A stretch of DNA of 32,462 nt from an uncultured bacterium. Its GTDB lineage: Bacteria; Electryoneota; Electryoneia; Electryoneales; Electryoneaceae. The stretch is taken from the NCBI GenBank assembly GCA_913009835.1, contig CAJVXH010000020.1, forward strand, positions 1 through 32,462, written 5' to 3'. Positions within the stretch are counted from its first letter, which is position 1, and every line of letters starts with the position of its first letter. Under the pieces are notes generated by a model that was not told where the DNA came from, made no database searches, and worked only from the letters and a program-made list of their open reading frames with translations. Below are positions 1-32,462 of the stretch, in pieces. The position numbers and the translations under genes are program-made.

Positions 1-14
1 GCATGACAACACAC

Positions 15-45
15 GTCATCCTGACGTCGCAGACGGAAGGATCTC
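15..45. repeat. Dispersed intergenic repeat, copy 1 (degenerate)
   Basis: The segment begins GTCATCCTGA and ends GGAAGGATCT, with a divergent middle. The same two blocks occur in the same order at 31752-31777 near the other end of the window, in another intergenic gap. I infer a short dispersed palindromic-type repeat family. No coding function is visible. Confidence 0.5.
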
Positions 46-65
46 GGTTTTGAACTTTTGGTCAT

Positions 66-85
66 CCCAGACATAAATGTCTGGG
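66..85. terminator. Perfect inverted repeat after the ATPase gene
   Basis: CCCAGACAT and ATGTCTGGG form a perfect 9-bp stem around a 2-nt AA centre, 45 nt downstream of the stop codon of the minus-strand ATPase gene. Neither strand has a T-tract after the stem, so it is not a textbook intrinsic terminator. It may stabilise or end the transcript of the long minus-strand gene run. Confidence 0.35.
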
Positions 86-129
86 GCAAGAAGCGACCCC
101 GGCTGAGTTAACTGGATAACCGGATGCAT

Positions 130-1203
130 TCAAGTGAGAGTGTTCTGAGTTTCGGTATCAAACATGTGAACCTGTTCTGGATTGAAATTGAAAACCGCCT
201 GTTCGCCTAATGAATAGGGCACATCCGGCGCAACCTTAATGATAGCCCGTTTCTGCCCCACTCGGATATGCAGGTATGTCTCTGCCCCCAACGGTTCTGC
301 CAGTTCAACCACTCCACTAAGTTTACCGAAACCACCTTCTGCTGGTCCCCATCTAACATTTTCCGGGCGAATCCCAATCGTCAATGATTCGGAGGAAAAC
401 TCATCTTTCATCACTCCTTTGAGGCTAAATCTCAGCCCTTCACCGACGAATTCACCATTCTGCACATTCCCACCAAAGAAATTCATGGTCGGTGATCCGA
501 TAAATTCGGCTACAAAAAGGTTTACTGGCTTGTTATAGAGATCAATCGGTGCGGCTGTCTGTTGCACGAGACCGTCTTTCATAACCACGATTTTGCTACC
601 CATGGTCATCGCCTCGATCTGATCGTGGGTCACGTAAATAATCGTCGCATCCAGACGTTGATGAAGCTCCATGATCTCGGCACGCATATGATTGCGCAAC
701 TTGGCATCAAGATTTGATAATGGCTCGTCGAACAGGAATACTTTTGGCTTACGGACGATGGCGCGTCCGAGGGCGACACGTTGCCGCTGTCCACCGGACA
801 GGGCTTTCGGTTTGCGGTCGAGATAGGTCTGCAATTGCAGGATCTCGGCTGCTTCACCGACACGTGCCTCAATTTCAGATTTAGCAAATTTGCGCAGCTT
901 GAGACCGAAGGCCATGTTTTCGCGCACACTCATGTGTGGATACAGGGCATAATTCTGGAAGACCATCGCAATGTCACGATCCTTCGGGGGGACGCTGTTC
1001 ACCACCTTGCCGTCAATGGAGATGGTCCCTTTGGTGATATCTTCGAGGCCTGCAATCATTCGCAATATCGTTGACTTGCCGCACCCGGATGGACCGACCA
1101 GCACCACAAATTCGCGGTCGAGGATCTCAACGTTGACATCGTCCGCGGCGGTGATATTGCCGTCATAGACCTTGTACACGTGTTCGAGTTTTACATTAGC
1201 CAT
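130..1203 (-). CDS. Carbohydrate ABC transporter ATP-binding protein (MalK/UgpC/MsmK type)
   Basis: This 357-residue cytoplasmic ATPase should energise a binding-protein-dependent sugar importer. Visible motifs are Walker A GPSGCGKST, the signature LSGGQRQRVALGRA, Walker B VFLFDEPLSNLD and the switch histidine in VTHDQIEAM. The C-terminal third carries the OB-fold region (IGRPENV-like 'IGIRPENV') of the MalK/UgpC family, so its length and layout are normal for that family. The start MANVKLEHVYKVY is chosen because GGAG lies 5 nt before this ATG; an upstream in-frame ATG at 1224 lacks a clear ribosome site. No permease is adjacent. The matching permeases and binding protein lie 14 kb upstream on the same strand (15735-18787), so it probably serves them as the last gene of the run. 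MalK-like ATPases are often shared between importers, so exclusivity is unproven. Confidence 0.93.
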   Translation of the reverse strand: MANVKLEHVYKVYDGNITAADDVNVEILDREFVVLVGPSGCGKSTILRMIAGLEDITKGTISIDGKVVNSVPPKDRDIAMVFQNYALYPHMSVRENMAFGLKLRKFAKSEIEARVGEAAEILQLQTYLDRKPKALSGGQRQRVALGRAIVRKPKVFLFDEPLSNLDAKLRNHMRAEIMELHQRLDATIIYVTHDQIEAMTMGSKIVVMKDGLVQQTAAPIDLYNKPVNLFVAEFIGSPTMNFFGGNVQNGEFVGEGLRFSLKGVMKDEFSSESLTIGIRPENVRWGPAEGGFGKLSGVVELAEPLGAETYLHIRVGQKRAIIKVAPDVPYSLGEQAVFNFNPEQVHMFDTETQNTLT

Positions 1204-1339
1204 TGAATCTCCAACGATGCTCACACCCTGGATTCGGCGAACCCAGGTTACGGTTATCCTTCACTCCACACAACGTCAGTCCGCTGACCAGCAAATGATT
1301 TTGATCAGGAACAGTTGTCACGACCATCTGTAGCTTGTC

Positions 1340-4300
1340 TCATCGCAAGATCGTGAATCTGTGCGGATGGCTGGTACCGCCTTGCCAGTTGAGGCGGGCG
1401 AAATAGATACCAGATGCGAAATTTGTTGCATCCCAGTTGACAAGCTGTGTTTCTGAAATGGTAGGTGGAAGAACAAAGCTGTCAACATGACGTCCGAGCA
1501 GGTTTGTGATTTCCAGCCGTAGCTCAGATCTCATCAATCCTGATGGTATATCAATCCGGAAAGTAACCTTGGGATTTGCGGGATTCGGATACACGGAGTG
1601 TATTTGAGGAATCTGAGGCAGGCTTGATATATTGGCCAGGTCCTGCCTGAATTCTCCGTCACTTACTGATACGTACCCACCAGCGAAGGTGAACACTGCT
1701 CCCGCTCCATACAGCTCCTGGCCAATCTGACCGGACTGTTGGGCGCCATCTCGCAGGTCTTCGAGCGGTATGAACAGTTCGAGATCGTTGTAGCCAATCT
1801 GTGGATTGTCGTCGATCGCATCTGCTGGCAGATGGGGGGGGAGCGCATACCAGACCGGATCGTCCATCCTCTCCAGAATACGATTCAACATGATCTCAAG
1901 ATCGGGATCGATGGCGTCACCAGCAGTCTCGACCGCCTCACGCAAGTAACGATACACCTCGTGTTGTTCCTTCGCGGCGATATAATGGATGGTATGCATC
2001 GCGTTAACACCGCACATGGTTGTGTACTCACTGGCATACCCGAAATCCATTTCGTAGAGCCAGAAATGACGTAGCAGATTGCTGAGTGACAAGTTGAGCA
2101 GGTCGAGATATTCAGGTTCACCCGTGATGTCGTAGAGTTTTGCGCAGGCGGCTGCAGAAGCGGCAGTCATGTGCATCTCGTAGGTCATATTCAGACCGTT
2201 ACCACGAAGCGCCTGTATTGCAGCCTCAGCCTCATCGAAATACATCTGATCGCCACTCAATTGCCAGGCGGCCAGCATGACCCACGCATAGGCGCCCGCC
2301 ACATCAGGTTCACTTCCACTTATCGGTTCCCATGTTCCATACTGAAAGAAGACAGGAAAATCATAGTTGACATTCTGTCCGAACGCGATCACGGCGGGCA
2401 GTGAATCGAAGAACAAACCACGAGCAGTCATATTTCCAATCATTGCGAGTCGTGCGAGATCGCAGTGAAGTTGGATAGTGTACCAACTGTCGCCCGTTGA
2501 TATACCGCCATTCGGTGCGTTGTTGACAAAAGTCTGGTGCTGTTCGTTCCAGAAATAGGGCAATGTCTGGGTTAAGGTCTGAGCGAGTTGTTCACCGTCC
2601 GGATCATCATGTGATTCCAGCCAATAGCTGAGTGCCACCAGAACATCCAACTGGGCGATTGCTTCGGCTGAACCTGGACGATCCGCTCCGACATACGCAC
2701 GTAGCATTGGCTGCTGACTGACAGTAGTCCAGCAGTCGTTGGTGTTGAGGATATCGTCAATGGCTTGACCGGCAACTGTCTCCCAGTCCTGCTGTTCCAG
2801 GTCGTCCCACCATCCCTCAACCGACAGGGCGTGGCCGAGGCCGGATGTATAGCGAGTGGCAACGTCGAATTCATCTTCCGGATACCCAGGCTGTAGTTCG
2901 AGGTGTGAAAATGAGAGCACTGCATTGGCACCTGAGACGGGTCCATCCGCCAAGGGAGGACGGAAACCGAAACCGTTCTCATTGCCGCCCACTCCCTGCA
3001 CGGGCAGCTCACCGACCAAATCGAACCAGTCAGCCCAGGGCGAGAGGTATTCAAATAGCATCGCGGTACCCTGAATCGCCTCAGTATCCTCGATCAGCAC
3101 GGCGGGAGTTGCATAGGGCTGCTGCTCGCTGTGAACAGTTACCGGTGTCGAAGTTGGAACGCCGTATTCTGCGAATTGAACTGGCCAAGTTGAAGTGGTG
3201 AACTCGGCTTCGTTCAAGTTGGACGCGACACAACTCCACATCATCCATCCTGGAATTGAGGTTATGTAGATGGTCGTTGTTGTCGTTCCCCAATCATGTC
3301 CCTTGATCCATGTCAGGTTGTACATGGAGAATTCTTCGGTGACGGTGAAACTTGTGGCCCCAGTGAGCAGGTCAATGCCGAACCCGTTTAAGGGAAGCAG
3401 CAGATGGCGGGAGGCCGTTGGCAGAGAAATGTGAACTGCACCAACGGTTTCCGTTTCATCCCAATAAATCGTGTAATTGCCCGAGACCAGTTCTGCATAT
3501 GTTGAAGACCAGCCAACCAGCGTAACATCACCCTCATCGCCGGGTTCGATATTGAACAGAATGTGTTCAGCTTCACCTTCGATGCCATCGGGATCATCGA
3601 GTACGATTCGGACATCATGTGGCAAGTCGGGTAAGGTGTCTGTACTTAGACGGAACGATCCACCAAAACGGTTCATCTCTCCCTGATCGGTCCAAATCTC
3701 GGTACCTGTTGGTCTGGTGGATAGCTCGGCGCTGGAATTATCGTTATCATCGCCGGAGAATGTCATGTGAGCAGAGATCGCGTTGACAATTCCCACAGCG
3801 TTCATCTCGCCCGGAATCAACTCATCGCCTACGGGGATAGCTTCGATATCATCCACCCAAACCTGACCAGAAGCTGAAACGCGTTTTCGTAAATCCCAGT
3901 CAGCATATTGGGCATTTGCTGGGGCTTCCAACTCGACAAATACCTCATACCACCCAGCGTTGCTCACCGATTGATCCAGCCAGGTATAATGATCAGGTGC
4001 AATGATTCCACTCAGGTGGCCGTTACTTTCGCCAGTCCCGAAACGGATTACCATTGCCCATCGATAGTCATCGTTTATTGGGTTCGTGTTTAAATTTTCC
4101 TGCCAGACCCACATTGAGATTCGATAGTGAACGTCGGCTTGGACCGGAAACGCTTCAGAAACCCACCACGCTTCACCCGGCCAGCCGGATCGAGCCTTCA
4201 AGCTGCGGATACCAGTCAAGGAATGATCGGACGCCCAGGCTAGAGCATCGAAGGGACCTTCACGGTAGAAAAAATCTGGCGTTGTACCATCACCGTCTTC

Positions 4301-4393
4301 GACGGAACCATTGGGGAGAACGGACTGCGCCCATGCAGTGCAGGGAATGAGCGCAAGTTCTGTCAGTAACAAAAGGATAATCAATCGGGACAT
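1340..4393 (-). CDS. Secreted alpha/alpha-toroid glycosidase-like protein with CBM and T9SS sorting domain
   Basis: This is a protein of 1017 residues. The start at MSRLIILLLL is supported by GGGGAGGA 6 nt upstream; an in-frame ATG at 4474 would add a non-signal extension. Residues 1-22 are a Sec signal peptide ending AWA-Q. Residues about 23-190 resemble a jelly-roll carbohydrate-binding module, sharing the 'NTNP..NDD' block and general layout with the modules of the protein at 11829-14300. The central part, about 540-830, is rich in paired helices with small/aromatic repeats (AYAWVMLAAWQLSGD, HMTAASAAACAKLYDITGE), which suggests a six-hairpin alpha/alpha toroid as in several glycoside hydrolase and polysaccharide lyase families. 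The last about 85 residues (YPNPANP... to SGIYFARL) match the T9SS type A sorting style. No catalytic family can be named from sequence reading alone. The context suggests action on a glycan at the cell surface. Confidence 0.8.
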   Translation of the reverse strand: MSRLIILLLLTELALIPCTAWAQSVLPNGSVEDGDGTTPDFFYREGPFDALAWASDHSLTGIRSLKARSGWPGEAWWVSEAFPVQADVHYRISMWVWQENLNTNPINDDYRWAMVIRFGTGESNGHLSGIIAPDHYTWLDQSVSNAGWYEVFVELEAPANAQYADWDLRKRVSASGQVWVDDIEAIPVGDELIPGEMNAVGIVNAISAHMTFSGDDNDNSSAELSTRPTGTEIWTDQGEMNRFGGSFRLSTDTLPDLPHDVRIVLDDPDGIEGEAEHILFNIEPGDEGDVTLVGWSSTYAELVSGNYTIYWDETETVGAVHISLPTASRHLLLPLNGFGIDLLTGATSFTVTEEFSMYNLTWIKGHDWGTTTTTIYITSIPGWMMWSCVASNLNEAEFTTSTWPVQFAEYGVPTSTPVTVHSEQQPYATPAVLIEDTEAIQGTAMLFEYLSPWADWFDLVGELPVQGVGGNENGFGFRPPLADGPVSGANAVLSFSHLELQPGYPEDEFDVATRYTSGLGHALSVEGWWDDLEQQDWETVAGQAIDDILNTNDCWTTVSQQPMLRAYVGADRPGSAEAIAQLDVLVALSYWLESHDDPDGEQLAQTLTQTLPYFWNEQHQTFVNNAPNGGISTGDSWYTIQLHCDLARLAMIGNMTARGLFFDSLPAVIAFGQNVNYDFPVFFQYGTWEPISGSEPDVAGAYAWVMLAAWQLSGDQMYFDEAEAAIQALRGNGLNMTYEMHMTAASAAACAKLYDITGEPEYLDLLNLSLSNLLRHFWLYEMDFGYASEYTTMCGVNAMHTIHYIAAKEQHEVYRYLREAVETAGDAIDPDLEIMLNRILERMDDPVWYALPPHLPADAIDDNPQIGYNDLELFIPLEDLRDGAQQSGQIGQELYGAGAVFTFAGGYVSVSDGEFRQDLANISSLPQIPQIHSVYPNPANPKVTFRIDIPSGLMRSELRLEITNLLGRHVDSFVLPPTISETQLVNWDATNFASGIYFARLNWQGGTSHPHRFTILR

Positions 4394-4498
4394 CTTGTAT
4401 CCTCCCCGGATAAACTCTGAATTTGATATCTGAGTTTTCTGCCGCCGGACAGAAAATTTCAGATGATCGAACACAGTCTATATCAGAGTCCATCCCAC

Positions 4499-5533
4499 TC
4501 AAAACTGTACTCCCAAGCTGTAGCGGAATACGTTCTCAAGTCGTCCGAAATCAGCATAAGTGATATCGGCAATAAACGCCACATTCCCCTGCAATCTGTA
4601 TCTCAGTCCTGCTCCCAGGGTTATGCCTTGCTCACTATCAGCAAGGAACAGGGTTTTATACCCACCCCGCAGGTACACCCAGTCGCGTGCATTCAACTCC
4701 GCACCGAGGTTCACGTATTCATAGTTGTTGTTCGGATGAATGGCATCCACCGCCATGAGTAGCCTGTAGTTTGTACCGATGTCCATCGGGTATGACAGAC
4801 CAGCACGAAATGTCAACGGTAAAGACCATGAATCCGTTTTAAGATTCGCCTGAATACGTTCGTTGTTTCCCGGGTTATTTGGGTCTAGATCATAGTAGAT
4901 CCGTGTGTCACGACCCGTCATCTGCATGTCTGCCCCCCAGTTACTGATCGACATACCCAGTCTGAGTTTGTCGAACGGGGTGTCGAACAGTAAACCAACA
5001 TCGGCGGCAATAGCAGAAGCATCGCTGTTCCAGATGTACTGACGGACGTACTTGGTTGTTGCACCGATACTGAGCTTGTCAGTCAACATTGACGCAAAGC
5101 TTACACCGAATGCCATATCTCCTGCATTAAAAAACTCACCTGTTCCTTCCGGCTGATCAACAGTCCGCACACTCATTTCACCCATAGAGACCGTGGTGAC
5201 AAAAGCACCGAGTGCCATGTTGTTTCCCAACGGAACGAAACCTGAAATGTTGTCGAAGCTGATGTCTGCTAACCATTCTGCGTGAACGAAGAGCGCTTCT
5301 CCGTGTGGCAGGCGAGCTAAGCCAGCGGGATTCCAGAAAATTGAGCTGGCATCATTTGCGACAGCAACGAATGCTCCGCCCATCGCAGTTGCACGCGATC
5401 CGACTCCGATCTCCAGGAAGGATGCGGCGGTTGTGCCAACTTTGGAAACATCGCTTACGAATTGCGCTTGTGCTGCGGGAACGATCAGCAGGATCGCCAG
5501 CAGCGCGGCGAAATATGTCCTGGATAGTTTCAT
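4499..5533 (-). CDS. PorV/PorQ-family outer-membrane beta-barrel protein
   Basis: This 344-residue protein has a Sec signal peptide (MKLSRTYFAALLAILLIVPAAQAQ). It is followed by the family hallmark 'FLEIGVGSRATAMGGAFVAVANDASSIFWNPAGLA', then alternating hydrophobic strands ending in an aromatic residue (SLGVQF), typical of FadL-like barrels of the PorV/PorQ family. In Bacteroidota PorV shuttles T9SS cargo to the attachment complex; many FCB genomes carry numerous paralogues of unknown role. I place the start at MKLSRTYF, with GAGGGAG six bases upstream. An ATG at 5548 overlaps the upstream stop by 4 nt and is possible. It directly follows the large Asp-rich secreted protein and TonB receptor, so it probably works with them rather than as the general T9SS PorV. 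Confidence 0.85.
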   Translation of the reverse strand: MKLSRTYFAALLAILLIVPAAQAQFVSDVSKVGTTAASFLEIGVGSRATAMGGAFVAVANDASSIFWNPAGLARLPHGEALFVHAEWLADISFDNISGFVPLGNNMALGAFVTTVSMGEMSVRTVDQPEGTGEFFNAGDMAFGVSFASMLTDKLSIGATTKYVRQYIWNSDASAIAADVGLLFDTPFDKLRLGMSISNWGADMQMTGRDTRIYYDLDPNNPGNNERIQANLKTDSWSLPLTFRAGLSYPMDIGTNYRLLMAVDAIHPNNNYEYVNLGAELNARDWVYLRGGYKTLFLADSEQGITLGAGLRYRLQGNVAFIADITYADFGRLENVFRYSLGVQF

Positions 5534-5544
5534 GATCATCTCCC

Positions 5545-8500
5545 TCATTTGATCACCGCGAATTTGCCGATGAATTCACCAACACCAGGCGCGTCCACAT
5601 GGTACAGGTACACACCGAAGGCGATGTCCATCCCGTCTTTACTGACCAGATTCCATGACTCGGCCCCATTTTCCAGAGGTTGATCATGGTCGATTGTATC
5701 GACGAGATAGCCTGAAAGCGTGTAAATCCGGATGGTGCATGATCTTGGCAAATGGATGAAGTCGATCTTACGCGGACCTCGTCCCGAGGTGAAATTCACT
5801 CGAGGTTCCCACTCTGCGGCCGCCACATAGGGGTTAGGAACTACTGCGATCAGGTCAAGCTGCTGTTTCTCAAGATTGCGATCCAGCAGACCTTCGTTGA
5901 CAGTAAACGTGTAGCTGTCAACCGGGCTGAACGGTACAGAGGTGAAATACCCCTGCCGATCACCCCCTGCGGGTGGAAGTATTGGCATATTTCCACGCGT
6001 AATCGTCGTATCAAGACCCACAACTGTGGTATCAATCGATCCACTGTTCACGATGAACCGATGACCCATTCCGAGAATGATCTTGGTTGGTTCTTCCTCG
6101 AATGTGATCTTGGGGAGAATCCAGAAATCATGCAGGATGGTGTCTTCCTCAACAATCTGGTACTCTGGCAGGTAAACAAATTCAGCAAATTCCTCCAGAG
6201 TCTTGTTTCTCACGCGGAATGGAACAAGGATTTTCTTGAACGAACCCAACGCTATTTGACTGGAGTCTACGATTTCGTCTTCGAACTGAATCTCGAATTC
6301 GTACGGAAGCTTCATCGAAATATTCAATCCGTTCGCATCTCTGTATAAGCCAACTTTATGGTGATAATTCGTTCCACTCGCGCGATAGAAATACACGCTG
6401 TCGAGATCTGCATTTTCCAGTTCAGCGTAGTCGATGAATCTGTTGTGGGGAAGAATGCTGACACCATCAATCACTTCGGGTTCGAAGAAAGAAACGGCCT
6501 GATGCCAGAACTGTAGAGTGTCCGCATCCGGGTCCTGGGTGAAGTAACGTCCACGTCGCAACGGATCGTTCAGCCAGAAAGTAGGATCACCCTCTTCAAA
6601 CGGTCCGAAGTAGCCAAACACACCCGAAGGACTCTGATACTTGAGTGCGTTCCCACCGTCAGTGATGTCGTACACCTCAAAACCATTCACAAAATTGAGG
6701 AAACTCGCGCCAAACGCTGATGAAGGTGTAAAGACCACCTGATAGGTATGCCCATCGCGCAGTGAATCAGGGTTCAGAATCTGTACTTCGAGTTCGGCAT
6801 TCGAACCGCCAGATTCGTGGATGACGCCATTTTCGAGCTGAGGTGGTTGGTATCCAGCAGCCGGTGCGTTCGGGGTCACGGTTGCCGTATTGACATCGAG
6901 AAGTACGTTACCGCCGACTTCACCGATAATCGTGCTGGTGCATTCTGTTGGTGCAATTCCAACAATGTTGCCCGAAGGATCCAACTCGGGGATAAATCTT
7001 ACTGAGACACTATCAGATCCGTCCATTGCGACCAGGGTATCGATAAGTGTTTCACCTTCGATATATCCATAGTCGTAGGAAACGACTGCGTAATAATAAG
7101 GGACACCGTTTGTAACTGAATTGTCTATGAAACTGTGACGCAAGCCAGTATCAGCACCTAGATCAAATGTGGCCCCATACACATTGACGGGATGTGGTCC
7201 GAAGCGACCGTCATCCAGATCAAATTGAGCGAGTGGTGTCCGGAAGGTGGGATTGCCATACGCGTCTGTCACAATCTTGGAATCAATGAAGCTCGGATCG
7301 GTAGAGCGGTATATCCGGTAGCCTTCGAAGTCGTATTCCTGAAGGAAACGATCGTAAGAATCTTCAGCTCTTGAATCCCAGTAGAGTGTGACCTTATTGT
7401 CACCAGATTTTGCCGTTATGGTCGGCTTCTGAGGTGGCTGGGCGAAATTGTAGTTGGCATTGTAAATGGCTTGAACGGTTTTCTTGTTGCGGATCAGGTC
7501 TGCTTCGTTGTTGCCGAACAGAAGCGCCATACTGAATCGTTCTGTTTGTCCCACGGAGAGCGGGAACTTTCCAGAGGCGAAGAGCATTCCGAGATTGACG
7601 CCTTCAAGCTGTTCATCAGTAGGAGGTGTCAAGTCACCGAGTATTTCCCAATTCTGTTCTTCATCAATCAACTGGTAGTTGTGTATCGCAAAAATGAGAA
7701 ATGCGGTGAGACCAATCTGATCCGATTCATCTTTGTCGAGGGAGTCAAAATCTGGTTCGCCTTCGGTGGGTTCTCCGTCGCCTTCGCCTTCATCCGGCGC
7801 AACGTAGCTAGGGTCTTTGGGGCCAACTCCATCACGCCCGACATCATCGTTGAGTGGTTCCGTTTCGTTCCAGATTCCGTCACCGTTAACGTCGAAGTAG
7901 CTGTCCCAATCACCGTCGTTATCAATGCCATCGGATCGGGATTCGTCAACCAATCCGTCTTCGTCGTTGTCAATGCCATCTGTTGAATTCCCAGGCGATT
8001 CGAGGTAGGCGAAGCCTGCATAGCCGACTGGTGCCCACCCGAAATCACCTTCTCCGTCACCATCCCATGCGTAAGCGAGATCGATGTCCGTGAAGTAAGA
8101 GCCGGCATCGTCCGCGGAATTATCCGTACCGCCCAGGCCCCAGTCAATCAGGAAGCCGAAAATGACCTTTTCATAGTCATAGTCACTCATGTTTTCGATG
8201 TCATAATGCCAGAAAATGCAGTCTTCAGCGAGAACGTGATTCCACTGAAATGCACGCACACCGACATTCAAACCCAACCCACGCCTCAGGGGATCATTTG
8301 AATCGGGGTAATAGTTGTATTCGTTATCTCGGGAATCATCCATCCGGAAATAGGTTTCCAGATCAGCGTTAAACACACCGCGCCCGAAATATCCATTCCA
8401 GTATCCATCCCATGAGGATTCGCGATCCGGCCAGCTCCACGGCCAGGTATCGCCGTTGTCCGACATGGCTGGTTCATCCTGGTTCGGGTTGGCGTAACCG

Positions 8501-8883
8501 GGAAGAGGTTCCCAGCCAAGGGGTTCGCCAGTAACCGGGTCCAGATCCATATCTTCCCGATATTGTGACGAAAGCGGATGGATTACGTTTCCATTCTCAT
8601 CAATCGTCTCTGCCATCACCAGCATCGCGACACCGTCCACATAACTGTGGTTTGTGCCTCTGGGCCATACGCAACTAGGCTGGGTGGGCCAATTTGCGAT
8701 CATACCATAATTGTAGTACTGGGTGATTACCTGGTTGCCATCCATAATCCCACGTTTGCGATGTTGACGGCTGCCATATGGACCTTCCGCGACCGCTTGG
8801 CTCACAAAACAGGTCACAATTACCGCCACCAGGATTGTGGCTGGCGTAGCCCATCGAATACGACTTCGGACTTCTGCGCTCAT
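5545..8883 (-). CDS. Large secreted protein with Asp-rich repeats, FN3-like region and C-terminal sorting domain
   Basis: This is a protein of 1112 residues. A strong GGGAGGT site precedes the ATG by 4 nt. An N-terminal signal segment (about residues 14-33, ATILVAVIVTCFVSQAVAEG) is followed by a long aromatic and acidic region. Around residues 301-345 two DGIDNDxDG blocks and DVNGDG look like thrombospondin-3/EF-type calcium-binding loops. About 505-640 (VTLYWDSRAEDSYDR...YEGYRIYRS and YYYAVVSYDYG) is fibronectin type III-like. The C-terminus carries VVPNPYV (about residue 1016) and ends GVYLYHVDAPGVGEFIGKFAVIK-like, as in T9SS-type cargo of FCB phyla. It lies between the TonB receptor and the PorV/PorQ gene and overlaps the latter's possible ATG by 4 nt. 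Its function is unknown; I infer a surface-exposed partner of the receptor. Confidence 0.8.
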   Translation of the reverse strand: MSAEVRSRIRWATPATILVAVIVTCFVSQAVAEGPYGSRQHRKRGIMDGNQVITQYYNYGMIANWPTQPSCVWPRGTNHSYVDGVAMLVMAETIDENGNVIHPLSSQYREDMDLDPVTGEPLGWEPLPGYANPNQDEPAMSDNGDTWPWSWPDRESSWDGYWNGYFGRGVFNADLETYFRMDDSRDNEYNYYPDSNDPLRRGLGLNVGVRAFQWNHVLAEDCIFWHYDIENMSDYDYEKVIFGFLIDWGLGGTDNSADDAGSYFTDIDLAYAWDGDGEGDFGWAPVGYAGFAYLESPGNSTDGIDNDEDGLVDESRSDGIDNDGDWDSYFDVNGDGIWNETEPLNDDVGRDGVGPKDPSYVAPDEGEGDGEPTEGEPDFDSLDKDESDQIGLTAFLIFAIHNYQLIDEEQNWEILGDLTPPTDEQLEGVNLGMLFASGKFPLSVGQTERFSMALLFGNNEADLIRNKKTVQAIYNANYNFAQPPQKPTITAKSGDNKVTLYWDSRAEDSYDRFLQEYDFEGYRIYRSTDPSFIDSKIVTDAYGNPTFRTPLAQFDLDDGRFGPHPVNVYGATFDLGADTGLRHSFIDNSVTNGVPYYYAVVSYDYGYIEGETLIDTLVAMDGSDSVSVRFIPELDPSGNIVGIAPTECTSTIIGEVGGNVLLDVNTATVTPNAPAAGYQPPQLENGVIHESGGSNAELEVQILNPDSLRDGHTYQVVFTPSSAFGASFLNFVNGFEVYDITDGGNALKYQSPSGVFGYFGPFEEGDPTFWLNDPLRRGRYFTQDPDADTLQFWHQAVSFFEPEVIDGVSILPHNRFIDYAELENADLDSVYFYRASGTNYHHKVGLYRDANGLNISMKLPYEFEIQFEDEIVDSSQIALGSFKKILVPFRVRNKTLEEFAEFVYLPEYQIVEEDTILHDFWILPKITFEEEPTKIILGMGHRFIVNSGSIDTTVVGLDTTITRGNMPILPPAGGDRQGYFTSVPFSPVDSYTFTVNEGLLDRNLEKQQLDLIAVVPNPYVAAAEWEPRVNFTSGRGPRKIDFIHLPRSCTIRIYTLSGYLVDTIDHDQPLENGAESWNLVSKDGMDIAFGVYLYHVDAPGVGEFIGKFAVIK

Positions 8884-8893
8884 ACCACCTCCC

Positions 8894-11743
8894 TTAGAAC
8901 GAAAGACTCACGCCGAGTTTTACCTGACGCGGCGTACTATACCAATCCTGGCGATTGAAGAAATCGTCCAGAGTGTTCACTCCGCGCACACTTATGGGCT
9001 GATTTGCTTCCAGTGTGTAGTCCGCGCTACCAGTATCTTTGTACACATCCAACTCGTTCTTGATATCGAATACGTTGTACACCCACAAGGTGATCGCAGC
9101 GTGCATGTTTGCCCCAACCGGGAACATCTTGACTGCCTTCATGTCCAAGTCGTATTTGACAGGGCGCCGCGAATCATTGTGCTCTCCTTCCGGCGCGAGG
9201 AACGGATTCGAGGTGTATGGCAAACCGCTGCCCAAGGTACCCACCAGGCCCAATTGCCAGTCACCCGGTGATCCGAAGGTCAGGGTGCCGTTCAAGGTGT
9301 GGGTCTGATCCCAATCGAGAGGACGGACCGTTTTTTCAGATTCACGAGGAGGATCGGTCTGGTTGTCGTTGAACACATCCCGTGGATCGCTACTGTTGCC
9401 CTCGGCGATCTGGTAGGTGTAATCCACGCTGAACGAGAATCCATCGACCATTCTCCGGTCGAAGGCCAAGGTCAGACCGCGAACGTTTCCATAGTCACGG
9501 TTGATATAGCGGGCGAAAAGGGTTTGATCATATTGGGTAAGGATTTCCGTACCCAGAAGGTTACGAATGTCTTTGTAGAATGCGGTGACTTCGAATCCGA
9601 TGTCTTGGGTGATCCCCTGTCGGAAGCCGATCTCGTACATGACAGTCTTCTGTGGTTTCAGCTCGGCGTTTCCAATTATCGATTCCAAACCACCTGGGAC
9701 TACTTCGAAATCGGGATTGTAATAGAGGTATTGGAATGGTGGAACCTGGAAAAAATGACCGTAACTGAAATGAATGACACCAACTTCCGTTAGCGGGAAG
9801 GCGATACCGATCCTCGGGCTAACCTGTACGTGAGATTCCGCATCACTATACTTGTACCGCCACATATTGTAGGTGCCATCGGGGTTGGTCGGATTCACGG
9901 GGTCTAATCCATCAATCGTTTCACCCGTTTCAAAATTATAGAGAGATAAGGGATCATTGCCCGGATCACGTAGATCCTGTGGCACAACACCATCTGGATG
10001 GAAATAATCCATCCGCAATCCCACATTGACAATCATGGATTGGTATTCAATCTTGTCCTGCAGGTAGGTGGCAAAGCTGGTCGGACGGTGTCCACCCTCA
10101 CCGAACGGGAACCCACCTAATGGACTGTTTGCGCTGCTCTTCGGATAGGCATTGAAATAGATGGATTGGCGGTCAACAACCTGACGATCCAATTCATCAT
10201 CCCAGATCAACCGGAATTCCCTGAGTTCCAACTGATACTGAGCGAGATCGAACCCGAATTTGAATTGGTTCAGATCGTCGAGTTGATGATTCAAATCCAG
10301 TTTAAGTCCAGCTTTTCTCGTCTTACGCCAATGGTGCCACATCCCTTGTCCGCCGGTATAAAAAGCATAGTTCTGGGCATCTTCGAGGCGGTCCGGGTTG
10401 ACATAAGCCGGGTCAAGCGGATCTTCATGTACGTAGTATTCGTGCTCATTTTCTGTATAGGACAGATTCAAGTTATAAAACGTTCGAGAACCAATGACGT
10501 GATTTACTCCAAGCACATTACTCCAGCCATCGCTGAATCGCTTGTACAGACCATCAGGATTGTATTTGAACCGTCGCAGATCCTCAAAGGAATCATCCAC
10601 TCGGTTATCCAGATTCTGGTACTCCATGTGATCACGCATCAACGAATAGGTCAGCTTCAATTTTGGAAATGCAAACCAGGACAGCTTAAACTGCCCACTG
10701 AGTTTCTCGAATGGATTGAGACTCACTATCTCAGCATCTCCTGAATTCTCCACATACCAGTAATCGGGGTTTGTACTGGAGAAGTCGCTGGAATCACTTG
10801 GCATGAAGAACCGTTGACCATAGAGGTTTCCATTGTCTTGAAGAAAGCGACCAGTTGCAAAGAAAGTCACTTTTTCATTTGAGAAGGGTACCGGTCCATC
10901 CAAGCTAAGTTTATAGTCCATCACATGGCTTACATCGAGTTCATCCCAATATGTCCGGTCACCATCTTTGTATGGTCCCAGACCAAGCGATCGACCAGAC
11001 AGGTAATCGCCCATTGAGGCTTGAGCTGTCCCACCGTATCGCTTACGGTCACCGTCTTTGGTAACTACGTTAACCACGCCACTCATCGCCTGACCGTATT
11101 CAGAATTAAACGTTCCGGCAATCACCTGAATTTCCTGGATGGCAGCGTTTTCAACCTGATTCGAAGTGGTTCGATCAAAAGGATCAGTATCGCTATAGGG
11201 ATCGGATATGATAACTCCATCAACCATATATGAGACTTCGCTGGAACGTCCGCCACGGAAATGGCCGTCTATAACTCCCGCTTGCAGTGATACCACATCG
11301 CCGAAGTTTTCAGCCGGAATAGCTTCTATCTCCTCGGCTCCAACGGACACTTCGGTGGAAGTCACATCCATCCTGATCACAGGGCGTTGAACGATTAACG
11401 TAACTGTTTCAGCCTGAAGGACTTCAGACTGCAATTCGATGTTGATCGTGGCAGTTCTGTCGATGGATATGACAACGCCTTCCACTTCCATCGTGGAATA
11501 GCCGAGGTAACTGAAACGTACCGTGTAGCTTCCTGGCGAGATATTGAGGATGAGATATTCACCATCAAGGTCGGTTGTTCCACCACGGTATGTGTCAACC
11601 ACCAATACATTTGCACCGATGATTGGTTCACCGCTGTTGGCGTCCAATACAGTTCCAACCATCTTGCCGGTTGTACCCGCGTGAGCACCAGCCAACGGCA
11701 GGATTGCCAACAGGAAAAGCACGAGGATGCGGATAGGTCTCAT
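8894..11743 (-). CDS. TonB-dependent receptor with carboxypeptidase-regulatory-like N-terminal domain
   Basis: This 949-residue outer-membrane receptor probably imports oligosaccharides using TonB energy. After a signal peptide (MRPIRILVLFLLAILPLAGAHAG) comes a CarboxypepD_reg-like beta sandwich (GTVLDANSGEPIIGANVLV...GGTTDLDGEYLI) at about 25-105. A plug domain follows (DVVSLQAGVIDGHFRGGRSSEVSYMVDG...GTFNSEYGQAMSGVVNVVTKDG). The rest is a barrel with many aromatic-ended strands, ending KLGVSLSF. The start is set at the second of two ATGs, 6 nt after GAGGGG; the ATG at 11746 is almost as good. There is no SusD homologue beside it. The neighbours downstream are the Asp-rich secreted protein (10-nt gap) and a PorV/PorQ barrel, which may substitute for SusD. 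Confidence 0.92.
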   Translation of the reverse strand: MRPIRILVLFLLAILPLAGAHAGTTGKMVGTVLDANSGEPIIGANVLVVDTYRGGTTDLDGEYLILNISPGSYTVRFSYLGYSTMEVEGVVISIDRTATINIELQSEVLQAETVTLIVQRPVIRMDVTSTEVSVGAEEIEAIPAENFGDVVSLQAGVIDGHFRGGRSSEVSYMVDGVIISDPYSDTDPFDRTTSNQVENAAIQEIQVIAGTFNSEYGQAMSGVVNVVTKDGDRKRYGGTAQASMGDYLSGRSLGLGPYKDGDRTYWDELDVSHVMDYKLSLDGPVPFSNEKVTFFATGRFLQDNGNLYGQRFFMPSDSSDFSSTNPDYWYVENSGDAEIVSLNPFEKLSGQFKLSWFAFPKLKLTYSLMRDHMEYQNLDNRVDDSFEDLRRFKYNPDGLYKRFSDGWSNVLGVNHVIGSRTFYNLNLSYTENEHEYYVHEDPLDPAYVNPDRLEDAQNYAFYTGGQGMWHHWRKTRKAGLKLDLNHQLDDLNQFKFGFDLAQYQLELREFRLIWDDELDRQVVDRQSIYFNAYPKSSANSPLGGFPFGEGGHRPTSFATYLQDKIEYQSMIVNVGLRMDYFHPDGVVPQDLRDPGNDPLSLYNFETGETIDGLDPVNPTNPDGTYNMWRYKYSDAESHVQVSPRIGIAFPLTEVGVIHFSYGHFFQVPPFQYLYYNPDFEVVPGGLESIIGNAELKPQKTVMYEIGFRQGITQDIGFEVTAFYKDIRNLLGTEILTQYDQTLFARYINRDYGNVRGLTLAFDRRMVDGFSFSVDYTYQIAEGNSSDPRDVFNDNQTDPPRESEKTVRPLDWDQTHTLNGTLTFGSPGDWQLGLVGTLGSGLPYTSNPFLAPEGEHNDSRRPVKYDLDMKAVKMFPVGANMHAAITLWVYNVFDIKNELDVYKDTGSADYTLEANQPISVRGVNTLDDFFNRQDWYSTPRQVKLGVSLSF

Positions 11744-11775
11744 CATAATCCCCTCGTTGAACATGCAGAAGAAAT

Positions 11776-11809
11776 ATCCTGGATGGGATATAAACATCCC
11801 ATCCAGGAT
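11776..11809 (-). terminator. 13-bp perfect hairpin between the CBM-repeat gene and the TonB receptor gene
   Basis: The arms ATCCTGGATGGGA (11776-11788) and TCCCATCCAGGAT (11797-11809) pair perfectly around an 8-nt loop. Read on the minus strand, the stem begins 19 nt after the stop codon of the gene at 11829 and is followed by the pyrimidine-rich run ATTTCTTCT. It could be an attenuating intrinsic terminator or an mRNA-processing or stability element setting different levels for the two genes. Confidence 0.6.
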
Positions 11810-11828
11810 GAAATACACAATCCGATGA

Positions 11829-14300
11829 TCACTTGATAAAGGTCATCTTGCGAACCATCGCACCATTCTGCGTATTCAATCGGTAGAAATAAACACCAGA
11901 GGCAGTCATGCCGAGTTCGTCAGCATTGATCGCGACTTGATGTGTGCCAGCAGCCATATGCTCATCGACCAGGCGTGCTATCCGTCGACCGAGCAAGTCA
12001 TAGATCTCGAGCTGTACGTCACCAGGTGCTGGGATGTTGAATGAGATGCTCGACTGCGCGTTGAACGGGTTCGGATAGTTCTGTGAAAGAACAACACCAG
12101 ATGGTAGAGTAGAAGGACCCTGTCCAACGGCGAACGGAGAATCCTCCACTCCAGTAAATAACTCAGTCATTTCGAAGATCTGGAGATTGTCATACCAGAC
12201 CTCGCCCGTGACGGTTGGATTGAACCGGGCGCGAAGGCTTGCGCCAGTTGCATCGGCGGGTGCCATGGCGATTCCACGGTAAGCTGTCCAACTCTGAGTC
12301 GCTTCACGCTGTTGGAGGTATACGAACTGATCTCCACCCGTCAGGTTCCACCCATTCTCAATGTCGCCGCTATGGAAGAAGTAGCACAGATTCGCGCGAT
12401 CCGAGATGTTTTCAGACATCACGCTTGACGGCCAAAGGCTGTTATCGAGTGGTCCAATGTCAACTGTCCTGGCCATCGTTTGGAACAGGTAGTAGGTGTC
12501 AGGCTGCACGGGAGTTGGAACGCTGTAGAAAACCATCTCGTCGCCGAGATCATCTTCTTCAACGAGTTTTGCAACGTACACACCACTGTACGCGAGATCA
12601 CCAACCCATGCGACATCAGCCATACCGACGTCGCCCTCACTTGCCCAATGCATCCAGCCGGTGGGAGTTTCAAAATCGCCGCCGAAGCTGCCTGCGGTCC
12701 AGGGATCTGATCCAAAGTTAACGTCGTCGAAGTAGATAGTCCCGGTAGCACCGTTGTTCATCACCAGCTCGATGTAGCATTCAACAGGAGCTTCCGTTAG
12801 CAAAACCTGGTCAGAAACTTCATTCCAGTCCAAGGTTGCTGCCGACTGATCCGCTGGTAGGAATACTGGCGGAACAATATCGCCTCCACCGCCGTCGAGG
12901 AAATGAAAGTAGACACCAATCATTTCATCTTCACTGCCGGGATCAGTGTTCACTCCATCTGTTTTCATCCAAGCGGAGAGGTCATAAAGGACCGCATCCA
13001 TGTTATTCCAATATGTGGTTGCCTGGTTGTCGGATAACCATGATGCGACACCGGCGCCATCCTTGGAAACCATGGCGGATAGATTGCCTGTATGTGCTTC
13101 AGCGTTGGTCCATAGCAAGTCACCGTCAAGCTCGTCGGGGTTGAAGAAGAACGGGCTATGCGTTTCAAGATTCCAGTTTTCTACCAGATTGTCGCCCTTA
13201 TCCAGCTTGACGCAGGAGAAGTTGTCGTAGTAGACAGTTCCCGTAGCTGTAGGATTGAGACGTGCACGCATGGAAAATGCCGTTGCCTCAGGTGGAGCCT
13301 GGGAAATAGTCCAATACATCGTCCAACCGTCACTGGTTTCGGTTCGCTGATCGAAGTAGAGGAACTGATCGCCTCCTGTCAGTGCCCAATCTGACCACCA
13401 GTTTCCTGTGTGATAGAAGAAGCAGAGGTTTGCGCGATCTTGAACGTTTTCAGGGACTTGATAGGTCGGATAGTACATGTCATTCGTGTTTACATCGTCG
13501 TATCTGACCATCACGCTGACCAAGTACCAGGCATAGCCAGCCACAGGAGCTGGTTGTGAATAGAAAACCATCTCATCACCGAGATCATCTTCTTCCATCA
13601 ACTTCGCCACGTAATCACCGCTGTAGGCATCGTCATCGTAGACCTGTTCCGCAAATCCGACATCACCCTCGCTCGCCCATGACATCCAGCCATTGGGTTC
13701 TTCCATGCTGTTGTCAAAAATGCCGGCGGTCCAGGGGTCGGAACTCACGTTGACGTTATCGAACCAGGCAGTACCAGTAGCATCTTCACCCATCCCAAGA
13801 TAAATGATCACTTGTGCGGGTTCTTCAGTGAGCAATACATCACCGGTAACTTCATGCCAGTCCATGGTTCCTGCGGATTGGTCCGCATACATTGCGACGG
13901 GGGGAACAATGTCATTTCCACCTGCATCGAGGAAGGTGAAGGTGACGGCGATGCGTTCGTCGTCATTTCCCGGGTTGGTGTTCACGCCATCTGTTTTGAT
14001 CCATGCAGATAGTGAATAGAAAACTCCCTGGAAGTTGTTCCAGTAGAGGTTTGCATTATCCGCACTCATCCATGTCGCTGATCCGCCAGTATTTGGCTTA
14101 TCGATCTTAAGCGACTTGCTGCCGTGTTGGGCTTCTGTCCAATCCCAACTCAGCGTTCCACCAAGTTCATGCTGATACCAGAACGCTGGCGATAAATCTT
14201 CGAGGTCGCCATTAACAATGATGCTGTTCGCGAATGCAGCTGTCGTGAACATCATGAGCAAGGCAACCATCATCCAGAACACGAGCTTTTTCAAATACAT
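11829..14300 (-). CDS. Secreted protein of tandem CBM-like modules with T9SS type A sorting domain
   Basis: This is a protein of 823 residues with a strong AGGAGGAG site 4 nt before the ATG. A signal peptide (residues 1-24, ending FAN-S) is followed by two tandem copies of a segment of about 330 residues (about 26-365 and 372-707). Each copy has two jelly-roll-like halves. Shared landmarks are 'SAW.KTDGVNT.PG..DE', 'DIVPPV...ADQSA', 'DPWTAG.F', 'GWM.WASEGDVG' and 'EEDDLGDEMVFYS'. The last about 85 residues (NYPNPFNAQSSISFNIP... ASGVYFYRL) are a classic T9SS sorting domain. No catalytic domain is visible, so I infer a surface or secreted glycan-binding protein. It lies between the alpha/alpha lipoprotein and the TonB receptor, separated from the latter by a hairpin. 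Confidence 0.82.
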   Translation of the reverse strand: MYLKKLVFWMMVALLMMFTTAAFANSIIVNGDLEDLSPAFWYQHELGGTLSWDWTEAQHGSKSLKIDKPNTGGSATWMSADNANLYWNNFQGVFYSLSAWIKTDGVNTNPGNDDERIAVTFTFLDAGGNDIVPPVAMYADQSAGTMDWHEVTGDVLLTEEPAQVIIYLGMGEDATGTAWFDNVNVSSDPWTAGIFDNSMEEPNGWMSWASEGDVGFAEQVYDDDAYSGDYVAKLMEEDDLGDEMVFYSQPAPVAGYAWYLVSVMVRYDDVNTNDMYYPTYQVPENVQDRANLCFFYHTGNWWSDWALTGGDQFLYFDQRTETSDGWTMYWTISQAPPEATAFSMRARLNPTATGTVYYDNFSCVKLDKGDNLVENWNLETHSPFFFNPDELDGDLLWTNAEAHTGNLSAMVSKDGAGVASWLSDNQATTYWNNMDAVLYDLSAWMKTDGVNTDPGSEDEMIGVYFHFLDGGGGDIVPPVFLPADQSAATLDWNEVSDQVLLTEAPVECYIELVMNNGATGTIYFDDVNFGSDPWTAGSFGGDFETPTGWMHWASEGDVGMADVAWVGDLAYSGVYVAKLVEEDDLGDEMVFYSVPTPVQPDTYYLFQTMARTVDIGPLDNSLWPSSVMSENISDRANLCYFFHSGDIENGWNLTGGDQFVYLQQREATQSWTAYRGIAMAPADATGASLRARFNPTVTGEVWYDNLQIFEMTELFTGVEDSPFAVGQGPSTLPSGVVLSQNYPNPFNAQSSISFNIPAPGDVQLEIYDLLGRRIARLVDEHMAAGTHQVAINADELGMTASGVYFYRLNTQNGAMVRKMTFIK

Positions 14301-14367
14301 CGTTCTCCTCCTTTAGGATATCTCGTTCTGCTTTGCTTCAATTGGTACGTTTTTCTTCCTGGTTTCT

Positions 14368-15738
14368 CTACCGTTTATTTTTAATCACCAGATTCCATCG
14401 AGCGATATCAGCTACAAGTTCAATCACTTGATCTCCACTGGTGTTGAATCGAACTACTTCTGTTGTGCTTTCTTGATCTCGCACTGCCAATGCTACTTCG
14501 GAAGCGTTTGGTAGACCTCTTAGCTCCTGTAATGCCAACAAGGCTTCAATGGTCGATTCTGCTCCAGAATTCATATTCAATGATTCAGGACTATTGATCC
14601 CGTCAAAACAACGTCCTGTCTCAGAATCGTAGATCATTTCCCCACTTGGATTAAGCCCAAACAACCAACCCACAGCCAGGCCCGCACCCAACGCAAAGGA
14701 TGTATCACCGGATACCTGATACATCGCACGCTGGCAGGCAGCCAGCGATGCACTTCCATACGCTATCTGTGAATACCAACGAACTTCTGTGGTATCGTCA
14801 AACTCAATCTTGAGCTCAATCGGTCCTTCATTTGCGAAAACGAAACGCTGGAATCCTTCACATTCAGTGCGCGCAGATGAAATCCATTCAGGTCGGTTCA
14901 GGGCCTGCCCAGCCGACACGAGGGCTTCGACCTGGAGCATTCCCCAGCTATGCCAGACATTTCGCCAACTGAGGTGGACGCGATAAGGGAAGTCGGAACT
15001 GCCGGCAAATGCGTGTTCTAGAATGTGTTCAGCAAAGCGTTCGATCAGTGCATCCTCCACCACAGAGGATTGAATCTTTCGTCGCTCAAGAAGCGCCAAC
15101 GTGTAAACGGATATTTTGTCGGGGCTTGCGTTGTCAGGCAGACTGGTGTTCTGGTTCAAATACAGGTTCGCGAGATTCGCAATTGGTAAGGCGAGAGCAG
15201 AGTCAGCACGCTGCGAAATATCTGGTCTGTATTCACTCAGAATCCGTTGGGCCAGTGCCAGGCAGTGCGATGCACGCGCTGTCCACCAGTCCATGGATGG
15301 TATCGAGGTTCGACCAGTGTCGTTAATTGTCTTGTTGGGCCAGATGAAATTTGCGAACTCACCGGTGTCGGTTTGCATCGCGAATACAAATTCCAAGAGT
15401 CGGATAGCACGTTCCGCGTATACGGTGTCTCCTGTTGCCTCATACTCGCGCAGATACAATCTTGCCGCTCTCGCAGCATCATCTACGCAGGCAATGCCCT
15501 CGTCATCATCGCCTGTCCATTCGTAGCTGGGAGCGTTAGCATAAATGTGTACGATGTCACAAGGATGACCGTTCACAACAGTTGATTCCGTAAGGTGTTC
15601 AAGGTGAGCGAAGTTGATTTGGAGGGGATCGTCGATTTGTGTTGATCCGCAGCCGACCAGTATCAGAGCCAGCACGCCAAGCAACCCAGTCGTGAACAAT
15701 GAACATACGCGATATGTGTTCGTCCTTGCCATAGTCAT
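14368..15738 (-). CDS. Lipoprotein with alpha/alpha-toroid (glycosidase-like) fold
   Basis: This is a protein of 456 residues. The N-terminal hydrophobic stretch ending LALILVGC is a lipoprotein signal, so the protein is probably anchored in a membrane facing the periplasm or surface. The body is helical with repeated pairs (DDAARAARLYLREYEATGD, RIDV-free 'WHSWGMLQVEALVSAGQAL', 'YSQIAYGSASLAACQRAMY'). Near the C-terminus it has AVGWLFGLNPSGE... and NMNSGAESTIEALLALQEL, a layout seen in GH9- and GH88-like six-hairpin proteins. I cannot assign a family or substrate. The ATG overlaps the stop of the upstream permease by 4 nt (ATGA). A second ATG at 15732 has better spacing from AAGGA. Tight coupling to the ABC importer suggests it trims the oligosaccharide that the importer takes up. 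Confidence 0.75.
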   Translation of the reverse strand: MTMARTNTYRVCSLFTTGLLGVLALILVGCGSTQIDDPLQINFAHLEHLTESTVVNGHPCDIVHIYANAPSYEWTGDDDEGIACVDDAARAARLYLREYEATGDTVYAERAIRLLEFVFAMQTDTGEFANFIWPNKTINDTGRTSIPSMDWWTARASHCLALAQRILSEYRPDISQRADSALALPIANLANLYLNQNTSLPDNASPDKISVYTLALLERRKIQSSVVEDALIERFAEHILEHAFAGSSDFPYRVHLSWRNVWHSWGMLQVEALVSAGQALNRPEWISSARTECEGFQRFVFANEGPIELKIEFDDTTEVRWYSQIAYGSASLAACQRAMYQVSGDTSFALGAGLAVGWLFGLNPSGEMIYDSETGRCFDGINSPESLNMNSGAESTIEALLALQELRGLPNASEVALAVRDQESTTEVVRFNTSGDQVIELVADIARWNLVIKNKR

Positions 15739-16556
15739 TCCTTCAATCCAGAGGTGGCCATGCTTTCGATGAAATAGCGTTGCAGGAAGACGAATACGAT
15801 TACTACGGGAAGTGTCATTAACGCTGCTGCTGACAGTTGAACACCAAATTGTCCTTCCGCCTGACCTGCCACGGCAAACAACGCTACCATCTGTGGCATG
15901 GTCATCAGCATTTCGTCACGGATCACGATCAGCGGCCACAATGCTTCGTTCCAAATCCCCATGAAATGGACGATGCCGACTGTGATCAGAATCGGTTTGC
16001 TCAGTGGCCAGAAAATTCTGAACAGGATACTTAGCTCACCGAGCCCATCAATTCGAGCTGCGTCAATCAAATCCTGGGGCATTTGCAGGAAGAACTGGCG
16101 GAAGAGCAGAATCGCAAACGCGCTCATTGAATAGGGGAGAATCAACGCCGCATAGGTATCCACCCAACCAAATTTGACCATCATTACATAGAGCGGAATC
16201 AGTGTGAGTTGGAAGGGCATCACCATCGTGAAAAGGATCAGGTTATGGATAAGGCCGCGTCCGGGGAAACGGAGGCGTGCAAGCGCATAACCAGCCAGCG
16301 AACAGAAAATGAGCACTGAAACTGTAGATGTCACAGCAACGATAAAGCTATTCAGCAAGGCTCGTAGAATAGGAATACGATCCAGCAAAACCCGGTAGTT
16401 ATCCAGACTGTATTGCGAAGCAAGCAGCCCGACTTCAGTGATTTCTTTCTCAGGTTTGATAGTTGCGACGAACATCCAAAGGAACGGATAGAGGAAGCTG
16501 AAGGCGACTAATCCCATCCCGACAATTGCGATCCATTTTCCCCAGCGGTTTGTCAT
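15735..16556 (-). CDS. Carbohydrate ABC transporter permease, MalG type
   Basis: This 273-residue inner-membrane protein has about six transmembrane segments. The cytoplasmic coupling (EAA) motif is visible as DLIDAARIDGLGELSILFRIFWPLSKP. The N-terminal 'YPFLWMFVATIKPEKEI' and the C-terminal 'QRYFIESMATSGLKE' are typical of the CUT1 MalG/UgpE family. GGGAGG lies 8 nt before the ATG, and the gene starts 3 nt after the stop of the MalF-type permease. It ends in a 4-nt ATGA overlap with the lipoprotein gene. It should form the channel with its neighbour and use a MalK-like ATPase, probably the one at 130-1203. Confidence 0.94.
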   Translation of the reverse strand: MTNRWGKWIAIVGMGLVAFSFLYPFLWMFVATIKPEKEITEVGLLASQYSLDNYRVLLDRIPILRALLNSFIVAVTSTVSVLIFCSLAGYALARLRFPGRGLIHNLILFTMVMPFQLTLIPLYVMMVKFGWVDTYAALILPYSMSAFAILLFRQFFLQMPQDLIDAARIDGLGELSILFRIFWPLSKPILITVGIVHFMGIWNEALWPLIVIRDEMLMTMPQMVALFAVAGQAEGQFGVQLSAAALMTLPVVIVFVFLQRYFIESMATSGLKE

Positions 16557-16559
16557 GTC

Positions 16560-17474
16560 TCAGTCCTCCCGCTCGACGAATTTACGTTGGATCAAAACGA
16601 CTGTCAGCACGATGACGGCCAGTGCTAGACCAATCGTCGCGGCATAACCCATCCGGAAAAAGCCAAACGCCTGCTTGAAGATGTAGAGGACGCCAGAGAG
16701 TGTGGAATTCATCGGTCCACCGTTGGTGAGTACATACGGTTCGATGAATAAGCTGAAACCTCCCAGTGTGCTAAGGATGAGGACTATGACCACAACCGGA
16801 TTGATCGCCGGCACCGTTATGTGGCGGAATTTGGCCCACCAGCCAGCGCCATCCATCTCAGCGGCTTCATACTGACTGCGAGGAACGTTCTGTAGTCCGG
16901 CGAGGAATAAAATGACATATAGCCCGACATTCTTCCAGGTCGCCATAATTGCTATTGAGGGCATCGCCCATTCGGGGCTGGATAACCAGGGCACACGGGC
17001 GATGTCGAACCAGGCGAGCACCTGGTTAAACAGTCCGGCATCTGTGCTGAATAGCTGCTTCCAGAGGACTGTAACTGCAACACCACTGACCACAACCGGC
17101 AGGAAAAACGTTGCGCGGAAAAAGGAACGAGCTGGAATCTTTTCATTCAGAATTGCTGCCAGGAGCAACGCGACAACCACCTGTAGCGGGACATGGATAG
17201 CAATGAAAAACAGGGTGTTGACTATCGATTTCCAGAACAACTCGTCGGAGATCAGTTCTGCAAAATTGTCCAGTCCGGCCCATTCGAGCGGTCCGACAAT
17301 AGACCAATGATGAAAGACCAGAATCAATGAGAAAATCAGTGGGTAGGCTGAGAATATGAGGAAGAATATGATGTATGGAGCGATTAGCACACGTCCGGCA
17401 TGTGCTTCCTGTTTTGCCAGGCCGCCCACGGAACGAGTTGCGGGATCGACATATTTCATCGATTTCACCCTCAT
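16560..17474 (-). CDS. Carbohydrate ABC transporter permease, MalF type
   Basis: This 304-residue permease carries the EAA loop 'QYEAAEMDGAGWWAKFRHITVPAINP' and the CUT1 landmark 'EPYVLTNGGPMNSTL'. The start at MRVKSMKYV is chosen because GAGGGGG lies 5 nt upstream and the ATG overlaps the stop of the binding-protein gene by 4 nt. The longer in-frame extension to 17561 would lie inside that gene. It pairs with the MalG-type permease immediately downstream. Confidence 0.94.
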   Translation of the reverse strand: MRVKSMKYVDPATRSVGGLAKQEAHAGRVLIAPYIIFFLIFSAYPLIFSLILVFHHWSIVGPLEWAGLDNFAELISDELFWKSIVNTLFFIAIHVPLQVVVALLLAAILNEKIPARSFFRATFFLPVVVSGVAVTVLWKQLFSTDAGLFNQVLAWFDIARVPWLSSPEWAMPSIAIMATWKNVGLYVILFLAGLQNVPRSQYEAAEMDGAGWWAKFRHITVPAINPVVVIVLILSTLGGFSLFIEPYVLTNGGPMNSTLSGVLYIFKQAFGFFRMGYAATIGLALAVIVLTVVLIQRKFVERED

Positions 17475-18787
17475 TTGTTCCCCCTCAGTCTTAATATTGT
17501 CCGGCTGCGATTTGCTGCTTTTTCGACTCCTTCTTCTGGTGTACGGCGACTGTGGACGCAAACAGCGTCGAATTGCATCGCGATGGCATCAAAAACTTCC
17601 TGCAGGACAGGATTCTGATCAAAACCTCTGGTATTGGGAATCTGTTCAGCGAACTGAACCATGCGCGGATTTTGCGAGAAGAATTCTGTGTATAAGCTGT
17701 CACTCAACAGATCTCTGCGAAGGGGAAGCTGGCTGGTTATCTCGAGTAGTCTGAGATCAGCCGAACGCGAGGTGTAGAAATCGACAAAAGCCCAAGCAGC
17801 ATCCGGGTGGTCAGTTGTCGAGAATATCCCGATGCTCTTGGGATCGCCGAAGGTAAACTTCGGACCTACGTAATCGTCCGGGACAGGGATTGGTCCGTAT
17901 TCATATTCGAAATTATCACCTTTGAAGCGTTCGGTGTAAGCAATATTCCATGGTCCTGTGATTCGGCTGGCGAATTTTTCACCTACCACGAAAGGGTCGC
18001 CTACAGGAAGAGAACGACTGAACCAATTCCTTTCAAAGCCATTTTGAAAGAATCGGAAAACGCGTTCCGTCTCAAGTCTGTCGAAATTAACCTCGGTCCC
18101 ATTCAACAACGTTTCCCCACCGGTAGATGCGATGAAGAACGGATAAAAATCGAATAGTCGTTGTCGCCATTCAGAGATCGGATTGAAAAGAGTCATTCTT
18201 CTATCAATGGCACCGTCCCCATCCAAATCAACGGTGACTTTGTCTGCCGCTATTGCAAACTCGGACCAAGTTTGCGGCAGAGAATCTACCCCTGCATCAT
18301 GCAACATGGTGGTGTTGTATTGAATGAGGATTGGGTTGCCCTTCCACGGGATTTGATAGAGCAGACCGTCATTATCGATGAAGGTTGCAAGTACTTCTTC
18401 CGGTACCCTTGCTTCAATGGCTTGTCGAGCACCGTTTATGGAATCCAAGGGGAGCAATGAACCAGCATCTGCCAGAAGGGGGGCAATGATTGGTGGGATG
18501 TTTGTGCAGATATCCGGTGCTGTACCACCAGCGGCCGCAATGATCAGAACTTCTTCGCCGGATCGCCCCTCGGGTATGGGTTGAAGTGTGACAAACGTGT
18601 CAGGATGAGCGAGGTTCCATTCCGTCACCAAGGCTCGTGCATGTTCCATTTCTGGCGGATTGGTTGACGACCAGAGCAAAAGCTGAACTCCATCACTTTC
18701 CTGTGATCGAGTACAACTCAGTAGCACCAACCCGATACTTGCCAGTATCAGGCATGTGCTCACAGCTATTGCTCTTTGACGTACCAT
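17471..18787 (-). CDS. Extracellular sugar-binding lipoprotein of an ABC importer
   Basis: This 438-residue family 1 solute-binding protein delivers sugar to the two permeases encoded downstream. The lipobox is LVLLSC, cleaved before the cysteine, followed by a short Ser/Gln/Glu linker. Fold landmarks include LLLWSSTNPPEMEHARALVTEW, APDICTNIPP and 'MTGPWNI'-like ITGPWNIAYTERF near residue 265, as in maltose- and multiple-sugar-binding proteins. Start: ATG with GAGGGGG six bases upstream; a TTG directly before it is less likely. The 118-nt gap to the GH130 gene upstream could hold a promoter, but I see none with good boxes. The ligand is unknown; the GH130 neighbours point to a beta-mannoside oligosaccharide. 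Confidence 0.93.
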   Translation of the reverse strand: MVRQRAIAVSTCLILASIGLVLLSCTRSQESDGVQLLLWSSTNPPEMEHARALVTEWNLAHPDTFVTLQPIPEGRSGEEVLIIAAAGGTAPDICTNIPPIIAPLLADAGSLLPLDSINGARQAIEARVPEEVLATFIDNDGLLYQIPWKGNPILIQYNTTMLHDAGVDSLPQTWSEFAIAADKVTVDLDGDGAIDRRMTLFNPISEWRQRLFDFYPFFIASTGGETLLNGTEVNFDRLETERVFRFFQNGFERNWFSRSLPVGDPFVVGEKFASRITGPWNIAYTERFKGDNFEYEYGPIPVPDDYVGPKFTFGDPKSIGIFSTTDHPDAAWAFVDFYTSRSADLRLLEITSQLPLRRDLLSDSLYTEFFSQNPRMVQFAEQIPNTRGFDQNPVLQEVFDAIAMQFDAVCVHSRRTPEEGVEKAANRSRTILRLRGNK

Positions 18788-18905
18788 CAACGTCCCCCTC
18801 TAAAGGCGCCTGTACGCTTCCAGCCTCAAATCCCACCTGGATCGTGGGTCGATAATCATCCAAACCTTTGTTTCTTTACCAATACCAATTCACTCAAGAC
18901 AGCTT

Positions 18906-19949
18906 CTATCGTTTGACGGCCGCATCAGTTTTCAGGTAGTCCAGCAGAGAATCCAGCATTACGCTTACCACCCCAATGACCCGGTCAGCTCCGCCGTAAA
19001 ACATGTCCAGTCGTCCATCACGCAATACGACCCCTTCAGGGAAAACGACGTTGTCAACGTCCCCCTTCAATTCCCATTCCTCGACAGGCTCAAACAACGG
19101 TTCCGGGGAATGGCCGATCACGATCGAAGGGTCTTCCAGGTCAAGCAATGCTGCACCTGCTCGATAGGAACGCACGCCGTATTTTTCATCGCCCACATTC
19201 ACACCGTGAATAATCAACAACCAGCCTTCTGGCGTTTCAATCGGCGCCGGACCTAGACCCATGTGACTGGACTGCCAGGGGAAATCACGCTCCAGCAATA
19301 CATATTTATCCATGTTTCGGATGTAATCTTCCCAGAATTCCTGATCTCCAAGCTGTTCCATACTGTCTGTATAGACCAACTGCATGTCAGGGCGCAGCCG
19401 GTGGATAGCCGCGATTTTGCCATTGATGCGACGGGGGAAAATGCAGAAATCTTTCTCCCACAAGAGCTGCTTGGGATCATCCAGAGCCCAGTAATCAGCG
19501 TATTTGCGAAGAGATGGTTTGTCCTTTATCAGGTTGATTGCGTCTTCATTGGTGAACAGAGGTCCGATCCGAAACGCATCTTCCCAGTTGGTGGGGCTGT
19601 TGCCATGTGCAAGAGCGGTCGTTGCGTTGAAGCCATCAAAGGCGGTATGAAACATCCAGTATTTGCCTTCAAACTTGATAACTCGAGGATCTTCCACTCC
19701 AAACTTGTCCCACTCATAGCGTGGTTCATAAATGGGATTCGGGGCTCGATGGGCAACGACAGGTGTATCACCTTTGTACTGTATCACTGCATGCCCAACT
19801 GTTGACAGCCAATCAGGGTTGACCGCCCGGTAATGCATATGGTAACCGTCCGGCTCTTCAATCATGCTTGGATTGAGAACCGCCCGTCTTTCCCACAGAC
19901 CTTCACCAGGCTCCATGAAGAGTCGGCGATTGAATAGTTCAGGTTTCAT
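18906..19949 (-). CDS. GH130-family beta-mannoside phosphorylase or hydrolase (1)
   Basis: This 347-residue cytoplasmic enzyme (no signal peptide) has the five-bladed propeller landmarks of glycoside hydrolase family 130: NPSMIE, FGVEDPRVIKFEGKYWM, AAIHRLRP, GLGPAPIETPEGWLLIIHGV, NVVFPEGVV and DMFYGGADRVIGV. Family members mostly split beta-mannosides with phosphate, giving mannose 1-phosphate; some are beta-1,2-mannosidases. The linkage cannot be read here. The start at MKPELFNRR overlaps the end of the LacI gene by 11 nt in another frame, so the two are translationally linked. It is only distantly similar to the second GH130 at 23414, which implies different linkages or chain lengths. Confidence 0.88.
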   Translation of the reverse strand: MKPELFNRRLFMEPGEGLWERRAVLNPSMIEEPDGYHMHYRAVNPDWLSTVGHAVIQYKGDTPVVAHRAPNPIYEPRYEWDKFGVEDPRVIKFEGKYWMFHTAFDGFNATTALAHGNSPTNWEDAFRIGPLFTNEDAINLIKDKPSLRKYADYWALDDPKQLLWEKDFCIFPRRINGKIAAIHRLRPDMQLVYTDSMEQLGDQEFWEDYIRNMDKYVLLERDFPWQSSHMGLGPAPIETPEGWLLIIHGVNVGDEKYGVRSYRAGAALLDLEDPSIVIGHSPEPLFEPVEEWELKGDVDNVVFPEGVVLRDGRLDMFYGGADRVIGVVSVMLDSLLDYLKTDAAVKR

Positions 19950-20985
19950 TGACCGTGTATCCCGTCTGTTGTGTAACGATGGAGCTGTTGCGATGGACAA
20001 GTTCGATCCCAATTCTGGACGTCACAGGTTTTCTGTGAGGCTGATTGATCATATCAGTTATTGTTTGAACCGCTGCAGCACCCAGATCTTCTTTGAACAC
20101 ACGGACAGTGCTTAGCGAAGGCTGAACCAGGTTGGCAGGTACGACATCGTCAAACCCCACCAGCGCCAGATCTTCTGGAATTCTAACTCCGGTTTCTTGT
20201 GCTGCACGCATTATTCCAAGCGCAAATGCGTCATTGAAACACACAATCGCTCTGGGATGACTGGGCTTCTCCCATAGACGGTGAAATACTGTGGTTCCGT
20301 TCGCAGAGCGGGTATCCGTTTCCTGGTGATCAACCCATTCTTCAACAACAGGAATTCCGGCTCCCGTCATCGCTTTCATGAATCCTGCAAATCGTTCGCG
20401 CCCACTCGGGTGACCATCGGATGCTCCAACATATCCGATGTCCCGAATTCCCTGATCAATGAAGTGCTGTGTGGCAAGCTTAGTTCCCCGCCTGTTCTCA
20501 ATCAGGACGCGCGAAACATTAAGGTCTTCATCTCCAAAGTCAACGAGTACCATCGGCAATTTGTAATTCATAACATCATGTATTACCCGGTTTGGCACAC
20601 TGCCAGCGATGATGATCCCGTCTACGTTATGTTCGAGCAGAAATCGAGGAAGGTCGTTCTTCGCGGAATATTTTTCAGGAACAGTGGACAATAACACATA
20701 AAGATCATGCTGCCGGGCTTGCAGTTCAGCCCCTAGAAAAATGCGAGTGTAGAACGGCTCTGCGTGGTTGAAATGCCGGTCATGAATGATGAAGCCAATG
20801 TTGCCAGAGATTTGTTGGGTAAGGTTACGGGCAATGCGACGAGGGGTGTACTCCAGATCACGGATAGCTTTTTGAACACGGGCAAACGTATCCGGATGCA
20901 CATATCCCTTCCGATTCAGGACTGCGGAAACGGTAGATTGGGCAACTTTCGCCCTTATGGCAACATCACGGATTGTTGGTGCCAT
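19939..20985 (-). CDS. LacI-family transcriptional regulator
   Basis: This 348-residue repressor has an N-terminal DNA-binding domain (TIRDVAIRAKVAQSTVSAVLNRKGYVHPDT) with the hinge helix region YTPRRIARNL, followed by a periplasmic-binding-like sensor domain (NIGFIIHD..., VDGIIIAGSVPN, IGYVGASDGHPSGRERFAGF, AIVCFNDAFALGIMRAA, LALVGFDDVVPANLVQPSLSTV). It most likely senses a sugar product of the locus. It lies divergent to the 21915-24358 pair. Two near-identical palindromes (21100-21113 and 21805-21818) are its probable operators, the first placed for autoregulation. The ribosome site before its ATG is weak (GAGACGAGA), and a short leader ORF ends 15 nt upstream. Confidence 0.93.
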   Translation of the reverse strand: MAPTIRDVAIRAKVAQSTVSAVLNRKGYVHPDTFARVQKAIRDLEYTPRRIARNLTQQISGNIGFIIHDRHFNHAEPFYTRIFLGAELQARQHDLYVLLSTVPEKYSAKNDLPRFLLEHNVDGIIIAGSVPNRVIHDVMNYKLPMVLVDFGDEDLNVSRVLIENRRGTKLATQHFIDQGIRDIGYVGASDGHPSGRERFAGFMKAMTGAGIPVVEEWVDHQETDTRSANGTTVFHRLWEKPSHPRAIVCFNDAFALGIMRAAQETGVRIPEDLALVGFDDVVPANLVQPSLSTVRVFKEDLGAAAVQTITDMINQPHRKPVTSRIGIELVHRNSSIVTQQTGYTVNET

Positions 20986-21000
20986 TCTCGTCTCGTTACT

Positions 21001-21075
21001 TTAAACAGCATGCAACAACTTGAACGAGCGGGGAAAGCAGAGGTCCACGTGGGAAATCCAGCTGGCTATCATCAT
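21001..21075 (-). CDS. Possible 24-residue leader peptide upstream of the LacI gene
   Basis: A very good ribosome site (GGGGGAGGGAG) precedes an ATG-ATG pair by 2-5 nt on the minus strand. The frame encodes MMIASWISHVDLCFPRSFKL followed by LHAV and a TAA, 15 nt before the LacI ATG. The strong site here contrasts with the poor one of LacI, which suggests translational coupling or an upstream control ORF. No homologue is recognised and it could be chance. Confidence 0.35.
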   Translation of the reverse strand: MMIASWISHVDLCFPRSFKLLHAV

Positions 21076-21099
21076 GACTCCCTCCCCCACCGGTGAATG

Positions 21100-21113
21100 T
21101 CGAACCGGTTCGA
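21100..21113. promoter_or_regulatory. Candidate LacI-family operator O1
   Basis: TCGAACCGGTTCGA is a perfect 14-bp palindrome with a central CG, as expected for LacI-family operators. It sits directly downstream of the predicted -10 box of the LacI promoter, around the likely transcription start, where binding would block transcription. A copy with one mismatch lies at 21805-21818. Confidence 0.65.
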
Positions 21114-21117
21114 TATA

Positions 21118-21146
21118 AGTATAGTGTCAAGTTCTTGATAGCGCAA
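21118..21146 (-). promoter_or_regulatory. Predicted sigma-70-type promoter of the LacI gene
   Basis: On the minus strand TTGCGC (21146-21141) is followed after 17 nt by TATACT (21123-21118). An overlapping TTGACA is present but has no -10 at the right distance. The expected start lies inside or next to operator O1. Confidence 0.5.
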
Positions 21147-21323
21147 GAGAAAGTTTGGAAAGAATAAGTATTTGGAATTACTTCGACAGGACACACTCTC
21201 GTACGATATAACACTATCGGACGGAATCCTATATTATCACATAAGATACTGTGAACAGTGACCTTAATGGCTATGAATTATCCGTTGCTCACTGGATTGA
21301 ACGAGTGGCGATTTCTGCAATTC

Positions 21324-21821
21324 TCACTGCCTCCACTCCTGCTTCCAGAGGGACCCGAAGTTCACGTTCACGGTCGCGACAACTTTCATTACATCGAGTA
21401 GAGATATACGTACACAGTCCGCATACACCGTCTCTTTGTCCTTTTCCATCCTGAAGCTGCCGAAAACCTCAGGTGTTGCTGGGCGCTGAACACCCGTTGC
21501 GCGAAACGTTTGCGATTGCCCTTCACAGAGTTCGATTAATCGACAATTCGGTAAACTCCGAAGAACGGTGAGAGACGCTGGATCCACGAGTGCATGAACA
21601 TCGGCCGATAGCGGAATCCAACCATGCATTCTGAGGCGAAGTGTGTCAAAAGAAAGACTGATATGAGTTTCCTCGAACGATTTCAGTCCTGAGAACTGGT
21701 GAAAATGGGTGGCGATCAGGCCGTCATCATATTCCACTGTTGCCAGGACGCGATCACGGTATACATTAAGAACCCAACCGCAAAAGCTCTGTGGATCAAG
21801 AGTCTCGAACCGATTCGACAT
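21324..21821 (-). CDS. Hypothetical protein, 165 residues
   Basis: I do not recognise this family. The frame starts at ATG (MSNRFETLD) and ends KQEWRQ. Codon composition looks coding (many GNC/GNT codons such as GAT GAC GGC), while the opposite strand reads as Ser/Arg-rich shadow. No signal peptide or membrane segment is present. The sequence has beta-rich character (FCGWVLNVYRDRVLATVEYDDGLIATHF). There is no clear ribosome site, and its first codons overlap candidate operator O2. It could therefore be a LacI-controlled gene or, less likely, a chance ORF in a regulatory gap. Confidence 0.5.
   Translation of the reverse strand: MSNRFETLDPQSFCGWVLNVYRDRVLATVEYDDGLIATHFHQFSGLKSFEETHISLSFDTLRLRMHGWIPLSADVHALVDPASLTVLRSLPNCRLIELCEGQSQTFRATGVQRPATPEVFGSFRMEKDKETVYADCVRISLLDVMKVVATVNVNFGSLWKQEWRQ
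21805..21818. promoter_or_regulatory. Candidate LacI-family operator O2
   Basis: TCGAACCGATTCGA matches O1 at 13 of 14 positions, with one break in symmetry. It lies 97 nt before the start of the plus-strand lipoprotein/GH130 pair and at the start of the minus-strand hypothetical gene. It could serve either unit, or form a repression loop with O1 about 705 bp away. Confidence 0.6.
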
Positions 21822-21914
21822 ATTCGTAATAATCAATTACATTGCTGGTATCTGGATTCATGGACAGCTATTTTGCGTATCAGGAAAGAGCTGTCATCAA
21901 GAGAGGGTAGTGAG

Positions 21915-23384
21915 ATGATTAAGGAGAGTCTGACACCTGGACCTGGTACGATCAACCTCGTTCGACCCATCTCAATCATCAAACCTTTCATTTTCGCATT
22001 TGTGTTTGCCAGCCTCTTCAGCCCTATCCTGTTGAGCTGTCAATCCTCATCTCCACCTGGCGAATCCTGGCTCGCTATTGTTGGAACAGACACGATAACG
22101 GTCAACCAGTATAGCTTGCGTTACGAAACAGCCCCACATACAGGTTTCGCTGAAACGGCCCGCATAGACTTCCTCGATGCCCTCATCATAGAATCCCTGT
22201 TCGCTCAGGATGCAGCGACAATGTCTGATCAATATCAGGATTATCTCGAGCAACTCGTGGCAGAGGCGCGGGTAGAAGCGTACCTGACTGATCAGATCGA
22301 ACTTCGGGTGGCGATACCTGATGAAGCGGTTCGCCAGCATTTCATCTATTCGTTGCGCACACTTACCGTTGATGCGTGGGCATCTGAAGATTCAGCAACA
22401 GCGGTTGAAATTTTCGGTCTCTGTGGAGATGGGAGTGAGTTTAAGCAGGTGGGGAAACGTATTGCTGGAACTGCATATCTGTTCGCAGAGATGACAGTTC
22501 AGTGGAATTCTACAGATCCAATTCTTGAGGCTGTGTTGTATGAGCTGGTACCGGGCGAGGTGAGTAGGCCTGTATATGTGGATGGTTTCTGGTGGGTTGC
22601 ACGGTTAGAACGCTATGAACAAACTCGTATTCCCAGTGATCAGGCCTACATTGAGTTAGCCCCGTGGATTCGTGATGCGCTGGAAGCACGGTCAGCTCGC
22701 GATGAGCAGAACCAGATTCTCGCGGACGCCATGCGTGGACACACCATGGACGTTGACCCAGTCGGCTGGCATTGGCTTGTTGATCAATTGTATCCTGAAC
22801 TCGATGAGCCGCAGGATCCACGTTTGGGAATACCATTTACCATGTTCCCTGAGACTGCTGTCGAAAGTATAAATAACGCATCTGCTGACCCACTGGTTGA
22901 GATTCAGGGACCAACGTTGACTTCAACATGGTCCAGGTCTGACTTGGTTGAGCGCCTGCGTGTGGCACCTCGACCACTTCCAAGAGAAATTGATGTCGAC
23001 CACTTCCAGCGAAAGCTTTTCGATCATGTACGCTGGTTGGTCGAATTCGCAGTATTGGATCAGTTAGCTAAAAACTCTGGCTATGGCGATCACGCTCGTG
23101 TCCGTCGCGATGTCAACATTTGGCAGACACATTTGCAGGCTCGATATAACCTGAACCATATCCTCGCAAACATGGTGTCGGACTCAGCTTCAGCAGACAA
23201 AATGATGCTGACGTATATCAAAGAGGTAGCTGATCGTGAGGGAGTATTGATCAACCTGGATCTACTGAACAATCTTGAGTTGATCGATGTACCCGTGATG
23301 GTTCGAAAACGTCATTTCCCGAACCGGCCGGCAACCCCACTACCAGTGGGTTATCCCTGGGCTGGTGAGATTAACTTCCAATAG
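21915..23384 (+). CDS. SurA/PpiC-like lipoprotein (peptidyl-prolyl isomerase-type chaperone)
   Basis: This is a protein of 489 residues. The start MIKESLTPG is preceded by GAGGGTAGTGAG, and the hydrophobic stretch ends in the lipobox SPILLSC. The mature N-terminus 'SWLAIVGTDTITVNQYSLRYE' and helices 'QYQDYLEQLVAEARVEAYLTDQIELRVAIPDEAVRQHF' match the SurA_N-like layout. The middle 'ELVPGEVSRPVYVDGFWWVARLERYEQ' is the parvulin-type PpiC signature region. The family assists folding of exported proteins. An in-frame extension to 21699 would place the signal peptide internally, so it is rejected. It is unusual beside a sugar enzyme and suggests a dedicated chaperone for the locus's large outer-membrane or secreted proteins. 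The next gene starts 29 nt after its stop. Confidence 0.75.
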   Translation: MIKESLTPGPGTINLVRPISIIKPFIFAFVFASLFSPILLSCQSSSPPGESWLAIVGTDTITVNQYSLRYETAPHTGFAETARIDFLDALIIESLFAQDAATMSDQYQDYLEQLVAEARVEAYLTDQIELRVAIPDEAVRQHFIYSLRTLTVDAWASEDSATAVEIFGLCGDGSEFKQVGKRIAGTAYLFAEMTVQWNSTDPILEAVLYELVPGEVSRPVYVDGFWWVARLERYEQTRIPSDQAYIELAPWIRDALEARSARDEQNQILADAMRGHTMDVDPVGWHWLVDQLYPELDEPQDPRLGIPFTMFPETAVESINNASADPLVEIQGPTLTSTWSRSDLVERLRVAPRPLPREIDVDHFQRKLFDHVRWLVEFAVLDQLAKNSGYGDHARVRRDVNIWQTHLQARYNLNHILANMVSDSASADKMMLTYIKEVADREGVLINLDLLNNLELIDVPVMVRKRHFPNRPATPLPVGYPWAGEINFQ

Positions 23385-23413
23385 CTGATAGACCCGGACA
23401 CATGAGGCTCAAA

Positions 23414-24358
23414 ATGAATTCACCCATGGATCCAATTGTCAGACGGTATGCGGGCAATCCAATTCTGACGAAAGCGGACATTCCCTATCCGGTTGAGACC
23501 GTTCACAACGCTGGCATGGTGAAGCACGATGGACACACCATCATGTTATTTCGGTCACACTTGCGGACGGGTAGATCGATCATCGGAATAGCGGAGAGTG
23601 AGGACGGCTACAAATTCAACGTACGCCCGGAACCGTTCATAACTCCCAGCAACGATGGGCAATTTGCTGAATACGAAGAGTTCGGAGTTGAAGATCCTCG
23701 AATCTGTAAGATCGGTGACGACTACCTGATAGCCTACAGTGCTTATTCGCGACACGGCGTAAGAATTGCGTTGGCGCGTACCCAGGATTTTCAAGCCATC
23801 GAACGAGTTTCGTTGATCACCCAGGCAGACTATCGGAACGTTGTAATATTCCCCGAGAAAATTGGCGGGAGATATGCCCGTCTTGATCGTCCTCACTCAA
23901 AAATATCCCCTTGGGCGATCTGGATATCCTACTCGCCCGATCTCATTCATTGGGGTGATTCGGAAGTAGTGATCAAACCCGTTCCCTACCACTGGGATGA
24001 GATGAAAATCGGGCCCGGTGCAACTCCAATACGTACAGATCAAGGTTGGCTGAACATATATCATGGGGTCTTCGAGACGATGGATGGGGCGGTGTATCGC
24101 CTTGGTGTTGCCCTGCATGATCTGGAAAATCCAGCCAAAGTGATCGGAATTGCGGACGAGTGGATTCTGCAGCCGGAAGACCCGTGGGAAGTTACCGGAT
24201 ATGTTCACAATGTGGTGTTCAGTTGCGGCGCGATCCCTGAACCGGACGGATCATTGAAGCTGTACTGGGGTGGTGCGGATACGGTGATGTGTGTGGGCAC
24301 GGCGCAGATTGACGATCTGGTCAACCTTTGTCTGACGAAACCACGTAGTTCTCAATAG
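23414..24358 (+). CDS. GH130-family beta-mannoside phosphorylase (2)
   Basis: This 314-residue cytoplasmic enzyme has strong GH130 landmarks: RYAGNPILTKADIPYPVETVHNAG, FGVEDPRICKIGDDYLIAYSAYS, NVVIFPEKIGGRYARLDRP, KIGPGATPIRTDQGWLNIYHGV, VHNVVFSCG and LYWGGADTVMCVGTA. The ARLDRP and YHGV segments contain the Arg and His positions used by family phosphorylases to bind phosphate, which favours a phosphorylase giving mannose 1-phosphate. The start at MNSPMDPIV is set by GAGG 6-7 nt upstream; ATG at 23402 is the alternative. It is co-transcribed with the PpiC-like lipoprotein and divergent from the LacI/GH130-1 unit. Confidence 0.92.
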   Translation: MNSPMDPIVRRYAGNPILTKADIPYPVETVHNAGMVKHDGHTIMLFRSHLRTGRSIIGIAESEDGYKFNVRPEPFITPSNDGQFAEYEEFGVEDPRICKIGDDYLIAYSAYSRHGVRIALARTQDFQAIERVSLITQADYRNVVIFPEKIGGRYARLDRPHSKISPWAIWISYSPDLIHWGDSEVVIKPVPYHWDEMKIGPGATPIRTDQGWLNIYHGVFETMDGAVYRLGVALHDLENPAKVIGIADEWILQPEDPWEVTGYVHNVVFSCGAIPEPDGSLKLYWGGADTVMCVGTAQIDDLVNLCLTKPRSSQ

Positions 24359-24414
24359 TAGGTCGGTGCGATCGTTCAGCTTGATCTTGCTATGGTTAGA
24401 AACTTGTCTATTGC

Positions 24415-25026
24415 GTGTTGAAGCCACACGTCTCCTTGTGTGGATCCAACCGGATTGAAGAAATCAACCCTTTCGTGCGCAACGATTTTCTAGTGATTCA
24501 AGACGTATGTGATGCTGGCACCATTGTATCAATTGCTCTTCGCGTTGGTCATGTTCTGGAAGACATCGTGCTGGACGAAGTGCACACCTTGGAGGAGCTG
24601 GTTGTTGAATCAAAGCTGCCAGGTACTGAGAGAAAGAGCTATGGAATGCTGTATTGGATTCGTGCAGGGCGTAATGGTGCTTTCAGCATGAAGGCGAAGG
24701 TGGTGAAGGACGGTACGGGACGAGACAGTAAGATTGAAAAGTTGTGGACACATATTAAGGATAATCCGCTTCGTGGATATCTAGCCAGAAAAGCTCGCGC
24801 AAAAATCCCTGGAATTGATGATGTGGGTTTCAATGATTATCCAGATGTTATGGACACAGAAACAGCAGCTCGCTATCCTGGCAGATCCTGATCATGGCTG
24901 TATGGCAAAGCCCACGATGGCGTGGTTCCACGTACACCCGATAAGCAATTCCGACGCGAAGACTCGGACGAATATCAGCAAAGAGAAGCAAAGATTAAAG
25001 TGAAGAAGGGGAAGCTGCGCCGGTAA
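24415..25026 (+). pseudogene. Broken HTH_17 (excisionase/MerR-like) DNA-binding gene with in-frame TGA
   Basis: An open frame (GTG start, 158 residues) stops at TGA 24889-24891. The same frame then continues for 44 more sense codons to TAA at 25024-25026. Across the stop the reading is MDTETAARYPGRS-stop-SWLYGKAHDGVVPRTP...FRREDSDEYQQREAKIKVKKGKLRR. This is the pattern of the HTH_17/excisionase helix-turn-helix ('AA..LG.S.S.LY....G.VP......RF...DLDE'). CGA (Arg) to TGA is the simplest cause. The N-terminal about 145 residues are not recognised. No integrase follows, so the module looks decayed. Sequencing or assembly error is the alternative. Confidence 0.6.
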
Positions 25027-25027
25027 G

Positions 25028-25147
25028 ATGTGCCAGATATGTGCCAAGAGGCCTGTCAAACTTTGGTATAATCTGATAGAATCTGGAATCCGGGAGGATC
25101 GTGTTGCTGACGTAAATGTCCTAATAGATGAGAGATGTGTCAGATGA
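25028..25147 (+). other. Small ORF of 39 codons after the broken HTH gene
   Basis: The frame reads MCQICAKRPVKLWYNLIESG and continues to ERCVR before TGA. It has a CxxC near the start and begins one base after the TAA of the broken HTH gene. Its first 17 nt form one copy of a direct repeat. It could be a remnant of the lost mobile module or chance; no family is recognised. Confidence 0.2.
25064..25072 (+). promoter_or_regulatory. Extended -10 element (TGGTATAAT)
   Basis: A consensus TATAAT preceded by TG at the extended -10 position. No good -35 is seen upstream. It could drive the first Rrf2 gene about 270 nt downstream through a long leader. Confidence 0.3.
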
Positions 25148-25164
25148 CATCAGTTTCGTGAAAC
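25138..25164. promoter_or_regulatory. Two adjacent short palindromes
   Basis: TGTCA-GA-TGACA (25138-25149) and GTTTC-GT-GAAAC (25153-25164) stand 15 bp apart centre to centre, between the extended -10 and the first Rrf2 gene. They are possible regulator sites; no known consensus is matched. Confidence 0.25.
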
Positions 25165-25339
25165 CTATAAATCCGACTCCCGGCGTCTCCACTGTCAAGC
25201 CCTAAAGTCTGCATATTCAGGCCAAAGATTTACTCATCATATAGGTGCGCCAAATATGTGCCCGGCAGGAAGTCGAGATTGAAGAGAGCACACGCATATT
25301 ATGGTGTTGAGACCCACGCACTCTTGGCGAGCTGACGAT

Positions 25340-25768
25340 ATGCTGACGACAACTTCCGAGTACGCTATTCGCGCAGTTGGATTTCTTGCTGTTTATGGTA
25401 ACGGCGAATTGCTGAAATCGGGCGATATTTCTGATTCAACAGGGATTCCCAAACGATTCCTGCAGAAGATCCTCAATACTCTCAAAAATGATGGTATCAT
25501 TGACACTGCTCGTGGGAAAACTGGCGGTTTCAGGCTCGCCAGGCAACCAGATGATATCACTCTTTTTGAAGTAATCAACTGTTTCGAGGACCTTAACCGC
25601 CACGCACACTGCCCTATGGGTGCAAAGGATTGTGGCGAAAATAAAGGATCTACTTGCCCTATGCATGAACAGTGGAGTGCAACACGAACGTCGTACATGA
25701 GTTTTCTTCGGAAAACTACATTCGCTTCGTTCACAGAAGAGAATCTCCCCTTCTCATTCCACCACTAA
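25340..25768 (+). CDS. Rrf2-family transcriptional regulator with three-cysteine cluster site
   Basis: This is a protein of 142 residues. The winged helix is MLTTTSEYAIRAVGFLA...GDISDSTGIPKRFLQKILNTLKNDGIIDTARGKTGGFRLAR, followed by a dimerisation helix and three cysteines, C91-x6-C98-x7-C106 (HCPMGAKDCGENKGSTCPMH). Rrf2 proteins with this arrangement (NsrR, IscR, RirA) bind an Fe-S cluster and sense NO, cluster supply or redox state. An NsrR-like NO sensor would fit the nos genes downstream. The start is placed at MLTTTSEY, where family homology begins; an ATG at 25301 would add 13 residues. It has its own transcription unit, 325 nt before the second Rrf2 gene. Confidence 0.85.
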   Translation: MLTTTSEYAIRAVGFLAVYGNGELLKSGDISDSTGIPKRFLQKILNTLKNDGIIDTARGKTGGFRLARQPDDITLFEVINCFEDLNRHAHCPMGAKDCGENKGSTCPMHEQWSATRTSYMSFLRKTTFASFTEENLPFSFHH

Positions 25769-25974
25769 ATGATTGAATACCTGAAGATACTCATACCGAA
25801 TACAACATTTCATAAAAAACACAAGATTCCCATTATTTCAATAGCTAACAACTCATATTTTTAATTATCAACAGTCTACACATTGTGCTTCTTCAATAGC
25901 TTACTCTAGGAGCAGAATTCCTTGCTGCCCAGTTTTAGTTCTTGCTTTCAACCAATCATTCGCTTATCCTCTAT

Positions 25975-26010
25975 TTGTCTACATAATGGTAGACATGTAG
26001 ATATAGCTAC
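25975..26010 (+). promoter_or_regulatory. Candidate nos-operon promoter with Rrf2-type operator
   Basis: TTGTCT (25975-25980), a 17-nt spacer and TAGATA (25998-26003) give a plausible promoter. Over it lies the inverted repeat TGTCTAC-N6-GTAGACA (25976-25995), then GTAG-N6-CTAC (25997-26010), so four CTAC/GTAG half-sites occur in 32 bp. Rrf2 regulators use palindromes of this size. The rest of the 25769-26093 gap is AT-rich with no gene seen. Confidence 0.5.
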
Positions 26011-26093
26011 GGACCGGATACGGACACTGACCTTTTTCTAAACAGCTGGCTGCTCCTTTGGTAATCTTGACTTGAAGATCGATTGGTCAACTT

Positions 26094-26558
26094 ATGCTGA
26101 GTCAGACTTCACAACACGCTCTACGTGCACTTGGCTACATCGCCTCAGTCGAGCAGGGCAAACGAGTAGGATCGGCAGCCATCGCGAGAGCAAGTGATGT
26201 GCCGCATGGGTTCCTGCTGAAAATCCTGAACACGATGACAGTTCGGGGAATACTGCTCTCAACACGGGGAGTGGGCGGTGGGTTCCAATTGGCCAGACCA
26301 GCTGAAAACATATCGATGTACGAGATAGTAACGACCTTTGAAAATTTGTCCAGGACGACGCCAGGTCTTCTGGGAGGAGTTCCACCAGAGAGCCCGGATC
26401 TGCGAGCAATGGATTCCACGATTCGCCGGCAGTTCGATGAACTATTGCACTTTCTGCGAACGACAACACTTGACGCCTTCAGCCTGGAAGACTTCAACAG
26501 ACATCTACACCCTGAAGCTGGAAGAGACGACACAACAAACACAGAGGACACCGATTGA
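26094..26558 (+). CDS. Rrf2-family regulator lacking cysteines
   Basis: This 154-residue protein has the Rrf2 winged helix (MLSQTSQHALRALGYIA...AAIARASDVPHGFLLKILNTMTVRGILLSTRGVGGGFQLARPAENISMYEIV). It contains no cysteine at all, so it cannot ligate an Fe-S cluster in the usual way, and its last 20 residues are Asp/Glu/Thr-rich. It may act through protein partners or a small ligand, like CymR-type members, or compete with the three-cysteine paralogue at 25340. Its TGA shares one base with the ATG of the flavoprotein gene, so it is the first gene of the operon. The ribosome site is weak. Confidence 0.85.
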   Translation: MLSQTSQHALRALGYIASVEQGKRVGSAAIARASDVPHGFLLKILNTMTVRGILLSTRGVGGGFQLARPAENISMYEIVTTFENLSRTTPGLLGGVPPESPDLRAMDSTIRRQFDELLHFLRTTTLDAFSLEDFNRHLHPEAGRDDTTNTEDTD

Positions 26559-28495
26559 TGAGCAGTGTCCACAATAACTCCAAAAAGTTTCCCGCAGTTT
26601 TCAACGATCTGAACTGGTACCGGAGCAACGTGCCATGCATGGAAGCGTGCCCGGTACATACTGATTCCGGACGATACGTGCAACTGATTGCTGAAGGACG
26701 CTTCAACGACGCCTTTCACATCGCCCGCTCACCGAATCCGCTGGCATCCATCTGCGGACGGGTGTGCGCCGCACCCTGCGAAGATGCCTGCCGCAGAAGC
26801 TGGATTGACGAAGCGGTCACCATTCGCCCCCTGAAACGATTTCTCACCGAACGATATGGCAGCGAATCCACCAAGCCGGATGAATATCAACGCTTGATAA
26901 GCGACCAGGTTGATGTCGGATGTCAACGACCCTGGCATTTGCAGCAATTGCCAAAAGGGTCAGATCGAGGCTCAGGGAAAAAAGTGGCAATCATAGGTAG
27001 CGGGCCGGCCGGGATGGGCTGTGCGCACGATTTGGCCGTTCTGGGATACCAGGTAACTATCTTCGAAGCCCTACCGCTTCCAGGCGGAATGCTGCGCTAT
27101 GGTATTCCGGAATACCGATTGCCACGTGGCGTGATAGATGCTGAAGTAGCCACCCTGATCAACCTCGGCGTCGAATTGCGAACAAACACTCCGCTATCCG
27201 CCGAATACAACCTGCAGACTCTTCGCGATGATGGATATGAGGCTGTCTTCCTGTCCATTGGAGCGATGAAGGGGCGCGACCTGAATATCCCCGGTCACGA
27301 ACTCGACGGCGTGATCAAGGCGGTCGACTTCCTGCTCAACGTTAACCAGGGATATCGGGTCAATCTCGGAAAGAGGGTCGCGGTAATAGGTGGCGGATCG
27401 GTGGCGCTGGATGCTGCACGCTCAGCAGTTCGTGAATTCTACACTCCCATGGAAGAAATCGAGAAGACAGCGGAAGCTGTAGTAAACCAACCGGCGATGG
27501 ATGCTGCCCGGGGTGCTCTCAGATCTGGTGCTGCGGAAGTACACGTCTTTTCACTCGAATCACTCGAGGAACTCCCTTCCGCCAAGACTGTCCAGGGAAA
27601 AGAAGAACTGCACGAGTCCACTCTGGAGGGTATTCAGCTGCACCCATCATGGGGTCCGAAAGAAATCACCGGGACAGATCGTGTGCAGAGCTTGAACATG
27701 ATTGGCGTTACACGTGTCTTTGATGAGGATGGCCGATTCTCACCTCAGTATGACGAATCCAAAACCATGCAGCTCGATGTCGATTCGGTCATTCTCGCTA
27801 TCGGCCAACAACCGGATCTCGATTTTATATCAGACAGCGATGGTATCGAGCTGACCCGTGGCGGCACGATCAAGATCGATCCCGAGACTTTAGCGACCAC
27901 CGCACCGGGAGTTTATGCTGGCGGAGACGCTGCATTCGGCCCACGCATCCTGATCGAAGCTGTGGCGAATGGGAAGAACGCCGCTCGCTCAATAGACACC
28001 TTCCTCAGCGGCGAATCCTCTGCTCCATCCATGCGCGTCACCATCGAAAAGATTCCGATTGACGATTACAAGATGCCGTCCGCTTACGAAAAGCTTACCC
28101 GAAAGTCCCCTGACACCATCGACGTTGGACGGCGAACCGGCATTACCGAAGTCGAGACTATTTTCGACGAGGCCGAAGCTATAAAGCAGGCAGAACGTTG
28201 CCTGTCCTGCCATATAGATACGATTTACGATCCGGAAATCTGTGTCCTCTGCGGGCGTTGCGCCGATGTCTGCCCCGAGAAATGTCTGCACTTCGTTCCA
28301 ATCGATGAAGTGGACATGCCTGAAGATCAGAAGAAAATAGCATTGGATTCATACGGCATCGATGCCGAGAGTGATCAACTGACCGTGTTGCTCAAAGATG
28401 ATACGGCCTGTATTCGTTGTGGGTTATGTGCTCAGCGCTGTCCCACTGAAGCTATGACCATGGAAAGGTTTAATTTCGTGGAGACAGTAGAGTGA
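26558..28495 (+). CDS. GltD-like FAD-dependent NAD(P)H oxidoreductase with ferredoxin domain
   Basis: This is a 645-residue cytoplasmic iron-sulfur flavoprotein. The N-terminus has the GltD/DPD-type Fe-S region (C27-x3-C31; C66, C70, C74, C78). FAD binding is at GSGPAG (147-152), the second Rossmann fold at GGGSVALDAARSAVR is for NAD(P)H, and VILAIGQQPD plus YAGGDAAFGP complete the fold. The C-terminus adds CLSC (548-551) and two ferredoxin-type motifs, CVLCGRCADVCP (562-573) and CIRCGLCAQRCP (618-629). It overlaps the Rrf2 gene by 1 nt and the Rieske gene by 4 nt (GTGA). In the glutamate synthase family this subunit oxidises NAD(P)H; here, beside Rieske and cytochrome b, it probably moves electrons between NAD(P)H or ferredoxin and the membrane complex. 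The direction is unknown. The start is ATG, not the TTG three bases earlier. Confidence 0.88.
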   Translation: MSSVHNNSKKFPAVFNDLNWYRSNVPCMEACPVHTDSGRYVQLIAEGRFNDAFHIARSPNPLASICGRVCAAPCEDACRRSWIDEAVTIRPLKRFLTERYGSESTKPDEYQRLISDQVDVGCQRPWHLQQLPKGSDRGSGKKVAIIGSGPAGMGCAHDLAVLGYQVTIFEALPLPGGMLRYGIPEYRLPRGVIDAEVATLINLGVELRTNTPLSAEYNLQTLRDDGYEAVFLSIGAMKGRDLNIPGHELDGVIKAVDFLLNVNQGYRVNLGKRVAVIGGGSVALDAARSAVREFYTPMEEIEKTAEAVVNQPAMDAARGALRSGAAEVHVFSLESLEELPSAKTVQGKEELHESTLEGIQLHPSWGPKEITGTDRVQSLNMIGVTRVFDEDGRFSPQYDESKTMQLDVDSVILAIGQQPDLDFISDSDGIELTRGGTIKIDPETLATTAPGVYAGGDAAFGPRILIEAVANGKNAARSIDTFLSGESSAPSMRVTIEKIPIDDYKMPSAYEKLTRKSPDTIDVGRRTGITEVETIFDEAEAIKQAERCLSCHIDTIYDPEICVLCGRCADVCPEKCLHFVPIDEVDMPEDQKKIALDSYGIDAESDQLTVLLKDDTACIRCGLCAQRCPTEAMTMERFNFVETVE

Positions 28496-29010
28496 ACGAC
28501 AAAAAACAAAACCCTACCCAGACAAGACGAACATTCCTGGGACGCCTGTCCGTCGGTTTCATCGGACTGAGCCTGTTCAGCGGATTGTGGGTCGTGCTCA
28601 AGTCACTGATTCCCAATGTGCTGTACGAACCACCGAAACGCTTCAAGATCGGTGATCCCAACCATTTCCAGTCGGGCGTCTCATATCTGGAAGAGCACAA
28701 GCTGTACATATTCAAACAGGGAAATAGTTTCTTCGCGATCTCGGGTGTATGTACCCATCTGGGATGCACGGTCAAGTTTTCACCTTTCAACCAGGAAAAA
28801 CAGATCACCGTCCGTGGCAAAGAATTCACCGAAACCGGTGAATTTCTCTGTCCGTGTCATGGCTCGAAATTCCACGGCGAAGGCACCAACTACGCTGGTC
28901 CAGCTCCGCGACCATTGAAATGGCATCGTCTGGATCTTGCCCAGGATGATGGCCAGTTGATAGTAGATATTGCAACAGAAGTCGATCGCGACTTCAGGCT
29001 GGTGGTCTGA
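28492..29010 (+). CDS. Rieske [2Fe-2S] protein of a quinol:cytochrome complex
   Basis: This 172-residue membrane-anchored Rieske subunit has a twin-arginine motif (TRRTFLGRL) before one hydrophobic helix (about 18-40), so Tat export of the folded protein is expected. Cluster ligands are in C87-T-H89-L-G-C92 and C120-P-C122-H123-GS, followed by the 'GPAPRPL' loop. It takes one electron from quinol at cytochrome b and passes it to c-haems. The GTG start overlaps the flavoprotein stop (GTGA), and its TGA shares a base with the ATG of cytochrome b. Rieske/cytochrome b pairs are known in several clade II nos clusters, so a role in quinol oxidation for N2O reduction is likely. Confidence 0.93.
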   Translation: MNDKKQNPTQTRRTFLGRLSVGFIGLSLFSGLWVVLKSLIPNVLYEPPKRFKIGDPNHFQSGVSYLEEHKLYIFKQGNSFFAISGVCTHLGCTVKFSPFNQEKQITVRGKEFTETGEFLCPCHGSKFHGEGTNYAGPAPRPLKWHRLDLAQDDGQLIVDIATEVDRDFRLVV

Positions 29011-30506
29011 TGAACCTTCTACCTAAAACATCCATACTGGACAAGCTGCTCTGGCCGTGGAGGCCTGAGTCAAACCGTGAGGCTGGCAGCGCAGTAGTAT
29101 CCAGCTTCCTGTTGCACTGGTTCCCACACCGGATATCCTTGAGATCACTCTCACTCATGTCTTCGATGTACCTGGGAACCATCACCCTGACCCTGTTCAT
29201 TATTCTGACCGTCACCGGGGTCATCCTGATGTTCTTCTACGTGCCTTCCGTTGAACGAGCCTACTGGAGCATCAAGGATATCGAATTCGCTATCAGCTTC
29301 GGATGGTTGCTGAGACGCTTGCACCGGGTTACCGCCCATCTCATGGTAGCCTTCGCCTTCCTGCACATGTTCCGTGTCTTCCTGACCGGCGCCTACAAGG
29401 CTGGGAGCATGGTCAGATCAGCGCGCCCCTGGAACTGGGTGATGGGCGTGGGGATGCTGGTGCTCACATTATTGCTGAGCTTCACCGGTTACCTGCTGCC
29501 CTGGGATCAACTGGCATACTGGGCGATTACGGTCGGGACCAACATCGCGGCCTCTGTGCCGCTGATGGGAGAGCAGATTCGTCAATTCCTGCTCGGCGGA
29601 ACTGAGATCGGTCAGAACACCCTCATCCGGTTCTATGTCCTGCACGTCTTCTTCCTGCCGATTATTCTGTTTGCTCTGACCGCCTGGCACATGTGGCGCA
29701 TACGCAAGGATGGCGGGCTGGCAGTCGTCGACCAGGTTCGAAAATATGCCGCTGATAATCCACCTGAGATCCCCAAGAAATCCAAGACTTACAGCATACT
29801 CGGCATCGCAAAGGGGACCAGCGTCGCGGTCAATGATCCGACCACCTTGAATGATGGCAACTCGGTTCCATCGTCACCGTTCCTCACGACACGATTACTC
29901 CTGGTCGTCCTCTCGACACTGGCAGTTTCGATAATCCTGTCCATCGTTTTCCAAGCGCCGTTGGAAGCGGCCGCCAACCCGGAAGTGACCCCGAACCCGG
30001 CAAAAGCACCGTGGTACTTCCTCGGATTGCAGGAGCTGGTTGGTTATTCCGCGCTAATGGGTGGTGTGTTGATTCCCGGAATCGCGGTCCTTGGATTGGC
30101 CTCGATTCCGTTTATTGATCGCGAACAGAAGGGGCTGGGATTGTGGTTCACCGACAGCCGGGGACGGAATTTCGGTCTGCTCGGCTTTGCTTACGGTCTG
30201 ATCGCAACCGCGTTCTGCGTAACCCTCGCCCTGCTGCTGCCAACACGTGAACTGTTCAGCGGAATTGAAAGTCAGTTCTTCTTCGATTTCGTGAACCCTG
30301 CTTCTCTGCTGCTGGTCTTGTTTGCGGCCTTGTTCCTGGTAGTGTCGAAGGTTTCAAAGTCGACGCGCTATGCGTCCATCGCGACGTTCTGTGCATTCAT
30401 TATCGGATTCCTGCTTCTGACTTACATCGGCACCGCCCTTCGTGGTCCGAACTGGGACTTCTACTGGCCATGGCAAGCCTGGCCACATCACCCGATCACC
30501 TACTGA
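29010..30506 (+). CDS. Cytochrome b (fused b6/subunit IV type)
   Basis: This 498-residue polytopic membrane protein has haem-ligand pairs H105/H119 (13 residues between) and H212/H227 (14 between). The second spacing is b6-like. GYLLPWDQ (160-167) marks the Qo side. A loop of about 60 residues (234-292) joins the b6-like half to a subunit IV-like half, where the usual PEWY is replaced by A333-P-W-Y336 (KAPWYFLGLQEL). Further helices end near TYIGTALRGP. Loss of the PEWY glutamate is notable for quinol proton release. The ATG overlaps the Rieske stop by one base. The complex should oxidise menaquinol and feed the pentahaem cytochrome encoded 8 nt downstream. Confidence 0.92.
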   Translation: MNLLPKTSILDKLLWPWRPESNREAGSAVVSSFLLHWFPHRISLRSLSLMSSMYLGTITLTLFIILTVTGVILMFFYVPSVERAYWSIKDIEFAISFGWLLRRLHRVTAHLMVAFAFLHMFRVFLTGAYKAGSMVRSARPWNWVMGVGMLVLTLLLSFTGYLLPWDQLAYWAITVGTNIAASVPLMGEQIRQFLLGGTEIGQNTLIRFYVLHVFFLPIILFALTAWHMWRIRKDGGLAVVDQVRKYAADNPPEIPKKSKTYSILGIAKGTSVAVNDPTTLNDGNSVPSSPFLTTRLLLVVLSTLAVSIILSIVFQAPLEAAANPEVTPNPAKAPWYFLGLQELVGYSALMGGVLIPGIAVLGLASIPFIDREQKGLGLWFTDSRGRNFGLLGFAYGLIATAFCVTLALLLPTRELFSGIESQFFFDFVNPASLLLVLFAALFLVVSKVSKSTRYASIATFCAFIIGFLLLTYIGTALRGPNWDFYWPWQAWPHHPITY

Positions 30507-30513
30507 GGCAGAG

Positions 30514-31731
30514 ATGAGGAAAGCAATACCACAACGCGAACTCTTCATGCTGCTGATCGTAGCCGTGATCACGGTGGTCGCTATCGGCGCGGTGTACGTG
30601 CGTGAAAACGTTCCGGAATGGAAATACTACCAGTCCGAGTTCGGATATATCCTGGAAGAGAATTTTGGGGATGTTGATGCAGCATCGGTCCCATCCGGTA
30701 TCCAGCAGATATGGGTGGAGGATCTGGACCGGGTAGACCGCTGCACCACCTGCCACCTGGGCATTACCTGGCCGGGTCTGGAAGATTTAGAGCAGCCGTG
30801 GGCAACTCACCCGGACCTGGAGATGTTCAGGGATCATCCTCTGGAAGACTATGGCTGCACCATCTGCCACGGCGGGCAGGGATTTGCCCTGACAACTGTT
30901 GAAGCTCATGGCTTCATCAAGCACTGGGAACAACCACTGCTCAGCTCAATCATCGGGTCGGAATACGACGTTCGTAATCCCGTTCCGATGCACGAAATCC
31001 AGTGCAACTACTGCCACCGTTACGAACGAAATACAGCTGGACTCGATTTCATCAACCATGGTAAAAACCTGATGCATCAGAAAGGCTGTAAGGTTTGTCA
31101 CATCATCGGCGGCGATGGTGGCATTCTCGGGCCCGAGCTGACCAACGAGGGTGATAAACACCCGGAAGGGTATGATTTCTCGAATCTCGTCTCAGATCAA
31201 CTGACCATTTTCAACTGGCACATCAGACATTTCAAATCCCCGGAGACGATTGTTCCCGGCACAATCATGCCGGACATGAATTTCCAGACCAGGGATGCTA
31301 TTGCCCTATCCATGCTGGTGATGAGCTGGAAAGACAACAGCGACTTGCCACGTGACTACATGCCGGGCATTGACCTGCAGGACGAGATGACGGCGGAAGA
31401 GATCGAACGGGAACGGAAGATGCGTGACGGCGACGGCGCATTCTTCTTCGAGCATTCCTGTTTCATTTGCCACAGCATTGAAGCGTTCGACATCGAATCG
31501 CCCACCAACAAGGGTCCGGACCTATCATGGGCTCCGGACGATGTCCGAACACGGTTCAACAAAACGGTCGAAGAGTTCCTGTTTAACCCAACCGGCACCA
31601 TGGAGATAATCCTGGGTAGCCAGATCCCACTGACGGATGAGGAAAAGTGGGAAGCTGTTGAGAAAATCAACAGGGCTTACGACATCGTTAAGAACAGAAG
31701 TGAACAGAACCAGATGAGTAGTAATGATTAG
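30514..31731 (+). CDS. Membrane-anchored pentahaem cytochrome c
   Basis: This 405-residue protein has one N-terminal transmembrane anchor (FMLLIVAVITVVAIGAVYV) and five CxxCH haem sites: 77-81 CTTCH, 115-119 CTICH, 164-168 CNYCH, 192-196 CKVCH and 316-320 CFICH. The last part (240-345, with 'GTIMPDM' and 'CFICHS') resembles a class I monohaem c domain. It lies 8 nt after cytochrome b with GAGGCAG before the ATG; a longer in-frame start at 30442 lies inside cytochrome b and is rejected. It most likely replaces cytochrome c1/f, carrying electrons from Rieske to NosZ or a small c carrier in the periplasm. Confidence 0.92.
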   Translation: MRKAIPQRELFMLLIVAVITVVAIGAVYVRENVPEWKYYQSEFGYILEENFGDVDAASVPSGIQQIWVEDLDRVDRCTTCHLGITWPGLEDLEQPWATHPDLEMFRDHPLEDYGCTICHGGQGFALTTVEAHGFIKHWEQPLLSSIIGSEYDVRNPVPMHEIQCNYCHRYERNTAGLDFINHGKNLMHQKGCKVCHIIGGDGGILGPELTNEGDKHPEGYDFSNLVSDQLTIFNWHIRHFKSPETIVPGTIMPDMNFQTRDAIALSMLVMSWKDNSDLPRDYMPGIDLQDEMTAEEIERERKMRDGDGAFFFEHSCFICHSIEAFDIESPTNKGPDLSWAPDDVRTRFNKTVEEFLFNPTGTMEIILGSQIPLTDEEKWEAVEKINRAYDIVKNRSEQNQMSSND

Positions 31732-31751
31732 TAATAGATTGCTAATTATGT

Positions 31752-31865
31752 GTCATCCTGAACGAAGTGAAGGATCTAGCAGTTTGTTCATTTACAAGGC
31801 GATAACAACGAGATCCTTAGGATGACGTGCCAGTTCAGGATGACGTGCCAGTTCAGGATGACGTG
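31752..31865. repeat. Dispersed palindromic repeat, copy 2, with 18-bp tandem units
   Basis: GTCATCCTGAACGAAGTGAA plus GGATCT (31752-31777) is answered by the shortened inverse AGATCCTTAGGATGAC (31811-31826). Two exact tandem copies of CCAGTTCAGGATGACGTG follow (31830-31847, 31848-31865), each containing GTTCAGGATGAC, the inverse of the left arm. It occupies most of the 220-nt gap before nosZ. It matches the repeat at 15-45. The RNA could fold into a hairpin separating nosZ expression from the upstream genes. Confidence 0.65.
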
Positions 31866-31951
31866 ACCTGACAGCACCAACAGTGTGACTGACTCCAACA
31901 AACAACATCAAAGCAAACACTGAAGATAGTAACACATAGGGAGGGTAAAGG

Positions 31952-32336
31952 ATGAAGAACAGGGTCTTGTGGACTCAATGGATCGCGTACCTGCTGATCG
32001 CCACGTTTGCGACAGGGATGATCGGTTGCGCGCAGAAACCGTCACGCGGTGGACGCGGCGGCGGTACATCTGGATCGGGTGCAACCTCGGCAGCGCTGGC
32101 CACATACGTCGCACCAGGCGATCTCGACGAGTATTACCTCTTCTATTCAGGTGGGCACAGTGGTCAGATCTTCGTGGCGGGTGTTCCTTCGATGCGTCAT
32201 ATCTGCACCATCCCCGTATTCAGCCCCTATCCAGGAACAGGATATGGCTTCGACAACGAATCCAAAGAGATGCTCGGAGATTTCAACTGGGGTGACGCTC
32301 ATCATCCTGGACTTTCAGAAACCGACGGTGAATACG
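31952..32336 (+). CDS. nosZ: Nitrous oxide reductase, clade II, N-terminal fragment
   Basis: This is the first 128 codons of the copper enzyme that reduces N2O to N2 in the periplasm. A GGGAGGGTAAAGG region gives the ribosome site. The N-terminus is a Sec-type lipoprotein signal with lipobox TGMIGC, not the twin-arginine signal of clade I NosZ. The following DEYYLFYSGGHSGQIFVAGV, PSMRHICTIPVFSPYPGTGY and GDFNWGDAHHPGLSETDGEY are diagnostic of NosZ. The H in SGGHSG and the HH in DAHHPG include CuZ-site histidines in the family. The CuZ and CuA remainder is missing because the sequence runs into adapter at 32337. Residues read beyond EYE/G (IGRAHV) are artefact. Confidence 0.95.
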
Positions 32337-32462
32337 AGATCGGAAGAGCACACGTCTGAACTCCAGTCACACTGATATATCTCGTATGCCGTCTTCTGCT
32401 TGAAAAAAAAAAAAAATAAACTTATAGATCGGAAGAGCACACGAGCCATGTCATGTGGTCTC
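32337..32462 (+). other. Illumina TruSeq adapter, index and poly-A (non-biological)
   Basis: AGATCGGAAGAGCACACG and the rest of the TruSeq read-1 adapter run from 32337 to 32370. They are followed by the 8-nt index ACTGATAT (32371-32378), the flow-cell P7 part ending CTTCTGCTTG (to 32402) and a poly-A run, the usual read-through signature. A second partial adapter starts at 32426. The final about 19 nt are of unknown origin. Nothing here should be annotated as genome. Confidence 0.97.

Follow-up and report, generated by a model that had tools for sequence, protein, structure and literature searches.

The Rieske/cytochrome b complexes of anammox bacteria, Kuste4569-4574 and Kustd1480-1485, contain an NAD(P) oxidoreductase subunit (PMC12954380), as an earlier note on this DNA had stated, and are the closest described system to the locus analyzed here; the comparison is made from their published description. 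These complexes are proposed to generate NAD(P)H by quinol bifurcation and have been modelled with haem cN, while in Kuenenia a set of His and Arg residues is proposed to hold an extra haem (PMC12954380). The DALI match of Kuste4570 is NfnABC (PMC12954380). Rieske/cytochrome b genes are also found in clade II nos clusters, as in the Wolinella nos system (cited in PMC11409646) and in a cluster from Desulfosporosinus presented as a figure (PMC11096178). In the literature searched, no description of a nos-linked flavoprotein/bc complex was found.

In the window (the whole stretch of DNA analyzed, 32,462 nucleotides), four intact genes lie almost end to end at positions 26558-31731, bearing out the operon that the earlier note had described. 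All are on the forward strand. They encode an Fe-S flavoprotein (26558-28495; 645 residues; Pfam Pyr_redox_2, Fer4_20, and Fer4_10), a Rieske [2Fe-2S] protein with a twin-arginine N-terminal membrane anchor (28492-29010; CTHLGC...CPCHGS; Pfam Rieske, 1.3e-10), a fusion of cytochrome b6 with a subunit-IV-like part (29010-30506; 498 residues; Pfam Cytochrome_B, 1.5e-43), and a membrane-anchored pentahaem cytochrome c, with five CXXCH motifs, which occupies the place of cytochrome c1/f (30514-31731). The gene overlaps of 1-4 nt claimed earlier can be read at three junctions. The stop of a preceding forward-strand gene, encoding an Rrf2-family regulator with no cysteine at all (26094-26558; Pfam Rrf2, 1.2e-20), overlaps the flavoprotein ATG by 1 nt (TGATG, 26556-26560); the flavoprotein stop overlaps the Rieske GTG by 4 nt (GTGA, 28492-28495); and the Rieske stop overlaps the cytochrome b ATG by 1 nt (29008-29012). 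The claim does not hold for cytochrome b and the pentahaem cytochrome, which are set apart, with the stop codon finishing at 30506 and the next start, an ATG, at 30514.

The window shares with the anammox complexes a Rieske protein, a b6-like cytochrome b, a five-helix subunit-IV part, a multihaem cytochrome c and an NfnABC-like NAD(P) oxidoreductase, and there are four Fe-S clusters in both. An interface-haem His with N-side Arg/Lys may also be common to them, the spacing from H36 to R232 being 196 as against 204 in Kuenenia, where the comparison uses published residue numbers only. Unlike the anammox complexes, the window has cytochrome b and subunit IV fused and lacks the haem cN cysteine, and a putative NAD(H)-type glutamate sets its flavoprotein apart from their NAD(P) oxidoreductase. 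On the acceptor side, the window has NosZ and a pentahaem cytochrome whereas the anammox systems have hexa/octahaem cytochromes and an HAO-like protein.

NosZ is the chief biological sink for N2O, and electron supply to the clade II enzyme is poorly resolved. A clade II (Sec-type) nosZ begins 220 nt after the four-gene block (31952-32336, forward strand), and residues 48-129 of this ORF match the Sec-dependent NosZ profile (TIGR04246, 118 bits). Only the 5′ part of the gene is present, as the contig passes into Illumina TruSeq adapter at 32337, inside nosZ. Most of the remaining NosZ (profile positions 195-577) is encoded on another contig of this genome, C56 (G000:C56), and nosB, nosD, nosF, nosL, and nosY come after it. 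A Sec-type NosZ with an adjoining nosB identifies a clade II nos cluster, here split over the window and C56, and the link drawn earlier between the operon and N2O is upheld. The Wolinella and Desulfosporosinus systems, as far as the citing text and the figure portray them, resemble this cluster in Sec-type NosZ, in nosB, D, F, L, and Y, and in electron transfer via Rieske/cytochrome bc; in the same portrayals Fe-S, Rieske and cytochrome genes appear but no NAD-type flavoprotein, whereas the window has both a flavoprotein and a pentahaem cytochrome.

The flavoprotein is made up of an N-terminal Fe-S domain, an FAD/NAD pyridine nucleotide oxidoreductase domain and a C-terminal 2[4Fe-4S] domain. 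Neither a transmembrane segment nor a signal was found in its sequence, which places it on the cytoplasmic side. Alignment of homologs shows that 17 Fe-S cysteines are kept, as are the glycine motifs for FAD and for NAD, and D285 and R288 are conserved along with the NAD Rossmann motif. The Arg pair that contacts the NADPH 2′-phosphate at the end of beta-2 in GltD/NfnB proteins is replaced by L333-E334; E334 is invariant in 49 flavoproteins, and aligned NADP-type relatives have Arg at that place. The earlier description of an NAD(P)H-linked route needs narrowing here, since the presence of E334 instead of Arg favors NAD(H) over NADP(H) as the probable cofactor. A single-chain model (pLDDT 87.8) finds its best folds in NfnABC/StnABC, with NfnABC the top match by Foldseek as it is for Kuste4570 by DALI, and residues 297-323 form a disordered insert within the NAD domain. 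FAD/NAD Rossmann domains, the N-terminal Fe-S domain and the fold are shared with NfnB/GltD-type subunits (NfnABC 9bov and 9n5u, StnABC 8oh5, NfnI 5jca). The window protein differs from these in the Glu for Arg exchange at the 2′-phosphate position, an insert of about 25 residues and the C-terminal 2[4Fe-4S] domain, and its putative partner is cytochrome b rather than a soluble flavoprotein. The homology to GltD/NfnB is distant: no GltD-type NCBIfam model is matched above its cut-off, and the match to PRK12771 (NAD(P)-binding protein) reaches 419 bits, under the curated cut-off of 516.

The Rieske ligands (C87, H89, and C92; C120, C122, and H123) are kept in every ungapped row of 78 homologs. 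The window has Phe127 where 27 of 41 nosZ-linked homologs have Tyr. Tyr at this position raises the potential, and the Phe counts against bifurcation in the window complex. In 37 cytochromes b the haem b ligands H105, H119, H212, and H227 are invariant, as are H36, R230, and D234, with R232 and K233 conserved in at least 90%; H36 and R232/K233 lie on the N side. The haem cN cysteine of b6f is replaced by Tyr54, mostly Trp or Tyr in homologs, and the quinol-site PEWY motif takes the variant form NPAKAPWY, invariant in the 37 and devoid of the Glu. H36 is missing at that place from nearly all of 26 other cytochromes b, and the idea was considered that it signals a flavoprotein partner. One cytochrome b (G043, L150) carries the His36/RK motif with no orthologous flavoprotein gene adjoining, so that His36 marks a cytochrome b subfamily and not strictly the partnership; this protein also counts against bifurcation. 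The CXXCH motifs of the pentahaem cytochrome lie at residues 77, 115, 164, 192, and 316, and the cytochrome has exactly five haems in all 41 nosZ-linked loci.

Distribution was followed in a domain-wide sample of 386 genomes and a set of 80 named loci, in which gene order was taken from tblastn; a few odd residue counts probably stem from wrong frames in GC-rich loci. In the genome sample a Rieske gene adjoins each of the 27 flavoprotein orthologs, and for 26 of them the contig also carries cytochrome b; in two of the 27 (L216 and L217) the flavoprotein lies between Rieske and cytochrome b. The flavoprotein-Rieske pair is present in 78 of the 80 loci. This adjacency, examined as a possible refutation, proved conserved, and supports the earlier assignment of the flavoprotein to the Rieske/cytochrome b genes. 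The order flavoprotein-Rieske-cytochrome b-multihaem cytochrome is found in nearly all 80 loci and, since it recurs across many phyla, is far beyond chance. One of the 80 loci (L039) has no Rieske gene within 2.4 kb downstream. The nos setting claimed earlier applies to part of the family: nosZ follows the module in 41 loci, but of 36 sampled genomes that have a clade II-type nosZ only 6 carry the module, and it also occurs without nosZ, near outer-membrane-type cytochromes and molybdopterin enzymes.

What could such an assembly do? Our best model, put forward tentatively, is that the products of the four genes form one membrane complex which follows the bifurcation logic of the anammox complexes, with N2O as the strong acceptor and NAD+ reduced. 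In its favor are the recurrent gene order, the conserved Fe-S, FAD and NAD residues with E334, the H36/Arg/Lys set of cytochrome b, the missing haem cN cysteine and the fold match to NfnABC. A quinol-oxidizing Rieske/cytochrome b core would carry the pentahaem cytochrome on its periplasmic face and the FAD/NAD Fe-S flavoprotein on its cytoplasmic face. Menaquinol would be oxidized at the Qo site, the first electron reaching NosZ and N2O through Rieske and the pentahaem cytochrome, and the second passing via haems bP and bN, then the four [4Fe-4S] clusters and FAD of the flavoprotein, to NAD+. On its way to the flavoprotein the second electron could also cross an extra haem, bound by His36 where the two cytochromes b of a dimer meet. 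Uphill NADH formation is proposed to be paid for by the very oxidizing N2O/N2 couple, and the joining of a quinol-oxidizing core to an NAD-type flavoprotein suggests that N2O respiration may couple directly to the NADH pool.

The opposite flow through the same complex, from NADH via the flavoprotein to cytochrome b on the cytoplasmic side and menaquinone, and then on to NosZ by way of Rieske and the pentahaem cytochrome, is a possible, if less probable, alternative. It draws on the same gene and cofactor evidence and would be downhill overall by about 1.6 V (textbook potentials). The heterotrophic gene content of the window also speaks for it; the organism looks heterotrophic, so NADH is not obviously in short supply, which counts against bifurcation. 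However, complex I-type NuoD and NuoF-like proteins are encoded in 25 of 25 sampled flavoprotein-bearing genomes and would conserve more energy from NADH; a further entry for NADH is therefore not obviously needed, and NAD+ reduction fits at least as well as a role for NADH as donor. Moreover, uphill NAD+ reduction would make sense in the surroundings of the nosZ-less modules. An ordinary Q-cycle core may instead feed NosZ, with the flavoprotein passing electrons to or from a soluble protein such as ferredoxin, or acting as a redox sensor or assembly partner, without NAD(H) turnover. The ferredoxin-like C-terminal 2[4Fe-4S] domain and the disordered insert are consistent with this, but the NAD Rossmann motif, D285/R288 and E334 are conserved, and an acidic residue at 334 has no easy explanation if NAD(H) plays no part; we consider this reading unlikely. 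That the flavoprotein works on its own as a glutamate-synthase-like enzyme and only shares the operon, as distant GltD/NfnB homology might suggest, is highly improbable given sub-threshold GltD-type scores and a Rieske adjacency seen in 27 of 27 orthologs and kept despite gene-order changes.

Extended beyond the window, and more tentatively still, menaquinol bifurcation would make this a widespread, horizontally mobile four-subunit complex in which N2O reduction drives uphill NAD+ reduction within a single Rieske/cytochrome b enzyme. It would be one member of a general NAD-coupled bc family with differing periplasmic partners (NosZ, molybdopterin enzymes, or multihaem/outer-membrane-type cytochromes). 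If true, such a link between N2O reduction and the NADH pool would alter the calculation of growth yield on N2O. The cultivated genus Anaeromyxobacter would then offer a tractable test of NAD(P)H formation by quinol bifurcation, an idea that until now has been put forward for anammox bacteria alone.

No true cytochrome b-pentahaem fusion was found among the loci compared, an apparent case in L059 being only a wrong frame in GC-rich DNA. Further upstream in the window, a forward-strand gene at 25301-25768 encodes another Rrf2-family regulator (Pfam Rrf2, 1.6e-31), with three conserved-type cysteines (CPMGAKDC...C), which is a possible Fe-S/NO sensor.

The module comprises four intact genes on the forward strand (26558-31731), encoding in order an iron-sulfur flavoprotein (645 aa), a Rieske protein (172 aa), a cytochrome b/subunit-IV fusion (498 aa) and a cytochrome c that carries CXXCH five times. 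The earlier note described these genes as overlapping by 1-4 nt, which holds from the preceding Rrf2 gene through cytochrome b (Rrf2/flavoprotein 1 nt, flavoprotein/Rieske 4 nt, Rieske/cytochrome b 1 nt, read from the sequence) but not for the pentahaem gene, which is separated from the cytochrome b stop codon by 7 nt. Among 386 genomes spread over the domain, a threshold of E at most 1e-100 gave 27 flavoprotein orthologues in 25 genomes. A Rieske gene adjoins all 27, and cytochrome b is on the same contig in 26, the remaining one (G331) being cut by a contig end. In a second set, 80 named loci taken from GTDB genomes, Rieske is next to the flavoprotein in 78, with cytochrome b also present in 77 and the multihaem gene in 74; contig ends account for all incomplete modules except L039. 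Because adjacency is conserved in both sets, the proposal that the flavoprotein belongs with Rieske and cytochrome b withstands the main objection to it. The association also outlasts rearrangement: at L216 and L217 the flavoprotein gene comes second, after Rieske and before cytochrome b. One genome, G392, holds three separate flavoprotein-family matches (L236, L237, L238).

Across the 80 orthologues, seventeen cysteines and the glycine motifs for FAD and NAD are invariant or almost so; sixteen of these cysteines would suffice for four [4Fe-4S] clusters. By the usual Rossmann rule, an acidic residue at the end of beta-2 favours NAD(H). Here the family has Leu-Glu, in contrast to the Arg-Arg of structurally known NADP-type relatives, and E334 is invariant in 49 sequences, which favours NAD(H) as the substrate. 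The suggested NAD(P)H link is kept as regards the conserved NAD motifs, with NAD(H) more probable than NADP(H). An AlphaFold2 model (pLDDT 87.8) is poorly ordered only at the N-terminus and at residues 297-323, and in the PDB it most closely matches the bifurcating transhydrogenases NfnABC and StnABC. For the anammox subunit Kuste4570, too, a DALI search found NfnABC (Hauser et al., PMC12954380). The insert of ~25 residues (27446-27526; about 297-323) breaks the NAD-binding Rossmann domain after GGGxxAxDxAR; it is found in most orthologues and is shorter in L019, L216 and L217.

Each of the four haem b histidines is conserved among the cytochrome b homologues. At the quinol site stands the variant motif APWY, and at the haem cN position the cysteine is missing (Tyr54 in the window, mostly Trp/Tyr in homologues). 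The subunit-IV part of the window protein has five predicted membrane helices, like both anammox complexes (PMC12954380). An extra haem has been proposed in the two Kuenenia complexes, involving His43 or His62 with Arg247 or Arg266/Lys267 (PMC12954380). In the window protein His36, on the cytoplasmic side before helix 1, does not vary among 37 homologues, and conservation of R232/K233, directly after helix 4, is 90% or more; the His-to-Arg spacing of 196 is similar to the 204 given by the published Kuenenia residue numbers (PMC12954380). A comparison with 26 other cytochromes b, almost all of conventional bc type, shows the motif only in genome G043; since G043 lacks such a flavoprotein beside it, the motif is supporting evidence for, not proof of, wiring of cytochrome b to the flavoprotein. 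The G043 protein (L150, contig C11) is of the same subfamily and is found with a Rieske protein and an eight-haem cytochrome; no orthologous flavoprotein is beside it, and the FAD oxidoreductase just upstream is of a different kind. Ser125 is kept throughout the Rieske proteins. Tyr127, which raises the Rieske redox potential, is present in 27 of the 41 nosZ-linked forms and is Phe in the window.

Rieske, cytochrome b and the pentahaem cytochrome would form a menaquinol-oxidising bc-type core delivering electrons to NosZ, with a low-potential branch leaving or entering on the cytoplasmic side via the flavoprotein. Textbook or published potentials of about +1.35 V (N2O/N2), -0.07 V (menaquinone) and -0.32 V (NAD) make either direction feasible overall. 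Exit is favoured, whereby quinol bifurcation would use N2O as the strong and NAD+ as the weak acceptor, by analogy with the scheme already proposed for anammox, in which nitrite is the strong acceptor (PMC12954380). The opposite flow, with NADH oxidised through the complex, is nearly as possible, but another NADH entry point is not obviously needed, since the window genome also holds complex I genes (and a conventional cytochrome b, on contig C33) and NuoD and NuoF-like proteins are found in 25/25 flavoprotein-bearing genomes, the NuoF-like match in the window's incomplete genome being under the curated cut-off.

Clade II nosZ starts 220 nt beyond the pentahaem gene and is interrupted by the contig end, positions 32337-32462 being Illumina TruSeq adapter with index and poly-A. 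Most of the remaining NosZ is at the end of C56, a contig of the same genome that likewise ends inside nosZ in adapter with index and poly-A (L015 5205-5286) and carries nosB, a small nos-associated gene, nosD, nosF, nosL and nosY in that order. Joining the two is supported by the related genome G033, in which Rrf2 to nosF is unbroken on one contig (L016). ORFs in the adapter ends (GRAHV..., RSEEHTSELQSH, RRPPRSTLFPYTTLFRS) are artefacts of leftover TruSeq sequence. Past its nos genes, C56 encodes several multihaem cytochromes (4 to 17 CXXCH) and another Rrf2 regulator (L014 321-10027). Near-identical short direct repeats (GGATGACGTGCCAGTTCA...) and one TGTCATCCTGAACGAAGTGAAGGATCT element lie between the pentahaem gene and nosZ (31750-31875).

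Of the 80 named loci, 41 have nosZ downstream, and every one of these encodes a cytochrome with five haems, no more and no fewer; haem numbers range from two to eight where nosZ is absent and reach ten in other sampled loci. In a quick maximum-likelihood tree nearly all nosZ-linked flavoproteins fall in one well-supported group of 63 rows, which also takes in 6 non-nos members and 13 undecided owing to contig ends. Flavoprotein and nosZ co-occur in 9 genomes of the 386-genome sample against about 2.3 expected (Fisher p 1.4e-4, relatedness ignored). A clade II-type nosZ match occurs in 36 of the sampled genomes, only 6 of which have the module next to it (G000, the window's own, G033, G044, G053, G212 and G331); this is therefore a minority type of nos cluster. 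It is seen in Acidobacteriota, Ignavibacteriota/Chlorobiota, candidate division KSB1, Anaeromyxobacter and others. Its absence from six other genomes searched in the window's own family is consistent with horizontal gain.

That clade II nos clusters can contain Rieske/cytochrome b genes was already known (Hein et al., 2017, as cited elsewhere; PMC11409646, PMC11096178), as were NAD(P)-linked Rieske/b complexes from anammox (PMC12954380). A search of papers readable without subscription found no description of a nos-linked NAD(P)-type Rieske/b complex, and as far as could be found the module's broad distribution is undiscussed. The module has the look of a reusable unit, combined with different periplasmic partners. 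Beside modules lacking nosZ (L078, L079, L082-L084, L088, L098) are proteins judged by eye from sequence to be Cyc2-like porin-cytochromes and cupredoxin-like, which suggests that there the module serves metal oxidation or reverse electron flow, and an MtrC-like cytochrome is near the module at L221. At L226-L229, L231 and L224 the module, with cytochromes of six to ten haems, precedes proteins of about 890-1170 aa; all three such proteins tested (L226-L228) are molybdopterin oxidoreductases, and these loci would be further acceptor or donor variants.

Two Rrf2 regulators precede the window's module. The first (25301-25768) resembles Fe-S/NO sensors in having three cysteines; the second (26094-26558), translationally coupled to the flavoprotein, is cysteine-free and may therefore have lost cluster sensing.
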